The notes under the pieces were generated by a model. It saw only the letters and a program-made list of their open reading frames with translations. It made no database searches and was not told the DNA's origin. From assembly GCF_010550695.1 (NCBI RefSeq), contig NZ_JAAGOB010000009.1, forward strand, positions 1-64,000: 64,000 bases of DNA, read 5' to 3'. The position numbers and the translations under genes were made by a program. The DNA comes from Phytoactinopolyspora alkaliphila. GTDB lineage: Bacteria > Actinomycetota > Actinomycetes > Jiangellales > Jiangellaceae. This document shows positions 1 through 64,000 of the stretch, in pieces; within the stretch, counting starts at the first letter, position 1, and each line of letters begins with the position of its first letter.

Positions 1-121
1 CCGAACTGAACAACCGACCCCGCAAAACCCTGAGCTGGAAAACCCCAGCCGAAGCACTCAACAAGCTACTCTCAGAACCATTCAATCCACCCGGTGTTGC
101 ACTCACCACTTGAATCCGCCC
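1..121 (+). mobile_element. Right end of an IS30-family insertion sequence (left part outside window)
   Basis: The window opens inside an IS30-type transposase gene whose stop codon lies at 111-113. The element appears to end just after it, near 120. The end has no proven inverted-repeat partner because the left end is outside the window, so the boundary is inferred. The adjacent sequence at 123-159 is one arm of a palindrome found complete near the other end of the window. Confidence 0.6.
3..113 (+). CDS. IS30-family transposase, C-terminal fragment (5' end outside window)
   Basis: The frame from base 3 encodes 36 residues ending in TGA at 111-113. It begins LNNRPRKTLSWKTPAEALN, the C-terminal signature of IS30-family DDE transposases (NNRPRKTLxWKTPxEA). 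The segment lies at or after the last catalytic acidic residue, so no active-site residue can be checked here. Codon use is less GC-rich than in the neighbouring genes, consistent with a mobile element. The gene is cut by the window edge, so its integrity is unknown. Confidence 0.75.
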   Translation, partial: ELNNRPRKTLSWKTPAEALNKLLSEPFNPPGVALTT

Positions 122-122
122 A

Positions 123-159
123 TGGTGAAGCACGAGAAAACATGGTTTACATGATCATT
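123..159. repeat. Half of a 37-bp-arm palindrome abutting the IS30-type end
   Basis: These 37 bases (beginning TGGTGAAGCACGAGAAAACA) are identical to the right arm of the palindrome at 61790-61875. Here the opposite arm is missing and IS30-type sequence takes its place, so the insertion seems to have split a copy of the palindrome near its centre. Confidence 0.85.
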
Positions 160-162
160 TAG

Positions 163-196
163 GGGACGGCCGGCGACATCAGTCACCGGCCGTCCC
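163..196 (-). terminator. Hairpin terminator downstream of the MMPL gene
   Basis: Perfect 11-bp arms (GGGACGGCCGG at 163-173 and CCGGCCGTCCC at 186-196) enclose a 12-nt loop, 22 bases beyond the stop codon of the minus-strand MMPL gene. There is no clear T tract, as is common for actinobacterial terminators. Confidence 0.6.
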
Positions 197-218
197 GTGT
201 CGAGCGTGGGAGATCTTC

Positions 219-2438
219 TCAGCTGCCGACGGCCACAGGCTCGCGGTCCTCGGGCTTCTTGTCCAGCGCCGTGCGGAGCTTCTCGCCCTCGACGTCGACG
301 TTGGGCAGGATCCGGTCCAGCCAGCGCGGCAGCCACCAGGCCCGGTGGCCGAGCAGCGTCAGGATCGCGGGCACGATGGTCATCCGGACGACGAACGCGT
401 CGAACGCCACCGCGACGGCGAGCGCGAGCCCAACCTGCATGATGAAGTCCTCGCCACCGAGCACGAAGGCGCCGAAGACGCTGATCATGATGATCGCCGC
501 CGCGGTGACCACCCGGCTACCGTGCTGGAAACCGGTGACCACGGCAGCCGTGGGCGAAGCGCCGTGCACATACTCTTCCCGCATCCGGGTGACCAGGAAG
601 ACCTCGTAGTCCATCGCCAAGCCGAACACCACGCCGATCAGGAAGATCGGCAGCATGCTGATGATCGGCCCCGTCTGGTCGATTCCCAGCAGGCTGGCGA
701 ACCAGCCCCATTGGAAGATCGCTACGATCAGCCCGAAGGTCGCACCCATGGTGACCAGGAAGCCGAGCGCCGCCTTGAGCGGGACCAGGATCGATCGGAA
801 CACCAGCAGCAGGAGGATGAAGGACAGTCCGACCACGACTCCGAGGTACGGGGCCATCGCCTCGGACATCTTCTCGGAGAAGTCGATCACGATGGCCGTG
901 TTGCCGGTCACCACCATGGTCGCCCCGGTACCGGCCTCCAGCCCGCCGCTGGCATCACGGATGGCGTCGACAAGCTCTTCGGTCTCCGCGCTTGACGGTC
1001 CGCTCTGCGGGATCACGCTGATGATGGCAGTGTCGCCGGCGGCGTTGGGCATGGGCGGCGACACCATGACGACGTCGTCGAGTGCCTCGATCTCCGCGAC
1101 CGCTCCGTCGAACGCGCCTTGCGGGTTCTCTGTGCCGGCGGCGTCGACGACGACCATCAGCTGGCTGTTGAACCCTTCGCCGAAGCCTTCGGAGACGAGG
1201 TCGTACGCCTTGCGCTGAGTGGTGTCCTCCGACATCGACTCCTCACCCGGCAGGCCGAGTCGCAAGTCCAGCACGGGCGCGGCCAGCCCCAGCATCCCGA
1301 CCACAGCGACAAGCACCACGGTCTTGGGCCGGCGGGTGACCAAGCCGACCCAGCGCTTGCCGAGGCTCGGCTTGCCATCGGCGTCGTCGGCCTCGGGGTC
1401 GCGGGCCTTCAGCCCGGGGATCCGGCCGCCGATGACCCGGTGCTTGGCGAAGCCCAGCAAGGCCGGCAGGAACGTCAGGGCGATCAGCACAGCGATACCC
1501 ACCGCGAACGCCGCGGCGAGGCCCATCTCGGTGAGCATTGGAATTCCGACGATGCCGAGGCCGGACAGGGCGATCATGACCGTCAGACCGGCGAACACCA
1601 CCGCCGAGCCCGCGGTGCCGAGTGCCCGGCCCGCCGCCTCGCTTCCTTCGCGGCCGATAGCCAGCTCGTGCCGATAGCGAGAGACGATGAACAGGGCGTA
1701 GTCGATGGCCACGGCCAGCCCCAGCATCATCGCCAGCACGGAGGTGTCGCTGCCGATGTCGAGGAAGCCGGTGGCCGCGGTGATGGCCGAGATGGCGATG
1801 CCGACCCCGACGATCGCATTGAGCAGCGGCAGCCCGGCGGCCACGAGTGAGCCGAATGTGATGATCAGCACCACGGCCGCCACTCCGAGGCCGATCAGCT
1901 CACTGCCGGCCTCGGCATCCCACTCCTCGACCGCCTCGCCGCTCAGTTCGACGGTCAGCCCGGCGTCCCGGCCCTCTTGCGCGGCGTCGAACAACGCGTC
2001 CTTGGCCTCTTCGCTCAAGTCGCCCCACTGCACCGAGTAGTCGACATCGGCGAAGGCGATGCGGTTGTCAGGCTCGGACACGGTGCCCGTCTCGAACGGG
2101 TCGGTGACCGTGGCCACCTGCGGGGCGCCGCTGAGCGTCGAGATCGCTTCGTCGACGACGGCCCGGTTCTCCGGGTCGGCGAGGGATTCCCCCTCCGGCG
2201 CGGCGAACACCATCCGCGCCGCGGTGTTGTCAGCGCTCGGCGCTTCCGGGAACCGCTCCGCCAGCAGATCGAACGCCTGCTGGGACTCGGTACCCGGTAT
2301 CTCGAAGGAATCGGACGGGTCGTCGGCGAGGGTCGACGCCCCCACGCCGGCCAGCACGAACATGGCGAGCCAGATCAGGGCGACGAATCCACGTCGCCGG
2401 TATGAGAACCGGCCTAGCCGATACAGGAAGGTTGCCAC
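219..2438 (-). CDS. MMPL/RND-family membrane transporter
   Basis: A 739-residue inner-membrane protein of the MMPL type, which uses proton flow to export lipids or drugs. It has the duplicated RND layout: a first membrane segment at about 17-37, a large extracytoplasmic loop to about 180, membrane segments to about 335, then the same pattern again. Each half carries the Asp-Tyr pair used for proton relay in MmpL proteins, D246-Y247 (AIDYALF) and D610-Y611 (AMDYEVF). The length fits the short actinobacterial MMPL class. A TetR gene lies 150 bp upstream on the same strand and probably controls it. The substrate cannot be inferred. Confidence 0.88.
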   Translation of the reverse strand: MATFLYRLGRFSYRRRGFVALIWLAMFVLAGVGASTLADDPSDSFEIPGTESQQAFDLLAERFPEAPSADNTAARMVFAAPEGESLADPENRAVVDEAISTLSGAPQVATVTDPFETGTVSEPDNRIAFADVDYSVQWGDLSEEAKDALFDAAQEGRDAGLTVELSGEAVEEWDAEAGSELIGLGVAAVVLIITFGSLVAAGLPLLNAIVGVGIAISAITAATGFLDIGSDTSVLAMMLGLAVAIDYALFIVSRYRHELAIGREGSEAAGRALGTAGSAVVFAGLTVMIALSGLGIVGIPMLTEMGLAAAFAVGIAVLIALTFLPALLGFAKHRVIGGRIPGLKARDPEADDADGKPSLGKRWVGLVTRRPKTVVLVAVVGMLGLAAPVLDLRLGLPGEESMSEDTTQRKAYDLVSEGFGEGFNSQLMVVVDAAGTENPQGAFDGAVAEIEALDDVVMVSPPMPNAAGDTAIISVIPQSGPSSAETEELVDAIRDASGGLEAGTGATMVVTGNTAIVIDFSEKMSEAMAPYLGVVVGLSFILLLLVFRSILVPLKAALGFLVTMGATFGLIVAIFQWGWFASLLGIDQTGPIISMLPIFLIGVVFGLAMDYEVFLVTRMREEYVHGASPTAAVVTGFQHGSRVVTAAAIIMISVFGAFVLGGEDFIMQVGLALAVAVAFDAFVVRMTIVPAILTLLGHRAWWLPRWLDRILPNVDVEGEKLRTALDKKPEDREPVAVGS

Positions 2439-2588
2439 AGGGATACTCCACTCAAGTCCATAAAGTCAGTCATAGAAGACCACGGTGTAGCTGTGATCTG
2501 CCTGAGAGCAGACGTGGTGCGGGTAACGGCGTCATCTGGCTGGACGGCTTGGAGCGGCGATCATGACGCGCCGGTCCGCCGCAGCGGG

Positions 2589-3200
2589 TCAATGTGCTGG
2601 GTGCTCGGGCTGTGGCAGACCGGCTCGCATCAGTGCGAAGGCCTGCCGGATGTGATCGGCCAGCTGCCCGGCCGACGGGTTGGCGATCCAGGCTTCCTTG
2701 GCCGCGGCGATGCACACGGCCACCGCGCTGGCCTGCAGTCGCGGGTACAAGTCCTGTGCGTCAGTCCTCGTGCGTTCCGCGATGATCTCCGCGAGACGTT
2801 CGCCCAGGGCCTTCATCGCGCCGAGTTCCTGCATGAGCAGGGCCGCGTTCTCGTGGATGAACGTCGTCTGGGCGACGAACTCGTCGTTCATGTGTCCGTC
2901 GTCGTCAGCCATTCCCACGGTGATGTGCAGAAGCGAGTCCCAGATCGGTTCATCCGCTGGTCTCGCACGCAGCGCCTCGACCATCTCCTGCCCCCGGTCG
3001 GTGAGGACGCTGACGATGGCCTCCTCCTTGCTTGAGAAGTAATTGTGAAACGTACGAGGCGAGACGTCGGCCAGCGCGCCGATCGATTCCGCCGTGACGT
3101 GAGCGACGCCGTGCTCCATTGCCAGCTTGATGGCCGCCTCACCCAGTGCCCTGCGGGTGGCCGCCTTCTTGCGCTCACGCAAGCCCTGCTCAGTGCTCAC
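2589..3200 (-). CDS. TetR/AcrR-family transcriptional regulator
   Basis: A repressor-type protein of about 203 residues. The N-terminal helix-turn-helix (ALADVSPRTFHNYFSSKEEA) is classic for TetR; the C-terminal ligand domain is not specific enough to predict an effector. I chose GTG at 3198-3200 (VSTEQGLRERKKAA). A longer frame to 3239 adds 13 residues unlike the family. No ribosome binding site precedes this GTG, but a TANNNT hexamer lies 8 bases upstream, so the mRNA may be leaderless. It is followed on the same strand by the MMPL exporter, the usual repressor-pump pairing. Confidence 0.85.
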   Translation of the reverse strand: MSTEQGLRERKKAATRRALGEAAIKLAMEHGVAHVTAESIGALADVSPRTFHNYFSSKEEAIVSVLTDRGQEMVEALRARPADEPIWDSLLHITVGMADDDGHMNDEFVAQTTFIHENAALLMQELGAMKALGERLAEIIAERTRTDAQDLYPRLQASAVAVCIAAAKEAWIANPSAGQLADHIRQAFALMRAGLPQPEHPAH

Positions 3201-3208
3201 GAGATGAG

Positions 3209-3214
3209 ACGGTA
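3209..3214 (-). promoter_or_regulatory. Candidate -10 box of a leaderless tetR promoter
   Basis: TACCGT on the minus strand matches TANNNT and ends 8 bases before the proposed GTG start. That spacing would put the transcription start on the start codon. No convincing -35 is seen. Confidence 0.35.
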
Positions 3215-3287
3215 CAGGACGTGACAGCCACTCGCACAATGCACATTCAGCAAACTTTCAGGTTGAGCATGTTGCTAGTGACTGGCA

Positions 3288-4148
3288 TCACATTGCGGCT
3301 GCCAGACGCTCCGCCGCACCGGGGTCATGGGACGGGAGGATCACCAGGTCCCGCAAGGCCGCACGCAGCTTGTTGACCTGCTGCATCGTGACGCGGGTCT
3401 GCTTCCTGTCGCACATGCCGGAGGGCTGGCCAGACGCCAGCAAAGCCTCGTCGTAGGTGAGATCGCCGACGAGCAGAAGCGATGCCTTGCCCGGGCGCCG
3501 GACAAGCATCGACAGGGATCCCGGCGTGTGTCCCAGCGTGGGCAACAGCAGGACGCTGCGATCGCCGAACAGGTCGTAACCGTGCGAGAAGGGCTCCAGC
3601 CGCGGCTCGGCGAGTGGCTCGTAGCCGATCCGGTTCCACCTCAGACCCGGCAGGTCGATGTGTTTCCGGTACAGCCCGCGAGCTTCCGGCCGTCGTCGCT
3701 CCAGACCCGCCCACTCATCGCGGCTCACCACGATGCTGGCATGGGCGAGAAGTGGAAGCCCGCCGATGTGATCGGGATGGAGGTGGGAGATCACCGCCGT
3801 CTCCACGTCACCGAGGCGATAGCCCAGGCGGATGAGCCCGGCGGTGAGAGTCTGGTCCGGCGGGATGTCGAAGCGAGCGATCCGGGAGTTCACCAGCCTG
3901 TCGAGCCGGCCCGGGAAGTACCGCGGATCGGTGACCGACGTACGGTCCTGTCCCGTATCGAACAGGACCACACCGTCACGATGCTCGATCACAAACGCGC
4001 TGACCGGCCGCGGCGCCGTCCATCGCGTCGACGTGAACAGCCAGAGCGGCATCGGTTTGCGGGTGGGTCCCACGTGTTCCGGGCGCATCCGCACCGACCC
4101 GGTGCTGATCACGGCCACCCGGGCGATCGGGTCCGGCGACGAACTCAC
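3288..4148 (-). CDS. Metallo-beta-lactamase-fold hydrolase (lactonase-like)
   Basis: About 286 residues with the zinc-binding motif HLHPDH (in AVISHLHPDHIGG) and later single His/Asp ligands (TLGHTPGS, VGDLTYD). The spacing resembles the N-acyl homoserine lactonase (AttM/AiiA) group of MBL proteins, but substrate specificity cannot be read from sequence. The start is GTG at 4146-4148, preceded by a strong AGGAGG site; the longer upstream frame is low-complexity and was dropped. The gene is divergent from the alpha/beta hydrolase at 4232, with an 83-bp shared promoter region. Confidence 0.8.
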   Translation of the reverse strand: MSSSPDPIARVAVISTGSVRMRPEHVGPTRKPMPLWLFTSTRWTAPRPVSAFVIEHRDGVVLFDTGQDRTSVTDPRYFPGRLDRLVNSRIARFDIPPDQTLTAGLIRLGYRLGDVETAVISHLHPDHIGGLPLLAHASIVVSRDEWAGLERRRPEARGLYRKHIDLPGLRWNRIGYEPLAEPRLEPFSHGYDLFGDRSVLLLPTLGHTPGSLSMLVRRPGKASLLLVGDLTYDEALLASGQPSGMCDRKQTRVTMQQVNKLRAALRDLVILPSHDPGAAERLAAAM

Positions 4149-4231
4149 GGCGGCCTCCTGACCTTGTGATGCGCACTGCAGATGATCGCAGGCGAAGCCT
4201 ATGATCAACAAGGCGGGCAGAAGGGAGGCCG

Positions 4232-5080
4232 GTGGTGATCGAGAGAACCGAGGGGTATTTCCGGACGTCCGACGCGGAGTCGATCTGGTTCGAGACCGCT
4301 GGCAGCGGCCCGCCACTCGTGCTGGCGCACGGACTCGGGGGCAACGCGGTGGTGTGGTTCCAGCAACTCCCGCATTTCGCCTCGAGATTCCAGGTGGTCA
4401 CCTGGGATCAGCGAGGCTTCGGCCGTTCGTCGAACGCGTCCGGACGCTCCGGCCCCGAGACGTCGGTCTCCGACCAGCTGGAACTGCTGGACCATCTGGG
4501 TATCGAGTCCGCCCACCTGGTAGGACAGTCGCTCGGCGGCTGGGTGGTGCTCGGCGCCGCGCTGGCCGCACCGGGCCGCGTCCGCTCACTCGTCTTGTCC
4601 AGCAGCACCGGCGGCATCCCACCGGTACACGGCCCGGACGTCGACACCGGTCCCGTCCGCGCGCCCCACGGTACCCGGCCGCTAGGCGTGCATCCCGCCA
4701 TCGGCGACCGGTTGCCGGCCGCCGACCCTGCCCGGGCCTACCTCTATCAGAGCCTGAGCACTTTCGGCCGCAGACCGCCCGACGCCGAGTTCGCGACGAT
4801 GCTGGCGGACTTGGTCCACGAACCCGCGGCATTCACCGACTTCGAGATACCGACCCTGTTCGTCTGTGGCTCTCGCGACCCGGTCATGACGCCGTCACAC
4901 GTCCGCGACGTCGCCTCCCGGCTGCACAGGGCCACCGTGGTGGAACTCGATCTGAGCCATTCGACGTACTTCGAGGATCCGGTGGCATGGAACACCGTGG
5001 TAGACGACTTCCTCTCGCGATCAGCCAGAAACCGCAAGACGGGGGGTCATCGTGAGCAGCACACTGATTCTCGACCATGA
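4232..5080 (+). CDS. Alpha/beta hydrolase
   Basis: A 282-residue cytoplasmic alpha/beta-hydrolase. The oxyanion-hole motif LAHGLGGNA (about 31-39) and nucleophile elbow GQSLGG (Ser100) are clear; the acid is probably Asp in CGSRDPVM and the base His in LDLSHSTYF. The start is GTG at 4232 (or the next GTG at 4235) after a GGGAGG site. The 3' end overlaps the next gene by 29 nt, so the two are probably translationally coupled and may act in one pathway. The substrate is unknown. Confidence 0.82.
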   Translation: MVIERTEGYFRTSDAESIWFETAGSGPPLVLAHGLGGNAVVWFQQLPHFASRFQVVTWDQRGFGRSSNASGRSGPETSVSDQLELLDHLGIESAHLVGQSLGGWVVLGAALAAPGRVRSLVLSSSTGGIPPVHGPDVDTGPVRAPHGTRPLGVHPAIGDRLPAADPARAYLYQSLSTFGRRPPDAEFATMLADLVHEPAAFTDFEIPTLFVCGSRDPVMTPSHVRDVASRLHRATVVELDLSHSTYFEDPVAWNTVVDDFLSRSARNRKTGGHREQHTDSRP

Positions 5081-5993
5081 TCAGACACGCCGAGCGCTGC
5101 CGCCGGACGCATTGCTGCCCGCGGTCCGAACCGCATTGATCGCCACCAGCCGGAACGAGGCCTCGACGCCTCCGCGTATCGCCGCGATCGCCCCCGCCGG
5201 AATCCTCGGCGCCATGCCCGGATATGTGGCCGGCCTCGGCCTCGCCGGCAAGTTCGTCGCCATCTTCCGCCCCGGCGGACCCACGGGCCCTAGTACTCAT
5301 CACGGAATCGTCGCGCTGTTCGATGAGAACGACGGTCACGTGCTGGCCCTGATGAGCGGCGAGGCCGTCACCGCGGCCCGGACCGCCGCCAGTGCCACCG
5401 TCGCGTTCCAGGAACTCGCACCGTCCACCGTCGGCCGGATCGCCGTCATCGGCGCGGGCGTGCAGGCACACGCTCAGCTTGAACTGCTTCACCACCTCGG
5501 TCTCACGGCCGAGATCGTGGTGGCGTCCCGCTCGCAGGACTCCGCGACACACCTGGCGCAGCGGTACGGGACCGCGACCGCACGCACCATCCAGGAGGCG
5601 GTGTGCAGCGCGGACGTGGTCTTCTGCTGCACGGACGCCGACCATCCCGTCCTGCGGCACCCATGGCTGCGCTCACCTGCGCACATCAGCTCGGTCGGCG
5701 GGTCTAGGGGCCATGAACTCGATCGCTCGACGGTGACGGGAGGGACGCTGTACGTCGAGTGGCCCGGTGCCGTGTCGCACGCTCCACCGGCCGGTGCCCA
5801 TGAACTGCAAGACGTCTCTCCTGACCGCGCAGCCCTCCTCGGCTCCGTGCTGTCGGGGGATCATCCCGGGCGAACCGGCGACGAGCTCACGGTATTCAAG
5901 TCCACGGGTTACGCGGCCCTCGACGTCGCCGCGGCATCCGTGGCGTATCAAAGAGCCACAGAACTCGGTTTCGGCACCCGGATAGACATGTGA
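5052..5993 (+). CDS. Ornithine cyclodeaminase / mu-crystallin family protein
   Basis: A 313-residue protein of the family that includes ornithine cyclodeaminase, alanine dehydrogenase of the AlaDH/Mu-crystallin type, ketimine reductases and SbnB-like opine enzymes. The NAD(P)-binding loop GAGVQA is at 134-139. The substrate-site signature TAARTAAS (107-114) and Lys67 (LAGKFVAIF) match the family. The start is GTG at 5052, inside the end of the hydrolase gene. Members cannot be told apart by sequence alone, so true ornithine cyclodeaminase activity is not assured. Confidence 0.82.
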   Translation: MSSTLILDHDQTRRALPPDALLPAVRTALIATSRNEASTPPRIAAIAPAGILGAMPGYVAGLGLAGKFVAIFRPGGPTGPSTHHGIVALFDENDGHVLALMSGEAVTAARTAASATVAFQELAPSTVGRIAVIGAGVQAHAQLELLHHLGLTAEIVVASRSQDSATHLAQRYGTATARTIQEAVCSADVVFCCTDADHPVLRHPWLRSPAHISSVGGSRGHELDRSTVTGGTLYVEWPGAVSHAPPAGAHELQDVSPDRAALLGSVLSGDHPGRTGDELTVFKSTGYAALDVAAASVAYQRATELGFGTRIDM

Positions 5994-6048
5994 GCAGCGG
6001 CCCGGGCCCCCGCCGACGCTTCCAGGGCCGGGACCGCGCGGCTCGTCA

Positions 6049-6054
6049 TACCCT
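6049..6054 (+). promoter_or_regulatory. Candidate -10 box of a leaderless sppA promoter
   Basis: TACCCT fits TANNNT and ends 6 bases before the sppA ATG. No ribosome binding site is visible between the upstream stop codon and this ATG, so leaderless transcription from this hexamer is the simplest reading. Confidence 0.4.
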
Positions 6055-6060
6055 GGTCGC

Positions 6061-7719
6061 ATGCCTGCCGTTCCCCTCGTGCTCGAACTCGAGCTCAACA
6101 CTCCCCTGATCACCAGTCCGCCGCAGGATCCGCTGTCGGCCGTGCGAGCCCGCAACCGCACCCACCTCAGCGACCTGATCGAAGGTCTTCGCCGGGCCGC
6201 GAAAGACCCGAAGGTCGCTGGGCTGATAGCGCAGTGCGACGGCGGCACGCAGCCGCCGGCCGTGGTCCAGGAGATCCGGGATGCCGTCGCCGGTTTCCGC
6301 CGGTCCGGCAAGCCGGCCGTGGCGTGGGCGCGGAGCTTCGGCGAACTCGGTCCCGGCACCACCGGCTACTACCTCGCCACCGCCTTCGACGAGATCTGGC
6401 TACAGCCGTCCGGGGACGTCGGGCTCACCGGCTACAGCGCGCGAGCAGTCTTTCTGCGCGAAGCGCTTGACCGGGCCGGCCTCCAGCCGGACCTGAGCCA
6501 GCGGCACGAGTACAAGAACGCTGCCGACATGTTTGTACGCTCTCAGTTCAGCGACGCGCACCGCGAGGCGCTCACTAGGATCGTGGAGTCCACCGGCGAG
6601 CAGGTCTTCGATGCCGTCGCCGCGGCCCGCGGCCTGTCGACGGACCGGCTGCGAAACATCGTCGACGGTGGACCGCTGAGCGCCACGGACGCCCGCGACG
6701 CCGGCCTGGTGGATCACGTCGGTTACCGCGATGAGGTGTACACCGCGATGGCACGGCGTCTCGGCGGCCGGATGCGCCTGCGCTACGTCGGCAGGTACAA
6801 CCACGCTGCGGGCAAGGCCCAGATTCTCCGGCTGCCCGTGCACCGCAGCCGCGGAAACGTCGCCGTGATCTACGGCAAAGGCCCCATCGCCGTGGGTCGC
6901 AGCTCGGCGAGCCCCTTCAGCGAGGGCTCGATCGGGGCAGACACGCTCAGCGCGAACCTGCGGGCGGCCGCAGCCGACAAGAACGTCAAGGCGATCGTCT
7001 TCCGGGTGGACAGCCCCGGCGGGTCCTACGTCGCCTCCGACACCATCCGCCGCGAGATCCTCCTCGCCCGCCGGACGAAGCCGGTGATCGCCTCGATGGG
7101 CTCCGTCGCGGGCTCCGGCGGCTATTTCGTCACCATGTGCGCGGACGTCGTGGTGGCATCGCCGGCGACCATCACCGGCTCGATCGGCGTCGTCGGCGGC
7201 AAGGTCGTCCCGAAGCGACTGCTGGAGCGCCTCGGCATCCGGGTGGGCAGCGTGAGCACCGGCGCACAGGCAGGTATGTTCGCCGCCGACGAGCCGTTCA
7301 CTCAGGAGCAGTGGGAGATCCTCAACGGGTGGATGGACCGGGTATACGACGACTTCACCGCCAAGGTCGCCGAGGACCGCGGACTGAGCCGCGAGGCGGT
7401 CGACGACGTCGCCAGAGGCCGGATCTGGACCGGGGCCGACGCGCGGGACCGTGGTCTGGTCGATGAACTCGGCGGGCTGAGCACCGCTATCCGGATAGCG
7501 CGCGACCGCGGTCGGCTGCCGGACCGGGACGACCTGTCCGACGTGCAGGGGTATCCCAAGGTGCCGTTCCTGGAACGTCTGCGACCGGCCGAATCGAGCC
7601 AGTCACCGGCCGCGGCGTCGAGCTCCCTGAACCCGTGGGGCACACTCGCGCATCTCGCCACGGCACTCGGATTACCCGCTGCCGGTCCGCTGAGCATGCC
7701 GTTCGTGCCATCCGTGTGA
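6061..7719 (+). CDS. sppA: Signal peptide peptidase SppA (long, two-domain type)
   Basis: A 552-residue serine protease of family S49 that degrades cleaved signal peptides. It has the duplicated architecture of the 67-kDa E. coli type. The N-terminal domain supplies general-base Lys152 (HEYKNAADMF) and the C-terminal domain nucleophile Ser352 (GSVAGSGGYF), so the catalytic pair is intact. The family usually has an N-terminal membrane anchor. None is seen here, so the protein may be cytoplasmic or peripherally attached. It stands alone after the OCD gene and ends before two hairpins shared with the convergent S66 gene. Confidence 0.88.
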   Translation: MPAVPLVLELELNTPLITSPPQDPLSAVRARNRTHLSDLIEGLRRAAKDPKVAGLIAQCDGGTQPPAVVQEIRDAVAGFRRSGKPAVAWARSFGELGPGTTGYYLATAFDEIWLQPSGDVGLTGYSARAVFLREALDRAGLQPDLSQRHEYKNAADMFVRSQFSDAHREALTRIVESTGEQVFDAVAAARGLSTDRLRNIVDGGPLSATDARDAGLVDHVGYRDEVYTAMARRLGGRMRLRYVGRYNHAAGKAQILRLPVHRSRGNVAVIYGKGPIAVGRSSASPFSEGSIGADTLSANLRAAAADKNVKAIVFRVDSPGGSYVASDTIRREILLARRTKPVIASMGSVAGSGGYFVTMCADVVVASPATITGSIGVVGGKVVPKRLLERLGIRVGSVSTGAQAGMFAADEPFTQEQWEILNGWMDRVYDDFTAKVAEDRGLSREAVDDVARGRIWTGADARDRGLVDELGGLSTAIRIARDRGRLPDRDDLSDVQGYPKVPFLERLRPAESSQSPAAASSSLNPWGTLAHLATALGLPAAGPLSMPFVPSV

Positions 7720-7812
7720 CCCGCCAGTGAGTGAACGACATCGCATCTAAGGACTTTCGGCCCTATGGGCGGCAACTGTTTGTCCGATAAAACACTCTTG
7801 GACGACCACTAG

Positions 7813-7834
7813 GCCACCCGGCACCTCGGGTGGC
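7813..7834 (+). terminator. Hairpin downstream of sppA
   Basis: GCCACCCG at 7813-7820 pairs with CGGGTGGC at 7827-7834 around a 6-nt loop, about 95 bases after the sppA stop. It may act together with the stronger hairpin that follows. Confidence 0.4.
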
Positions 7835-7846
7835 GGACATGGAAGC

Positions 7847-7877
7847 GGGACCGGCCCCAGGGGGATGGGCCGGTCCC
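7847..7877. terminator. Bidirectional terminator between convergent sppA and the S66 gene
   Basis: Perfect 11-bp arms GGGACCGGCCC (7847-7857) and GGGCCGGTCCC (7867-7877) with a 9-nt loop, followed by GTTTCTC on the plus strand. The position between two converging genes suits termination in both directions. Confidence 0.65.
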
Positions 7878-7948
7878 GTTTCTCACCAGCCTAGGCGCAA
7901 TAGGGTCGTCTCACCACCTGGCTGTTCCCGGCAACGTGGCCGGACCCG

Positions 7949-8893
7949 TCAGATCAGCGCTGGTTCGTCCAGAGTGAGCGTGGCGGCCTCAACGTCGATG
8001 GTGGCGGTGACGCCGAGGGGAATGGTCAGTGTGCTGGGACCGTGCCCGAACTCCATGCCGCTGACGATGGGAACGTCGAAGGCGGCGAATCGGTCGACGA
8101 CGACGTGGTCCAGGGGATCGGAGTCGGTCCACGTGCCGAGCACCACGCCCGCTACGCCGTCCAGCCACCCGGTCCGCAGCATATGGGTCAGGTAGCGGTC
8201 GAACCGGTACGCGTCCTCACCGATCTCCTCCAGCACGAGGATCCCGCCGGTGACGTGGGGCCGCCCGGTGGGCGTGGCCAGTTCCGCCGCGAGAAGGCTC
8301 ACGCAACCGCCGACCGTCACACCGGTGACCTTCCCGCCCGAGCCCGCGGAGTGTGCGCCCGCGATGGTCCGAGCGCCCGGCGAGGAGATGGTGGTCACCG
8401 ACTCCGGCTCGAAGAGCGTACGCCGCAGATGCTCCGCGGTCCCCGCGTCCTCGATGAAGGCGTCGACCGCCACCATCGGCGCGTGCAGCGTGGCCACGCC
8501 GAGACAGTTCGCGAACGCCTCGTGCAGCGCGGTGATGTCACTGTAACCGGCGAAGACCTTCGGCTCGGCCTGCGCCATCGCCGACCAGTCGACCAGATCC
8601 AGCATCCGCTGGGCGCCGTAGCCGCCACGGGCGCACAACACCGCGGAGACCGACGGGTCGCACCACGCCTCCTGCAGGTCTGCGGCGCGCGACTGGTCGT
8701 CGCCCGCGAGATAGTCGAACTGCTCGTCGCGGCCGGTGACATGTGGCGCCAGGACCACCTCCAGTCCCCATCCGCGGAGGATCTCGCAGCCGGCGTCGAG
8801 CCGGTCCTTGGGGACCGGCCCACTCGGCGCCACCACAGCGACACGGTCGCCGGGGCTAAGTCGGCGTGGCCTAGTCAGCGGTTGCAAGTTCAT
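7949..8893 (-). CDS. S66 family LD-carboxypeptidase (LdcA/MccF-like)
   Basis: A 314-residue cytoplasmic serine peptidase. LdcA members remove the terminal D-Ala from murein tetrapeptides during cell-wall recycling; MccF members cleave microcin-like amide bonds. The nucleophile Ser118 lies in FAGYSDITAL. The Glu is likely in LEEIGEDAYRFD and the His in EFGHGPSTL, matching the Ser-Glu-His triad. I start at the internal Met (MNLQPLTRPRRL), which follows an AGGA-like site. It is the last gene of a minus-strand run of four peptidases (M55, M20, S9, S66), which favours a peptide or muropeptide role. Confidence 0.83.
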   Translation of the reverse strand: MNLQPLTRPRRLSPGDRVAVVAPSGPVPKDRLDAGCEILRGWGLEVVLAPHVTGRDEQFDYLAGDDQSRAADLQEAWCDPSVSAVLCARGGYGAQRMLDLVDWSAMAQAEPKVFAGYSDITALHEAFANCLGVATLHAPMVAVDAFIEDAGTAEHLRRTLFEPESVTTISSPGARTIAGAHSAGSGGKVTGVTVGGCVSLLAAELATPTGRPHVTGGILVLEEIGEDAYRFDRYLTHMLRTGWLDGVAGVVLGTWTDSDPLDHVVVDRFAAFDVPIVSGMEFGHGPSTLTIPLGVTATIDVEAATLTLDEPALI

Positions 8894-9041
8894 CGGCTCA
8901 TCCTGAAGTCTGTCGTGTGGTCCACCGCGGCGCGTCGTCACCACGGTTTAAGCTCGTCAGCGGCAGGCACGCCACCGTACCATCACCGCCACGGAACGGC
9001 ACCCCACCTACCGGCTCGCCGACCCGCGATTCCGCGCCAGG

Positions 9042-11144
9042 TCAGCGCGTGAGTTCGAGGGGCGCCACGTCCGGTGCGTCGAAGCCGAACACCTGCGAGT
9101 ACAAGGAGAGCTCCGCTTCCAGTGCGGCGACGATGGTCTCGTCCCGGCGGAAACCGTGCTGCTCTCCTTCGAACGTCAGGTAAGCGTGCGCGACCCCCCG
9201 GCCCCGCATCGCCTGAACGTACCGCTCAGCCTGGACGGGCGGGCAGATCTCGTCCTCAAGCCCCTGGAGCAGCAGGAACGGCACCGAGACCCGATCCGGT
9301 GCGTTCATCGGCGATCGGTCCCGGTATCGCTGTTCCGCCTCCGGCCACGGCCCCACAAGGCTCTCGAGATACTGCGACTCGAAATCATGTGTCTCTCCCG
9401 TGCGCCAGCCGCTGAGATCCAGGATCGGGTACATGATGACACCACAGCTGAATGTATCCGCGAAGGTCAGCGCAGCAGCCGACGTCCAGCCGCCCGCACT
9501 GCCGCCACGGATGGCCAGGCGGGCCGGGTCGGCGAGGCCTTCCCCGGCCATAGCGCGGGCCACGGCCACACAGTCCTCGACGTCGACGACGCCCCAGCTG
9601 TGCCGCAGCCGGTTGCGGTACTCCCGGCCGAAGCCGGTGGAGCCGCCGTAGTTGACCTCCACCACGCCGATCCCCCGGCTGGTGAAGTAGGCGACCTCAA
9701 GGTCGTGCACCATGGGCACGCGGCTCGTCGGCCCGCCGTGCACGAACACCACGTACGGAGGCAGTTCGCCGGCCGGTCCGGCGAACGCCTCGTTGCGCGG
9801 ACGGTAGACGTTCGCGTGCACTTCCCGGCCCTGTGCGCCGGTGAAGATGCGAGCCTCCGGTTCCGGCGAGTACTGCTCGCTGACCTTCCACAACGCGACC
9901 GCGTCGAGCTGTGACTCGCCCGTGTGCGGCGAAGAGCGGCCGTCGTAGAGCGGATCGGTGAGCGCCAGGGTCTTGCGGCCCACGGTCGCGGCCATCATCA
10001 CCTGATACGGGTCGGCGGGACCGCCGGCCACGCCCAGGACGGCAGAGCCCTCCGCGGACAGCGTAGGTGCCCACTCGGTGTGATCGTCGTCCAGCGGCAG
10101 GAGTTCCCCGGACACCGTGTCGAGGACGCTGAGGCGCGTGGCGGCCCGGCCATGGATGACGGCGACCCGGCCGCGCGCGAGCGGGGCGAACCATTGCATG
10201 CCCAGTTGCCACAACGGTCCGCCGAACTCCTCCTCCAGCGGGCACAGGTTGACCGGCTCACCGTTCGGGCCAGATTCCACGTCCACACTCACCCGGTGCA
10301 GGTTCCACCATCCGGTCGGATCGGCCACGTACAGAAGCGAGTCCTCGGATTGCCACTCGGCCTGGACCACGGCTACGTCCGGCCCTCCGGCGACCGTCAC
10401 CGGGGCGTGGACGGTCCCGCCCTCACCGATCCGCGCCACCCGGAGGACGGTCGAGTCCCAGGGCATCGACGGGTGGTCCCAGCCGATCCAGGACAGCCGG
10501 CGCCCGTCGGGTGCCACCCGGGGGCAGGCCAGGAAATGAGTATCGACGACGAGTACCTGGACGCCCGCCGGGTCGTCGGCGGCGGAACCGTCGACAGGCA
10601 CGGCCACGATAGACCGGCTGACATCTGTGGGCGCCGGGCCGGTGTGCTCCTCCCGGATGCACCACACCTCCTGCCCACCGGGAGCCACCACGGGCTCGAC
10701 GTAGCGCAGGCCGGCGGGGTGCTGCGGCTGTGGGGTCAGTGGCCGCGGCGTCTCGTCCGTTCCCGGCTGGTATCGGTACAGCCGCTGATCAGAGAACTCC
10801 GCGAACACGACGACGGGGCCTGGGTCGCCAGGCACCAGCACGTACGCGCGGCCGCCGTACTCGTGGACCCGGCTGCGCACGTTCCACGGCGGTGGGAGCA
10901 CGACCTCGTCGTGCGCCACCACAGGCTGTGCCGGGCTCGTCGCCTCGCCGCTCTCGGCCGGCGGGGAACCCTCGACCCGGCGAAGAAGCGCGATGCGCCC
11001 TCCCTCCGCGGGCATCGGCTCCGCCCACCACGGCTGCGACTTGTGCAGACTGACCCAGGTGGGGCGGCCAGCAGTACGAGCCACCATCCGGGCGTCGATC
11101 GGGGATTGCCAGGCTCCGTACGGCGCGGTCTTCTGCTCGTCCAT
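9042..11144 (-). CDS. Prolyl-oligopeptidase-family (S9) peptidase
   Basis: About 700 residues: an N-terminal beta-propeller of WD40/DPP-IV-like repeats (to about residue 430) followed by an alpha/beta-hydrolase catalytic domain. The nucleophile is Ser in RGGSAGGWTSA, the acid is in LLQGLEDEICPP and the His is in EGEQHGFR. No signal peptide is seen, so it should act on peptides in the cytoplasm. The start MDEQKTAPYG follows GGAACAGCCGGAGA. It lies 115 bp after the M20 gene and 148 bp before the S66 gene on the same strand. Confidence 0.85.
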   Translation of the reverse strand: MDEQKTAPYGAWQSPIDARMVARTAGRPTWVSLHKSQPWWAEPMPAEGGRIALLRRVEGSPPAESGEATSPAQPVVAHDEVVLPPPWNVRSRVHEYGGRAYVLVPGDPGPVVVFAEFSDQRLYRYQPGTDETPRPLTPQPQHPAGLRYVEPVVAPGGQEVWCIREEHTGPAPTDVSRSIVAVPVDGSAADDPAGVQVLVVDTHFLACPRVAPDGRRLSWIGWDHPSMPWDSTVLRVARIGEGGTVHAPVTVAGGPDVAVVQAEWQSEDSLLYVADPTGWWNLHRVSVDVESGPNGEPVNLCPLEEEFGGPLWQLGMQWFAPLARGRVAVIHGRAATRLSVLDTVSGELLPLDDDHTEWAPTLSAEGSAVLGVAGGPADPYQVMMAATVGRKTLALTDPLYDGRSSPHTGESQLDAVALWKVSEQYSPEPEARIFTGAQGREVHANVYRPRNEAFAGPAGELPPYVVFVHGGPTSRVPMVHDLEVAYFTSRGIGVVEVNYGGSTGFGREYRNRLRHSWGVVDVEDCVAVARAMAGEGLADPARLAIRGGSAGGWTSAAALTFADTFSCGVIMYPILDLSGWRTGETHDFESQYLESLVGPWPEAEQRYRDRSPMNAPDRVSVPFLLLQGLEDEICPPVQAERYVQAMRGRGVAHAYLTFEGEQHGFRRDETIVAALEAELSLYSQVFGFDAPDVAPLELTR

Positions 11145-11259
11145 TCTCCGGCTGTTCCTTTCGCTGATCGTTTCGCGCGATGTTGCCACGTCGTGGTGCG
11201 TGTCCCCCGCGCCGGTCCTGTCGTGTCCCGTCGAAGCGCGGCCGGACAAGGGCGGGCGT

Positions 11260-12603
11260 TCAGCCCACTGTGGACAGGAAGCGGTCCAGCACCCGCGCGC
11301 CGAACCTCAGGCCTTCGACCGGAACCCGCTCGTCGACACCATGCACCAAGGGGGCGAGATCGAGATCCGGCGGAAGCAGCAACGGGGCGAACCCGTAGCC
11401 GGTGATACCCAGCCGGGAGAACTGCTTGGCATCCGTTCCGCCGCCCATGCAGTAGGGCACGACGTCGGCATCCGGATCCTCCGCCCGCAGCGCTTCAGCC
11501 ATCGCCAGGAACGTCGGCGAATCCACAGGAGCCGACAGCGGAATCTCCGTGTGGTAGTACTCCCAGTCGACGCGAGGCCCGGTCAGCATGTCGATGGTCT
11601 TCTCGAACTCCTCCCTGGCACCCGGCACGACCCGCCCGTCGACGCGCGCGGCGGCCAGCTCCGGGATCACGTTGACCTTGTACCCGGCCTCCGGCATCGT
11701 CGGATTGGCACTGTTGCGCACGGTGGTCTCGACCAGGTGCCGCGCCGGGCCGAACCGGTCCAGAAGGGCGTCGACATCGAATTCGGGATCATCCAGATCG
11801 ACCGGGATGTCCAGGGCACGTCCGATACCCGCGAGCGCGGCCCGCACGGTGGGCGACAATCGCACCGGCCACTCGTACGCGTCGATCCGGGCGATCGCTG
11901 CCGCGAGAGCTCCGACGGCGTTGTCCCGGTTCACCTTCGAGCCATGCCCCGCGGTGCCGTGTGCGGTCAGCTTCAGCCAGGCCGTGCCGCGCTCGCCCGC
12001 ACCGACCGGATAGAGCCTGCGGCCGTTCGCGTGAAAGGTGTACCCGCCGGACTCGCTGATCCCCTCGGTGCAGCCCTCGAACAGCTCCGGGCGGTGCTCC
12101 GCCAGCCAGCCCGCGCCGTAGGCGGCGGTGTCCTCCTCGTCGGCGGTGAAGGCGAACACGACGTCCCGGCGCGGGCGGCGGCCGGAGAAGCCCCAGCCGC
12201 GAGCGACGGTCAGCATCATCGCGACCATGTCCTTCATGTCCACCGCGCCGCGGCCCCACACCATGCCGTCGCGAATCTCGCCGGAGAAGGGGTCGACGCT
12301 CCACTCCGTGGGATCGGCCGGGACGACGTCCAGGTGACCGTGGACGAGCAGGCCCGGCAGCCCCGGTTCGGTGCCTGCCACGCGGGTGACCAGGTTGGCC
12401 CGCCCAGGCGCCGATTCCACCAGCGTGGACTCGATTCCCGCCTCGGCTAGCCGCTCGGCGACGTACTCCGCAGCCGGCCGCTCCTGGCCGTCCCCGCCGC
12501 CGCGGTTGGTGGTGTCGATCCGAATCAGCTCGCTGGCCAGCGTCACAACGTCCGGCCCTTCCGGATGCTGGGTGTGCATGCTCGTCCCGTCGGTGTCAGC
12601 CAT
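11260..12603 (-). CDS. M20-family metallopeptidase (dipeptidase/deacylase type)
   Basis: About 447 residues of the ArgE/DapE/CPG2 superfamily. The di-zinc ligands and catalytic acid are visible: His and Asp in LLVHGHLDVVPAD, the bridging Asp in GRGAVDMKDM, Glu-Glu in FTADEEDTAAYGA and a C-terminal His/Asp region (CMGGGTDAKQFSR). The start MADTDGTSM overlaps the end of the M55 gene by 8 nt, implying translational coupling. An ATG 18 bases upstream is also possible. The adjacent D-aminopeptidase suggests peptide breakdown rather than arginine or lysine synthesis. Confidence 0.85.
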   Translation of the reverse strand: MADTDGTSMHTQHPEGPDVVTLASELIRIDTTNRGGGDGQERPAAEYVAERLAEAGIESTLVESAPGRANLVTRVAGTEPGLPGLLVHGHLDVVPADPTEWSVDPFSGEIRDGMVWGRGAVDMKDMVAMMLTVARGWGFSGRRPRRDVVFAFTADEEDTAAYGAGWLAEHRPELFEGCTEGISESGGYTFHANGRRLYPVGAGERGTAWLKLTAHGTAGHGSKVNRDNAVGALAAAIARIDAYEWPVRLSPTVRAALAGIGRALDIPVDLDDPEFDVDALLDRFGPARHLVETTVRNSANPTMPEAGYKVNVIPELAAARVDGRVVPGAREEFEKTIDMLTGPRVDWEYYHTEIPLSAPVDSPTFLAMAEALRAEDPDADVVPYCMGGGTDAKQFSRLGITGYGFAPLLLPPDLDLAPLVHGVDERVPVEGLRFGARVLDRFLSTVG

Positions 12604-13429
12604 AGTTCCGTTCGATCGCATTGGAGATGAGTGTGGTGACGGCCTTAAAACAGCGGATCATGTCGTAAGCGGTGCCCGACGTGTACCGGACCCGGCGGGG
12701 CCCCACCAGCTCCACGGTGGGGACCATGCAGGCCAGATCGGCGAGCTGGGTGGCGTCGACCTCCACCTCGACGGTGAACGGCCCTTCGTCGGCCGGATCA
12801 TGCCGGGCCGCCAGCGAGGTGGCGGCCTTCGCAGCTGCGCGGATGTCGGCGAACGTCCGGGCCGGAGGACGGCATCTCGCCGCGTATCGCGACACGTGGT
12901 CCTTGACGGCCACCGTACGGGCCTCCGGAGCGTAGGACGCGGCGTCAGCGCAGGCTCGATCGTCGCCTGTGACCAGGACAACCGGCGTTCCGTATTCCGC
13001 CACGACCAGAGCATTCAGGCGTCCCTCGCTGGCGGGCGCGTCGTTCACCCACACACCCGTGATGGAATTGGCCAGATAGGTGTGGGCCAGCACGCCCGGC
13101 ATGCCGGCACCCGCGTGGTAGCCGACGAAGGCCGCCCCGTCGACGTCTCCGGATTGCACGCCCTCCACCATGGTGAGCGATTTGTGCCGCCCGGTGATCA
13201 TCTCGGCGCGTTCGTCGAGCTGCTCCAGCAGAAGATTGCGCATGGTGGCGTGGGCCTCGTTCACCAGGACCTCCACCGCGCCGCCGTCATAGAACCCCGC
13301 GATGGCGGCATTGACGTCGGAGGTGAACATGGCGCGGCACCGCTGCCACTCTTCGGTCCCGGGTTCGACGTCCGCCGGCCAGGTGACGCCGGTAGCGCCT
13401 TCCATGTCGGCCGAGATCAAGAACTTCAT
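12596..13429 (-). CDS. M55-family D-aminopeptidase (DppA-like)
   Basis: A 277-residue zinc D-aminopeptidase. The N-terminus MKFLISADMEGATGV carries the Asp and Glu ligands of family M55, and FVGYHAGAG carries a conserved His. DppA of Bacillus subtilis releases N-terminal D-amino acids and is encoded with a peptide transporter and an LD-carboxypeptidase; both gene types occur in this window. It is the first gene of the peptidase run, with a possible leaderless promoter. It overlaps the M20 gene by 8 nt. Confidence 0.87.
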   Translation of the reverse strand: MKFLISADMEGATGVTWPADVEPGTEEWQRCRAMFTSDVNAAIAGFYDGGAVEVLVNEAHATMRNLLLEQLDERAEMITGRHKSLTMVEGVQSGDVDGAAFVGYHAGAGMPGVLAHTYLANSITGVWVNDAPASEGRLNALVVAEYGTPVVLVTGDDRACADAASYAPEARTVAVKDHVSRYAARCRPPARTFADIRAAAKAATSLAARHDPADEGPFTVEVEVDATQLADLACMVPTVELVGPRRVRYTSGTAYDMIRCFKAVTTLISNAIERNYG

Positions 13430-13437
13430 GGATGGTT

Positions 13438-13443
13438 ACCGTA
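13438..13443 (-). promoter_or_regulatory. Candidate -10 box for the M55 peptidase operon
   Basis: TACGGT on the minus strand lies 8 bases before the ATG at 13429. No Shine-Dalgarno sequence precedes the ATG, so a leaderless transcript is likely. Confidence 0.35.
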
Positions 13444-13479
13444 CGCCACGCGATATTGCGGCGCACAGAGGGTAGCGCG

Positions 13480-13499
13480 AAAAAACTTCCGGCGGGAAG
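13480..13499 (-). terminator. Rho-independent terminator after the DivIVA/VOC gene
   Basis: On the minus strand CTTCC-CGCC-GGAAG is followed directly by six T residues. It sits 47 bases after the stop of the DivIVA/VOC gene and before the M55 start. The stem is short, but the T tract is notable in such GC-rich DNA. Confidence 0.55.
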
Positions 13500-13546
13500 C
13501 GCGTCTCGCCATCACGTCAGAACTTAGCGAGCTGCACAAGCCGTGG

Positions 13547-14557
13547 TCAGGGTGTAGCGACCTCGACCTCGAAACCCTCGTCGTTCTCGAAGTAGGCGGC
13601 GTAGTGGTGCGGGCCGCCAGCATAGGGGTGGCGGTCGGCGAACATCAGGCGCCAGCCGTACGTGGGCGCCTCGGAGACGATGCGATCCACCATCCACCGC
13701 TCCGGCACAGCCAGAGCCAGGTGATTGAGCCCCGGAGCCTTGCGGTCATACGGCGTCCACGACAGGTCCGGGGACTGTTCGATGACCACGTACGGCCCGC
13801 CCCCCGGCGACTGCCAGGAACGCCCGCTGTCCCACACCTGGAACAGCGTCCAGCCGAGCCGCTCGAACAGCCAGCCGAACGAACGAGTGGACGACTCGAT
13901 GTCACGGGTCCAGATCTCCACATGGTGTAGCCCGGTGGACGGGGTGCGCACATCGGACAGCGACGGCTCGTCGGACGCCGTCTCGTAGCCGTTCACGGCC
14001 GGCTGCTGATGGGTCCGCTGCATCGAGGGCTGGGTATACGTGGGATCGAGGGCGCGCAACGCGGGATCGAGCTCGTTCACCGCCGAGTCGGTCAGTGGGT
14101 CGCCGGCGGGGTCCGGATACGCCGGGGGGTACGCCGGCGACACGGGAGGCGCCGGTGCCACCGGCGGAGCCGCCGGCGGTACCGCCGCCGCACCGAACCC
14201 TGGATGGTCGGTAGTGCCCCAGCCGCCGTGCTCCTGCGTCATCTGGGCAGGATGATGGGGCGCGGGCGAGGAGTACTGATGCTGCTGAAGGTTCTGCTGA
14301 GCGGCGGCCTGCTGCCGCTTGCGAAGCTCCGCGGCCGCGGCGTCAAGCCAGTCGTCGACGTCGTCCATGGAGTAGCCCTCGCGCATGCGCACGACCTTGA
14401 ACTCCTCGGACTCGATCCGGTCGGGGGTGATGCCCTTCCCACCCGGCCGCCCGTCGAGGGCATCGATGACCTGATCCACAAAGTCATCGACCGCGTCGAG
14501 GTCATAGCCCTCGCGCATCCGAACCGTGCGAAATTCAGGTTCGCGACTCACAGCCAC
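13547..14557 (-). CDS. DivIVA-repeat protein fused to a VOC (glyoxalase-fold) domain
   Basis: About 336 residues. The N-terminus has two short DivI1A-type repeats, FRTVRMREGYDLDAVDDF and FKVVRMREGYSMDDVDDW, each ending in a hydrophobic/charged helix. A Gln- and then Pro/Ala-rich linker of roughly 100 residues follows. The C-terminal 130 residues (LHHVEIWTRDIESS to FEVEVATP) form a vicinal-oxygen-chelate domain. The repeats suggest tethering to a polar or membrane complex; what the VOC domain binds is unknown. GTG at 14557 is chosen because GAGGAG lies 12 bases upstream; GTG at 14551 is an alternative. Confidence 0.75.
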   Translation of the reverse strand: MAVSREPEFRTVRMREGYDLDAVDDFVDQVIDALDGRPGGKGITPDRIESEEFKVVRMREGYSMDDVDDWLDAAAAELRKRQQAAAQQNLQQHQYSSPAPHHPAQMTQEHGGWGTTDHPGFGAAAVPPAAPPVAPAPPVSPAYPPAYPDPAGDPLTDSAVNELDPALRALDPTYTQPSMQRTHQQPAVNGYETASDEPSLSDVRTPSTGLHHVEIWTRDIESSTRSFGWLFERLGWTLFQVWDSGRSWQSPGGGPYVVIEQSPDLSWTPYDRKAPGLNHLALAVPERWMVDRIVSEAPTYGWRLMFADRHPYAGGPHHYAAYFENDEGFEVEVATP

Positions 14558-14729
14558 TGCGTCGTCACACTCCTCAGGAACAAGAACGGCCGCCCACGGG
14601 CGCATGACTGCGGCGAGCGCAACCACTCGCCGCCGGACAACCGAATCCCCCGTGACCGGCCACTCCAAGCAGAACGTAGTCTAGAACATCTCCCGACGGC
14701 CATCGCCACCCTCGCTGACACCCGTGTCA

Positions 14730-14747
14730 CACCTGTATTGACAGGTG
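14730..14747. promoter_or_regulatory. Inverted repeat between rlmN and the DivIVA/VOC gene
   Basis: CACCTGT (14730-14736) and ACAGGTG (14741-14747) form perfect 7-bp arms around ATTG. It lies downstream of the rlmN stop and about 170 bases upstream of the DivIVA/VOC start, so it could be a weak terminator or an operator. Confidence 0.4.
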
Positions 14748-14794
14748 CCGAGGCAGCGACCACCGTACGGACTCGCACCGAACTGGAAGGCATC

Positions 14795-15916
14795 TTAAGC
14801 GTTCGCCGTCGCCAACTGCCCGCAGGCCCCGTCGATGTCACTCCCGCGCGTGTCGCGTACCGTCACCGGAATGCCGTGTGCCTCCAGGGTCGCGACGAAC
14901 GTGCGCTCTACCTCAGGGTCGGACGCTGTCCACTTCGACCCCGGCGTCGGGTTCAATGGGATCGGGTTCACGTGCACCCATCCCTGGCCGCGATCCGTCA
15001 GCAGCCGGCCGAGCAGGTCGGCCCGCCATGCCTGGTCGTTGATGTCACGGATCAGCGCGTACTCGATCGACACCCGGCGCCCGGTCCGGTCGAAGTATCG
15101 CCGGGCGGCATCGAGCGCCTCGGCCACCTTCCACCGCGTGTTGATCGGGACCAGCTCGTCGCGCAGCTCGTCGTCGGGAGCGTGCAGAGACAGCGCCAGG
15201 GTGACCGACAGATCTTCCTCACTCAGCCGGTCGATCGCGCTGACCAGGCCTACGGTGGAGACGGTAACGCCGCGCTGGCCGATGCCCAGGCCCGCCGGTG
15301 CCGGGTCGGTCAGGCGCCGAACCGCCGACACGACGGACTTGTAGTTGGCCATCGGCTCGCCCATGCCCATGAACACCACGTTGGTGATCCGCCCCGGGCC
15401 GCCCGCGATCTCACCCGCGGCCAGCATCCTGGCGCCGGCAACGACCTGCTCGACGATCTCCGCAGTGGACATGTTCCGGGTCAGGCCCTGCTGCCCGGTG
15501 GCGCAGAACGGGCAGTTCATCCCGCAGCCGGCCTGGCTGGACACGCAGATGGTGACCCGGTCACGCTTCCCGGTGTAGCGCATCAGCACGCTCTCCACGA
15601 GCGCGCCGTCATACAGCCGCCACAGCGTCTTGCGCGTGGTTCCGCTGTCGGTCTCCATGTGCCGGACCGAGGCGACGAGAGACGGCAGGACGGCCTGCCC
15701 TAGCGCACCGCGGACCGACGCGGGCAGATCGGTCATCTGCTCGGGATCGGAGATGAATCTGGAGAAATAGTGCCGAGACAACTGATCCGCGCGGAACGCC
15801 GGCTCACCCAGCTCGGTCACCAATGCCCGGCGTCCGTCGACGTCGAGGTCGGCCAAGTGGCGCGGCGGCTTGCCACGACGCACCGGCGTGAGCTGTAGTT
15901 CCCCTGGCTTGGGCAT
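14795..15916 (-). CDS. rlmN: 23S rRNA (adenine2503-C2)-methyltransferase RlmN
   Basis: A 373-residue radical-SAM enzyme that methylates A2503 of 23S rRNA and A37 of some tRNAs. The [4Fe-4S]-binding CxxxCxxC motif is in [11 protein letters not shown]. The SAM motif GMGEPMANY and the C-terminal Cys region ([10 protein letters not shown]) are present. The start MPKPGELQL follows AGAGGAA; a longer frame adds 15 unlikely residues. It is the last gene of the rpsB-tsf-pyrH-frr-cdsA-rlmN line and is separated from cdsA by a repeat array. Confidence 0.93.
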
Positions 15917-15964
15917 GGATTCCTCTGGTCTGGAACGGGTCCGCAGGTGCAATTGTCCCACGTT

Positions 15965-16220
15965 GACGCCTGATCGCCATTCGGCCGTCCGGCCCCTGCT
16001 TTGCCACCTGATCGTCGATATGTCGTCTGATCATCGGCGGCGCCTCATGGGAGATGATCAGGTGACGAAACTGCGCGTCTGGGCGGTCCTTGACCATCTG
16101 ATCCACATCGGTTCACATACTGAGACGGGATCAGGTGACGAAGTCGCGGCGCCAGGGCGGCACACGTCATCTGATCGCGACGAAGGAGCTGATCAGATGA
16201 CACATCGACGATCAGGTGAC
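15965..16220. repeat. Degenerate 73-bp tandem repeat array with alternating 11-bp motifs (array A)
   Basis: Nine copies of an 11-bp motif, GATCAGGTGAC or its reverse complement with one to three changes, are centred at about 15970, 16008, 16027, 16061, 16098, 16134, 16171, 16196 and 16215. The middle four alternate in orientation at 37, 36 and 37 bp, and successive same-orientation copies are exactly 73 bp apart (16056 and 16129). The last copy supplies the final codons and stop of cdsA. The same pattern recurs at 43502-43666. Confidence 0.75.
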
Positions 16221-17081
16221 ATAGGTGAGCACCAGCCACACCAGCGGAGCGGTGGGGAGCAGCGAGTCGAGCCGGTCCATGATCCCGCCGTGGCCGGGCA
16301 ACAGGGAACTCATGTCCTTGATCCCGAGATCGCGCTTGATCATCGACTCGCCGAGGTCACCGGTGGTGGCGCCGATCACGCCGACGACGCCGAGGAGCAC
16401 CCCCGACCACCATGGTGCGTCCATCGCCAGCACCGCCACCGCGATCCCGGCACCGACACCGAGGAGCAGCGAACCGGAGAAGCCCTCCCAGGTCTTCTTC
16501 GGACTCACCGTCCTGGCCATCGGATGCTTGCCGAACAGGACACCGGTGAAGTATCCGCCGGTGTCGGAGGCGACCACCACGGCCAGCAGCGTGAAGACCT
16601 GCCAATGCCCGTCGTCCGCTCGGGCCATCAGCATCGCGAAGCCGGCAAGGAAGGGGATGTACACCACGGAGAACACGCCGGCGGTGACGTCGCGTACGTA
16701 ACCGGCGGAGTGATCACCCAGCCGCCACACCAAGATCGCCGCGACAGTCAGGGCAAGCCCCACCACCAGCGGTGCCGTGCCCGCCACGAACGCACCCACC
16801 AGCATGATCACGGACCCCAGCAGGGCGGGAACCAGAGGCACCGCGATGCCCCGAGTGGCGAACGCCTGCGCCAGTTCCCACACCGCGACGACCATGACCA
16901 CCAGGACAAGAGCCGCGAACGCGGGCGGATACAGGAACAGGGTGCTGACCACGATAGCGCCGAGGCCCACACCCACGGCGGTGGCCGCGCGCAGATCCCG
17001 GCCGGCTCGTCGTGCTCCGTGCGCCCCGGCGTCAGGCGACGGTCGCGACCCCTCCTCGGGGTCGGTCGGCTTGTCGGTCAC
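16212..17081 (-). CDS. cdsA: Phosphatidate cytidylyltransferase
   Basis: A 289-residue membrane enzyme making CDP-diacylglycerol from phosphatidate and CTP, the entry point for phospholipid synthesis. After a charged N-terminal 30 residues there are about eight membrane segments. The C-terminal CDS signature is intact: GDLGESMIKRDLGIKD followed by PGHGGIMDRLDS, with the conserved Asp residues. It lies between frr and rlmN as in other actinobacteria. The final Val-Thr-stop is read from the repeat motif of the adjoining array. Confidence 0.92.
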   Translation of the reverse strand: MTDKPTDPEEGSRPSPDAGAHGARRAGRDLRAATAVGVGLGAIVVSTLFLYPPAFAALVLVVMVVAVWELAQAFATRGIAVPLVPALLGSVIMLVGAFVAGTAPLVVGLALTVAAILVWRLGDHSAGYVRDVTAGVFSVVYIPFLAGFAMLMARADDGHWQVFTLLAVVVASDTGGYFTGVLFGKHPMARTVSPKKTWEGFSGSLLLGVGAGIAVAVLAMDAPWWSGVLLGVVGVIGATTGDLGESMIKRDLGIKDMSSLLPGHGGIMDRLDSLLPTAPLVWLVLTYVT

Positions 17082-17169
17082 TGCCTAGTGCCCTGCTCCG
17101 GTCATCCGTTCCCGGACACCAGCCCGGCGTTCTGCGTCCCACGACGCCCCCGCGCCGAAGGAGGTCGCC

Positions 17170-17727
17170 TCAGACCTCAAGGAGCTCGGCTTCCTTATGC
17201 TTGAGCAGCTCGTCCACCTGGTCGACGTAGGTCTTCGTCATCGTTTCGAGCTGCTTCTCAGCGCGCGCCGCCTCGTCCTCGCCGACATCGCCGTCGTGGA
17301 CGAACTTCTCGAGGCTCTCCTTCGCGTGCCGGCGCACGCTGCGGATCGACACCCGGACGCCTTCCGCCTTCTCCCTGGCCAGCTTGATGTACTCGCGCCG
17401 TCGCTCTTCGGTCAGCTGAGGCAGGACGACGCGGATGATCTGACCGTCGTTGGACGGGTTCACACCGAGGTCGGAGTCCCGGATGGCGCGCTCGATCGCG
17501 GCCAGCGACGACTTGTCGTAGGGATGCAGGGTGATCATGCGGGCGTCTGCCACGTGAAACGACGCGAGCTGATTGATCGGCGTCGGCGCACCGTAATAGT
17601 CGACGACGATCTTGTTGAACAGAGACGGGTGAGCCCGTCCCGTGCGGATGGTGGCGAAATCGTCCCTACCGACCGAGACGGCTTTCTCCATCTTCTCTTC
17701 GGCTTCGAAGAGTGTTTCCTCGATCAC
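17170..17727 (-). CDS. frr: Ribosome recycling factor
   Basis: A 185-residue RRF that splits post-termination ribosomes with EF-G. It contains the invariant [14 protein letters not shown] and the hinge-proximal [13 protein letters not shown], and ends with the typical helix ([16 protein letters not shown]). The length is standard. It follows pyrH by 80 bp, with a hairpin in the gap, and precedes cdsA by 88 bp. Confidence 0.96.
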
Positions 17728-17767
17728 CGCTGCTCCTTTGCTGCTTGGTCACGCTCGTATGCGGCCG

Positions 17768-17801
17768 CGATACGGGATGGTTGCTCGATTGTCCCGTATC
17801 G
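17768..17801 (-). terminator. Intercistronic hairpin between pyrH and frr
   Basis: CGATACGGGA (17768-17777) and TCCCGTATCG (17792-17801) are perfect 10-bp arms around a 14-nt loop, starting 7 bases after the pyrH stop. No T tract follows, so attenuation or RNA stabilisation is as likely as full termination. Confidence 0.55.
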
Positions 17802-17807
17802 GCGCCC

Positions 17808-18644
17808 TCAGCTGTCGATGGCCGTCTCGCCGGTCGCCTCGTCCGCGACCACAGTATGCACCCCGGCAGCGACGATGGTACCGATCTTCTCGCCGCGAAT
17901 GGCGCGGGCGATGCCATCCTTTTCTCCGAGCCCGAAGACGACGATGGGCAGACCGTTGTCCGCGCACAGGCTGAACGCGGCCGGATCTGCCACGTCGAGG
18001 CGCAGAGCGTCGCGGTACGTGACCGTGAGGTACTTGCGCGCTGTCGGATCCTTGCGGGGGTCGGATTCGTAGACGCCGTCCACCCCGCTCTTGGCCATCA
18101 GGAGGCGGTCGCAGCCGATTTCCAGCGCACGCTGGGCGGCCACGGTGTCGGTCGTGAAGTACGGCATGCCGGCGCCGGCGCCGAAGATGACGACCCGGCC
18201 CTTCTCCAGATGCCGCGCCGCGCGCCGCGGAATGTACGGCTCGGCCACCTGCCCCATGGTGATGGCCGTCTGCACTCTGGTGTCCACGCCACGTTGCTCC
18301 AGGAAGTCCTGCAGCGCCAGGCAATTCATCACCGTGCCGAGCATGCCCATGTAGTCGCCCCGGGCCCGGTCCATGCCGTTGTTCTGCAACTCCGCGCCGC
18401 GGAAGAAGTTGCCGCCACCGACGACGATCGCCACCTGAACACCATCGTCCACCGCATCCGCGATCTGCGCGGCGATGCCCTTGACCACGTCGGGGTCGAC
18501 GCCGACCTTGCCGCCGCCGAACATCTCACCCGAGAGCTTGAGCAGCACGCGATGGCCGTGTGGCACCCGCGACACCGGATCCTGTGCACTGGGCGCTTCA
18601 ATCAGGCCGGAACCGGCCGGCACGCTCTGTCTCGTCTCGGTCAT
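17808..18644 (-). CDS. pyrH: UMP kinase
   Basis: A 278-residue amino-acid-kinase-fold enzyme converting UMP to UDP. It shows [12 protein letters not shown] near the N-terminus, [12 protein letters not shown] for phosphate binding, [16 protein letters not shown] and the C-terminal nucleotide contacts. The N-terminus is some 30 residues longer than in E. coli, normal for actinobacteria. The start ATG at 18644 is consistent, though internal starts cannot be excluded. It follows tsf. Confidence 0.94.
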
Positions 18645-18680
18645 GGTGCCAGCCTCTCATTCGTCCCTGCGCCAGATGTG

Positions 18681-18739
18681 GCGGTGACCACCGGCAAGCC
18701 GCCTCTCGTGGGAGAGAACGCCCCGCCGGTGGTCACCGC
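18681..18739 (-). terminator. Long hairpin between tsf and pyrH
   Basis: Perfect 15-bp arms, GCGGTGACCACCGGC (18681-18695) and GCCGGTGGTCACCGC (18725-18739), enclose 29 nt that contain a smaller CTCTC-GTGG-GAGAG stem. It starts 11 bases after the tsf stop, placing a strong terminator or attenuator between the ribosomal genes and pyrH. Confidence 0.7.
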
Positions 18740-18750
18740 GATATGCCTGG

Positions 18751-19569
18751 TTAGGCGCCGACCTCGAACCGGGCGAACCGGGTGACGGTGACGCCCGCCT
18801 CCTTGAGAGCCGCACCGACGGTCTTCTTGGACTCCTTCACCGACGGCTGGTCCACCAGGACGGTGTCCTTGAAGAAGCCGTTCACCCGGCCCTCGACGAT
18901 CTTGGGCAGTGCCTGCTCCGGCTTGCCCTCCTCGCGCGCGGTCGCCTCGGCGATGCGACGCTCGTTGGCGACGACGTCCTCGGGCACCTCGTCGCGGGAG
19001 GCGTACTGCGGGCGCATCGCGGCCACCTGCATGGCGGCGTCGCGAGCCGCGTCGGCGTCGTCACCCGTGTACTCCACCAGCACACCTACCTGCGGGGGGA
19101 GGTCGGCGGAGCGGCGGTGCAGGTACGTCGCGACCGGCCCGTCGAACGACACGACCTGACGCACCTCCACCTTCTCGCCGATGACGGCGGCAGCCGCCGC
19201 CACCGTGTCGGCGACGGTCCGGCCGTCCGGAAGGGTGCTCTGGGACAGCTCGGCCACGTCGGCCGGCTTCGCGGCAGCCGCCGCGGCGGCGATCTCGGCC
19301 GCGAGCTTCTGGAAGTCGGCGTTCTTCGCCACGAAGTCGGTCTCACACGCCAGCTCGATCATGACCGAACCTTCAGCGGCGATCAGGCCGTTGGCGGTGG
19401 TCCGCTCCGCGCTGCGCTTGGCTGCCTTCGCGGCGCCCTTGATCCGGAGGACCTCAACGGCACCGTCGAAGTCGCCGTCGCTCTCCTCGAGAGCCCTTTT
19501 CGCGTCCATCATTCCCGCGCCCGTGGCGTCGCGGAGCTTCTTCACGTCCGCGGCAGTGAAGTTCGGCAT
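18751..19569 (-). CDS. tsf: Elongation factor Ts
   Basis: About 272 residues; the nucleotide exchange factor for EF-Tu. The N-terminal UBA-like segment ([20 protein letters not shown]) and the second EF-Ts signature ([12 protein letters not shown]) are clear. The start [11 protein letters not shown] at 19569 is fixed by homology and follows GAGAGAAG; the frame stays open much further upstream without meaning. It follows rpsB by 173 bp, with a hairpin between. Confidence 0.96.
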
Positions 19570-19692
19570 CCCTATGCTTCTCTCTCCGTCAATGGTGTGA
19601 TCGTCAGGTGCGTCAGAGACGACTGGGCCTCCGGCGCGGCCGGCATCACGCCGGCGGTCAATGTCAGTATCCGCTGTTCTGTTCACGTACGA

Positions 19693-19732
19693 CGGCAGCG
19701 GGCCCCGGACACCGCCGGGAACACCGCTGCCG
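19693..19732 (-). terminator. Intercistronic hairpin between rpsB and tsf
   Basis: CGGCAGCGG (19693-19701) pairs with CCGCTGCCG (19724-19732); the loop holds a nested CCCGG/CCGGG stem. It starts about 10 bases after the rpsB stop and probably reduces or stabilises transcript entering tsf. Confidence 0.55.
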
Positions 19733-19742
19733 TTCGAGTTCT

Positions 19743-20687
19743 CTACGCCTGTGAACTCGCCTGCGCCAGCTCGGAGTCGGCCGGCGTCTCGTCCGACGCC
19801 TGCGCAGCGGGCTCGCCCGCGGCTGCCTCGTCCTCGGGCTTGGCGGCCTCGGCCGCTTCGCCCTCGGCGGTGGGGCTCTCGGCGGTGGGGCTCTCGGCAG
19901 CAGGGCTCTCGTCGCCGACGAGAAGCTCCTTCTCCCACTCGGCCAACGGCTCGTCAGCGGCCACGTCGGCCGTGCCTTCGCTGCCGCCGCGCTGACCCTG
20001 ACGGGTCATCAGGCCGTCGGCCACCGAGTCGGCCAACACCCGAGTCAGCAGACTGACCGCCCGGATGGCGTCGTCGTTGCCCGGAATCGGGTAGTCGACC
20101 TCGTCCGGGTCACAGTTGGTGTCCAGGATGGCGATGACCGGGATGCCGAGCTTGCGCGCCTCGTTGACGGCGAGGTGCTCCTTCTTGGTGTCGACGATCC
20201 AGACCGCGCTGGGAACCTTGGCCATGTTGCGCACACCGCCGAGGGTGCGCTCCAGCTTGTCCTTCTCACGCTTGCGCATGAGCAGTTCCTTCTTGGTCAG
20301 CCCGGACGCGGCGACGTCGTCGAAATCGAGCTCCTCGAGCTCCTTGAGCCGCTGAAGCCGCTTGTTGACCGTCTGGAAGTTGGTCAGCATGCCGCCGAGC
20401 CAGCGCTCGGTCACGTACGGCATGTTCACCCGGGTGGCCTGCTCTCGCACGGCTTCCTGGGCCTGCTTCTTGGTGCCGACGAACAGCACGGTCCCGCCGT
20501 GCGCCACTGTCTCCTTGACGAAGTCGTAGGCGCGGTCGATGTAGGACAGCGACTGCTGCAGGTCGATGATGTAGATGCCATTGCGCTCGGTGAAGATGAA
20601 CCGCTTCATCTTCGGGTTCCAGCGCCGGGTCTGATGCCCGAAATGCACGCCGCTCTCGAGCAGCTGCTTCATGGTGACGACGGCCAT
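19743..20687 (-). CDS. rpsB: 30S ribosomal protein S2
   Basis: About 314 residues. The core has [20 protein letters not shown] at the N-terminus and the second S2 signature ([20 protein letters not shown]). The last 60 or so residues are an acidic Ala/Glu/Pro-rich tail with repeats of AESPTAE, absent from E. coli S2 but common in actinobacteria. The start ATG at 20687 has a full AAGGAGGT site 10 bases upstream; the longer frame was rejected. It is the first gene of the rpsB-tsf unit. Confidence 0.96.
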
Positions 20688-20858
20688 GGCCGCGCCTACC
20701 TCCTTCATGCCCCTGCAAACTCTGCAGGTGCGCTCGTCGTGGTTTGTCCGCGGCCAGCCGGTTGCCGCCGCGCCTGGTGCCCCTGGTGACCACCGCCAAA
20801 CCCCGGCCGAGACGGACGAGGACCACGACGGGTGCACCGCGTACGGGACACGCGTATT

Positions 20859-20880
20859 TGATCCAGAGCAAACTGGATCA
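20859..20880. promoter_or_regulatory. Inverted repeat in the rpsB upstream region
   Basis: TGATCCA (20859-20865) and TGGATCA (20874-20880) flank 8 bases, 172 nt upstream of the rpsB start and 56 nt before the oppF stop. It could be an operator, a leader element or a terminator for the upstream transporter operon. No promoter could be assigned with confidence. Confidence 0.3.
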
Positions 20881-20935
20881 CCGGCCAGTGTACAGGCACA
20901 TCGCCGCCGTCGACTACCGCGGGTCAGGTGGCTGA

Positions 20936-22009
20936 TCAGCCGGTGACGCCGTGGAGATGACAGGCCGCTTCTTGCTGGTCTCCGACGAGCTGGAGCACCG
21001 GATCATGGTCGGGACACGGCTCGAAGACTTTGGGGCAGCGGGTACGGAACCGGCAGCCGGAGGGCGGGTTGGCGGGGCTCGGAATATCGCCGTGGAGCAC
21101 GATGCGTTCACGTTCGCGTTCGCGTGCCGGCACCGGAACGGGGATCGCCGACACCAGCGCCTCGGTGTACGGGTGCTGCGGGCTGGCGACCACGCTGGTA
21201 GCCGGTCCCACCTCGACCACGCGGCCCAGGTACATGACTGCCACGCGATCAGCGATCTGCCGCACTGCCGCGAGATCGTGAGAGACGAACAGGTAGGTCA
21301 ACCCGAATTCGCTTTGCAGCCGCCTCAGCAGGTTCACGACCTGCGCCTGGACCGAGACGTCCAGCGAAGCGATCGGTTCGTCGCACACCACGAAATCCGG
21401 CTCGCCGGCCAGGGCGCGGGCTATGCCCACGCGTTGCCGCTGACCTCCGGAGAACTCATGCGGGTAGCGGTTGTGGTGGTCCGGGTTGAGGCCGACGACC
21501 TCCATCAGCTCGCCGACGCGGCCACGACGCCGGTCCCGGCCTCGATGGAGCCCATGGATGGCCAGCGGCTCGCCGATGGTGTCGCCCACGGTGCGCCGCG
21601 GGTCGAGCGAGGCGAACGGATCCTGGAAGATCATCGCCATCCGCCGCCGTAGGGCGCGCAGCTGTGAGCGCTTCATGGAGGTGAGGTCGACGCCGTCGAA
21701 GACGACGCTCCCGGCCGTCGGCTCGACCAGCCGCAGCAGGGCGTTGCCCAGCGTCGACTTCCCGCACCCGGACTCCCCCACCAGGCCCAGGGTCTCGCCG
21801 CGGCGCACCTGGAGGTCCACACCGTCGACGGCGCGCACGTGCCCGGTAGTGCCCCGGAGTGGGGTGCCGGACCGGATCGGAAAGTGCACCTCGAGATTCG
21901 ACGCCTCGACCAGGACGTCGCCGGCCGGCGACGCCTGCGCCGGTTGCTCGGTAAGGGCCCCTAGGCCGCCGCGCCCTCCGCGTCCTGCCGGTGCGTCGTC
22001 GCTCATCAT
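20936..22009 (-). CDS. Peptide ABC transporter ATP-binding protein (OppF/DppF-type)
   Basis: A 357-residue cytoplasmic ATPase. It has Walker [13 protein letters not shown], the ABC signature [16 protein letters not shown] and Walker [14 protein letters not shown]. The C-terminal Opp/Dpp extension contains the cysteine cluster ([10 protein letters not shown]) seen in oligopeptide transporter ATPases. It is the last gene of a five-gene peptide importer; its start overlaps the OppD stop as ATGA. Confidence 0.92.
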
Positions 22010-23058
22010 GCCCCCTCAGGTGCGTAGAAGGTGGCGGCCCGGTGCGCGTCACCGCTACCTGCGACGGACACCAGCGGCGGGACTTCATCCGCGCACCGGG
22101 TGTCGGCGCGCACCGGGCATCGCGGATAGAACGCGCACCCTGGCGGCAACGCCACCGGATCGGGCGGCAACCCCGGCATGGTGGCCAGCGGATCGCGATC
22201 ACGCGCCGGCCGGGGATCGTCGACCAGCGGCATCGCACCGAGAAGCCCACGCGTATACGGATGAACCGGACGATCGAACAGCTCGTCCACGTTTCCTTCC
22301 TCGACACACCGACCCGCATACATCACCAGGACGTGATCAGCGATCCCCGCCACCACACCGAGATCGTGGGTGATCCACACGACACCGGTGCCGTGCTCCT
22401 CCTGAAGCCGCTGGATAAGCTCCAGGATCTGCGCCTGGACGGTGACGTCCAGGGCAGTGGTGGCCTCGTCGGCGATCAGCACCTTCGGCCCACCGGCCAG
22501 GGCGATGGCGATCATCACCCGCTGGCGCATGCCACCGGAGAGCTGATGCGGATACGCGTCGAGCCGGGACGCCGGATCGGGGATCCCGACCTCGGCCAGC
22601 AGCTCGCCCGCGCGAGCTCGCGCCGCGCCCTTCGACGCCGTGCCCTGGGCGCGGATCGCCTCGACGATCTGGCGGCCCACCGTGAGAACCGGATTGAGCG
22701 AAGTCATCGGATCCTGGAACACCATGCCGATGCCTGCGCCGCGGATGGGGCGCAACTGGTCCTCGCTCAGCCCGATCAGCTCGCGTCCCGCGAAAACGGC
22801 GCTGCCGTCGACGTTCGCCACGCCGGAGGGGAGCAGACCCAGCAACGCCAGCGTGCCGACACTCTTGCCCGACCCGGACTCCCCGACGATCGCCAGCGTC
22901 TTGCCCGGCTCGACGTCATACGAGATGCCGTTCACCACCTGCGCCAGACCGAGTGGCGTCCGGAACGCCACCCGCAGATCACGCACCGCCAGCACTGGCC
23001 CGGCCGGCTGCTCCAGCTGGCCGGCCACGCTCGACCTATCGCTCGCGCCGTGGCTCAT
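22006..23058 (-). CDS. Peptide ABC transporter ATP-binding protein (OppD/DppD-type)
   Basis: A 350-residue ATPase with Walker [13 protein letters not shown], signature [15 protein letters not shown] and Walker [15 protein letters not shown]. The C-terminal extension has the [13 protein letters not shown] cysteine motif typical of OppD. It forms a heterodimer with the downstream OppF-type subunit. The start overlaps the permease stop as ATGA, and its own stop overlaps oppF by 4 nt. Confidence 0.92.
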
Positions 23059-23969
23059 CGTGCGCCCTTTCCGGACAGGGTGGACCGCTGACGGGGATCC
23101 AGCACGTCGCGCAGAGCGTCACCCAGCACATTGAACGCCAGCACCGTGACGAAAATGGCCAGCCCGGGGAACAACGCCATCCACCAGGCATGCTCGATAA
23201 ATCCGCGTCCTTCCGACAGCATCCGGCCCCACGACGGGTTGGGTGGCTGCGTGCCCAGTCCGACGAAGCTCAGCGCCGCCTCCGACAGGATGGCGAAAGC
23301 CAGGCTGATGGTCGTCTGCACGATGATCGGCGGTGCGGCGTTGGGCAGCACGTGCCGGAAGATGATTCGCGCGTCGCCAGCGCCGCTGGATCTGGAGGCC
23401 CGAATGAACACGTCTTCACGGACCGTCAGCACACTGGCCCTGGTGACCCGGGCGAAGATCGGCGTGTAGACGATGCCGATCGCGATCATCGCGTTGTTTT
23501 CGCCGCGGCCCAGGATCGCGAGGACTGCGATGGCCATCAGGAGCGCCGGGAAGGCGAACAGCATGTCCATGAACCGCATCAGCGCATCGTCGAGCCACCG
23601 GCCGTAATATCCGGCCAGCAGACCGATGAGCACCCCCGCCACCAGCGAAATGCCCACCGCGACCGCTCCGACGCGCAGCGACACCTCAGCGCCGAGCAAC
23701 ACCCGGGAGAAGACATCGCGGCCGGCCTCGTCGGTGCCGAACCAGTGTGATCCGGAAGGGGCCTCCAGCTGCCCGCCGACGAACTGCTCGTTGTGTCCGT
23801 ACGGTGCCAGCCACTGCCCGAACAGACCGACGACGAGCAGGCCGATGAGCACCAGGCCCGACGCGATGGCCATGGGGTTGCGCACGAGGAGAAGCAGCGT
23901 CTCGGCCCAGCGGGGCCGGTGCTTCTCCGTCGCCACGGGGACCGACGCCGTGTCCGGCTCGCTTGTCAC
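23055..23969 (-). CDS. Peptide ABC transporter permease (DppC/OppC-type)
   Basis: A 304-residue inner-membrane permease with an N-terminal OppC-type segment, about six membrane helices and the EAA coupling loop (RASRSSGAGDARIIFRHVLP). It pairs with the DppB-type subunit. The start GTG at 23969 overlaps the stop of a 31-codon ORF in an inserted repeat, so this gene is now separated from dppB by 88 bp instead of the expected GTGA junction. Its stop overlaps the OppD start. Confidence 0.91.
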   Translation of the reverse strand: MTSEPDTASVPVATEKHRPRWAETLLLLVRNPMAIASGLVLIGLLVVGLFGQWLAPYGHNEQFVGGQLEAPSGSHWFGTDEAGRDVFSRVLLGAEVSLRVGAVAVGISLVAGVLIGLLAGYYGRWLDDALMRFMDMLFAFPALLMAIAVLAILGRGENNAMIAIGIVYTPIFARVTRASVLTVREDVFIRASRSSGAGDARIIFRHVLPNAAPPIIVQTTISLAFAILSEAALSFVGLGTQPPNPSWGRMLSEGRGFIEHAWWMALFPGLAIFVTVLAFNVLGDALRDVLDPRQRSTLSGKGAR

Positions 23970-24066
23970 CTCGCACCACTCCGTCCCCAGGTCACGCTCG
24001 GCTCCTCACTCACTCCGCGAAAGCCCTCGTCCCTCCGGCCCTCACTCCGCTCGCTCGTCACCTCGC
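23957..24066. repeat. Junction-duplicating insertion between dppB and dppC
   Basis: An 18-bp sequence recurs as a direct repeat with one mismatch at 23957-23974 and 24049-24066, 92 bp apart. Both copies carry the GTGA stop/start junction. The copy at 24049 contains the dppB stop and the copy at 23957 contains the dppC start. The segment between them is rich in GAGCGGAGTGAG-like runs on the minus strand. Confidence 0.7.
23966..24061 (-). CDS. 31-residue mini-ORF within the dppB-dppC insertion
   Basis: GTG at 24059-24061 overlaps the dppB stop as GTGA, and the TGA at 23966-23968 overlaps the dppC start as GTGA. The peptide begins VTSERSEGRRDEGFRG and is highly charged, with no recognisable domain. 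Whether it is a real protein is doubtful. Its reading frame may mainly serve to carry ribosomes across the inserted segment. Confidence 0.4.
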   Translation of the reverse strand: MTSERSEGRRDEGFRGVSEEPSVTWGRSGAR

Positions 24067-25014
24067 CGCTCCCTGATAGCTGATGCGGGGGTCGAGTTTG
24101 GCGTAGAGCAGGTCGACGACGAGGTTCACGAGCAGGAAGATCACCGCGAACAGCAGCACCGCGCCCTGGAGCAGTGAGTAATCGCGGGCCTCGACAGCCT
24201 GCAACGCCATCTGCCCGAGACCGGGCCACGCGAAGACGATCTCGACGATGACGACCCCCGACAGCAGGTAGGCGAGCTGAACGCCACCCACCGTCACGAG
24301 CGGGACCAGGGCATTGCGCAAGACGTGCCAGGTGAGGACGTCACGTGCACGCATACCCTTGGCGCGCGCCGTGCGCACGTAGTCCTGCCCCAGGGCCTCG
24401 AGCACCGACGAGCGGACGAACCTGGTGAGGATCGACCCACTCGCCACCCCGGCTGTGACGGCCGGCATCACCAGGTGGCGGGCCCACTCCACGGGATCTT
24501 CGGTCAGCCCGACGTAGCCGCCTGACGGGAGCCAGCCGAGGGTGCCCGCGAAGATCAGGATGAACATGATGCCCATCCAGAAGTCGGGGATGCTCAGCCC
24601 GGCCTGGCTGCTGACGGTGGCGAACCAGTCCACCGGCGAGCGCGGCTTCAATGCCGAGATGGTTCCGAGCGGCACCGCGATGAGCAGCGCCACCACGATC
24701 GCGGCCACGGCCAGCGACAGGGTGGCCGGGATCCGCTCCAGGATGAGCGCCGTCACCGGGCGTCCGCTGCGGAAGCTCACCCCGAGATCCCCCGTCAGCG
24801 CCGATCCGATCCAGTTGAAGTACTGCACCAGCAGCGGATCGTCCAGGCCGGACCGGGCACGAAGCGCCTGATACGCGGCCTCGGTAGCCCGCGTGCCCAG
24901 GGCCTGGCGGATGGGGTCACCCGGGACCAGATGGATGATCGCGAAGACCAGGATGCTGACCCCGATGAGCACGACCAGCGACTGGAGCAGCCGCCGGAGG
25001 ACATAGCCGCTCAA
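24058..25014 (-). CDS. Peptide ABC transporter permease (DppB/OppB-type)
   Basis: A 318-residue inner-membrane permease. The N-terminus MSGYVLRRLLQSLVVLIGVS is typical of DppB, and about six membrane segments follow. The EAA loop is RTARAKGMRARDVLTWHVLR. It follows the binding-protein gene after a 61-bp gap holding a strong hairpin. The stop TGA was probably once joined directly to dppC. Confidence 0.92.
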   Translation of the reverse strand: MSGYVLRRLLQSLVVLIGVSILVFAIIHLVPGDPIRQALGTRATEAAYQALRARSGLDDPLLVQYFNWIGSALTGDLGVSFRSGRPVTALILERIPATLSLAVAAIVVALLIAVPLGTISALKPRSPVDWFATVSSQAGLSIPDFWMGIMFILIFAGTLGWLPSGGYVGLTEDPVEWARHLVMPAVTAGVASGSILTRFVRSSVLEALGQDYVRTARAKGMRARDVLTWHVLRNALVPLVTVGGVQLAYLLSGVVIVEIVFAWPGLGQMALQAVEARDYSLLQGAVLLFAVIFLLVNLVVDLLYAKLDPRISYQGAAR

Positions 25015-25017
25015 CGA

Positions 25018-25040
25018 CGGCTCCCCGAAGCGGGGAGCCG
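25018..25040 (-). terminator. Intercistronic hairpin after the binding-protein gene
   Basis: CGGCTCCCC (25018-25026) and GGGGAGCCG (25032-25040) form perfect 9-bp arms around a 5-nt loop. Hairpins in this position often protect binding-protein mRNA or limit read-through, giving more binding protein than permease. Confidence 0.6.
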
Positions 25041-25075
25041 ACTGCGCTCACCGAGGTCCGGCCATGTGGTGACCA

Positions 25076-26656
25076 TCATTCAGCGACGGTCACGTTCTCA
25101 AAGTTGATCGCCCGGTCCGGACGGATCTCATAGCCCTCGACGCCCTCGGCCCAGGCCTGCACGACGTCGGGGTTGTAGAGATACAGGTAGCTGACGTCGT
25201 CGACGATCATCTCCGCCGCCTGGTCGTACAGCGCCTTGCGAGCGTCCTGGCCGGTCTCCGACGCGGCCTGCTCGAGGAGGTCGTCCACCTCCGGGTTGTT
25301 GTATCCCTGCGCGTTGAATCCGCCTTCGCTGTAGTGCTGAGCGTGGTAGAAGCCGAAGGGATCGAGATTGCCCAGCCACGACCACATGAACGCGTCGAAC
25401 TCCCCCTCGGCCTGGCGGTCCAGCCACGTGCTGCTCGGCTCCTGCTCAATCTGCACGCTGATGCCGATGTCGGCGAGGTTCGCCTCCATCACCTGGGCGG
25501 CTTGGACCCCCTCAGTGTCCTGCACGACCATGATCCCGAGTGACTGTCCTTCCTCAACACCCGCCGAGTCGAGAAGATCCCGAGCCTGATCGGGATCATG
25601 GTCAAACGGCGCGTAATCGTGGTACCAGAAGTTGTCCTCGGGAATGGCCGTCTGGTTCACGGTGGCGGCGCCGAACTGCGTGACGTCGACGATCTGCTCA
25701 CGGTTGATCCCGTAGGCGACGGCCTGGCGCGCCTCCAGCTGGTCCCACGGTTCCACGTCCTGGTTCAGCGCCAGGTACCAGTAATCGACGCTCGGCGAAA
25801 CGCCGACCTCGATACCGTCCTCGCTCTGCAGGGACTCGATGTCCTGCGGCGGGATGTTGTCCGTCCAGTGAACCTCTCCGGTGCGCAGGGAAGTCAACGC
25901 CGTGGTGGCCTCACTGATGTAGCGGAACTCGACCTGATCGACCGACGGCGGGCCGCCCCAATGGTCCTCGAAAGCCGTCAGGGAGATTCCGCTGGCACCC
26001 GGCGAGCCCATGGCGAACGGGCCGGTGCCGGCACCCTCGGTCGCGAGGTCGTACTCATCGGCGGCACCCTCGGGGATGATGGCCATCCCCTTGAACCCTC
26101 CGACGTTGTCCAGCAGCGCGGGGGTGGGCTCGGTCAAGGTGATCTCGACCGTCTGCGCGTCCGGGGCAGTGATCTCGTCCACCGACGCGAACCGGTACGC
26201 GTTGGCCAGCTCTTCGTCGATGATCCGGTTGAAGGAGTAGAGGACGTCGTCGGCGTCGAACTCGCTGCCGTCGTGGAAGACGACGTCGTCCCGGAGCGTG
26301 AACGTCCAGGTGAGGCCGTCGTCACTGGTGGTCCATTCGGTGGCCAGACTCGGCTGGAACTCACCTTCATCATCGGGCACGACGAGGGTGTCGTAGACGT
26401 TCTCCAGGACCTGGAAGCTGGCGTATGCCGAGGTCACGTGTGGGTCGAACTGATCCGGCTCACCGGAGATGGCGGCGACGAACGTACCTTGAACGGGCGC
26501 GGCGTCCCCGTCTTCGTCAGTCGCACCGTTCTCCGCGCCGCTGCCGTCCTGGTCGACGTCGACGTCCTCACCCGTGTCACAGGCTGCGAGCACCAGGGCC
26601 GTGCCGAGCGCCGCCGCCGCCATTCGCCATAGTCCTTGCCGTCGGATACGCATCAT
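25076..26656 (-). CDS. Peptide ABC transporter substrate-binding lipoprotein
   Basis: A 526-residue SBP_bac_5 family protein. The signal peptide ends in a lipobox LVLAAC with Cys26, so it is membrane-anchored outside the cell. An acidic linker (about 27-50) precedes the binding domain, which has the family pattern WTFTLRDDVVFHDGSEFDADD. It is first in the importer operon. The ligand may be oligopeptides, dipeptides or, given the nearby M55/S66 peptidases, D-amino-acid peptides; sequence cannot decide. The start ATG (26656, or the next ATG) follows a GAGGG site. Confidence 0.9.
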   Translation of the reverse strand: MMRIRRQGLWRMAAAALGTALVLAACDTGEDVDVDQDGSGAENGATDEDGDAAPVQGTFVAAISGEPDQFDPHVTSAYASFQVLENVYDTLVVPDDEGEFQPSLATEWTTSDDGLTWTFTLRDDVVFHDGSEFDADDVLYSFNRIIDEELANAYRFASVDEITAPDAQTVEITLTEPTPALLDNVGGFKGMAIIPEGAADEYDLATEGAGTGPFAMGSPGASGISLTAFEDHWGGPPSVDQVEFRYISEATTALTSLRTGEVHWTDNIPPQDIESLQSEDGIEVGVSPSVDYWYLALNQDVEPWDQLEARQAVAYGINREQIVDVTQFGAATVNQTAIPEDNFWYHDYAPFDHDPDQARDLLDSAGVEEGQSLGIMVVQDTEGVQAAQVMEANLADIGISVQIEQEPSSTWLDRQAEGEFDAFMWSWLGNLDPFGFYHAQHYSEGGFNAQGYNNPEVDDLLEQAASETGQDARKALYDQAAEMIVDDVSYLYLYNPDVVQAWAEGVEGYEIRPDRAINFENVTVAE

Positions 26657-26945
26657 GCCCTCGTCCTCTCACCAAACTTCACACCGGTCTCGTTCACACC
26701 GGCCGCTCGCGATCACGCCGCGGCGCGCGCCGGATTCTCTTGGACCACGCTATACCGCTACTCAGACACCCGGGTTTCGAATCCCCGCCCTGCGCGCTCT
26801 CGCAGCCTTTGTTACGGATTCGTGCCCGGGCCGTGACGGTCCACCGCCCGTACGATATCCACAGCCGTGTTTTGGCCGCGGTATCTATCCACAACATCGA
26901 TTTGACTCTGGGAGAAGCCTTTGGCGCATAGACAAGATCGATGAC

Positions 26946-28103
26946 ATGACCTCAATTACCACAGTCCGGACACGATCAACTCCGACGCCGACAGCATGCT
27001 GGCACCTCCGACGGCCCGCCGGCCGTGCCGTCGTCGCAGTCCTGGCCGTCATCGCTGCGCTCGTTCCACACACATCCGGCATCGCCGCGAATGCCGAGAC
27101 GGAACGCCCGCCCGGATCCCGCCCCGCCGGCTGGATCGTCCCGGTCGGATCACCGGGAGAACCACCCGACGTCGTGCGGGGCTTCGATCCTCCCGACAAG
27201 CGCTGGCTGTCGGGCCACCGTGGAGTGGACGTGCGTGCACCCGCCGGGTCCGAGGTGCGGGCGCCCGCGGCCGGCCGGGTCACGTATGCCGGTCTCCTTG
27301 CCGGGCGCGGCGTGGTGGTGGTGAATCATGGCACGGTTCGCACCACCTACGAGCCGGTCGAGGCGTCGGTGACAGTCGGCACAGACGTAGTCGCCGGCCA
27401 GCCCCTGGGATTATTGTCGGGCGTGGGCGGTCACTGCGTACCCGCCGCGTGCCTGCACTGGGGCGCTATCGAGGGTGACGTCTATCTCAACCCCTTGTCG
27501 TTTCTCGGCGCCGCTCAGGTTCGGCTACTTCCGTTGCGGGAGAGAACCCTGACGGAGGAGCGCCCTCCTGTCGTTCCCGATCCGCCCACCGGACCGCCGC
27601 CCGACATTGACGCGACGCTGGCCTGGCCGGTCGCCAACCCCAGAATCACCTCGCCGTACGGCACGCGGGTTCATCCGATCACCGGAGAACGACGACTACA
27701 CGACGGGACCGATCTCGCTGCCGCTTGCGGCACACCGATCCGAGCGCCCGCGTCCGGTCGCGTGACCGCGGTGGGCATGCGTGGACCGTACGGACTTCAG
27801 GTCGCGGTAGATCACGGGACACTCGGCTCGGTCGCGCTGGAGACGTCGGCGAGTCACCTCTCCCGGCCCGCGGTCAGACAAGGCCAGCGCGTCGACGCCG
27901 GCACTGTTATCGGCTGGTCCGGCACCACCGGACTGTCCACCGGATGCCACCTGCATTTCATGGTGCACGCGAACGGCCACGTCACCGATCCCGTTCAGTG
28001 GCTTCCGCGCACCGGCCGCGGCGATCTCGACGGGAGACACACGCGGATCGCCGGAGGCGTCGTCCCCCGCGCCCGCGACGCCTCCGCGTCGAAAAGCGGA
28101 TAG
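26946..28103 (+). CDS. Secreted protein with two tandem M23 (LytM) peptidase domains
   Basis: About 385 residues, with an N-terminal signal or membrane segment (GRAVVAVLAVIAALVPHTSG). The first M23 domain has GHRGVDVRAPAG and CLHWG: the ligand His and Asp are there, but the HxH motif reads C-L-H, lacking the usual catalytic His. The second has RLHDGTDLAAACG and CHLHFMVH with a complete HxH. It probably acts on, or regulates cleavage of, peptidoglycan. The gene is divergent from the transporter and sits where mycobacteria have a single-domain M23 gene next to rpsB. The start MTSITT is chosen because the upstream frame is unlikely. Confidence 0.83.
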   Translation: MTSITTVRTRSTPTPTACWHLRRPAGRAVVAVLAVIAALVPHTSGIAANAETERPPGSRPAGWIVPVGSPGEPPDVVRGFDPPDKRWLSGHRGVDVRAPAGSEVRAPAAGRVTYAGLLAGRGVVVVNHGTVRTTYEPVEASVTVGTDVVAGQPLGLLSGVGGHCVPAACLHWGAIEGDVYLNPLSFLGAAQVRLLPLRERTLTEERPPVVPDPPTGPPPDIDATLAWPVANPRITSPYGTRVHPITGERRLHDGTDLAAACGTPIRAPASGRVTAVGMRGPYGLQVAVDHGTLGSVALETSASHLSRPAVRQGQRVDAGTVIGWSGTTGLSTGCHLHFMVHANGHVTDPVQWLPRTGRGDLDGRHTRIAGGVVPRARDASASKSG

Positions 28104-28164
28104 GGGACATTCCCGCGGCGAATGACCCTTCCGCAATCGGCGGCCGGGCCGACACAATGCCTCC

Positions 28165-28863
28165 GTGACACGTCAGGTACTCGTGGTCGGCGGAACGAGC
28201 GGCATCGGGGCCGCCATCGCCGAACGATTCACCGCAGCCGGTGCCCACGTCACCGCGGCAGGGCTCGACGCCCACCGGGCGGCGGGGACCCTCGCGGCGG
28301 CCGAGTTCGCCGAGCTGGATCTACGCGAGCCCGAACAGGTCACCAGCCTTATGGCCGGTCTCCCTCGCCTCGATGTGCTGGTCAACGCGGCCGGGATACT
28401 CCGCCGCGACGACGAGTTCGACCCGGACGTGTTCCGCGACGTCGTGGCTGTGAACCTCGAGGGCACGATGCGAACCTGCGTAGCCGCTCGTGAGGCGCTG
28501 GCCGCGGCCCGTGGCTGCATCGTGAACATCGCCTCGATGCTGACCTTCTTCGGCGGCCCTCGCGTTCCGGCGTACTCCGCCAGCAAGGGCGGCATCGCGC
28601 AGCTGACGAAGTCCCTCGCGGTGGCATGGGCCGAAGCGGGCATCCGGGTCAACGCCGTCGCCCCAGGGTGGATCCGCACCGACATGACGGCCGGACTGCG
28701 CAACGAGCCCACCGTCAACGGTCAGATCATGCAGCGCACACCGATGCGACGCTGGGGTGAGGCCGCTGAGGTCGCCGGCGCCGTTGCGTTCCTGGCCGGT
28801 CCCGATGCGGCGTTCATCACCGGTGTCGTCCTGCCCGTCGACGGCGGATACCTCGCAACCTGA
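28165..28863 (+). CDS. Short-chain dehydrogenase/reductase
   Basis: A 232-residue classical SDR oxidoreductase. The cofactor loop GGTSGIGAAIAERF is near the N-terminus, NAAG follows beta-4, and the catalytic Ser and YxxxK (SASK in AYSASKGG) are present. The C-terminus (FITGVVLPVDGGYLA) is typical. The start GTG at 28165 is near the promoter region. The cupin gene follows after 27 bp, so the two are probably co-transcribed. The substrate is unknown. Confidence 0.88.
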   Translation: MTRQVLVVGGTSGIGAAIAERFTAAGAHVTAAGLDAHRAAGTLAAAEFAELDLREPEQVTSLMAGLPRLDVLVNAAGILRRDDEFDPDVFRDVVAVNLEGTMRTCVAAREALAAARGCIVNIASMLTFFGGPRVPAYSASKGGIAQLTKSLAVAWAEAGIRVNAVAPGWIRTDMTAGLRNEPTVNGQIMQRTPMRRWGEAAEVAGAVAFLAGPDAAFITGVVLPVDGGYLAT

Positions 28864-28890
28864 CAACGTCATCCACCGAGGAGGAAAACC

Positions 28891-29388
28891 ATGGCTGAAG
28901 CTCCGAAGATCACGGTATCCACCGAGTATCCGGACGAGATCGCGGTCGCCGCCCAGCCCGACGACCCCAGGGTCTGGGTCCCGCAGGCGCCCAATGTCTG
29001 GTTCCGGCCGCTGATGCTCAACACCGTCACCGGGCAATGGTGCAATCTGCTCAAGGTCACCGCCGCGGGCATCGTGTCACGGCACCGCCATCCCGGCGCG
29101 GTCTTCGGCTTTGTGATCAAGGGGCGCTGGCACTACTACGAGCACGAGTGGATGGCCGAAGCCGGGCACTTCGTCTATGAACCGCCCGGCGAGATCCACA
29201 CGCTGGCCGTGCCGGAGGACTGTGACGAGATGATCACGTTCTTCAACATCATCGGAGCCATGGTCTACGTGGACGAAGAAGGCAACCAGGTCGGGTACGA
29301 AGACACGTTCACCAAGATCGACCTCTGCCGCGCGCACTACGCCGATGTGGGCCTCGGCGCCGACTACGTTGACCAGTTCATCCGCTGA
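28891..29388 (+). CDS. Cupin-domain protein, 2,4'-dihydroxyacetophenone dioxygenase-like
   Basis: A 165-residue single-domain cupin. Metal ligands are visible in SRHRHPGAVFGFVIKG (two His) and in the second motif around GEIHTLAVPED. The N-terminal WFRPLMLNTVTGQW and the overall pattern recall the DAD-type ring/C-C cleaving dioxygenases, but that match is from memory and the true substrate may differ. It follows AGGAGG and is paired with the SDR, suggesting a small catabolic step. Confidence 0.75.
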   Translation: MAEAPKITVSTEYPDEIAVAAQPDDPRVWVPQAPNVWFRPLMLNTVTGQWCNLLKVTAAGIVSRHRHPGAVFGFVIKGRWHYYEHEWMAEAGHFVYEPPGEIHTLAVPEDCDEMITFFNIIGAMVYVDEEGNQVGYEDTFTKIDLCRAHYADVGLGADYVDQFIR

Positions 29389-29405
29389 CGCCGCCTACAC
29401 AGCTC

Positions 29406-29495
29406 CCGTCCTAACCCCTGGCATGGGTTAGGGTCGTTGATTTCGGACTTTTCGGGCACATTTACGACCACAACCCAGGCCAGGGGTTAGGACGG
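29406..29495. repeat. Long imperfect inverted repeat between the cupin and LysR genes
   Basis: Two 32-bp arms (29406-29437 and 29464-29495) are complementary with three mismatches and flank a 26-bp AT-richer centre. The outer ends read CCGTCCTAACCCCTGG and its complement. It could be a terminator for the SDR-cupin pair, a regulatory cruciform or a small non-autonomous element; no target duplication is evident. Confidence 0.7.
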
Positions 29496-29538
29496 GGCCC
29501 GGAGGTAAGGTTCGGGGGGCGGGGCGACGGAGGCTGTC

Positions 29539-30501
29539 ATGGACGTATCCAGTGCGTACACCTATCGGCTGGACTGGATTGTCAGCTTCGTCGCCGTTGC
29601 CCACGAGGGCGGTTTCTCAGCCGCCGCCAAGGCGCAGCACAGGTCACAGCCTCGGGTCAGCGCACATGTCGGTGAACTAGAACGCGTCCTCGGTGTCAGG
29701 CTGTTCGACCGGGCGGTTCATCCGCCGTCACTCACGCCGGAGGGCCGGGCTCTCCTCCCCCACGCCGAGGAGGTCATCTCCCGGCTCGCGGTGTTCAGCG
29801 ACGTAGCCGCAGGCACTGGCAACGCTGTGCGGGGCGAGGTGCGCGTCGGCATGTATCCGAGCGCCGCGGCGTCCTTGTACCCCGACCTTGTCCGCAGCCT
29901 CCACCAGGACATGCCGTCGGTCACGACGGTACTCCGCGAGCGCGACACGCTGACCCTGGAACAGCTGCTGGTGAACGGCGACATCGATCTCGCCGTGCGC
30001 CCGATTCTGCCCCTCGCCCGCGACGACCGGCTCAGCTACCGGCTGCTGTGGCGCGAGCCCCTGGTCGCGGTGGTCCCGGAGGGCCACCCGTGGGCAGGCC
30101 GGCCGGAATTGCCCCTTGCCCAGCTGGCGACCTGCGCGCTAGTCACCATCGGCGAGCCCGACGGCGGCACGCGCCAGTTCGAGACGAATCTGGCCTTCGC
30201 CGAAGCCGGTCTGCAACCCACCATCGCCTTTCAGACCAATCAGCCACAGACACTCGCCGCGCTCGTGAGGTCAGGGCTGGGCATCGGCGTCACCAATGCT
30301 CTGGCGATGACCGTCGCCAACTGCGAGGGCGTCGAACTCGTGCCGCTCGGCGGCACGAACGTCGAGCGGCGCGTCGCCGTCTGGTGGCACACAGGCCGGA
30401 CCGGCTCGGCGGCGACGATGCTGGCGCGGGATGTGATCGCCGGCCTTCCGCCTCCCGTGGTTCTCGCGGCTGCGGCGGCGCTCCCCACGGACGACGAGTA
30501 A
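29539..30501 (+). CDS. LysR-family transcriptional regulator
   Basis: A 320-residue LTTR. The winged helix at about 12-70 (GGFSAAAKAQHRSQPRVSAH) binds DNA, and the C-terminal periplasmic-binding-like domain senses a small molecule. A GGAGG site precedes the ATG. It lies on the same strand as the SDR and cupin genes and may control them. The large inverted repeat just upstream could include its operator. Confidence 0.87.
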   Translation: MDVSSAYTYRLDWIVSFVAVAHEGGFSAAAKAQHRSQPRVSAHVGELERVLGVRLFDRAVHPPSLTPEGRALLPHAEEVISRLAVFSDVAAGTGNAVRGEVRVGMYPSAAASLYPDLVRSLHQDMPSVTTVLRERDTLTLEQLLVNGDIDLAVRPILPLARDDRLSYRLLWREPLVAVVPEGHPWAGRPELPLAQLATCALVTIGEPDGGTRQFETNLAFAEAGLQPTIAFQTNQPQTLAALVRSGLGIGVTNALAMTVANCEGVELVPLGGTNVERRVAVWWHTGRTGSAATMLARDVIAGLPPPVVLAAAAALPTDDE

Positions 30502-30561
30502 CGGGCCCGCGGGACTCTCCTGCCATCGAGCAGGAGCGGCGCACATCGGGCGCGAGGCGGC

Positions 30562-31557
30562 TCAGGCGCGCGGATGCGCCTGACGGTACGCCTTGCGCAA
30601 CCGGTCGACGGAGACATGGGTGTAGATCTGGGTGGTGCCGATCGATGCGTGACCGAGCAACTCCTGAACGGAGCGCAGATCCGCCCCGCCCTCCAGGACG
30701 TGGGTGGCGGCGCTGTGCCGCAAACCGTGCGGGCCGAGGTCCGGCGCATCGGGTACAGCGCGCAGACGAGCGTGCACCATGGACCGTACTGCTCGCTGGC
30801 CGATCCGCCCGCCGCGCACACCCACGAACAACGCCTGCCCAGCCGCAGATCCGGCCAGCTCCGGGCGCCCGGCCGTGGTCCACGCCTCCAGGGCACGTTC
30901 AGCCGGCACCCCGTACGGCACACTACGCTCGCGGCGACCTTTGCCCAGCACTCGCACCACTCGGCGGCCGGGATCGACGTGGTTGAGGTCGAGGCCTACC
31001 AGTTCGCCGACGCGCACGCCTGTGGCGTACAAGAGCTCCAGGATGGCGTGGTCTCGCATCGCCACCGGATCACCGTGGGCGGCTTCGGCGGCGAGACCCT
31101 CGAGCAGGGAGTCCGCGTCTCCGGGGCGCAGTACGTCGGGCAGGTCGCGCTGCGCCTTGGGAGAGGCGAGCCGCGCGCCGGGGTCGGTGGCGAGCAGACC
31201 CGTGTGGTGTGCCCAGGCGGTGAACATCCGTACTGCCGATGCCCGCCGGGCCAGCGTGGAACGAGCTCGGCCGCGGGTGTGCAAGGACGCCAGCCAGCTG
31301 CGTAGCACACTGATATCGAGCTCGCCAACCTCGGTGTGTCCCATCCGGGCCGCATGCTGCAGCATCGCGGACACATCTCCGACGTAGGCCCGGACCGTGT
31401 GCTCGGAACGGTCGCGCTCGGAGACGAGATGCCGGCGGTAGTCCTCCAGCGCCTCGGCCATCGGCTCGGGCAAGGCCGGGGAGGCCGTCGGCGCAGCGCC
31501 CTGTCCAGTCACGTACTCACGCTGCACTGCAACCGGCGCCGGGTCAAGCACCGCCAC
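30562..31557 (-). CDS. xerC: Tyrosine recombinase XerC
   Basis: A 331-residue site-specific recombinase that resolves chromosome dimers at dif with XerD. It has an N-terminal SAM-like core-binding domain and a catalytic domain with Arg in [12 protein letters not shown], Lys in [12 protein letters not shown], HxxR in [10 protein letters not shown], His in LLGHASIG and the Tyr nucleophile in TQIYTHVS, so all catalytic residues are present. The N-terminal 30 residues are loosely conserved and the true start may lie downstream. It ends the rpsP-dprA core line, 55 bp after dprA. Confidence 0.9.
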
Positions 31558-31611
31558 ACCACCAGACAGGAACGCACGTCACCGCCGTGGGGAACGCAGT
31601 ACCCGCAGGCG

Positions 31612-32748
31612 TCAGACGGCGCCAGGGACCCGGGCCCACCCCTCCTGCAGGTGGGTGACCAGTCCACCGGCCTCGAGGGTGCGCAACGACGTCTCGAGAA
31701 AGCCCGCCAGAAACCCGCTCTGCCGGGAGAGCGCGTCCACGGTGACGGCGCCGAACGCCGGCAACCGTTCATAGACGTGGCGGACGTCGGGGTGGTACGA
31801 GTCCAGCGGCCGTTGTGCGCCGGTTGTCATCGGCGCGGCATCCACCCCCAGTCTGCCGGCCGCATCGATCACCTCCCGCGCATCGGTGACGAGAACGCCG
31901 CCCTTGTCCCGGATCCACTCGTGGCAGCCGGCCGACAGGTCCGAGGTGACCGGGCCGGGCACCATCATCACCTCGCGCCCGAGCTTGGCCGCCCAATGTG
32001 CGGTGCTCAGCGCACCGGAACGCAACGCCGCCTCGACCACCACGGTGCCGGCCGTCAGGGCGGCGATGATCCGGTTACGGGCGATGAACCTGGACCGCAT
32101 CGGTTCCATCCCGGGCGCCACCTCGCTGATCACCAGCCCGGCCTGAGCGATGCGGGCCAGCAGCTCACCATGGCTTCGGGGGTATGCCATGTCCACGCCG
32201 CACGCCAGGACCGCCAGCGTGGTACCTCCCATGGCCAGGGCGCCTCGATGCGCCGCCGCGTCGATCCCGTAGGCGGCACCCGACACCACCGCCCACCCTG
32301 CCGTCGCCAGATCCGCGGACAGGTCACCTCCCACACGCACACCGTACGCCGATGCCGCACGGGCGCCGACCACGGCGACGGCCTCCGAGCCGCATGCCGC
32401 GAGCGAGCCGTTCCCCCGTACCCAGAGGCCGAACGGCGGCGGCACGGCGTCCGCTCCCGCGTCGAGGGTGGCCGGCATCGAGTCGAGCGCCGCGGGCCAT
32501 TCAGCGTCTCCCGGGCAGACATAGCCAATGCCCAGCTCCGAAGCTCGGGCGAGGATCGCCGCGCCGTCCACGCCCCGCGCCCGGCGAGCCAGCACTCCTT
32601 TGGGATCCAGCTTGGCGTCCTCGCCGGTCACAGCCTCCCAGACGGCGACCGGCCCCGACGACTGCACGCGCTTGGCCACCGTGAAAGCACCCGGCTCCAC
32701 GACCGCGGACAGGGCCGCTCTTGCCTCGCGGTCCAGATCGCGGCTCAC
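31612..32748 (-). CDS. dprA: DNA-processing protein DprA
   Basis: About 378 residues; loads RecA on incoming single-stranded DNA. The Rossmann-like core is clear (AVVGARAASAYG, VVSGAAYGIDAAAHRGAL, RFIARNRIIAAL, VVVEAALRSGAL), and the C-terminus resembles a winged helix. The start GTG at 32748 overlaps the yifB stop as GTGA, indicating translational coupling; the longer upstream frame lies inside yifB and was rejected. Confidence 0.9.
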   Translation of the reverse strand: MSRDLDREARAALSAVVEPGAFTVAKRVQSSGPVAVWEAVTGEDAKLDPKGVLARRARGVDGAAILARASELGIGYVCPGDAEWPAALDSMPATLDAGADAVPPPFGLWVRGNGSLAACGSEAVAVVGARAASAYGVRVGGDLSADLATAGWAVVSGAAYGIDAAAHRGALAMGGTTLAVLACGVDMAYPRSHGELLARIAQAGLVISEVAPGMEPMRSRFIARNRIIAALTAGTVVVEAALRSGALSTAHWAAKLGREVMMVPGPVTSDLSAGCHEWIRDKGGVLVTDAREVIDAAGRLGVDAAPMTTGAQRPLDSYHPDVRHVYERLPAFGAVTVDALSRQSGFLAGFLETSLRTLEAGGLVTHLQEGWARVPGAV

Positions 32749-34274
32749 GGCGCGTCTCCCAGCCGCAACGTCACCGCGTCCAGGACGTCGTCGCGCGTTG
32801 GCCGTGCATGCCCCGCCAGGTCGGCGACCGTCCATGCCAGCCGCAGGATGCGCTCAACGCCGCGGGCCGTGACCGCGCCGCGCCGCAACTGCTCGAATGC
32901 CGGTGCCGTCACGTCGGCGGCCACGGGGAACTCCCTGCGGAGATAGCCCACCGGCACCTCACTGTTGACCTTCCACGGGGTCTCATGCAGCCGTTTCGCC
33001 TGCCGTTCCCGGGCGACCGCCACCCGCTGCGCCACGGCGGAGCTGGCCTCGGCACGCCCCAGGCCGGCATCGATCTCGGTGACCGATGGCGGCTCGACCT
33101 GCTGATAGATGTCGATCCGGTCCCGGACCGGACCCGAGATGCGCTGCTGGTAACGGCGGATCGAGTGGGGCGGACATTCGCAGACCCGGAACCGGCTGCC
33201 GTGATTGCCACACCCACACGGATTGCGCGCGAGGGCGAGCAGGAACGACGCCGGAAACACCGCCGTGGAGTTGGCGCGCGACACGACGAGCTTTCCGTTC
33301 TCCAGCGGTTCGCGCAACGACTCGATGACCGGCCGGGCGAACTCGGGTGCTTCGTCGAGGAAGAGCACGCCGCGGTGGGCCAGGCTGGCCGCACCCGGGC
33401 GGACGATCTGGCCGCCGCCGACAACGGCGGCCGCCGTTGCGGAATGATGAGGGTCGGCGAACGGCGGACGTACCACGAGCGGGCGGTCAGGGGGCAGGAC
33501 ACCGGCGACCGAATGGATCGCGGTCACCTCCAGGGATTCCTCCGTGGAGAGGTCGGGCAGCAATCCCGGCAGCCGCCGGGCCAGCATCGTCTTCCCGGCA
33601 CCGGGCGGGCCTTCGAGGAGGATGTGATGATGTCCCGCAGCCGCGACCTCGACGGCCCGCTTGGCCATCTCCTGTCCGGCGACGTCGGCCAGGTCAAGGC
33701 CGGGATCCACGGGGGCCGGAGCGGGCGGCGCCACGTACTGCTCGGCCGGCTCGTCGGGGATCTCGCTGCCCCGCAGGAAAGCGAGCACCTGCCGCAGCGA
33801 CCGCGCGCCCACCACCTCCATCTGGGGCACCTGGCGTGCCTCACCCGAGTTCGGCTCGGGCACGACGACCCGGCGCAGACCCGCCTTCCATGCCGCCAGC
33901 ACGGCTGGCAGTACGCCGGGGACGGACCGGAGGCGACCATCCAGCGCCAGTTCCCCGAAGAACACCACGCCGGCGGTCGCTGTCTCCGGCACCTCGTCGG
34001 CGGCACTGAGAATAGCCACGGCTACCCCGAGGTCGAAATGGCTGCCCCGCTTGGGCATCGCGGCCGGAGACAGGCTGACAGTGATTCTCTGTAGGGGCCA
34101 TTCCTCATTGCTGGATAGCACAGCCGCCCGCACCCGGTCCCGCGCCTCGTAGAGGGACGCGTCCGGCAGGCCGACAAGGCTGAACCCGGGCATGCCGCCG
34201 AGGTGCACGTCGATGTCGACCACGGCCCCCTGGACCCCGATGAGGGCCACGCTGCGGCAACGGCCCAACCTCAT
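32745..34274 (-). CDS. YifB/ComM-family Mg-chelatase-like AAA ATPase
   Basis: About 509 residues. The N-terminal Lon-protease-like fold (VDIDVHLGGMPGFSLVGLPD) is followed by an AAA+ domain with Walker A EGPPGAGKTMLARRL and Walker B LFLDEAPEF, then a zinc-cysteine cluster (CGCGNHGSRFRVCECP). ComM homologues are branch-migration helicases used in natural transformation. The start ATG at 34274 overlaps the yraN stop by one base. The gene lies between yraN and dprA, the standard order. Confidence 0.9.
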   Translation of the reverse strand: MRLGRCRSVALIGVQGAVVDIDVHLGGMPGFSLVGLPDASLYEARDRVRAAVLSSNEEWPLQRITVSLSPAAMPKRGSHFDLGVAVAILSAADEVPETATAGVVFFGELALDGRLRSVPGVLPAVLAAWKAGLRRVVVPEPNSGEARQVPQMEVVGARSLRQVLAFLRGSEIPDEPAEQYVAPPAPAPVDPGLDLADVAGQEMAKRAVEVAAAGHHHILLEGPPGAGKTMLARRLPGLLPDLSTEESLEVTAIHSVAGVLPPDRPLVVRPPFADPHHSATAAAVVGGGQIVRPGAASLAHRGVLFLDEAPEFARPVIESLREPLENGKLVVSRANSTAVFPASFLLALARNPCGCGNHGSRFRVCECPPHSIRRYQQRISGPVRDRIDIYQQVEPPSVTEIDAGLGRAEASSAVAQRVAVARERQAKRLHETPWKVNSEVPVGYLRREFPVAADVTAPAFEQLRRGAVTARGVERILRLAWTVADLAGHARPTRDDVLDAVTLRLGDAP

Positions 34275-34630
34275 CAGAACGCACCTCGCACGTGCTCGAC
34301 TCGAGGTGGCTCGTCCGGGCGCCGGTGCACTGCGATCACGTCGATGCGCATCGGCCTGCCGCGGCGGCCGTTGGCCTCCAGCCACGCCAGAGCAAGCCGG
34401 CGCAGTCTCGCGCCCTTCTCCCGGGTAACCGCCTCCAGCCCGGAGCCGAATCCCAGACCGCTGCGGGTCTTGACCTCACAGACCACGACGACGTCGCCTT
34501 CTTCGGCGACGATGTCCAGCTCACCGGCGGGGCACCGCCAGTTCCGGGCCAGAATCCTCAGCCCGTCCTCTTCCAACCGGCGTACGGCGATCTCTTCGCC
34601 GTAGGCCCCGACGCCATCCTTGACTCGCAC
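34274..34630 (-). CDS. YraN family (UPF0102) endonuclease-like protein
   Basis: About 118 residues with a nuclease-fold core: GAYGEEIAVRRL, RNWRCPAGELDIVAEEGD and VVVCEVKTRSG. The Glu-Asp-Glu-x-Lys pattern matches PD-(D/E)xK nucleases, although a cellular role for the family is not firmly known. I chose GTG at 34630 because GGAGG lies about 7 bases upstream; a TTG at 34651 is possible. It overlaps the yifB start. Confidence 0.88.
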   Translation of the reverse strand: MRVKDGVGAYGEEIAVRRLEEDGLRILARNWRCPAGELDIVAEEGDVVVVCEVKTRSGLGFGSGLEAVTREKGARLRRLALAWLEANGRRGRPMRIDVIAVHRRPDEPPRVEHVRGAF

Positions 34631-34771
34631 CGGTACCACCTCCGGTGACAAGCCTGCCGGTCACGGTCGCGCTTGGGCGCGCTCCGGATCGATTTGTGGA
34701 CGGCGCAGGGGTCGGAATGCCGCCTGTGGACAACTCCGGCAGCGCGACCACGCGCACGAACGCGAGAGCGG

Positions 34772-35083
34772 TCACTCCTCCTTGGGGATCTCCAGGTCGC
34801 TCTTCGCTAGCTCCTCGACGTTGACGTCCTTGAACGTGACCACCTTGACGTTCTTCACGAATCTGGCCGGACGATACATGTCCCACACCCAGGCGTCGCT
34901 CATCGTGACCTCGAAGTAGATCTCCGTGCCCTCGCCGCGGACCTGAAGGTCGACGTTGTTGGTGAGGTAGAAACGCCGCTCGGTCTCCACCACGTAGGAG
35001 AACAGGCTCACCACATCGCGGTACTCGCGATACAGCGACAGCTCCATGTCGGACTCGTACTTCTCAAGATCTTCAGCGCTCAT
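34772..35083 (-). CDS. DUF2469 conserved actinobacterial protein
   Basis: A 103-residue protein of a family found next to rnhB in actinobacteria. It starts MSAEDLEKYESDMELSLY and is rich in acidic and aromatic residues (VWDMYRPARFVKNVKVVTF). No signal peptide or membrane segment is seen, and the function is unknown. The start ATG at 35083 follows GGGGAG and lies inside the 3' end of rnhB (11-nt overlap). Confidence 0.9.
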   Translation of the reverse strand: MSAEDLEKYESDMELSLYREYRDVVSLFSYVVETERRFYLTNNVDLQVRGEGTEIYFEVTMSDAWVWDMYRPARFVKNVKVVTFKDVNVEELAKSDLEIPKEE

Positions 35084-35813
35084 GTTCCAGCTCCCCTTCT
35101 TGCGCCGTCCCGGCGAACACCGTCGTGGAAACGGTCGCGGGTGCCTGGTTACCGCCAACAGATATCACGCGGGCCACGTTGGCGTACGACCGCCGGTGCG
35201 CCGGGCTGGCGCCCAGCGCGCGCAGCGCCCGCTGATGATCGCTCGTCACATACCCCTTGTGCTCGTCGAATCCGTAACCGGGCCACTGCTCGTGCAACTC
35301 ACACATGATGCGGTCCCGGGTTACCTTCGCGATCACCGATGCGGCGGCGATACACGCCGCCACCTGGTCACCCTTCCACATGGCCAAGCCCGGGACATCC
35401 AGGCCCGCCACCGGGAAGCCATCCGTCAGCACGTACCTGGGCGGGCAGTCCAGCCGAGCCAGTGCACGCCGCATCGCCTCGATGTTGCAGCGATGCAGGC
35501 CCACTCGGTCTACATCGGCGGGTTCGACCACCACCACCGACCACGCTACAGCGCGATCGACGACTTCCTCGTAGGCCCGCTCCCGGGCTGCGGGCGTCAA
35601 CAGCTTCGAGTCCGCGAGTCCTGGTATCCGGCCACGCTTGCTGTCGGCGAGAATCGCCGCTCCCACGACGAGCGGGCCGGCGCACGCCCCCCGGCCGGCC
35701 TCGTCGGCGCCAGCCACCGGCGCGAAACCGGCCCGGGCGAGCACTCGCTCATAGGCGTACAGCCCGGAGTCCCGGCGCACCGGTAGACGGGGGCGGTCCA
35801 CGAGTATCGTCAT
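35073..35813 (-). CDS. rnhB: Ribonuclease HII
   Basis: A 246-residue enzyme that removes RNA from DNA-RNA hybrids and single ribonucleotides. The active-site motif GADEAGRGACAGP supplies Asp-Glu, with further acids in VVVEPADVD and the C-terminal region. It lies between lepB and DUF2469, as in other actinobacteria. The C-terminus overlaps the next start by 11 nt. Confidence 0.93.
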   Translation of the reverse strand: MTILVDRPRLPVRRDSGLYAYERVLARAGFAPVAGADEAGRGACAGPLVVGAAILADSKRGRIPGLADSKLLTPAARERAYEEVVDRAVAWSVVVVEPADVDRVGLHRCNIEAMRRALARLDCPPRYVLTDGFPVAGLDVPGLAMWKGDQVAACIAAASVIAKVTRDRIMCELHEQWPGYGFDEHKGYVTSDHQRALRALGASPAHRRSYANVARVISVGGNQAPATVSTTVFAGTAQEGELEHER

Positions 35814-35940
35814 GACGAGCCCAGCTTACGAACTGCCAGAGGCGCCTGGACACCCCGACACACGCCACCGCCCAAACCCGTGACTGCCGTGCAAGTCCGG
35901 CGACGAGGGCAGGTACCCACCCCGCCGTGGCCGGGTCAGG

Positions 35941-36654
35941 TCACTCCGGGGGCGGGACATCGTCGAACGCGTCGCCGGCCGACACACCGGACCATCTGGA
36001 GATCGGCCACACGACGGCGAACGCCTTGCCGACTACCAGATCGTCGGAGAACGAGCCGTGGATGCGTGAATCACCCGAGTTCGAACGGTGATCTCCGAGG
36101 ACGAACAGCTCACCGTCGGGCACCGTGACACTGAAATCGGTCTGGGACGCCGCGTCGGTGGGATAGACATACTCCGCCTCGTCGATCGGGACGCCGTTGA
36201 CCGTCAGCAGGCCGTCGTCGTCGCAACACTCGACGGTGTCCCCGCCCAGGCCGACGACCCGCTTGATCAGATGGCCCTCGGAGTCGTCCGGCAGCACGCC
36301 GACGAACTGGAAGAAGCCCTTGATCGAGCCGCCGATCCCGCCTGTTCGTTCAGGTTGTGGCCCGAGCCAGCCGTTAGGGTCGGCGAAGACGACCACGTCG
36401 CCCCGCTCCACCTCTCCGAAGCGAAGGCTGATCTTCGAGACCATGACCCGGTCACCGATATTCAGCGTGTCCTGCATGGACTCCGAAGGAATCAGGAAAG
36501 CCTGGACCAGGAAGATCCGCACCACCGTGGCGATGAACAGCGACAGCACCACCACGATGGCCGTCTCCTTGAGGATCGCCCACCCTCGGCGTTCCTTCTG
36601 TTTGGGAACTCCGGGTTCCTCCTGGCCTCCAGGAGGAACGCTCTCCTCGATCAC
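35941..36654 (-). CDS. lepB: Type I signal peptidase
   Basis: About 237 residues with one membrane helix (about 31-50) after a short charged cytoplasmic tail. The Ser-Lys dyad is Ser59 (IPSESMQDTL) and Lys131 (LIKRVVGLGGD). The C-terminal motif GDHRSNSGDSR is intact. It removes signal peptides from Sec and Tat substrates, such as the GH encoded at 53504. The start GTG at 36654 follows GGGAGAAGG; the longer frame runs into rplS. Confidence 0.93.
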   Translation of the reverse strand: MIEESVPPGGQEEPGVPKQKERRGWAILKETAIVVVLSLFIATVVRIFLVQAFLIPSESMQDTLNIGDRVMVSKISLRFGEVERGDVVVFADPNGWLGPQPERTGGIGGSIKGFFQFVGVLPDDSEGHLIKRVVGLGGDTVECCDDDGLLTVNGVPIDEAEYVYPTDAASQTDFSVTVPDGELFVLGDHRSNSGDSRIHGSFSDDLVVGKAFAVVWPISRWSGVSAGDAFDDVPPPE

Positions 36655-36676
36655 GCCTTCTCCCAGCTGGTGGTGG

Positions 36677-37027
36677 TCAGGCGGTTTCGCGCTTCTCGCG
36701 GATCCTCGCGGCCTTGCCTCGCAGATTACGCAGGTAGTACAGCTTGGCTCGCCGCACGTCTCCGCGGGTGACGACCTCGATCTTCTCGATGATGGGGGTG
36801 TGGACGGGGAACGTGCGCTCGACCCCCACACCGAAGCTGATCTTGCGAACCGAGAAAGTCTCCCGGATGCCCGCGCCCTGCCTGCGGATCACCACGCCTT
36901 GAAAGACCTGGATTCGGGACCGGTTACCTTCGACCACCCGGACGTGAACCTTGAGGGTGTCGCCGGCCCGGAAGGCCGGAACATCGTCGCGCAGCTGAGC
37001 TGCATCTACGGCATCGAGCGTGTGCAT
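36677..37027 (-). CDS. rplS: 50S ribosomal protein L19
   Basis: A 116-residue ribosomal protein with the conserved [20 protein letters not shown] and [18 protein letters not shown]. The start ATG at 37027 follows AAGGAAG and matches the family N-terminus. It lies between trmD and lepB. The 177-bp gap to trmD contains a weak CGCTCC/GGAGCG hairpin and possibly its own promoter. Confidence 0.95.
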
Positions 37028-37204
37028 GTCGTTTCGCTTCCTTGCAGGCGCCACGGGTCACCCACAGTGTGAGGGGGATTTCACAATCCCGGCATCCGCA
37101 GCGGCGCTCCCCCCGTGGCAGGGGCAGCCAGCGTGCCGGGCACGGAAGCTCTAGTTTGCCACACCGGTGCGCTCCAGCGTTAACCGGGAGCGTCGCGATC
37201 GCGA

Positions 37205-37978
37205 TCACGGCGCGTCGGGCTCGTCGAGCACCTCGCGGTCACGGGCGTCGAGGGCGTCGTCGCCGAGGCGGGCCAGCAGATCTGGCCTGCGCCGCGCTGT
37301 CAGCCGCAGCGCCTCGTCCCGCCGCCAGCGCGCGACCTTGGCGTGATGGCCGGAAAGCAGGATCTCGGGCACGTCCTGACCCCGCCAGGACGGTGGCTTG
37401 GTGTACACGGGGTACTCGAGCAAACCGTCGGGGCCGTGGGACTCCTCCGCCAGAGACTCCGGGTTGCCGATCACCCCGGGGATCAGCCGCACGATCGCCT
37501 CGATCATCACCAGAGCCGCAACCTCGCCGCCGTTGAGCACGTAGTCGCCGATGGACAGCTCGCTCACCCGCATGCGGGTCCGGGCGTCGGCCACGACCCG
37601 CGCGTCGATCCCCTCGTACCGGCCGCACGCGAAGATCAGCCACGAATCGGCGGACAGCTCCGCCGCGCGAGCCTGGGTGAACGGCTCACCGGCCGGCGTC
37701 GGCACTACCAGGTGCGGGCGGGCATCAGCGGCACCCTTCCCCTCCCCTGGCTTCACGGTGATCGTATCCAGCGCCGCTCCCCAGACATCAGGCTTCATCA
37801 CCATGCCGGCCCCGCCGCCGTAAGGGGTGTCGTCGACCGTGCGATGCCGGTCCGTCGCCCACTCACGCAGGTCGTGGACCGCGACGTCGATCAGGCCGGC
37901 CTCCCTCGCCTTGCCCACCAGGGACAGCTGAAGGGGGGCGAGATAGTCCGGAAAGATGGTGACGACGTCGACTCTCAA
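37205..37978 (-). CDS. trmD: tRNA (guanine37-N1)-methyltransferase
   Basis: A 257-residue SPOUT enzyme methylating G37 next to the anticodon to prevent frameshifting. The trefoil-knot SAM site [16 protein letters not shown] and the [16 protein letters not shown] motif are intact. The start is TTG at 37978, overlapping the rimM stop as TTGA, so the two are translationally coupled. Confidence 0.95.
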
Positions 37979-38598
37979 CGTTCGCTCTCTCCGGAGAGAT
38001 GAAGATCGAGCAAGCCGGCGGGCGGATCGATCACCACGCGCCCGGCGTCGACGTCGATGTCCGGCACGATCGCGGACACGAACGGCACCAGGGCCTGGCT
38101 CCCGTCGGGCAACCGAACCGCCAGCATGTCCTGTGCCGCCCCGTGAATCACCTCGGCCACCTCACCGACGTCATCGCCCTCCGTTGTCACGACCCGTAGA
38201 CCGGTCAGCTGATGGTCGAAGAATTCTTCCGGGTCGGAGGGCTGTTCAGCGTCGTCCACCTCGACCTGCAGTTCGGCTCCGCGCAAAGACTCGGCCGCGG
38301 TGCGGTCGGTGATCCCGTCGAAGACCACCAGCAGCCGGCCCTGGTGCCAGCGGATCCGGTTCACCGTCAACGACGACGGCAGCCGCTGGCCGGCCGGGAT
38401 ATCCCGGCCGGCAGAACGGACCGGCGACGAGCCACTGGACGTCCGGGGCCGGCCGGACGACGCCGTTCGGGCAGATGCGGTCACGTTAAGCACCGAGCCG
38501 GGCCCGAACCGCTCGTCAGGAACGTCGGTGCGCACGTGGACGGTCACCTCACCGCGAACGCCGTGCGCCCGTACGATCCGACCGACAGTGAGGATCAC
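37975..38598 (-). CDS. rimM: 16S rRNA maturation protein RimM with an internal Ser/Arg-rich insertion
   Basis: About 207 residues. RimM helps assemble the 30S head and binds S19. The N-terminal barrel ([14 protein letters not shown]) and the PRC-barrel ([17 protein letters not shown]) are recognisable. Between them, after GSVLNV, lies a segment of about 30 residues rich in Ser, Arg and Thr that ordinary RimM proteins lack. Its DNA includes a perfect 24-bp palindrome. The start GTG at 38598 follows GAAGGAGAGG. Confidence 0.91.
38389..38412. repeat. Perfect 24-bp palindrome inside rimM
   Basis: Each 12-bp arm reads GCCGGCCGGGAT outward from an ATAT centre. It lies in the coding sequence for the extra segment of RimM and encodes SAGRDIPAG in frame. 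Confidence 0.8.
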
Positions 38599-38760
38599 TG
38601 CCTCTCCTTCCTCGGCGCCGCTGACGGCACCACTGACCCCGGGGATACGAAAAGCCTGCGCCAGGGTCTCCTCATCGCCTGGCACAGGCTTTCACGCATC
38701 TCGGGTGCCGACTGTGGTGCACCATGACGCGGCCACGAGTCTCGGCCACGCCGCCGGACA

Positions 38761-38997
38761 CTAGCGTTCGTCGACGTCGACGAAATCGATCCGGACGCTG
38801 TCTTCCGCCAGTGCCCCGATGACGGTGCGAAACGCCGTAGCGGTCCGCCCAGCTCTGCCGATGACCTTGCCGAGGTCGTCCGGATGCACGTGCACTTCGA
38901 GCAGCCGCCCTCGCCGCTGCTGGCGGGAGCGCACACTCACGTCATCCGGATGCTCGACGATACCGGTCACCAAGTGCTCCAACGCCTGAGCAAGCAT
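38761..38997 (-). CDS. KH-domain RNA-binding protein (KhpA-type)
   Basis: A 78-residue single KH domain with the GxxG loop in VIGRAGRTATAFRT. It belongs to the KhpA/YlqC family encoded between rpsP and rimM in many Gram-positive bacteria. From the family, it binds RNA non-specifically, often together with KhpB/EloR, and affects cell elongation. It starts 4 bp after the rpsP stop, so the two are co-transcribed. Confidence 0.93.
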   Translation of the reverse strand: MLAQALEHLVTGIVEHPDDVSVRSRQQRRGRLLEVHVHPDDLGKVIGRAGRTATAFRTVIGALAEDSVRIDFVDVDER

Positions 38998-39001
38998 CGG
39001 C

Positions 39002-39628
39002 TCAGGCCTCGTCGGCCTTGGCGTCGGCGGTCGGCTCGGCGGCAGCCTCGGCCTTGGCCGGCTCCTCGACGGAGGCAGCGGCCTCGGCTACCGCGTCGGT
39101 GGCGGCCTCTTCGGTCGGCTCCGCAGGCGCCTCGGTGGACTCGGCCTTGGCCTGGTCCTTCTTGGCGTCGTCCTTGGGGGCGGCGTCGTCCTTCTTGGCG
39201 TCGTCCTTGGGGGCGTCGTCCTTCTTGGCAGCGCTCTTCTTCGCCGGCTTCTTCTTGGCCGTCGTCGCCTCACCCTTGGGCTCGCCGTGTACCTCGGCCA
39301 GGGCGGCATCGAAAGCCGCTCGCCGGTCTGCCTTGGGCTCGGCGACCTTCAGCGTCCCCTCGGCTCCCGGCAGGCCCTTGAACTTCTGCCAGTCTCCAGT
39401 GACCTTGAGGATGGAGAGGACAGGCTCCGTCGGCTGCGCGCCGACGCCGAGCCAGTACTGGGCCCGCTCCGAATCGACCTGGATCAGGCTCGGCTCGAGC
39501 TTCGGGTTGTACAGGCCGATCTCCTCGATGGCCCGGCCGTCACGCTTGTTCCGGGCGTCGGCGACGATGATGCGGTAATGCGGGGCGCGGATCTTTCCCA
39601 TCCGCTTGAGCTTGATCTTGACAGCCAC
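39002..39628 (-). CDS. rpsP: 30S ribosomal protein S16 with long charged C-terminal tail
   Basis: A 208-residue protein; the S16 domain is the first 85 or so residues ([30 protein letters not shown]). A linker follows, then about 95 residues of low-complexity Lys/Asp/Ala sequence with repeats of [10 protein letters not shown], followed by Ala/Glu-rich sequence. Actinobacterial S16 proteins often have tails, but this one is long. It heads the rpsP-KH-rimM-trmD line. Confidence 0.95.
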
Positions 39629-39853
39629 GGGTGTGGAGTCTCCTTGTGGTTTCGCGCGCGGGTGGGCCAGTCATCGCCTGAGTGGGGCGCCGGCGATGAA
39701 GTCCCGGATGGATCCGGCACGCCACGGGTGAGAGGGCCGCGCGAGGCGCCGGTTCAGCAGGTCATTCTGCCAGATTCCAGAGCAGAATCCCAACTCGCCG
39801 CGCAGGCATGTCGGCGCCCGACGTCTCCCATACGGAATCGCTGACATGGCACG

Positions 39854-40093
39854 TCATCCGCCGTTCGGCTGGATTCTCGCCGCGGTGCCGCGAGCACGGA
39901 GGCCGGCGGCGGCGCGCGACAACGCCACCGACACACCGCCGATCCGGCGCGACCAGCGGTCCAGGCGGCGCGAGCGCCGGAGAATCCGCGACTGGCGCTC
40001 CACGGCGGCGCGCGCGATGTCTTCCGCGTGCTGGTCGTGCACGCCCAGGGATCCTGGCAAGACGATGCTGTGCGGGTTCGGTGTGATCGACAT
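39854..40093 (-). CDS. Small basic protein of unknown function
   Basis: A 79-residue ORF starting MSITPNPHSIVLPGSLGV, with an AAAGGAC site 7 bases before the ATG. The middle is Arg-rich (RQSRILRRSRRLDRWSRRI) and a weakly hydrophobic segment follows. It lies 45 bp after the MFS gene on the same strand and could be co-transcribed. I do not recognise a family. The ribosome binding site supports it being real, but homologues would be needed to confirm it. Confidence 0.5.
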   Translation of the reverse strand: MSITPNPHSIVLPGSLGVHDQHAEDIARAAVERQSRILRRSRRLDRWSRRIGGVSVALSRAAAGLRARGTAARIQPNGG

Positions 40094-40138
40094 GGTCTGT
40101 CCTTTCCACGGAGTGATGACGGACGAATGCATGAAGTG

Positions 40139-41575
40139 TCAGCGGGTCTCGTTCTCGGATTCGGCTTCGCGGTCCGAGAACCCGGCCTCGGCTCGGTGAG
40201 CTACGCCCTGGTCGGCCTCGGTTTCCTGCGCCGTCAGCTCAGCCTCGGCTTCCTCCGCCGCCAGCTCAGCGCTTCGCAGGGCCCTGGCTGAGACGTGCCG
40301 CGCGACGACGACCGCTGCTACGAGGCAGAGCCCGACACCGGTGTAGAACACGGCCGGCAAGCCGGCGAACGTCCCGAGGACCCCGCCCCCGAGAGCCCCC
40401 ACGGGGATCCCACCCATGCCGATCAGCCGATACGACGCGTTGACTCGACCCAGGAGTTCGCTCGGCACCAGCCGCTGGCGCATCGACACCACGATGACGT
40501 TGACGCCCGCGCCACACGCTCCCAGGACGACAGCGGCCGCGAAGACCGCCACCGGCGTCGGGAAAAGGATGGGCAATACCATGAAGGCACACATGATCAA
40601 CAGGCCGCCCAACAGGACCTGCGCATGGCCGTACCGGCGGGTGACCCGTTCCACCACGAGCGAACCGGCAACGGCGCCCACCCCGAGAGCCGCGGCCATC
40701 AGGCCGTACTCGGCGGCGGTGAGGCCCACCTCCGATTCCGGGCCGACCAGCCACAGCACGAAGACCGCGAAATAGGCATTGTTACCCAGGTTGATCAGAC
40801 CGGCCGACATCGCCAGATTGCGCAGCAAGCGGTGGCCCCACAGGTAGCTCAATCCGGCCACGATGTCGGCTCGGAGTGTCTTCTCGGAGACCTTCTGCGG
40901 CCGGTGCCGGCCACTGATGCGCAGAAGCAACAGGCCAGCCAGGGCGTAGCAGAGGCCGGCTGCCCCGAAGATCGCGCCAGCCGCAAGGCTGACCAGGACA
41001 CCGGCGAAGGGCGCGCCGAGGAAGTGATTGGCCACGGTCTGCACCGCCATCAACCGGCCGTTCGCGTCCCCGAGCCTTCGCTTGTCGACGAGCATGGGGA
41101 GCATCGACTGCGCCGATGTGTCGGAGAACACTTCCGCCGTGCCCACCACCAGCACAGTGACGTACAGCAGCGGAAGGCTCAGCTCCCCCACGGCCGTCCA
41201 CGTGAGCGCCATACCCAGGGCAGCAGCGCGGCTCCAGCTAGCCACCATCATGATGCGACGGCGGTCGTAGCGGTCGGCGATGGCTCCGGCGTGCAGGGCG
41301 AACAGCAGCCATGGCAACCACACGGCGGCGGTGACGATCGAGACCAGGAACGGCTCCCGGGTCAGCGACACGGCGAGCAGGGGTGCGCCGATGAGAAGGA
41401 GGCCGTCGCCGAGGTTCGACGCACCGGACGCGCCCCAGAGATAGATGAAGGGACGTCCGAGCGGAGGCAGCTCAGCCGCCTTCTTCCCGGCCTCCGCCGC
41501 CTCCACCGCCCCCGCAGCCGCGCGGCGAGCGGCGTCGCCGGACTTCCGGCGCCCCACTATCGGCAAGCGGCTCAT
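40139..41575 (-). CDS. MFS transporter
   Basis: A 478-residue major facilitator with about 12 membrane segments after a 40-residue charged N-terminus. Motif A appears as GAIADRYDRRR between helices 2 and 3. The relation to MFS_3/enterobactin-exporter-like proteins suggests drug or metabolite efflux. The start overlaps the ArsR-family stop by 4 nt (ATGA), so repressor and pump form one operon. The C-terminal 40 residues are Glu/Ala-rich and probably disordered. Confidence 0.88.
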   Translation of the reverse strand: MSRLPIVGRRKSGDAARRAAAGAVEAAEAGKKAAELPPLGRPFIYLWGASGASNLGDGLLLIGAPLLAVSLTREPFLVSIVTAAVWLPWLLFALHAGAIADRYDRRRIMMVASWSRAAALGMALTWTAVGELSLPLLYVTVLVVGTAEVFSDTSAQSMLPMLVDKRRLGDANGRLMAVQTVANHFLGAPFAGVLVSLAAGAIFGAAGLCYALAGLLLLRISGRHRPQKVSEKTLRADIVAGLSYLWGHRLLRNLAMSAGLINLGNNAYFAVFVLWLVGPESEVGLTAAEYGLMAAALGVGAVAGSLVVERVTRRYGHAQVLLGGLLIMCAFMVLPILFPTPVAVFAAAVVLGACGAGVNVIVVSMRQRLVPSELLGRVNASYRLIGMGGIPVGALGGGVLGTFAGLPAVFYTGVGLCLVAAVVVARHVSARALRSAELAAEEAEAELTAQETEADQGVAHRAEAGFSDREAESENETR

Positions 41576-42189
41576 GAGTCAGCTCCGTCGGTGCGGGCGT
41601 CGGACGAGCGGTCCGGGTCAACGGTGGTGACCCCCAGCAAGCGAACGATCCTGGCGCCCTCGGGACGCTTGGCGGGATCGTCGAAGCGGTCGGTGAAGCG
41701 GTCGGTCAGCTCCCCCAACGTCCGGCTGATCTCGCTCATCTCCTCGGCGGTCGCCCAGAACGTGGACGTGGCGATGGTCGACGCCTCTACCCATTCCCGG
41801 GGCTCTTCGTCAGTGCGCGCGATCCAGTCCCGCAAGCGCTGCATCTCACGTTCGACCACCAACGAGGACACTTCACGGAGCGCGAACTTCGACGCCGGGT
41901 CCTCGAAGTCGGCGGTGGCCGTGAACGATCGGACCGCCAGCCGCCAGGGCTTCTCCCTGCCCTTCGGTTCACCCGGCTCCACGAAGCCGTACTTGGCAAG
42001 CATCCGCAGATGGAACGAACAGCTGGCAACGCTCTCTCCGGTGCGTTCCGCGCACTGGGTGGCGGTGGCCTCGCCCTCGATGCGCAGTACGTCCAGCAAT
42101 TCATTGCGTAGCGGGTGGGCCAAGGCGCGCAACCGTTGGGGATCGGTGATCCGGGGTCCGGAGCTGTGGGGCGTCGCGTCGTTGCTCAT
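41572..42189 (-). CDS. ArsR-type winged-helix transcriptional regulator
   Basis: A 205-residue regulator with an ArsR-like winged helix (LRALAHPLRNELLDVLRIEG, then SVASCSFHLRMLAKYGFV). The C-terminal 100 residues are longer than in metal-sensing ArsR proteins and contain no Cys-based metal site, so a small-molecule or peptide signal is more likely. It probably represses its own promoter through the palindrome at 42193-42224. It is first in the operon with the MFS transporter. Confidence 0.85.
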   Translation of the reverse strand: MSNDATPHSSGPRITDPQRLRALAHPLRNELLDVLRIEGEATATQCAERTGESVASCSFHLRMLAKYGFVEPGEPKGREKPWRLAVRSFTATADFEDPASKFALREVSSLVVEREMQRLRDWIARTDEEPREWVEASTIATSTFWATAEEMSEISRTLGELTDRFTDRFDDPAKRPEGARIVRLLGVTTVDPDRSSDARTDGADS

Positions 42190-42192
42190 GAT

Positions 42193-42226
42193 GCTAAAGC
42201 TACCTTTATAAAGCTATCTTTAGCAA
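42193..42226 (-). promoter_or_regulatory. Palindromic operator overlapping a leaderless promoter of the ArsR/MFS operon
   Basis: A 32-bp near-palindrome (GCTAAAG ... TTTATAAAG ... CTTTAGC) at 42193-42224 sits 3 bases from the ArsR start codon. On the minus strand TTGCTA (42221-42226) and TAGCTT (42197-42202) are 18 bases apart, and the -10 lies 7 bases from the ATG. This predicts a leaderless, self-repressed promoter. Confidence 0.6.
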
Positions 42227-42387
42227 GTGTCCTTGAGGATCTCCGCCAAAACTTCCTCATTCGGCCCACTCGCGGAGAAGCTCGGGTGCCGGCCACGCGT
42301 GCCTGCGGAGTTGGTGACGTGGCGACGTCCGTGCCGCTCAGCGCTCGTCACGCCCTGGCGATGACAGCGGTTAGCAGGAGGAACGTC

Positions 42388-43485
42388 TCAGCGCACGACG
42401 TGGCCGCGCAGGATGATGCGCGCGGGCTCGAGGAGGGTGGCGGGCTCCACCCGAGGATCAGCCGCATAGACACAGAGGTCGGCTACGACGCCCTCGTCGA
42501 GCCTCCCTGAACCGCCGAGCAGGTATGCCCGCGCCTTCCACGAAGCGGCAGCTACGGCATCCGGCGCCGGGATGCCGGCCGCCGTCAATTCCAAGACCTC
42601 ACGCGCGATCAGCCCGTGCGGCAGGTATCCACCCGCGTCGGTACCGGCGAAGACCGGAACCCCGGCCTCGTAAGCGGAGCGCACCGTTTCATATCGCCGC
42701 TCGTGCAGCGCCCGCATGTGGGCCGCGTACGCCGGGAACTTGGCCGCGCCCTGTTCGGCGAACGATGGAAAGTTCGCGATGTTGACCAGCGTGGGGACCA
42801 TCGACACGCCACGCTCGGCCATCAACGCGATCAAATCGTCGGACAGCCCCGTGCCGTGTTCGATCCCGTCGATACCGGCACCGATGAGGTCAGGCAGCGC
42901 TTCCTCGCCGAAAACGTGAGCCGTGACCCGCGCTCCGAGCTCGTGAGCGCGGGCGATGGCCGCCTCGAGCGCCTCACGTGGCCAGCAGGGGCCGAGATCG
43001 CCCTTCTCCCGGTCGATCCAGTCGCCCACGAGCTTGACCCAGCCGTCACCACGACGAGCTTCCTGCTCGACGTACGCGACGAGTTCCTCGGGTTCGATCT
43101 CCCAGCCGTAGTTGCGCAGATAGCGCCTGGTTCTGGCGATGTGCCGGCCGGCCCGGATGATTCGCGGGAGGTCATCCCGGCCATCCACCCACCGGGTGTC
43201 GGCGGGCGAGCCGGCGTCGCGGATCAGCAGGGTTCCGGCTTCCCGGTCCGCGATCGCCTGCTCCTCGGCGACGTCGTCGGGTACAGCCCCGCCGGAATCC
43301 AGTCCGACGTGGCAGTGCAGGTCGACCAGTCCAGGCAGAATCCAGCCGGAGCCGACCGTCTCTGCATTCATGACCGGCTCGTACGTCACGGCACCGTTGC
43401 GGATCCACAGGTCGCGATGCTCCCCTTCCGGCAGCACCACACCTCGCACGTGCAGCGTCCGGGGCGTCGTCGTACTCGTGGTCAC
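42388..43485 (-). CDS. Amidohydrolase-family protein
   Basis: A 365-residue metal-dependent hydrolase. The HxH motif is in GLVDLHCHVGL, a probable carboxylated Lys in WVKLVGDW, two further His in VTAHVFGEE and GIEHGTGL, and the catalytic Asp in VFAGTDAGG, so the site is complete. The pattern resembles imidazolonepropionase/prolidase-like members acting on amide bonds; the substrate is unknown. The start GTG at 43485 follows GGAGGG. It is separated from ffh by repeat array B. Confidence 0.85.
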   Translation of the reverse strand: MTTSTTTPRTLHVRGVVLPEGEHRDLWIRNGAVTYEPVMNAETVGSGWILPGLVDLHCHVGLDSGGAVPDDVAEEQAIADREAGTLLIRDAGSPADTRWVDGRDDLPRIIRAGRHIARTRRYLRNYGWEIEPEELVAYVEQEARRGDGWVKLVGDWIDREKGDLGPCWPREALEAAIARAHELGARVTAHVFGEEALPDLIGAGIDGIEHGTGLSDDLIALMAERGVSMVPTLVNIANFPSFAEQGAAKFPAYAAHMRALHERRYETVRSAYEAGVPVFAGTDAGGYLPHGLIAREVLELTAAGIPAPDAVAAASWKARAYLLGGSGRLDEGVVADLCVYAADPRVEPATLLEPARIILRGHVVR

Positions 43486-43501
43486 CGGACCCTCCGGAGA
43501 A

Positions 43502-43666
43502 GATCAGACGACAAAGACGGCTGCCGGCGAGCCTCATGGTCACCTGATCGTTCTGCGTCCACGGAGTGAGACGCGATCGGATGACAAACAGGCCCGACGA
43601 CGACGTCGATGGTCACCTGATCGTCATACGCCACGAGTCCAGCCGACATTTCGACGATCAGGTGAC
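43502..43666. repeat. Degenerate 73-bp tandem repeat array with alternating 11-bp motifs (array B)
   Basis: Five copies of the GATCAGGTGAC motif are centred at about 43507, 43544, 43580, 43617 and 43661, alternating in orientation at 37, 36, 37 and 44 bp. Same-orientation copies at 43502 and 43575 are exactly 73 bp apart, as in array A. The copies at 43612-43625 and 43653-43666 extend to a perfect 14-bp inverted repeat (GTCACCTGATCGTC) with a 27-nt loop, which would fold in RNA just after the ffh stop. Confidence 0.75.
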
Positions 43667-43669
43667 ACA

Positions 43670-45274
43670 TCAGCGCCGGTTGAGGAAGTCGGCGATGTCG
43701 TCCGGCAGCTCGAAGTCGGTGTTCTGGCCGTCGGCCTTCCCGTCGCCACCGAAGGCCGACGGGAGCTCTCCCGAAACGCCACCCTGGGCGCGCCGCTCTT
43801 CGGCTGCCGCGATCTGCGCCGCCCGCTTGGCCGGATTCCCGGACCGGGCCTTCTTGCCCTTCTTCGACTGCTTGGCCTGGCGGCCCTTGCTCTTCTTGCT
43901 CCCCGGCATGCCGGGCAGGCCGGGCATCCCCGGCATGCCGCCCATGCCTGGAAGGCCGCCCATCTTGCCCTGAGCCGCCTGGCTCATCATGTCCCGGGCC
44001 ATGAAGAACCGCTCGACCAGCTGGCTCACCTCGCTGACCTGCGTACCGGACCCCTTCGCGATCCGGGCGCGGCGCGAGCCGTTGATGATCTTGGGATTCT
44101 CCCGCTCAACGGGCGTCATCGAGTAGATGATCGCCTGAACCCGGTCCAGTTCCTTGTCGTCGAAGCTGTCGAGCGCCTCGCGCATCTGCCCGGCGCCGGG
44201 GAGCATGCCGATCAGGCTCTTCAGCGAGCCCATCTTCTTGACGGCCTGCATCTGGTCGAGGAAGTCGTCGAAGGTGAAGCCCTTACCGCCCTTGTCGGAC
44301 AGTTTGCGGGCGATCTTCTCCGCCTCATCGGCGTCGAACGCTTTCTCCGCCTGCTCGATCAGGGTAAGCATGTCACCGAGGTCGAGGATGCGCGACGCCA
44401 TCCGCTCCGGATGGAAGACATCGAAGTCGGTGAGCTTTTCCCCCGCCGATGCGAACATCACCGGACGGCCGGTCACCGAGGCGACCGACAGCGCAGCACC
44501 GCCGCGGGCGTCGCCATCGAGCTTGGTCAGCACGACGCCGTCGAATCCCACACCTTCGAGGAAGGCATTGGCGGTGGTGACCGCGTCCTGACCGATCATC
44601 GCGTCGACGACGAAGAGGGTCTCGTCGGGCTTGACCGCGTCCCGGATGTCCGCTGCCTGCTGCATCATCTCCGCGTCGACGCCGAGCCGGCCGGCGGTGT
44701 CGACCACGACCACGTCATACAGCTTGGAGCGCGCGTGGTCGATGCTGTCCCGGGCCACAGCGATCGGGTCGCCGACGCCGTTGCCGGGCTCCGGCGCGAA
44801 CACGGCCACGCCTGCTCGCTCACCCACTACTTGCAGCTGGTTCACCGCATTGGGGCGCTGAAGGTCCGCGGCGACGAGGAGCGGCTGCTTGCCCTGCTCC
44901 CGCAACCACAGCGCGAGCTTCCCGGCCAGCGTCGTCTTACCCGCACCCTGGAGGCCGGCGAGCATGATCACCGACGGCGGCTGCTTGGCAAAGCGGATAC
45001 GGCGCGTTTCGCCCCCGAGGATCTGGACGAGCTCCTCGTTGACGATCTTGATGACCTGCTGCGCCGGATTCAGCGCCTGGGAGACCTCGGCGCCCCTGGC
45101 GCGTTCCTTGACGGCGGCGATGAATTCCTTCACCACCGGCAGGGCGACGTCGGCCTCTAGCAGGGCGATACGGATCTCTCGCGCGGTCGCGTCGATATCC
45201 GCCTCGGACAGGCGGCCTTTTCCACGGAGCGTCTTGAACGTCGCTGTCAGGCGATCAGAAAGAGTGGCGAACAC
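43670..45274 (-). CDS. ffh: Signal recognition particle protein Ffh
   Basis: A 534-residue SRP54 GTPase that binds signal sequences and SRP RNA. It has the N-domain, then the G-domain with GLQGAGKTTLAGKL (about 108-120), VVDTAGRLGVD and TKLDGDARGG, and the Met-rich M-domain (KGFTFDDFLDQMQAVKKMG). The C-terminus has a Gly/Met/Pro-rich stretch (GGMPGMPGLPGMPG) and a Lys-rich tail, longer than in E. coli. It works with FtsY, encoded upstream on the same strand. Confidence 0.96.
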   Translation of the reverse strand: MFATLSDRLTATFKTLRGKGRLSEADIDATAREIRIALLEADVALPVVKEFIAAVKERARGAEVSQALNPAQQVIKIVNEELVQILGGETRRIRFAKQPPSVIMLAGLQGAGKTTLAGKLALWLREQGKQPLLVAADLQRPNAVNQLQVVGERAGVAVFAPEPGNGVGDPIAVARDSIDHARSKLYDVVVVDTAGRLGVDAEMMQQAADIRDAVKPDETLFVVDAMIGQDAVTTANAFLEGVGFDGVVLTKLDGDARGGAALSVASVTGRPVMFASAGEKLTDFDVFHPERMASRILDLGDMLTLIEQAEKAFDADEAEKIARKLSDKGGKGFTFDDFLDQMQAVKKMGSLKSLIGMLPGAGQMREALDSFDDKELDRVQAIIYSMTPVERENPKIINGSRRARIAKGSGTQVSEVSQLVERFFMARDMMSQAAQGKMGGLPGMGGMPGMPGLPGMPGSKKSKGRQAKQSKKGKKARSGNPAKRAAQIAAAEERRAQGGVSGELPSAFGGDGKADGQNTDFELPDDIADFLNRR

Positions 45275-45349
45275 GTCGGCTTCGAATCCTCAGGGTCCGG
45301 GGTGATACATCGGCTTCCCGCAAGCCTACCTGGCGGCGTCCACCACGTT

Positions 45350-45379
45350 GGCCTGCCCGGCATTCGACCCGGCAGGGCC
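45350..45379 (-). terminator. Hairpin between the HhH-GPD gene and ffh
   Basis: GGCCTGCC-type and GGCAGGGCC-type arms at 45350 and 45371 pair imperfectly around a short loop in the 176-bp gap after the HhH-GPD gene. Likely a weak terminator. Confidence 0.35.
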
Positions 45380-45450
45380 AGCCGTCGCCTGCCGGCCCGG
45401 CTTCCGGTACGGCAGGTGACCGGACGAGACCGAGCGACGAGGCCCTGGTG

Positions 45451-46074
45451 TCAGGACTCGCCCTGCGCGGCGCGCACACATGCGGCCATCAACCTGGGCA
45501 GTTGCCCGGCGGGCACAAGTTCACCCAGTCTCGCTGCCGACGCCGGCAGGCCGAGCTTCTCCGCGCCGTCAAGGACCCGCTGATCCGCGTACGGTGCCAG
45601 CTCACGCCATTCGCCCTGTACCTCGCGGCAGAAGATGGCCGCGCCAGTAGGCCCGATGCCGGGGAACTCCTGCAGCCGCCGCTCCAGCTCATCCACGCCG
45701 GCCGCTTCTCCGTACAGCCGCCGCAGGTCTCCGCCGTAGCGGTCGAGCAGCAGGCCAGCTCCCTCGCCGAGCATCGTGGCCGTCCGCTCGTCGTAGCGCC
45801 GGTAATGACCACGGCCGAGTGCGTCGACACGCTCCTGCCACGTCGCCTCGGCCATCCGGCGAGGCGTGCGGTAACCGGCCCTCGACAGTTCGCGGGCTGC
45901 GTCGACCGCGATCTGCGAGCTGATTCTGGCCGATAACAGCATCGCCAGAACCAGAAGACGATAAAGCGGCGACGGCTTGTCGGCCAGCCGGATCCCCGCC
46001 TGCGCGGCGAAGGTCCGGCCGTGCCGATCAAGTGCCGCCGCCGCTATCGACTTGGCAGTCTTGCTCGGTGCCAT
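45451..46074 (-). CDS. HhH-GPD-fold base-excision-repair-like protein
   Basis: A 207-residue protein resembling endonuclease III. The helix-hairpin-helix is LQEFPGIGPTGAAIF, and the later Asp (PYADQRVL) matches the catalytic Asp of the superfamily. The catalytic Lys that follows the hairpin in Nth is replaced (GIGPTGA), and there is no C-terminal four-Cys iron-sulphur cluster. It could be a monofunctional glycosylase or a binding-only protein. It follows the CsbD gene by 6 bp, so both are probably one transcript. Confidence 0.8.
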   Translation of the reverse strand: MAPSKTAKSIAAAALDRHGRTFAAQAGIRLADKPSPLYRLLVLAMLLSARISSQIAVDAARELSRAGYRTPRRMAEATWQERVDALGRGHYRRYDERTATMLGEGAGLLLDRYGGDLRRLYGEAAGVDELERRLQEFPGIGPTGAAIFCREVQGEWRELAPYADQRVLDGAEKLGLPASAARLGELVPAGQLPRLMAACVRAAQGES

Positions 46075-46080
46075 GACGAG

Positions 46081-46278
46081 TCAGTCGCGCTTGAAGGTGT
46101 CCTTCAGGTCGCGACCGGCGTCCTTGACTTTGTCGCCGACCTTCTTCAGCTTGGCCTCGTCCTGATCGGCCTGGCCCTCGGCCTGCTTCTGCTCGTCGTC
46201 GGTGACGTCGCCGTAGGCCTCTTTGGCCTTGCCCTTGAACTCTTCACCTTCGTGCTTGATGCGGTCGCTGTCAGCCAT
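46081..46278 (-). CDS. CsbD-family stress protein
   Basis: A 65-residue highly charged protein with the family pattern (FKGKAKEAYGDVTDDEQKQA, KVGDKVKDAGRDLKDTF). CsbD proteins are induced by general stress, for example under sigma-B in Bacillus, but their biochemical role is not known. An AGGA-type site precedes the ATG. It sits between ftsY and the HhH-GPD gene. Confidence 0.9.
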   Translation of the reverse strand: MADSDRIKHEGEEFKGKAKEAYGDVTDDEQKQAEGQADQDEAKLKKVGDKVKDAGRDLKDTFKRD

Positions 46279-46373
46279 GGCAATCCTCCCGTGTCACGGA
46301 TATGCATCCTTGTACGCGAAGGGGTACCCAAAAGCTCATCCAGCACGCGTCCGGCGGGCCGCGAAACGCCGCC

Positions 46374-47564
46374 TCAGCCGAGCAGGCCGTCCACGAACTC
46401 CGCGGGCTCGAAGGGCGCGAGGTCGTCGGCGCCTTCACCGAGACCGACGAGTTTGACCGGCACGCCAAGCTCACGCTGCACCGCGACGACGATGCCACCC
46501 TTGGCGGTGCCGTCGAGCTTGGTCAGCACGATGCCCGTCACGTCCACCACCTCGCCGAAGACCTTCGCCTGGATCATGCCGTTCTGGCCGGTGGTGGCAT
46601 CGAGCACCAGGAGGACCTCATCGACCGGGCCGTGCCGTTCCACCACGCGTTTGATCTTGCCCAGCTCGTCCATGAGCCCCACCTTGGTCTGCAGGCGTCC
46701 GGCGGTGTCGATCAGGACGACATCGGCTTCGGCCTCGCTGCCCGTCTTGACGGCGTCGAAGGCCACGCTGGCGGGATCGGCGCCTTCCGGACCGCGCACA
46801 GTGGGGACGCCCACCCGGTCACCCCACGTGGTCAGCTGGTCCGCCGCCGCAGCCCGGAAGGTGTCGGCAGCCGCCAGGACGACGTCGCGGTCCTCGGCGA
46901 CCAAGACCCGTGCCAGCTTTCCCACCGTCGTGGTCTTTCCAGTGCCGTTGACGCCCACGACGAGGACCACCGCCGGGCGGTTCTCCGTGACATGGCGGTC
47001 CGTCCTGAGGCTGCGATCCATGTCCGGGCCGACGAGCGCGATCAACTCCTCACGCAGGATGGTGCGCGCCTGCTCCGGACCGGCGAGTCCCTCGACCCGA
47101 GCCCGGGTCCGCAGCCGCTCCACCAGCTCCTGGGTGGGTGCCACTCCGAGGTCTGCTGTCAGCAGGGTGTCTTCGATCTCTTCCCAGGTGTCCTCGTCCA
47201 GTCGTTCGCGAGACAGCAGGCCGAGCAGTCCCCGCCCGAGCGTCGACTGCGACCGTGCCAGCCTGGCTCGCAGCCTGACAAGCCGCCCTGCAGCCGGCTC
47301 GGGACGCTCCACCGGGGCGGCGATGATCTCCTCGATCGCCGAGGTGTCGACGTCGGGCTCGGGGAGGGTGACGTCGGCGACGGATCGCCGCTCTTCCTGG
47401 AGCTGCGGTGCCGCGTCGTCGCCCACGCCGGGCGGGTAATCCACTCCGGGGCGCGGCGGCGCCTCGCGCTCCCGGATACGGGCGCGACGACGCGGCACGA
47501 TGAACGCCGCGATCCCGGCTGCCAGAACGACGGCGATGACCAGAGCTATGAGCAGATACTCCAC
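46374..47564 (-). CDS. ftsY: Signal recognition particle receptor FtsY
   Basis: A 396-residue SRP receptor GTPase. Unlike the E. coli protein it starts with a true membrane helix (YLLIALVIAVVLAAGIAAFI), as is usual in actinobacteria, then a short acidic linker. The G-domain has GVNGTGKTTTVGKLA, LIDTAGRLQTK and TKLDGTAKGG. It pairs with Ffh to deliver ribosomes to the Sec translocon. It is transcribed toward ffh. Confidence 0.96.
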   Translation of the reverse strand: MEYLLIALVIAVVLAAGIAAFIVPRRRARIREREAPPRPGVDYPPGVGDDAAPQLQEERRSVADVTLPEPDVDTSAIEEIIAAPVERPEPAAGRLVRLRARLARSQSTLGRGLLGLLSRERLDEDTWEEIEDTLLTADLGVAPTQELVERLRTRARVEGLAGPEQARTILREELIALVGPDMDRSLRTDRHVTENRPAVVLVVGVNGTGKTTTVGKLARVLVAEDRDVVLAAADTFRAAAADQLTTWGDRVGVPTVRGPEGADPASVAFDAVKTGSEAEADVVLIDTAGRLQTKVGLMDELGKIKRVVERHGPVDEVLLVLDATTGQNGMIQAKVFGEVVDVTGIVLTKLDGTAKGGIVVAVQRELGVPVKLVGLGEGADDLAPFEPAEFVDGLLG

Positions 47565-47599
47565 GGGGGCCTATCCTCGCACGGATCCCCGCTGACGCT

Positions 47600-47881
47600 T
47601 CAACGCGAGGCCAGCTGCTGTTTCACCGCGATCACGGGCCGGCGCGCCGGCGCCGGCACCGGACGGCTGAGCTGCTGGGCGACGAGCCGGCGCCCGGCTC
47701 GCAGGCCCAGCACGGCCAGATCGGCGAACGCGTCCGCACGGACTCTCATCGCGTATCGCCGGCGCCGCACCCAGCGCCGCCCCCTGGGTGAGCGGGTCAG
47801 CTCGTGCGCCACGCCGACGAGCGCCAGGACGGCGGCGGCGAGCAGGACGATACCCAGCATGGCGGTGGCGATCGCGATCAT
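47600..47881 (-). CDS. Small membrane protein of unknown function
   Basis: About 93 residues: one hydrophobic segment at the N-terminus (MLGIVLLAAAVLALVGVAHE) and then a strongly basic region with many Arg. The start ATG at 47881 has GGGGGA about 6 bases upstream. It lies 35 bp before ftsY on the same strand. I know no function. Inner-membrane topology with a cytoplasmic basic tail is likely from the positive-inside rule. Confidence 0.6.
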   Translation of the reverse strand: MIAIATAMLGIVLLAAAVLALVGVAHELTRSPRGRRWVRRRRYAMRVRADAFADLAVLGLRAGRRLVAQQLSRPVPAPARRPVIAVKQQLASR

Positions 47882-47961
47882 GTGAATCCCCCTTAGCAAC
47901 TTTCGTCACATCAGTAACAGCAGCCACATCAGACTACCCGCCGAGCCGGAATTTCACGAGA

Positions 47962-48017
47962 GCCGCCCCGAGCCGCGTGTCGGATGCCGGTCGACCGCGG
48001 AGCGGACTCGGGGCGGC
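47962..48017. repeat. Inverted repeat in the divergent region before drrA
   Basis: GCCGCCCCGAG (47962-47972) and CTCGGGGCGGC (48007-48017) are perfect 11-bp arms 34 nt apart, between the divergent small membrane gene and drrA. It may be an operator or a transcription boundary. Confidence 0.45.
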
Positions 48018-48030
48018 GGGTCTCGGCTCG

Positions 48031-48096
48031 CTTCTCAGCGAGGTCGGTGACCGCTGTCAGCGATCTGTGCGAACCCTGTCAGTGAGCAGTGCCATC
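48031..48096 (+). promoter_or_regulatory. Three direct repeats at 22-bp spacing upstream of drrA (candidate SARP binding site)
   Basis: The units start at 48031, 48053 and 48075 and carry CTTCTCAGCGA, GCTGTCAGCGA and CCTGTCAGTGA. TCAG recurs at 48035, 48057 and 48079, exactly 22 bp apart. SARP regulators bind direct repeats spaced by 11 or 22 bp just upstream of the -10. A large SARP gene ends 7 bp after drrB. Confidence 0.6.
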
Positions 48097-48127
48097 GTGA
48101 TCACAACGACACGAGGAGGAATCAGCT

Positions 48128-49102
48128 ATGCACGCCCCACAAGCCGCTTACGCGGTCCAGGCCGATGGCTTGGTCAAGCGCTTCGGCGAGACCGTCGCAC
48201 TGGACGGCATCGACCTGGGCGTCCGGACCGGAACCGTGCTCGGCCTGCTCGGCCCGAACGGCGCCGGCAAAACCACCGCTGTCCGGGTTCTCAGCACACT
48301 GCTGACGCCGGACTCGGGCCACGCTACGGTGGGCGGCTACGACATCTCCACCGAAGCGCACCAGATCCGGCAGCTGATCGGGCTCACCGGGCAGTATGCC
48401 GCCGTGGACGAAAGCCTGACCGGCTTCGAAAACCTGCTGCTCATCGGCAGGCTCCTCGGTATGGAGCGCAGCGAAGCGAAAGCGCGCGCGAGGGAACTCC
48501 TCGCCGAGTTCGACCTCAGCGACGCCGGTGGCCGGGCCGCCAAGACGTACTCCGGCGGTATGCGCCGCCGGCTCGACCTGTCTGCAAGTCTGGTGGGCCG
48601 TCCCAGAATCCTGTACCTGGACGAGCCCACTACGGGCCTGGACCCACGGGTCCGCCTCGAGCTCTGGGCGCTCATCCGCCGCCTGGTGGCCGACGGCGTG
48701 ACCGTCCTGCTCACCACGCAGTACCTGGAAGAGGCCGACGAACTCGCCGACGACATCATCGTCATCGACCACGGCAAGGTCATCGCCTCCGGCACACCGG
48801 CTCAGCTCAAGGCCGCCACCGGAACTCAGACTCTCGCGGTGCGCCCGAGCGATCCGTCCCACGTGGCCACCGTGCGGGCTGTTGTGGCGGAGTTGTCGTC
48901 GACGCAGCCGGAGGTCAACGGGTCCCTCGTCACGGCACCGGTCTCCGATCCGGCCGTGCTGCCCGCCGCGGTCCGGCGGCTCGACGACGCCGGAGTGGTC
49001 GTCACCGAGCTCACTCTGCGAAGCGCCAGTCTCGACGAGGTGTTCCTGTCCCTCACCGGCCATCCCACCGAACGCAACGAAGCGCACAGCGGAGCGGCCT
49101 GA
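48128..49102 (+). CDS. DrrA-type ABC exporter ATP-binding protein
   Basis: A 324-residue ATPase of the daunorubicin-resistance family. It has Walker A GPNGAGKTTAVRVL, signature TYSGGMRRRLDLSASL and Walker B LYLDEPTTGLDP. The C-terminal domain has the DrrA-type ending (LRSASLDEVFLSLTGH). GAGGAGGA precedes the ATG. It forms an export complex with the downstream DrrB-type membrane protein; the substrate may be an antibiotic or lipid, which sequence does not tell. Confidence 0.9.
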   Translation: MHAPQAAYAVQADGLVKRFGETVALDGIDLGVRTGTVLGLLGPNGAGKTTAVRVLSTLLTPDSGHATVGGYDISTEAHQIRQLIGLTGQYAAVDESLTGFENLLLIGRLLGMERSEAKARARELLAEFDLSDAGGRAAKTYSGGMRRRLDLSASLVGRPRILYLDEPTTGLDPRVRLELWALIRRLVADGVTVLLTTQYLEEADELADDIIVIDHGKVIASGTPAQLKAATGTQTLAVRPSDPSHVATVRAVVAELSSTQPEVNGSLVTAPVSDPAVLPAAVRRLDDAGVVVTELTLRSASLDEVFLSLTGHPTERNEAHSGAA

Positions 49103-49164
49103 GCACAGCCCAGTTCGAACCGCACAGCACGCACCGCATGTCTTTGAGGAGAGGATCGTCTCGC

Positions 49165-49992
49165 ATGACCGCCACATCCGCTACAGCACCGCAGACCCGC
49201 GGCCAGGCGCCGCCGTTGAGCTCGCGCGTCGGAATCGGCGAAGGAATCGCCCAGAGCTTCACCCTGGCCTGGCGCACCGTTGTCCAGGTCCGCCACAACC
49301 CGTGGGAACTCGGTGACTTCAGCATCCAGCCGATCATGTTCGTGCTGCTGTTCACGTTCATGTTCGGCGGAGCCATCGCCGGAGACTGGCAGAGCTACCT
49401 GACGTTCATGCTCCCCGGCATGATCGTCATGAACATGCTCTTCGTCACGCTCTATGTCGGCCAGGGGCTCAACACCGACCTCACCAAGGGCGTGTTCGAC
49501 CGGCTCCGCTCCCTCCCCATCGCACGGTGGGCGCCGTTGGCCGGTCGCATCCTTGCCGACCAGGTCAAGCAGATCTGGTCGATCATCCTAGTGCTCGGCG
49601 TGGGCATGGTTCTGGGATTCCGGCTCGGCAACGGGATAACCGGGATGCTCGGCGCCACCGCGTTGCTTCTCGCCTTCGCGCTGGCATTCTCCTGGGTAGG
49701 CGTCGTCGTCGGGATCATGGCCAAAGACCCGGAGCGAGTACAGATCTACGGCTTCACCGCTCTGTTCCCCATCACCATGGTGAGCAATGTCTTCGTTCCG
49801 GTCGAGACGCTGCCCGGCTGGCTGGAGACAGTGGTGGACGCGAATCCGGTCTCGACCATCGCGGACGCCGTCCGAGGCTTGATGCTCACCGGTGCCGAGG
49901 CCGGGCCTATTATCGAGACTTTGCTCTGGGCCGGCGGCATAGCCGTGGTGTTCGCGCCACTGTCGGTGTGGATGTTCAAGCGCCGGACATGA
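49165..49992 (+). CDS. DrrB-type ABC-2 exporter membrane protein
   Basis: About 275 residues with six predicted membrane segments in the ABC-2 pattern, including MFVLLFTFMFGGAIAG and ALAFSWVGVVVGIMAKDPE. The N-terminus is cytoplasmic. The start ATG at 49165 has GGAGAGGA 10 bases upstream; an ATG 27 bases earlier is an alternative. It follows drrA after 62 bp and ends 7 bp before the convergent SARP gene. Confidence 0.88.
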   Translation: MTATSATAPQTRGQAPPLSSRVGIGEGIAQSFTLAWRTVVQVRHNPWELGDFSIQPIMFVLLFTFMFGGAIAGDWQSYLTFMLPGMIVMNMLFVTLYVGQGLNTDLTKGVFDRLRSLPIARWAPLAGRILADQVKQIWSIILVLGVGMVLGFRLGNGITGMLGATALLLAFALAFSWVGVVVGIMAKDPERVQIYGFTALFPITMVSNVFVPVETLPGWLETVVDANPVSTIADAVRGLMLTGAEAGPIIETLLWAGGIAVVFAPLSVWMFKRRT

Positions 49993-49998
49993 ACAGTG

Positions 49999-52900
49999 TC
50001 AGCGCGGTTCCAGTACGGGAAGACCAGCCCGAGGCGGAGCGGCGGGCAGGTGCCCGTGCTCACGGAGAAGTCTGAACGCCTTCTCTCGCGTGAGCGCTGC
50101 GCCACAGGCGTACTCATGGTCGAAGACCACGTCACCAAGAGCATGCCGGGCGTGGCGCTCAGTGGCCGCACGCTCGGCACTTCCCATATCGGGGATGCCA
50201 CGTAGAAATGTGCTCACACCGAGCAGCTGAGCGGCCGCGCGGTACTCACCAAGCGCTCCGGCCAGGGCGGCGTAGGCCTGCGCCACCTGGCCCGCGCTGG
50301 TGCGGTCAGGTAGCCCGGGGTGGTCATGCGCTACACCCTTAAACAGGAGTTCTACCGCGTCCGAGAGGACCATGCCCGCGGAGGCGAGGTCACCGGCGGC
50401 GATCTCGGTGTACACGTGATCGGTGATGAGCACGCACTCTTCGACTTGCGGGATCGGCATCGCCGCGCGCACCTGCCGGAAATGTTCCCGAGCGCGGCCG
50501 AGGTCGCCGTCCCGGTAGGCGAGCCAACCCAAGCCGTTGTGCGTGAGCACCAGCGCCTCAGTGACACCTCCGCGCTGGGCGCCGGCCATGGCCTCATCGA
50601 ACGTTCGCCGGGCGGCGGCATGGTCGCCGAGGTCCACCATCATCCGGCCCAATTCCGCCTGCATCGTCGGGATGTCCTCGACCGATTCGATCTCACGCGC
50701 CATCTGCAGCGCGTCGTCAAGCGCGCGCACCGCCGCGCCGTGATCGCCCCGCTGGCTGAGAAACGCCGCCTTCATCCGCAACGCCAATCCCGTGCCCAAC
50801 CGATCACCGATGCTTCCGAACTCATCCATCGCGACGGCGAGGTCGTGGTCCCGGGTCTCGACGTCTCCTTCGGCACCCGCCATGAACATGCCCATCATGA
50901 AGCCCATACCGCGAACCCACGGATCCGTGCTCTCCCGCGCCATGTCAAGCCCGGCACGAGCCTGTGGACGGCCGTCCACCAGCGCCGACCACGCGCCTTC
51001 GATCACCGCACGGACCGGGAAGGACGGATCGGGCGCCGCCCGTCGAGCGGTGATCCGTGCCCTCGCCAAGGCTCGAATCATGGCCGGCATTCCCTCGGCG
51101 CCGACGCAGCTGGCGGCCGCATAAAGATGAACCAAAGCTCGCCGTGACGACGGCGCTTGCGTACGCAGGGCGCCAACCTCGCGCAGCCACGAACCGGATT
51201 CCCTGACACCGCCGCGGAGCAGCCAGAAATACCCGAGCACGGCAGCCATGCGCAGCGCCAGCTCTACCTCTGCCCGATCAATAGCCCACCGCAGCCCAGC
51301 GAGGAGATTGTCGTAGTCCTGCGTTAGGCGTCGCAGCCATTCGACCTGCTCGGAACGGCGTAGATGCGGTTCGGCCCGCTCCAGCAGGTCTCGGAAGTAC
51401 CTCGCGTGCGCCTTGGCGATCTCGTCCACCTCGCCGGCGTTGGCCAGCCGGTCGGCTGCGTAAGCCTTCACGGTCTCGAGTAATCGATACCGAACCTCGC
51501 CGTCGGACGCGTCGCTCGGTGATGCCTCGACAAGTGATTTGTCCACCAGCGAGGCGATCACATCCAGAATCTCCTCGCGAGGGACCTCACCTCCCGAGCA
51601 GATGTGTTCCACAGCATCGAGTGAGGCGCCACCGGAGAACACAGCGAGCCGGCCGAGCAACGTTCGTTCCGGCTTGTCAAGCAGCTCCCAGCTCCACTCC
51701 ACGACGGCATGAAGTGTCTGGTGGCGTGGCAACACGGCCCTCCCGCCGTTGGAGAGCAGCCGGAATCGATCGTTCAGGCGCGCGGCGATCTGGACCGCCG
51801 ACAGCGCGCGGCTGCGGGATGCGGCCAGCTCGATGGCCAACGGCATGCCGTCCAGGCGGCGGCAGACCTCCACGACCGGACCGACCGTGCTCCGGTCCAG
51901 CGTGAAGACTGGGTTGACCGCTGCGGCGCGCTCGGCGAACAACCGCACGGCCGCATACTCCCCGGCCCGGGCAGGATCGTGCGCCTCGTCCCCGTCCGGA
52001 AGCGGAAGCGGTCCTACCGGGTACAGGCGCTCGCCTTGCACGCCGAGTGCTTCCCGGCTGGTCGCTATCACGCGCAGGTCGGCGCAGTGTGTCAGCAATG
52101 CGTTGGTCAGCTCAGCCACAGCACCGATCACGTGCTCACAATTGTCCAGCACGATGACGGCCTTCTTATCGCCCAAAGCCTCGATCAGCCGGTCGCTGGC
52201 CAGCCGGGCTTCGAGCGGTCGCAGCCGCTCCGGTTTGGTGCGCACAACCTCGCGCAAGCCCAGTGCGGACAGTACGGCCGGCGCCACATCCGAAGGCTCG
52301 CCGACCGGGGCCAGCTCGACGAACCACATGCCGTCCTCAGCGAGCTCGCTCCGGCCCTGAGCAAGCCGTCCGGCTGCCTCGGTGGCCAGCCTCGTCTTAC
52401 CCGCACCGCCAGGCCCGTGCAGCGTGATCAACCGGGTCTTCGTCTCCAACGCGCTGGTCAGCGCAGTGATGTCCTCGGTGCGTCCGATGAAGCTGGTGGC
52501 CCGCGTGGGCAACGGACGCCTACCGGTGGCTTCAAAGCCCTCTGGACGCCCGGCAGCGTCAGCCGGCGGATCGGTTCGGGACCTGTCCAACTCTCCACGC
52601 AACACCGACAGGTGGAGTTCTTGCAATTCTCTCGACGGGTCGAGCCCGAGCTCGTCGGCCAGCCGAGCCCGGATCCGTTCGTAGACGGCCAGGGCCTCGG
52701 CTTGCCGTCCAGTCCGCGCCAAAGCGCGCATGAGAAGGCTCGAGATTCGTTCCCGCAGCGGATAGCCGGCAGTCAGCGCTTCGAGCTCCGGGATCACGTC
52801 ATGGGCACGGTCGAGTTGTAACGACGCCTCGACTCGATCTTCCACGACGGACAGCCGTAGCTCCTCCAGACGCGCAGACACGGGAGCGACGAAACCTACG

Positions 52901-53352
52901 GCACCGAGGTCCGAGAGGACCGGGCCGCGCCACATCGCCAGCGCGTCGGACAGAACCGCGTGGGCGGCCGCGGCCTCTCCGGACGTCAGCAGCCTCTTCC
53001 CGTCACGAGTCTTGCGCTCGAACCGGTGGACGTCGACATCGGAAGGAGAGACAGCGAGCTTGTAACCGGAGTGGGTGGCTTCGACCCACCCACGCCCGGC
53101 ATCCAGCGGATCATCGCCGAGACTGTCGTGCAGCGCGCGCCGCAGACGGGACACCACTGACTGCAGGGCGTTCGCCAACCCGGCCGGCGGCGAGTCTCCC
53201 CACAGGGCGTCCACCAGCTCGTCGACCGCCACGGGTTTGCCCGGGTCCAGTGCAAGCCGGGCAAGCAGAGTGCGCGGCTGCCCGCCGCCGACCTGCACCG
53301 GCCGGCCGTCAGGTGTCCAGACCTGCAGCGGACCCAGAATTCCGACGCGCAC
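49999..53352 (-). CDS. SARP-family (AfsR-like) regulator with NTPase and TPR-like domains
   Basis: About 1117 residues. The N-terminal OmpR-like DNA-binding domain (VGILGPLQVWTPDGR) and BTAD domain run to about residue 250. An NB-ARC/STAND-type ATPase follows, with Walker A HGPGGAGKTRLATEA and a motif like VIVLDNCEHV. The C-terminal half is helical with TPR-like repeats. This is the AfsR-type layout, which activates secondary-metabolite or export genes. GTG at 53352 is the likely start; a start at 53373 is possible. It is convergent with drrAB, its probable target. Confidence 0.87.
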   Translation of the reverse strand: MRVGILGPLQVWTPDGRPVQVGGGQPRTLLARLALDPGKPVAVDELVDALWGDSPPAGLANALQSVVSRLRRALHDSLGDDPLDAGRGWVEATHSGYKLAVSPSDVDVHRFERKTRDGKRLLTSGEAAAAHAVLSDALAMWRGPVLSDLGAVGFVAPVSARLEELRLSVVEDRVEASLQLDRAHDVIPELEALTAGYPLRERISSLLMRALARTGRQAEALAVYERIRARLADELGLDPSRELQELHLSVLRGELDRSRTDPPADAAGRPEGFEATGRRPLPTRATSFIGRTEDITALTSALETKTRLITLHGPGGAGKTRLATEAAGRLAQGRSELAEDGMWFVELAPVGEPSDVAPAVLSALGLREVVRTKPERLRPLEARLASDRLIEALGDKKAVIVLDNCEHVIGAVAELTNALLTHCADLRVIATSREALGVQGERLYPVGPLPLPDGDEAHDPARAGEYAAVRLFAERAAAVNPVFTLDRSTVGPVVEVCRRLDGMPLAIELAASRSRALSAVQIAARLNDRFRLLSNGGRAVLPRHQTLHAVVEWSWELLDKPERTLLGRLAVFSGGASLDAVEHICSGGEVPREEILDVIASLVDKSLVEASPSDASDGEVRYRLLETVKAYAADRLANAGEVDEIAKAHARYFRDLLERAEPHLRRSEQVEWLRRLTQDYDNLLAGLRWAIDRAEVELALRMAAVLGYFWLLRGGVRESGSWLREVGALRTQAPSSRRALVHLYAAASCVGAEGMPAMIRALARARITARRAAPDPSFPVRAVIEGAWSALVDGRPQARAGLDMARESTDPWVRGMGFMMGMFMAGAEGDVETRDHDLAVAMDEFGSIGDRLGTGLALRMKAAFLSQRGDHGAAVRALDDALQMAREIESVEDIPTMQAELGRMMVDLGDHAAARRTFDEAMAGAQRGGVTEALVLTHNGLGWLAYRDGDLGRAREHFRQVRAAMPIPQVEECVLITDHVYTEIAAGDLASAGMVLSDAVELLFKGVAHDHPGLPDRTSAGQVAQAYAALAGALGEYRAAAQLLGVSTFLRGIPDMGSAERAATERHARHALGDVVFDHEYACGAALTREKAFRLLREHGHLPAAPPRAGLPVLEPR

Positions 53353-53439
53353 GCCTCCAGCTTCCCACGGCACACCGACAATGTGCCCATCACACCCGCC
53401 GCCCGGTCATCGACGGCTCGCTGTGCACCCACCCGAGAT

Positions 53440-53490
53440 GATCGTCGGCACGGTAGTCACACTGCCAAGGGTGACTACCGGCCAACGATC
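53440..53490 (-). terminator. Hairpin terminator downstream of the glycoside hydrolase
   Basis: CGGTAGTCAC (53451-53460) and GTGACTACCG (53471-53480) form a perfect 10-bp core around a 10-nt loop. The stem extends outward through GGC/GCC and GATCGT/ACGATC with one bulge and one mismatch. It starts 14 bases after the GH stop and before the SARP gene start. Confidence 0.65.
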
Positions 53491-53503
53491 ACCGGGAGGC
53501 GTG

Positions 53504-56500
53504 TCAGGTGATGGTCACCGCGATGGTGGCCGCCGCCTCAGGCTCGATCTGACTCTCCACCCGGATGACGGCCGTGCCGCGCTTCTCGCCTGTGATCACG
53601 CCGTTCTGGTCGACCCCGACCACGTTCTCGGCGCTCTCCTCCACCACGGTCCACAGCAGGTACGTGCGATCGGCGTAGACACCGGCCATGTTGACGAACC
53701 CGACGTCCAGCGTCGCCGTGTCACCGACTCGCACCTGGATCGTCTCGGGCACGTCGAGGGACGGCTCCGGCGTGAGGGTGATGTAGTCGTTGGCGAGGTT
53801 GTAACCGCCCGCCCCCGGCGCGCGACCCACGACCTCGTACCGCAGCACCACGGGTCCGGGTTTGCGAATCTCGACGACTCCATGATCGAACTCGTCGTAC
53901 AGATACGCGCCGTCGCTGGTCGGCAGATACTGGTCGAACACCTCTCCGACCGGCTGACCGTCAATCACCAGCTGAGCCTGGCCGCGATTGGCATGCCTCT
54001 TCGCCACCGTGGTGACCCGGTACCGCCCAGCTTGTGGGACCTCCACCTCGTACTCCGCCCAGGCGCCGGGCGCGGGCGCCGCCAGCTCGTGCCAGGCCCC
54101 GCCTTGGGCAGGGCTGGCCGGCGGTTCCGCCACGCGGCGTACGGAACCACTAGCCCCGACATGCGTCTCCTCCGCTTCGAACTTCAGGCGGGGCAGACGG
54201 GCGCTCGGGGTGAGCTTGATGAAGTCCACCCCGATGGCATGACTGCTTCCCGACGTGCCCGTGCTCACGAACCGGAATGTGTGCTCTCCGGCGTCGAGGT
54301 CGGCCAGGCCCACGTATCGCTCCCGGAACTCGATGCCCCGGTACATGTTGATCATGTAGTAGTGGTTGAACTCCTCGCCGAGCTTGTCGCCGTCCACATA
54401 CAGCTGGCTCCGCCCGCGGGACTGATTCTCCTTGTACCGGTTCTCGACGAGATACCGTCCGGCCGTTGGCACCTCGACGGTGAACTCGATGTGCTGGCCG
54501 GTGTTGGTGAACTCGGCGAGGATCCAGCTGCTGTTGCTGGCGTTTCCCTCGTTGACCTGTCGCCAGCTGGCATTCGCGGGCTCAAGTTCGAAGGGGAGGA
54601 ACTCCGCCTCGAAATACGTCGGCTCCGGGAACACCGAGCTGACCGGCTTCGGCGGGCGCAGTTGAGATGCCAGTACCACGGCCACGCCCCGGCCGCGGTT
54701 GTTGAGGGCGACCGTCTCCACGCGGCCCCTGTCCGTCGAGGGGTCCGCCACGATGATCGTCGCGTCGGCCCCGGGCTCGCCGGTGAGGCGCACCCGGATC
54801 TGCCTGTCGTTCGTGGAGACGTCGACCTCGTCGAGATGCTCGTCGGCGTAGACGACGTGCATCTCCCGCCGGCTCGTCGCCCGCTGGATCCAGAACGCCT
54901 TGCCTCGCGAGGCGTTCTCTCGCAGGTCGATCGGAAGCCCTGGATCCTTCAGCTCGGACCCGGTGAACGTGCCGCGATAGGCGTATGTGTGACTGCCGTC
55001 GTCGTCGATGGTCACGTCAGCCACCATGTACCGGCCGCCGTCGTCGAGCCACCGCAGATTGGCGACGACGGTGGACGCGTACCCCTGATGACCGGTAGCG
55101 ATCACCAGAGCCCGATCACGGTCGTCGTCGGTGTGCATCCACACGAACGGACCCGAGCTGGTGTTCCACGCGCGGCCGTCCCAGCCGGTGCCGAGAAAGA
55201 CCGGCCGCCACATGTGCTCGGTGAGCTCCGCGACGCGAGGGCTCCTGCGCCACTTGTTGAACACCGCCATCAGCTCGATAGCGGACTCAGGCCAGCGCTC
55301 CGAGTTGCCCGGGTTCTCCCCAAACTTCACGTTGCGCACCGCCGTATAGGCGTAGTAGTCCTCCATCTTGCCGGTCAGCCGACCGAGGTTCATGTACTGC
55401 GCACCCATGGGCATGTGCCCGAAGTGCACAACGGCCGTGCGCAGCGAGAGGTTCTCTCCCGTCACCCCGCCGTTGAGGGTGTTCCAGCCGTTGTACGGCA
55501 CATGCAGCAGACCGTTGTTGCGGTCACCCTGAGTGGGATAGATGTCGAGCTCGGTGGTGAGCTTGGGCAGGTAGTGCGGGTATCGCTCGACGATCTCGTT
55601 GAGCATCCGCCGGACCAGGACGTTCTTGCGGTACACGTTGTCCGACGGGTGTGAGTACGGCGTTTCTCGCTCGTTCTGCCAGTACTGCGTCAGATCGATC
55701 ATGTGATGCGACATATGGAAGTCGTTGATCAGCGTCTCGATCTGCTCGCGTTTGAAGGCCAGCTGATCGGGGTCGGCAAGGTCACGGCCCTGACCGTGCC
55801 CACCGCCACTGAGGCTGAACCACAGCCCGAACATCAGCCCGCGGTCCACCAGTGTCTGCGTGAACTCCTCCAGACTGTGAATGCTCTTCAGCATCTCCTC
55901 GTTCGGCTCGATGGTGTCGCGGGTGGTGTTCCACAGGTCGTCGAGCATCACCATGTCGAAGCCAGCTTGTTCGGCCTTGGGGATGATCACGTCGTAGTAG
56001 TAGTTGTCCGGCAGCACGTTGCCGGGCCCACCGCGGTAATCCCAGTCATTGGTGTTGAACAGTGTGGTGAGCTGGTTGTACCGGAACCGCTTGTGGAAGT
56101 GCTCCTGCTCGGCCATCTTGCCCTCGACCACACCGCCGTTGAACACGGTCACGTTCACGGAGAGGTACTCGAACTCCTCGTCCGGGAAGAGCACCAGCTG
56201 CAACGACTCGGGATTCGTCGTCACACGTAGATGGTCGATCTCGTGCCAGGCGTTGATGCTGGCGAACGGCGGCAGCATGTAATCGCTGGAATGGTTGCCG
56301 CTGCCGCGCATCGTCTTCCAGTTCAGCTCCGGGCTCACACTCCACCCGTCGGCCGAATCGTAGACGTTGATGACCTTCTTCGGCAGCTCCGCCCGTTTGC
56401 CAGCCGACGACGTGTCCTCCGGCGTGGGCGCCAATGAGCCGCGCGTACTGCGCCAGATCGCGTTCGGCGGATAGAAGAGCGTGTGCGACTGGTCCTCCAC

Positions 56501-57079
56501 CGCCAGCGCGAACACCGTCGAATTAGTGATGGTCGTCTTCGTGGTGGCGTCGTCGTTCTTGACCAGCGTGTAGAAGCGGATGCCCGCGCGGCCCGTGTAG
56601 ATCTCGAAGATCACCGTGACCGTGATCGGCCTCGGCTGTGTCCGGGTGAGCGGCACGGCCACCTGCCGGCCGATACCGGACTCTCCGTTCGGTGTATGCA
56701 TCACCAGGTCGGTGACCCGGTGAGCACCGGCCGTCCACCCACCGTCGTCGGCGACGATCTGGTGAGTTCCGTCGAGCTCATAGGCGAACAGCCGGTGCCC
56801 ACCGGAAGCCCGCTGGTATTCCCGGCCGGCCTCCTTGTTGTAGAGGCTGGCGATCCGGATCGATCCGCCGGCGGTGGATAGGCCCAGGCGGATCACGTCA
56901 TTCTCGAGCGTCCAGCCGTCCGCGGTCTGGGTGACCAGACCACGCACGGACGGGTCGCTGACCGGGACAGGTGCGGCGTGCGCCTGCTCACGGCCGACGC
57001 CGAGGGCTCCGGCGAACGTGGCGCCGGCCAGCATCGAACCCGCGGAGCTGAGGAAAAGCCGGCGGCTGAGGTGTTTCAT
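53504..57079 (-). CDS. Secreted multi-module glycoside hydrolase (GH36-like barrel, two carbohydrate-binding-like modules, Ig-like domain)
   Basis: A 1191-residue exported protein with a Tat signal (SRRLFLSSAG at 5-14, cleavage after AHA). An N-terminal beta-sandwich (about 45-335) precedes a TIM-barrel region (about 340-650). GFDMVMLDDLWN (Asp380-Asp381), RGLMFGLWFSLSG and HHMIDLTQYW (Asp462) resemble clan GH-D enzymes such as alpha-galactosidases. Two galactose-binding-like modules (about 830-960 and 965-1105) and a Big_2-like Ig domain follow. The exact GH family and the catalytic residues are uncertain. It is last in a sugar transporter operon. Confidence 0.78.
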   Translation of the reverse strand: MKHLSRRLFLSSAGSMLAGATFAGALGVGREQAHAAPVPVSDPSVRGLVTQTADGWTLENDVIRLGLSTAGGSIRIASLYNKEAGREYQRASGGHRLFAYELDGTHQIVADDGGWTAGAHRVTDLVMHTPNGESGIGRQVAVPLTRTQPRPITVTVIFEIYTGRAGIRFYTLVKNDDATTKTTITNSTVFALAVEDQSHTLFYPPNAIWRSTRGSLAPTPEDTSSAGKRAELPKKVINVYDSADGWSVSPELNWKTMRGSGNHSSDYMLPPFASINAWHEIDHLRVTTNPESLQLVLFPDEEFEYLSVNVTVFNGGVVEGKMAEQEHFHKRFRYNQLTTLFNTNDWDYRGGPGNVLPDNYYYDVIIPKAEQAGFDMVMLDDLWNTTRDTIEPNEEMLKSIHSLEEFTQTLVDRGLMFGLWFSLSGGGHGQGRDLADPDQLAFKREQIETLINDFHMSHHMIDLTQYWQNERETPYSHPSDNVYRKNVLVRRMLNEIVERYPHYLPKLTTELDIYPTQGDRNNGLLHVPYNGWNTLNGGVTGENLSLRTAVVHFGHMPMGAQYMNLGRLTGKMEDYYAYTAVRNVKFGENPGNSERWPESAIELMAVFNKWRRSPRVAELTEHMWRPVFLGTGWDGRAWNTSSGPFVWMHTDDDRDRALVIATGHQGYASTVVANLRWLDDGGRYMVADVTIDDDGSHTYAYRGTFTGSELKDPGLPIDLRENASRGKAFWIQRATSRREMHVVYADEHLDEVDVSTNDRQIRVRLTGEPGADATIIVADPSTDRGRVETVALNNRGRGVAVVLASQLRPPKPVSSVFPEPTYFEAEFLPFELEPANASWRQVNEGNASNSSWILAEFTNTGQHIEFTVEVPTAGRYLVENRYKENQSRGRSQLYVDGDKLGEEFNHYYMINMYRGIEFRERYVGLADLDAGEHTFRFVSTGTSGSSHAIGVDFIKLTPSARLPRLKFEAEETHVGASGSVRRVAEPPASPAQGGAWHELAAPAPGAWAEYEVEVPQAGRYRVTTVAKRHANRGQAQLVIDGQPVGEVFDQYLPTSDGAYLYDEFDHGVVEIRKPGPVVLRYEVVGRAPGAGGYNLANDYITLTPEPSLDVPETIQVRVGDTATLDVGFVNMAGVYADRTYLLWTVVEESAENVVGVDQNGVITGEKRGTAVIRVESQIEPEAAATIAVTIT

Positions 57080-57118
57080 CAGATGTACCTCCTGGCGACA
57101 AGGGGGTGCTCGGGCGGG

Positions 57119-58507
57119 CTACCTGCTGACTGCGGAACTGATCTCGGAGCTCAGCGAGCTCGCGGCGTCCTCGGGGCTCATCCGGTCGAAGAGCACCTCG
57201 GCACAGTGGCGCTGGAAGATCTCCTGCACCGACGCGCCACCCACCGGCGGCGGAGCCGGAGCCTCGGCGATCTCGTCGCCGATGTCCTGGATGAAGGTCG
57301 CCGCAGCCGCCTCTGCGGGATTGAACTGATCCGCCACCTCCGTCCTGACCTCCGTGTTCGGCGGCACGCCCCGCTCAGCGAGAAGGATGTCACCGGCGTG
57401 GTTGGCGAGGAAGTCGACGAAGAGGCCAGCCTCCTCCGGGTGTTCCGTGCGGGAAGAGACGGACCAGAACATCGACGACTTGTAATAGGCGCCGTTGTCG
57501 CTCGCCTGGCCGGTCTGACTCGGCATCCGAAGGAGGACCAGCTCATGACCGGAGGCCTCCGAGGCGGCGAAGAGCTGATTGCTCCACATGAACCCCATCG
57601 CGACCCGGTTGGTCGCCGTCACGCCCTGGTCCAGGCCGGCTGAGTTCTCCTCCGCTGTGACCGATGCGGGCGGCACCGCCCCGGCGTCGCGCAGGTCGGT
57701 CATGTGCTCGAAGAACGACATCAGCGTCGCTTCGGAGAAGCCCACCTCGCCGTCCGCGGTGAACAGAGACTCACCGTGCTGGCGTGCCCACGTGGTGAAG
57801 GCCGCCTGCTCATTCCCGAACGACTGGGATCCCCACACGCCGTCGTCGGTGTTCTCGGTGATCTGGACCGAGAGCTCCTTGAACTCTTCCCAGGTCCAGG
57901 TCTCGTCGTCGGGGAGGTCGAGCCCCGCGTCGGTGAAGATCGAGGGGTTGGCGAGGATGGCGAACGAGTTCACGCCCGACGACAGTCCGTACAGGCCACC
58001 ATCGAACTCGCCGGTCGCGACCGTCGCCTCCTCGAACGCGGAGATGTCCACGCCATCGAGCGTGTGCAGGTCGAGTAGTGCGCCCCGGCCCGCGTACTCG
58101 CGCAGATACATCTCGTCCATCTGGATGATGTCCGGCGCGTCGTTCGCCGCCACCGTCGTCGCCAGCTTGTCCCAGTAGCCGGACCACTCGCCGAACTCGC
58201 CCTGGACGCTGATGTGCGGGTACTCAGCCTCGAAGGCGTCGATCACCTCCTGGGTGATCTGGTGCCGGGTGTCCGATCCCCACCAGGTGAACCGGAGGTC
58301 CACCTGTTCCTGGCTGCCGGAGTCGCCCCCGGAGCCCTCGCTGGTGCGGTCGGACTCGTCGTCGCCGGAGCCGCCGCACGCGGCCAGCGCCAATGCCAGC
58401 ACGGCGGGAAGGGCTGCAGCCCGGATCCCGGTACGCGCGCCGAGCCGCCGAGTCCTATCGGGGGCGACGGGCCCGCCGTCGTTGTGGTTGCTGATGAACG
58501 TGCTCAT
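57119..58507 (-). CDS. Sugar ABC transporter substrate-binding lipoprotein
   Basis: A 462-residue extracellular solute-binding protein of family 1. The signal peptide ends in LALAAC with Cys44, so it is lipid-anchored. The body has the pattern DLRFTWWGSDTRHQITQEVI and INDPDIIQMDE-like segments. It delivers a sugar to the two permeases encoded upstream. No ATPase gene is present in the cluster, so a shared MsiK-type ATPase elsewhere probably powers it. Confidence 0.9.
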   Translation of the reverse strand: MSTFISNHNDGGPVAPDRTRRLGARTGIRAAALPAVLALALAACGGSGDDESDRTSEGSGGDSGSQEQVDLRFTWWGSDTRHQITQEVIDAFEAEYPHISVQGEFGEWSGYWDKLATTVAANDAPDIIQMDEMYLREYAGRGALLDLHTLDGVDISAFEEATVATGEFDGGLYGLSSGVNSFAILANPSIFTDAGLDLPDDETWTWEEFKELSVQITENTDDGVWGSQSFGNEQAAFTTWARQHGESLFTADGEVGFSEATLMSFFEHMTDLRDAGAVPPASVTAEENSAGLDQGVTATNRVAMGFMWSNQLFAASEASGHELVLLRMPSQTGQASDNGAYYKSSMFWSVSSRTEHPEEAGLFVDFLANHAGDILLAERGVPPNTEVRTEVADQFNPAEAAAATFIQDIGDEIAEAPAPPPVGGASVQEIFQRHCAEVLFDRMSPEDAASSLSSEISSAVSR

Positions 58508-58579
58508 CGGTCTTCCTTTCAGCTGACGAGCGCACAGCTCGTTCGGGCGTCTGGGGATGGGTGAATGGGGAGCCGGTGC

Positions 58580-59497
58580 TCACTTGCCGCCGGTGGTGGC
58601 GATACCTCGGACGAGGAACCGCTGGCCGACGAGAAAAGCGAAGAAGACTGGCAGCAGGGATACCACGGACATGGCGAACATCGACCCCCACGAGGTGGTG
58701 GACGTGGCGTCGACGAATGCCCGCAACGCCACCGGCACCGTGTACATGTCAGGGTCGGTCAGGTAGATCAGCTGGCTGAAGAAGTCGTTCCAGGTCCAGA
58801 TGAACGTGAAGATCGCGGTTGCGGCCAGTGCGGGCACCATCAGTGGCAGGATCACCCGGGCGAAGATGCGCGCATGCCCGCACCCGTCGATCCGGGCCGC
58901 CTCATCGAGTTCGGTCGGTATCCCCCGGATGAACTGAACCATCAAGAACACGAAGAAGGCGTCAGTGGCCAGCAGCTTGGGCATGATCAGCGGCCAGAAC
59001 GTGTTCACCCAGCCAAGCTCGGAGAACATGATGTATTGCGGGACGATGACCACGTGGATCGGAAGCATGATCGTCAGCAGCATGATGGCGAACAGCGTGC
59101 GCTTGCCGCGGAACTCCAGCCGCGCGAACGCGTACGCCGCCATGGAGCACGAGACCAGGTTGCCGAGAATGCAGCCGAACACCACCACGGCGGAGTTCAG
59201 CAGGTAGTGGCCGAAGGGCTGTGACAACGCATTCCAGCCGACGGCGTAGTTATCCAGCTCCAGACCGTCGAGGAACAGACCGGGAGCGCGGAAGATCTCG
59301 TTGCTCGGCCGCAGTGAACTGATCACCATCCACAGCACCGGATAGAGCATCAGCACGCCGGCGACCACCAGGGCCGTGTGTTTGCCCATGGACCGCACTC
59401 GGGCGCGCCGCGCCCGCGGCCGTGGTTCGAGGGGCCGGCGCGTGGTTGTCGGTTGAGGGTCGGCCGGGCGTCGGCCGGCCGCGACGTCAGTCACCAT
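58580..59497 (-). CDS. Sugar ABC transporter permease (MalG-type)
   Basis: A 305-residue inner-membrane permease with about six membrane segments after a Pro/Arg-rich 35-residue tail. The EAA loop is EAARIDGCGHARIFARVILP. The C-terminal region (VSLLPVFFAFLVGQRFLVRG) is typical of MalG. It overlaps the MalF-type stop by 11 nt. It works with the MalF-type subunit and the binding protein that follows. Confidence 0.92.
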   Translation of the reverse strand: MVTDVAAGRRPADPQPTTTRRPLEPRPRARRARVRSMGKHTALVVAGVLMLYPVLWMVISSLRPSNEIFRAPGLFLDGLELDNYAVGWNALSQPFGHYLLNSAVVVFGCILGNLVSCSMAAYAFARLEFRGKRTLFAIMLLTIMLPIHVVIVPQYIMFSELGWVNTFWPLIMPKLLATDAFFVFLMVQFIRGIPTELDEAARIDGCGHARIFARVILPLMVPALAATAIFTFIWTWNDFFSQLIYLTDPDMYTVPVALRAFVDATSTTSWGSMFAMSVVSLLPVFFAFLVGQRFLVRGIATTGGK

Positions 59498-60440
59498 AGA
59501 ACACCCAATGCTTCGCGGCGAGGAAGTTGACGGCGGTGAAGGCGGCGATGATCAGCAGCAGGAACCACGCCATGGCCGAGGCGTAGCCCATGTCGAAGTT
59601 CCCGAAGCCGCGGTCGTAGAGATAGAGCGTGTAGAACATGGTGGAGTCCGCGGGCCCGCCGGTCCCGCCGGATACGATGAACGCCTGCGTGAACGCCTGG
59701 AACGCGTGGATGATCTGCAGCACCAGGTTGAAGAAGATGATCGGCGTCAGCAGCGGCAGCGTGATCCGAACCAACCGGCGCATTGTCCCGGCGCCGTCCA
59801 CCGCCGCGGCCTCGTAATACATCTGCGGGATCTGCCGCAGGCCGGCCAGGAAGATGACCATCGGGGCGCCGAACGTCCAGACGTTCAATGTCACCAGCGT
59901 CCAGAGTGCCGATTCCGGATCCGCGATCCAGCTCCGGCCTTCTCCGCCGAGAAACCCCAGGACGTGGTTGACCAATCCGTCTGCGCCGAAGATCTGCCTC
60001 CACAGCACCGCGATGGCCACGCTGCTCCCCAGGAGGGACGGCAGGTAGAACACCGAGCGGTAGAGGGCGAGCCCTCGAACTCCGCGGTCCAGCATCAGGG
60101 CGAGCGCCAGTGCCAGCGCGAGCTGCAGCGGCACCGAGACCAGGACGTAGGTGAAGGTCACCCGCAGGGAGTTGTGCAGGCGGGCGTCGCCGAGCATCCT
60201 CGCGAAGTTGTCGAGACCGATCCACCCGGGCGCCTGGAGGAGGTTGTAGTCGGTGAAGGACAGCCAGAACGCGGCGGCCATCGGAATCAGCGTGATGCCG
60301 AACAAGCCCAGCAGCCACGGCGTCAGGAACGCGTACGCGGCCCGGTTCTCACGCCTGCCGGGTGCGGGACGCCTTCCCTTCAGCCGGCCGAGTTCCCCGA
60401 TGGCACTCACGAGCTTGCCACCTGGGGCTTTGTCCGCCAC
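59487..60440 (-). CDS. Sugar ABC transporter permease (MalF-type)
   Basis: A 317-residue permease with about six membrane segments and the EAA loop EAAAVDGAGTMRRLVRITLP. It is the first gene of the transporter-hydrolase operon, transcribed from the promoter near 60549-60576 and divergent from lacI. The start near 60440 is a GTG; a nearby in-frame alternative cannot be excluded. Confidence 0.91.
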   Translation of the reverse strand: MADKAPGGKLVSAIGELGRLKGRRPAPGRRENRAAYAFLTPWLLGLFGITLIPMAAAFWLSFTDYNLLQAPGWIGLDNFARMLGDARLHNSLRVTFTYVLVSVPLQLALALALALMLDRGVRGLALYRSVFYLPSLLGSSVAIAVLWRQIFGADGLVNHVLGFLGGEGRSWIADPESALWTLVTLNVWTFGAPMVIFLAGLRQIPQMYYEAAAVDGAGTMRRLVRITLPLLTPIIFFNLVLQIIHAFQAFTQAFIVSGGTGGPADSTMFYTLYLYDRGFGNFDMGYASAMAWFLLLIIAAFTAVNFLAAKHWVFYGD

Positions 60441-60548
60441 TTCGTCGCCACGACCGCGACCCCTTCCTGTCGCTCGCCTACTGGACCGGCCCGGCGAGCC
60501 CAGCGACCGAGCCCCGCCGAAACCACGCGTTAACGCGCTTGGCGAGAA

Positions 60549-60576
60549 ACTGTAGCTGAAGCGGTTCAGTTGTCAA
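60549..60576 (-). promoter_or_regulatory. Promoter of the sugar operon with a LacI-type operator in the spacer
   Basis: On the minus strand TTGACA (60571-60576) and TACAGT (60549-60554) are 16 bases apart. CTGAAGCGGTTCAG (60556-60569), a LacI-like near-palindrome with a central CG, fills the spacer. Repressor bound here would block RNA polymerase. Confidence 0.7.
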
Positions 60577-60614
60577 GAGTCAAATATTCTCAACTAAATG
60601 CTGGTAACTGGAGG

Positions 60615-60653
60615 TTGTAAGAGGTGACATTCTGAGATAACTTAAGCGCTCAA
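60615..60653 (+). promoter_or_regulatory. lacI promoter with overlapping operator
   Basis: TTGTAA (60615-60620) and TAACTT (60638-60643) are 17 bases apart. TTAAGCGCTCAA (60642-60653) is a LacI-type half-perfect palindrome overlapping the -10 and start region. This suggests autoregulation of lacI. Confidence 0.5.
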
Positions 60654-60723
60654 TCAGACATCATGTGTAGCGGCGTCGGCTTATCGATCACGGGTTCGCG
60701 CGCCCTGGCCCGGATCCCTCGAC

Positions 60724-61779
60724 ATGTCGCCGCACCGCATCACCGGCAGGAAAGTGGGCTCACGAGTGCCACACGTCACCATCAGCGAGATCGCCAGGCT
60801 GGCGGGGGTCTCCAGCAGCGCCGTGTCCTACGCGCTGAATGGCCGGCCCGGCGTGTCGGAGACGACCCGAGCCAAGATCGTGAAGGTCGCCGACTCCCTG
60901 GGATGGGCCCCGAACACCGCCGCGCGGATGCTGTCCGGAGCGAAGACCGAGACGTTCGGGCTGGTCTTCCACCGCCCGGCACGAGCACTGAGTGTCGAGC
61001 AGTTCTACATGGACTTCCTCGCCGGCCTCGAAGCCGCCCTCGGCGAACGGCAGTACGCGCTCCTTCTTCAAGTCGTTCCCAATCTCGAGAAGGAGGCCGC
61101 GACGTACAAGCACTGGTGGGCCACCCGGCGCGTCGACGGCATCGTGGCGCTCAATCTGCGCGTCGACGATTCGCGGATACCGCTGCTCACCGAACTGGGA
61201 ATGCCGGCGATCCTGGTCGGTGACCCTTCGATGACCGGGCCTCTGACCAGCGTATGGGTGGACTACTCCTCCGCGATGTCGCACGCGGTCCGGTACTTGG
61301 TCGACCTTGGACACCGGCGGATCGCCCGGGTGGCCGGATTCACGCCCATCGGGCACGTCAAGGTACGCGACACCGCATTCGACCGGGCGATCGCCGACGC
61401 CGGCCTGACCGCCCGGACACTGCACACCGACTTCTCCGGCGAGGACGGCGCGCGTGCCACCCGGGCGCTGCTCAACGACTCTCCGCGGCCGACCGCAATC
61501 GTCTACGACAACGACGTGATGGCCGTGGCCGGGCTCAGCGTAGCGGCTCAGTCCGGTCTGCGGGTTCCTCACGACATCACCCTCCTCGGCTGGGACGACT
61601 CACCCCTGTGTGAGATCACCAATCCACCGCTGTCCGCCATGAGCCAGGACAACGTCGGCTTGGGTGGGTTCGTCGCCCGCCAATTATTCGGGCTCCTGGA
61701 GGGTGAGGAGCCGGCAGCGCACCTCTACTCGACTCCGACCCTGCGCCTGCGCGGCAGCACCGCCCCGCCCCCGCACTGA
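60724..61779 (+). CDS. LacI-family transcriptional regulator
   Basis: A 351-residue repressor. The N-terminal helix-turn-helix and hinge (ISEIARLAGVSSSAVSYAL) are followed by a periplasmic-binding-protein-like sugar domain. It is divergent from the sugar transporter-hydrolase operon and almost certainly controls it. The start could be ATG at 60724 or GTG at 60766 (VPHVTISE), the latter closer to the family N-terminus. It ends 10 bases before a long palindrome shared with convergent smc. Confidence 0.9.
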   Translation: MSPHRITGRKVGSRVPHVTISEIARLAGVSSSAVSYALNGRPGVSETTRAKIVKVADSLGWAPNTAARMLSGAKTETFGLVFHRPARALSVEQFYMDFLAGLEAALGERQYALLLQVVPNLEKEAATYKHWWATRRVDGIVALNLRVDDSRIPLLTELGMPAILVGDPSMTGPLTSVWVDYSSAMSHAVRYLVDLGHRRIARVAGFTPIGHVKVRDTAFDRAIADAGLTARTLHTDFSGEDGARATRALLNDSPRPTAIVYDNDVMAVAGLSVAAQSGLRVPHDITLLGWDDSPLCEITNPPLSAMSQDNVGLGGFVARQLFGLLEGEEPAAHLYSTPTLRLRGSTAPPPH

Positions 61780-61789
61780 CCTCCATCCG

Positions 61790-61875
61790 AATGATCATGT
61801 AAACCATGTTTTCTCGTGCTTCACCAGGGCTGCAGCCGTGGTGAAGCACGAGAAAACATGGTTTACATGATCATT
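61790..61875. terminator. Near-perfect 86-bp palindrome between convergent lacI and smc
   Basis: Two identical 37-bp arms (61790-61826 and 61839-61875) are fully complementary, and the 12-nt centre (GGGCTGCAGCCG) itself contains GGCTGCAGCC. The position suits a bidirectional terminator. One arm also occurs alone at 123-159, so this is a repeated element. Confidence 0.75.
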
Positions 61876-61899
61876 CGGGGTTCGGGCGGGGTGGTGCGG

Positions 61900-64000
61900 T
61901 CAGGCGGGTTCCGACTCGCGGATGCGCTGACTGATGACCGCGGTGACGCCGTCGCCGCGCATCGACACCCCGTACAACGCGTCGGCGATCTCCATGGTCC
62001 GCTTCTGATGGGTGATGACGATCAGCTGGCTGCGTTCCCGCAGCTCCTCGTAGATCGCCAGCAACCGGCCCAGATTGGTGTCGTCGAGCGCGGCCTCGAC
62101 CTCGTCGAGGATGTAGAACGGGCTGGGGCGGGCCTTGAACAGTGCCACCAGGAACGCCACCGCCACCAGGGAGCGCTCGCCCCCGGAGAGCAGTGACAGC
62201 CGCTTCACCTTCTTTCCCGGTGGCCGTGCTTCGACCTCGATCCCCGTGGTAAGCATGTCGTCCGGCTCGGTCAGGACCAGCCTCCCCTCGCCGCCTGGGA
62301 ACAGGCGCGAGAACACCTGGGCGAACTCCCGGGCGGTGTCCTCGAATGCGCTGGTGAAGACTTCCTGGACACGATCGTCGACCTCCTTGACGATGTCCAG
62401 GAGGTCCTTGCGGGTGCGCTTGAGGTCTTCGAGCTGCTCGGCCAGGAACGCGTGCCGCTCTTCCAGCGCCGAGTACTCCTCCAGCGCCAGCGGGTTGACC
62501 TTGCCGAGCCTGGCGAGGTCACGCTCGGCCTTACGCAGCCTCTTCTCCTGCTCCTCCCGGACGTAGGGAACACGCCTCTGAGTGGCGGGCTCGTCCTCGG
62601 CCGGCGACGACGACTCTTGTGGTTCCGGCGGATCCAGTACCGGCACCTCCAGGTGCGGCCCGTACTCGTCCACCAGCGTGTCCGGCTCGACGCCGAGCTC
62701 TTCCAGCGCCTTCGTCTCCAGCGCCTCCACCCGCATCCGGTGCTCGGCCCGGGCCAGCTCGTCGCGGTGGACCGAGGACGTCACCTCTTCCAGTTCCGAA
62801 GCGACGGTGCGGCTGCGTTCCCGCTCCGCGGCCAAAGCCGTGTCACGTTCGGCGCGCGCCTGCTCGGCGGAGGCCCTCTCGGCGTCCGCGATCTCCAGCG
62901 ATACTTCGAGCCGTTCCAGCAGGGTTTCAGCTCCGTGGGCTACCGCCCGAGCGATCTCTGCGCCGCGGGCGCGCCGCATCGCCAGCGCCTGTGCCCGGGC
63001 CCTGTTCTGCCGCTCCTCCCGCGCCGAGCGCTCCAGGCTTTCCGCACGCCCAGCCAGAGCCCGTACCCGCTCCTCCCCCGTGCGCAGCGACAGCCTCGCC
63101 TCGGTCTCACGCTGCCGCGCGAGACGGACCAGCTCTGTGAGCCGGTCCCGTTCCGCGGTGGACGGCTCGGGGTCGTCGTCGCCGGCATCCTCCGCCGCGG
63201 CGAGCCGTTCCTCCAGCGCTTCCAGCCCGGTCAGGTCGCGTTCCCGCGCCTCCTCGGCCTCGCTGACCGCCGCGGCCATCCGCTCGGCTTCCTCGTGCGC
63301 GGTCCGGGCGGCGTGGCCCAGCCGGGCGAGTTGTTCCGCGACGGCGGACAGCTCGGCGTCGGACTCGTGCAGCTTGCTCAACGCCGCCGCCTCCGTCGCC
63401 GCGGCCTCGTCCCGCCGGCGCACAGCGACCGCCATCTCGCGACGCAACCGCTCGGCCCGGCCGGTGGCCTCGGCCAGCTGGTCAGCCGCTTCATCGACGG
63501 CCGCCTGAACCTCGAGCAAGCTCGGTGCGCTCGACGAGCCCCCGTATGCCCGGCCGCGGCCGAGCAGATCTCCGTCACGGGTCACCGCGCACAGCTCGGG
63601 GTACTCGGCCACCAACGCCCGCGCGGCGGCAAGGTCCTCGACCGCCACCATGCCTCGCAGAAGGCTGCTCAGCGCCGGACGCAGCTCGGCAGGAGCGTTC
63701 ACCACGTCCACGACGTACCGCATGCCCGACGGCAGAGAGGTCCAACCGCCGGGGTCGTCATAGGGCGCTCCACCCACCAGCATGCCTGCCCGGCCGAGGT
63801 CTTCCTCGCGCAGGAGCCGCAAGGCGCTCACCGCGCCGTCGACGGACTCCACCGCCACCGAGTCCGCGGCCGAACCCAGTGCGGTAGCGACGGTGGCCTC
63901 CCAGCCAGGCTCCACCGTGAGCAGCGCCGCAACCGATCCGAGGACGCCCGAGACCCGGTCCGATGCCGCCAGCAGCGCGGCCGCGCCGTCCTTGCGGGAC
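61900..64000 (-). CDS. smc: Chromosome partition protein SMC, C-terminal part (5' end outside window)
   Basis: About 699 residues of the SMC ATPase, open to the right edge. The hinge is near the N-terminal side of this fragment (VESVDGAVSALRLL to RALVAEYPELCAVTRDGD). A long coiled coil follows, rich in Glu, Arg and Ala. The C-terminal head has the signature LSGGERSLVAVAFL and Walker B FYILDEVEAALDD. SMC with ScpAB compacts and separates chromosomes. It is convergent with lacI. Confidence 0.94.
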   Translation of the reverse strand, partial: SRKDGAAALLAASDRVSGVLGSVAALLTVEPGWEATVATALGSAADSVAVESVDGAVSALRLLREEDLGRAGMLVGGAPYDDPGGWTSLPSGMRYVVDVVNAPAELRPALSSLLRGMVAVEDLAAARALVAEYPELCAVTRDGDLLGRGRAYGGSSSAPSLLEVQAAVDEAADQLAEATGRAERLRREMAVAVRRRDEAAATEAAALSKLHESDAELSAVAEQLARLGHAARTAHEEAERMAAAVSEAEEARERDLTGLEALEERLAAAEDAGDDDPEPSTAERDRLTELVRLARQRETEARLSLRTGEERVRALAGRAESLERSAREERQNRARAQALAMRRARGAEIARAVAHGAETLLERLEVSLEIADAERASAEQARAERDTALAAERERSRTVASELEEVTSSVHRDELARAEHRMRVEALETKALEELGVEPDTLVDEYGPHLEVPVLDPPEPQESSSPAEDEPATQRRVPYVREEQEKRLRKAERDLARLGKVNPLALEEYSALEERHAFLAEQLEDLKRTRKDLLDIVKEVDDRVQEVFTSAFEDTAREFAQVFSRLFPGGEGRLVLTEPDDMLTTGIEVEARPPGKKVKRLSLLSGGERSLVAVAFLVALFKARPSPFYILDEVEAALDDTNLGRLLAIYEELRERSQLIVITHQKRTMEIADALYGVSMRGDGVTAVISQRIRESEPA

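Follow-up and report, generated by a model that had tools for sequence, protein, structure and literature searches.

At the 3′ end of the gene read as cdsA in Phytoactinopolyspora alkaliphila, a run of 11-bp motifs in changing orientation reaches into the stop codon of the gene. What kind of element is this, and how did it come to lie there? A sequence-only reading of the window (i.e. the whole stretch of 64,000 nucleotides that was analysed) had described it as a degenerate tandem repeat family with a 73-bp unit that could fold into a chain of stem-loops in RNA.

The motif array and its copies in the genome

A motif scan of the window finds eight 11-bp motifs with at most two mismatches between 15965 and 16220, and a ninth at 16093–16103 with three mismatches completes the nine in ~255 bp that had been counted (Table 1). 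The central four alternate in orientation (16056 and 16129 on the forward strand, 16093 and 16166 on the reverse strand) at the reported spacings of 37, 36 and 37 bp. The cdsA stop codon is indeed provided by the last copy, i.e. the terminal motif at 16210–16220, and the same geometry recurs after ffh at 43502–43666. The window as a whole contains 53 motifs (at most two mismatches) versus 24.3 ± 5.4 after shuffling, and 53 was reached in none of 100 shuffles. The whole genome contains 131 exact motifs and 421 with at most one mismatch, versus 0 and 26, respectively, for a reversed control. The sequence-only reading was to be given up if motif counts and phasing were no higher than in shuffled sequence, or if relatives lacked the array at every locus; we find both counts and spacings far above chance and the array present in relatives. 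A chance or compositional artefact, in favour of which nothing was found, is refuted by the 131 exact motifs against none in the control and by the recurring spacings.

Table 1. Array copies and neighbouring genes in the window (positions counted from its first letter)
Feature	Position	Strand	Remarks
Element copy 1	15999–16224	+	Short second end 15999–16033; six-motif arm (~165 bp) 16056–16220
Motif 1 of copy 1 arm	16056–16066	+	Exact GATCAGGTGAC
Motif 2 of copy 1 arm	16093–16103	-	Degenerate, 3 mismatches; in register at +37
Motif 3 of copy 1 arm	16129–16139	+	Exact
Motif 4 of copy 1 arm	16166–16176	-	1 mismatch
Motif 5 of copy 1 arm	16191–16201	+	1 mismatch
Motif 6 (terminal) of copy 1 arm	16210–16220	+	Exact; cdsA stop inside
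Outer motif, short second end of copy 1	16003–16013	-	1 mismatch
Inner motif, short second end	16022–16032	-	2 mismatches; 19 bp from outer motif
Isolated motif, possible relic	15965–15975	-	2 mismatches
Element copy 2 (arm)	43502–43666	+	Between ffh and amidohydrolase-like gene
cdsA	16212–17081	-	Translation; name from the sequence-only reading; ends at 16212 in terminal motif
rlmN	14795–15961	-	Translation, putative start; name from the sequence-only reading; far side of copy 1
ffh	43670–45274	-	Name from the sequence-only reading; ends 3 bp from copy 2 terminal motif
Amidohydrolase-like gene	42388–43485	-	Translation; name from reading of the sequence; far side of copy 2

The motif array is therefore real, but it is one copy of an oriented unit of ~165 bp. 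In 54 regions (52 clusters, taken from 100 listed of the 131 exact motif places, and both window copies) the motifs recur in the order + 37 - 36 + 37 - 25 + 19 + or its mirror image. Spacings of 37, 36, 25 and 19 bp predominate across these regions, and individual motifs are often degenerate or missing. An open-ended tandem repeat was rejected because the motifs recur as one oriented six-motif unit and Tandem Repeats Finder has no entry at the array. The 73 bp of the sequence-only reading survives as an internal spacing and is abandoned as a tandem unit, since the unit is ~165 bp long and dispersed.

Each unit (hereafter arm) has a short CAA-like tail after the terminal motif, followed by unrelated sequence, and its other end starts with GATCAGATGAC. 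In some copies, including the one at cdsA, a short second end in inverted orientation is also present, with two motifs at a distance of 19 bp; in copy 1 the resulting 35-nt inverted ends (15999–16033 and 16190–16224) have a complementarity of 89%. We aligned 43 arms of the window's genome (39 from 37 clusters, two in the window and two at the gene-bearing locus L167 described below), most of which lack a complete second end. Their mean identity is 69%, with the 11-bp motifs kept and the spacers drifting; these arms are selected for intact right ends, as 15 of the 52 clusters contain no arm that passes the filter for two terminal motifs.

The arms are dispersed over the genome. In the window's genome (G000), a sequence-only model (R1) lists 59 matches at E ≤ 1.5e-23, all in distinct places. 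With 150 candidates scored per genome, it finds 144 matches at E ≤ 0.01 in this genome, 151 in Phytoactinopolyspora limicola HAJB-30 (G003), nine in the congener G004 and none in the congeners G001 and G002; the weaker matches may include relics and hits on the opposite strand. When genes around the 43 arms are called by a simple codon-usage method, 41 of the arms overlap coding sequence by 60 bp or less. Convergent genes surround 27 arms, same-direction genes 14 and divergent genes one, with one arm unassigned. Placement is also oriented: a gene ends towards the terminal double-motif end within -9 to +30 bp in 31 of the 43 arms, while a stop codon faces the opposite arm end at this distance in five. 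Two-ended elements of P. limicola are similarly placed, nine of 11 lying between convergent genes.

Evidence for insertion and duplication

Both window copies are insertions relative to congeners. The cdsA–rlmN spacer is short and element-free in three of the four congeners (G001, G002 and G004), and in P. limicola a different element of the same family lies immediately 3′ of cdsA. At the ffh site, the element is absent in all three congeners examined (G002, G003 and G004; G001, with no match reaching the threshold, was left out), where ~10 bp or less separate the ffh stop from the next start, versus the ~170-bp element in the window's genome. A two-ended element has also recently been duplicated in P. 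limicola: one copy pair, whose flanks are unrelated, is 97.5% identical over 611 bp, and two copies of a 513-bp segment beginning at the end of an arm share 97.9% identity.

Target-site duplications were not detected, either among 11 P. limicola elements (direct flank match 4.1 for own versus 4.5 for mismatched flanks) or among the 43 arms of the window's genome (4.2 versus 4.2). Insertion into terminator hairpins was considered and rejected: complementary flanks exceed the mismatched maximum in just two of the 11 P. limicola elements (17 and 15 complementary bases; nine or fewer in the remaining nine elements), which is not enough. Two P. limicola elements (L154, ~1380–1450, and L230, behind cdsA) contain or adjoin another hairpin repeat, GCTACCGCCAGATGGCGTT ... 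TTAACGCCATCTGGCGGTAGC, in slightly different versions.

A gene-bearing element and its protein

In P. limicola, the motifs form the inverted ends of elements of ~0.3–1.5 kb. One of these (L162/L166) has 177-bp inverted ends with 95% complementarity, and the L162 sequence contains one plausible gene between the ends, coding for 310 amino acids. A protein 64% identical to it is encoded in the window's genome (L167), flanked by the window-type array.

Bioinformatic analysis predicts that proteins of the L162 type (hereafter clade A) combine an AbiEi-like, winged-helix DNA-binding region with a DUF559/Vsr-like PD-(D/E)XK nuclease. PADLOC AbiEi models match all eight family proteins scanned (best 8e-28; L167 3e-11), and three of the eight pass the Pfam AbiEi_4 cut-off. 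Pfam DUF559 is listed for seven of the eight and is above its cut-off in one, and the L162 protein has no Pfam match. A profile of 42 aligned members (fragments and ambiguous proteins were left out) matches the DUF559-like endonuclease structure 3hrl (E 0.0016) and AbiEi/AbiGI structures (E 0.012–0.015). Four residues (S212, E215, D246 and E257) are invariant in all 42 proteins, and D259 is present in 36; the acidic residues among them fit a PD-(D/E)XK-type site and are putatively catalytic. By contrast, neither an HUH nor a catalytic tyrosine domain (IS200/IS605-type) was matched in nine proteins by Pfam or NCBIfam at E ≤ 1, and a search of the gene-bearing copy for a known transposase domain found none. 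As for an AbiEii toxin, the L162 element, which was the one inspected, contains no plausible second ORF.

Of the 296 genomes sampled in the class, 105 contain relatives of the family protein at locus L184 (E ≤ 1e-15), in 48 of 114 genera. A plasmid or phage origin was rejected on the basis of near-absence from plasmid, phage and viral-contig searches: the L162 protein has no match in 72,556 plasmid records and one (31% identity) in 50,697 phage records, the array sequence was not found in plasmids, and two queries that reach close relatives only found nothing in viral contigs. The phage match (MT837139.1, 3700–4530) is in a 7.6-kb record from human faeces.

Linkage between the gene and its repeats

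With the L162 protein as query (E ≤ 1e-60), the 22 genomes searched in the family yield 15 matches. The array is present at all seven with 58–100% identity to the query and at none of the eight with 44–52% (Fisher 1.6e-4). The array-bearing loci (L166, L167 and L271–L275) belong to three genera and have a similar spacing of the GATCAGGTGAC array, so that motifs and gene are linked across genera; the array-free loci are L168–L173, L276 and L277. In the genus g3 (probably Jiangella), four genes (L271, L272, L274 and L275) have, within the stretch read, an array only downstream, starting from the stop codon or at most two bases away. L273 has an array on both sides.

This linkage extends to the wider family. 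A flanking inverted-repeat score of at least 15 is reached by 36 of 55 family loci versus six of 350 ordinary ORFs in equal windows, and by none of 60 mismatched flank pairs; by this score the other 19 homologue loci have no flanking inverted repeat. High scores are found at 19 of the 30 loci of the genus and at 17 of 25 others (i.e. 12 of 13 from the same family and five of 12 from other families). Wider windows gave 21 of 30 in the genus, and the control's windows 19 of 30. The ORF control comes mostly from other genera, with 25 of the 350 from the window, P. limicola and J. anatolica and none of the six high scorers among these. L199 was dropped as a duplicate of L188, and the duplicates L196, L197, L211 and L212 stayed outside the mismatched-flank test. 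Protein and palindrome change in parallel: over 36 of the 55 loci, the more alike the proteins, the more alike their palindromes (Mantel r 0.417, 0 of 2000 permutations), a correlation that includes host common descent.

Gene and array do not coincide in every genome. In G127 (g3), 400 kb contain 24 exact motifs arranged in the usual way, and the L162 protein finds no counterpart in this genome at E ≤ 1e-60. G063 and G177 contain the gene, and their 400-kb samples have two and zero exact motifs, respectively. This mismatch could be explained by loss of the gene once the arrays had multiplied, by a gene too diverged for the threshold or by another mover. We rejected the simple rule that arrays are abundant only together with a clade A gene: it fits G000–G003, and G004 has nine matches and no clade A gene, but it fails in the sampled g3 genomes. 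The many G127 arrays, which have the usual geometry although the genome lacks a close clade A gene, are at loci L298–L317.

In the window's genome, an inverted arm pair (L055, 1198–2301) encloses an unrelated-looking gene, and neighbouring arms can thus mimic a composite element. A decayed nuclease gene between these arms was looked for and rejected, as there was no match and the intervening sequence resembles another gene. An array lies at the 3′ end of the same gene in g3, g4 and the window's genome (downstream in L271–L274 and at ~2131–2340 in L055); by its sequence, this gene may encode a succinate dehydrogenase iron–sulphur subunit. The nuclease gene adjoins the array at this site in g3 and g4 and is absent there in the window's genome.

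Palindromes of other enzyme lineages

Many other paralogues are flanked by palindromes of their own. The clade C palindrome half, ATGATCATGGG, occurs in 63–248 copies in each of the five genus genomes, with a control of 0. Across the 296 genomes of the class, at least 22 copies are present in 19 of the 22 genomes of the family, while only G183 (40) and G232 (32) exceed 12 among the 274 genomes outside it. Both belong to family f17 and have ATGATCATGGG copies without the family protein at E ≤ 1e-15; possibly these copies represent another enzyme lineage.

Clade C palindromes are also found at gene ends. Among 36 ATGATCATGGG regions of the window's genome (a few places, including those beside nuclease genes, are left out), a gene stops exactly at palindrome base 7 (CCCATGA) in 14, corresponding to 16 of 46 facing gene ends. 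The palindrome offers a CCCATGA stop in one frame, so part of these base-7 stops follows from insertion near gene ends. In 22 full clade C palindromes, two-sided changes amount to 46 cells versus 24.2 in shuffles (0 of 500 reached 46), a comparison that includes the relatedness of the copies. Minimal 14-bp clade C palindromes (CCCATGATCATGGG) occur at gene ends in L234, L241, L249 and L256 and are perhaps loop-deleted relics.

Dispersal varies elsewhere. In G028, from another family, the palindrome of the gene is dispersed (26 copies versus 0 in the control, at most three mismatches), and in G211 the palindrome tested is not enriched (148 versus 389 in the control). The clade B palindromes at L169 and L170 (CTACCG...CGGTAG) have GTAG at their ends, but within the paired stem.

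RNA structure of the arms

The stem-loop chain that had been proposed fares differently for different motif pairs. For pairs 2:3 and 4:5, the latter being the example given in the sequence-only reading, there are 38 two-sided changes versus 27.9 in shuffled alignments, with 38 reached in four of 500 shuffles, and one slid control beats the real pairing in covariation score. Two-sided changes for pairs 1:2 and 3:4 are not above shuffles. RNAalifold run on the arms yields 0 two-sided changes in 15 pairs, and scanning all column pairs of the arms for covariation gives values no higher than in shuffles. Support for RNA stems in the arms is thus weak; the arms may form a hairpin in single-stranded DNA or RNA.

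Origin of the array

We consider it fairly probable that the array at cdsA is a non-autonomous arm of a REP-like mobile element, whose AbiEi–DUF559/Vsr fusion protein would bind the motifs, nick DNA and move arms to gene ends. In S. agalactiae, AbiEi binds inverted 11-bp sequences across a 27-bp spacer (PMC3985639), an arrangement that resembles arm motifs 25–26 bp apart and therefore suggests that the AbiEi part may recognise motif pairs, i.e. that it would bind the 11-bp motifs as inverted pairs. Vsr is a mismatch-repair nuclease that nicks at T:G mismatches in methylated motifs (PMC12907096), and the related C-terminal part may therefore nick at or near the arms, either at the element ends or at extruded hairpins. 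Arms would then be copied or moved to new sites just 3′ of stop codons, often between convergent genes, which may be the sites where they harm least. Motif binding, DNA cutting and element movement by the clade A protein are what we infer.

Other explanations account for parts of these observations. The protein could be a DNA-binding regulator or chromosome organiser that is autoregulated through its flanking repeats, with the arrays as further binding sites that spread by other means. AbiEi does autoregulate through inverted repeats of its own promoter with a similar motif geometry (PMC3985639), and conserved 11-bp motifs between drifting spacers fit binding sites. However, arrays lie behind stop codons and between divergent genes in one of 43 cases, comparison with congeners shows insertions at both window sites, the acidic residues of the nuclease do not vary and four g3 clade A genes have an array at the 3′ end only; we regard this role as quite unlikely. 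It is unlikely, too, that some other enzyme moves the repeats and that the nuclease gene is carried along as a passenger, or codes for a repair enzyme or one that processes palindromes, located next to its own substrate. The many arrays in G127 without a close gene would agree with this, as would the mismatch-repair function of Vsr-type nucleases (PMC12907096), but palindrome and protein change together, the linkage is seven of seven against none of eight, and the gene-bearing L162 element holds one plausible ORF.

The suggestion of the sequence-only reading that the array is a 3′-UTR RNA element of independent origin (e.g. a terminator or a processing or stability signal) draws on the position of arms after stop codons, on the weak excess of two-sided changes in pairs 2:3 and 4:5 and on the retained pairing of clade C palindromes (46 versus 24.2 cells). 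Against it stand the lack of excess for pairs 1:2 and 3:4, the absence of any Rfam match in the window at gathering thresholds, the orthologous genes without the element and the linkage to a nuclease gene, and we judge it very improbable.

The preferred reading, a REP-like mobile element, might be generalized to a new class of transposable elements in Actinomycetes. Their sole enzyme would be an AbiEi–DUF559/Vsr nuclease, and each lineage would recognise its own palindrome or array and mobilise it to gene ends, leaving repeats of 58–165 bp behind genes throughout the genome. We put this forward tentatively, as a possibility that we rate slightly short of evenly balanced. Repeats of the REP type are widespread in bacterial chromosomes, and RAYT is the enzyme with which the papers cited below associate them; in the present case, repeats of REP-like logic are associated with a nuclease family unrelated to RAYT. 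If the nuclease moves the repeats, this would be a new route by which small DNA elements spread. Since protein and repeat change in parallel, a recognition code can be tested directly, and the location at stop codons would imply that the ends of some genes derive from the element.

Comparison with known systems

The sequence-only reading knew of no element with this layout, and we likewise found no description of one, nor any link between AbiEi or DUF559 proteins and dispersed palindromes, in the open-licence PMC literature. Several known systems share part of its features. In AbiE type IV toxin–antitoxin systems, these are the N-terminal AbiEi-like region, the 11-bp inverted half-sites and a similar spacer; here, in contrast, this region is fused to a nuclease-like region, there is no plausible AbiEii in the L162 element and the repeats are dispersed over the genome. 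By profile, the C-terminal region belongs with the Vsr/DUF559 nucleases, but its gene is tied to its own repeats. A related nuclease domain, MTES_1575, has been described as a Vsr-family domain in giant defence proteins (PMC3710099), in a description that does not mention repeats in the parts on which we draw. Miniature inverted-repeat elements (MITEs) of DDE-type insertion sequences have short non-autonomous copies with terminal inverted repeats, as found in P. limicola, whereas target-site duplications were not detected here and the gene-bearing copy has no known transposase domain.

The closest parallel is with REP, BIME and REPIN repeats and their RAYT genes (i.e. 'REPtrons' and 'TIRtrons'). 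In REP/RAYT systems, a single gene is flanked by inverted palindromic repeats, copies of which are dispersed and lie mostly behind genes (PMC2817692, PMC3733652); orientation alternates in BIMEs, and repeat and protein trees agree (PMC2817692, PMC3733652, PMC3116915). The inverted repeats around one gene and the dispersed copies have counterparts here at part of the loci and in part of the genomes, and the alternating orientation is shared. Flanking repeats of the REPtron kind are seen at the 36 of 55 homologue loci that score at least 15, while the four g3 clade A genes have a downstream array only. High copy numbers hold for clade A in G000 and G003, for clade C in all five genus genomes and for the palindrome of G028, but not for that of G211. 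The tree agreement is matched here by a matrix correlation (Mantel) rather than by trees. In the known systems, too, the presence of the tyrosine transposase and the abundance of the repeats are poorly correlated (PMC3733652). The enzymes differ: the present one has AbiEi-like and DUF559/Vsr-like regions in place of an HUH/Y1 match. The repeats differ as well, as those of clade A are ~165-bp six-motif arms, whereas REPs are 20–40-bp palindromes with an unpaired GTAG head, a tag that none of the clade A and clade C ends read contains and that two clade B palindromes have only inside the stem. Because the RAYT enzyme, the GTAG tag (in clades A and C) and a target duplication are missing, we do not file the element as a member of either REP/RAYT or DDE-type MITEs; it works like REP/RAYT with an unrelated enzyme.
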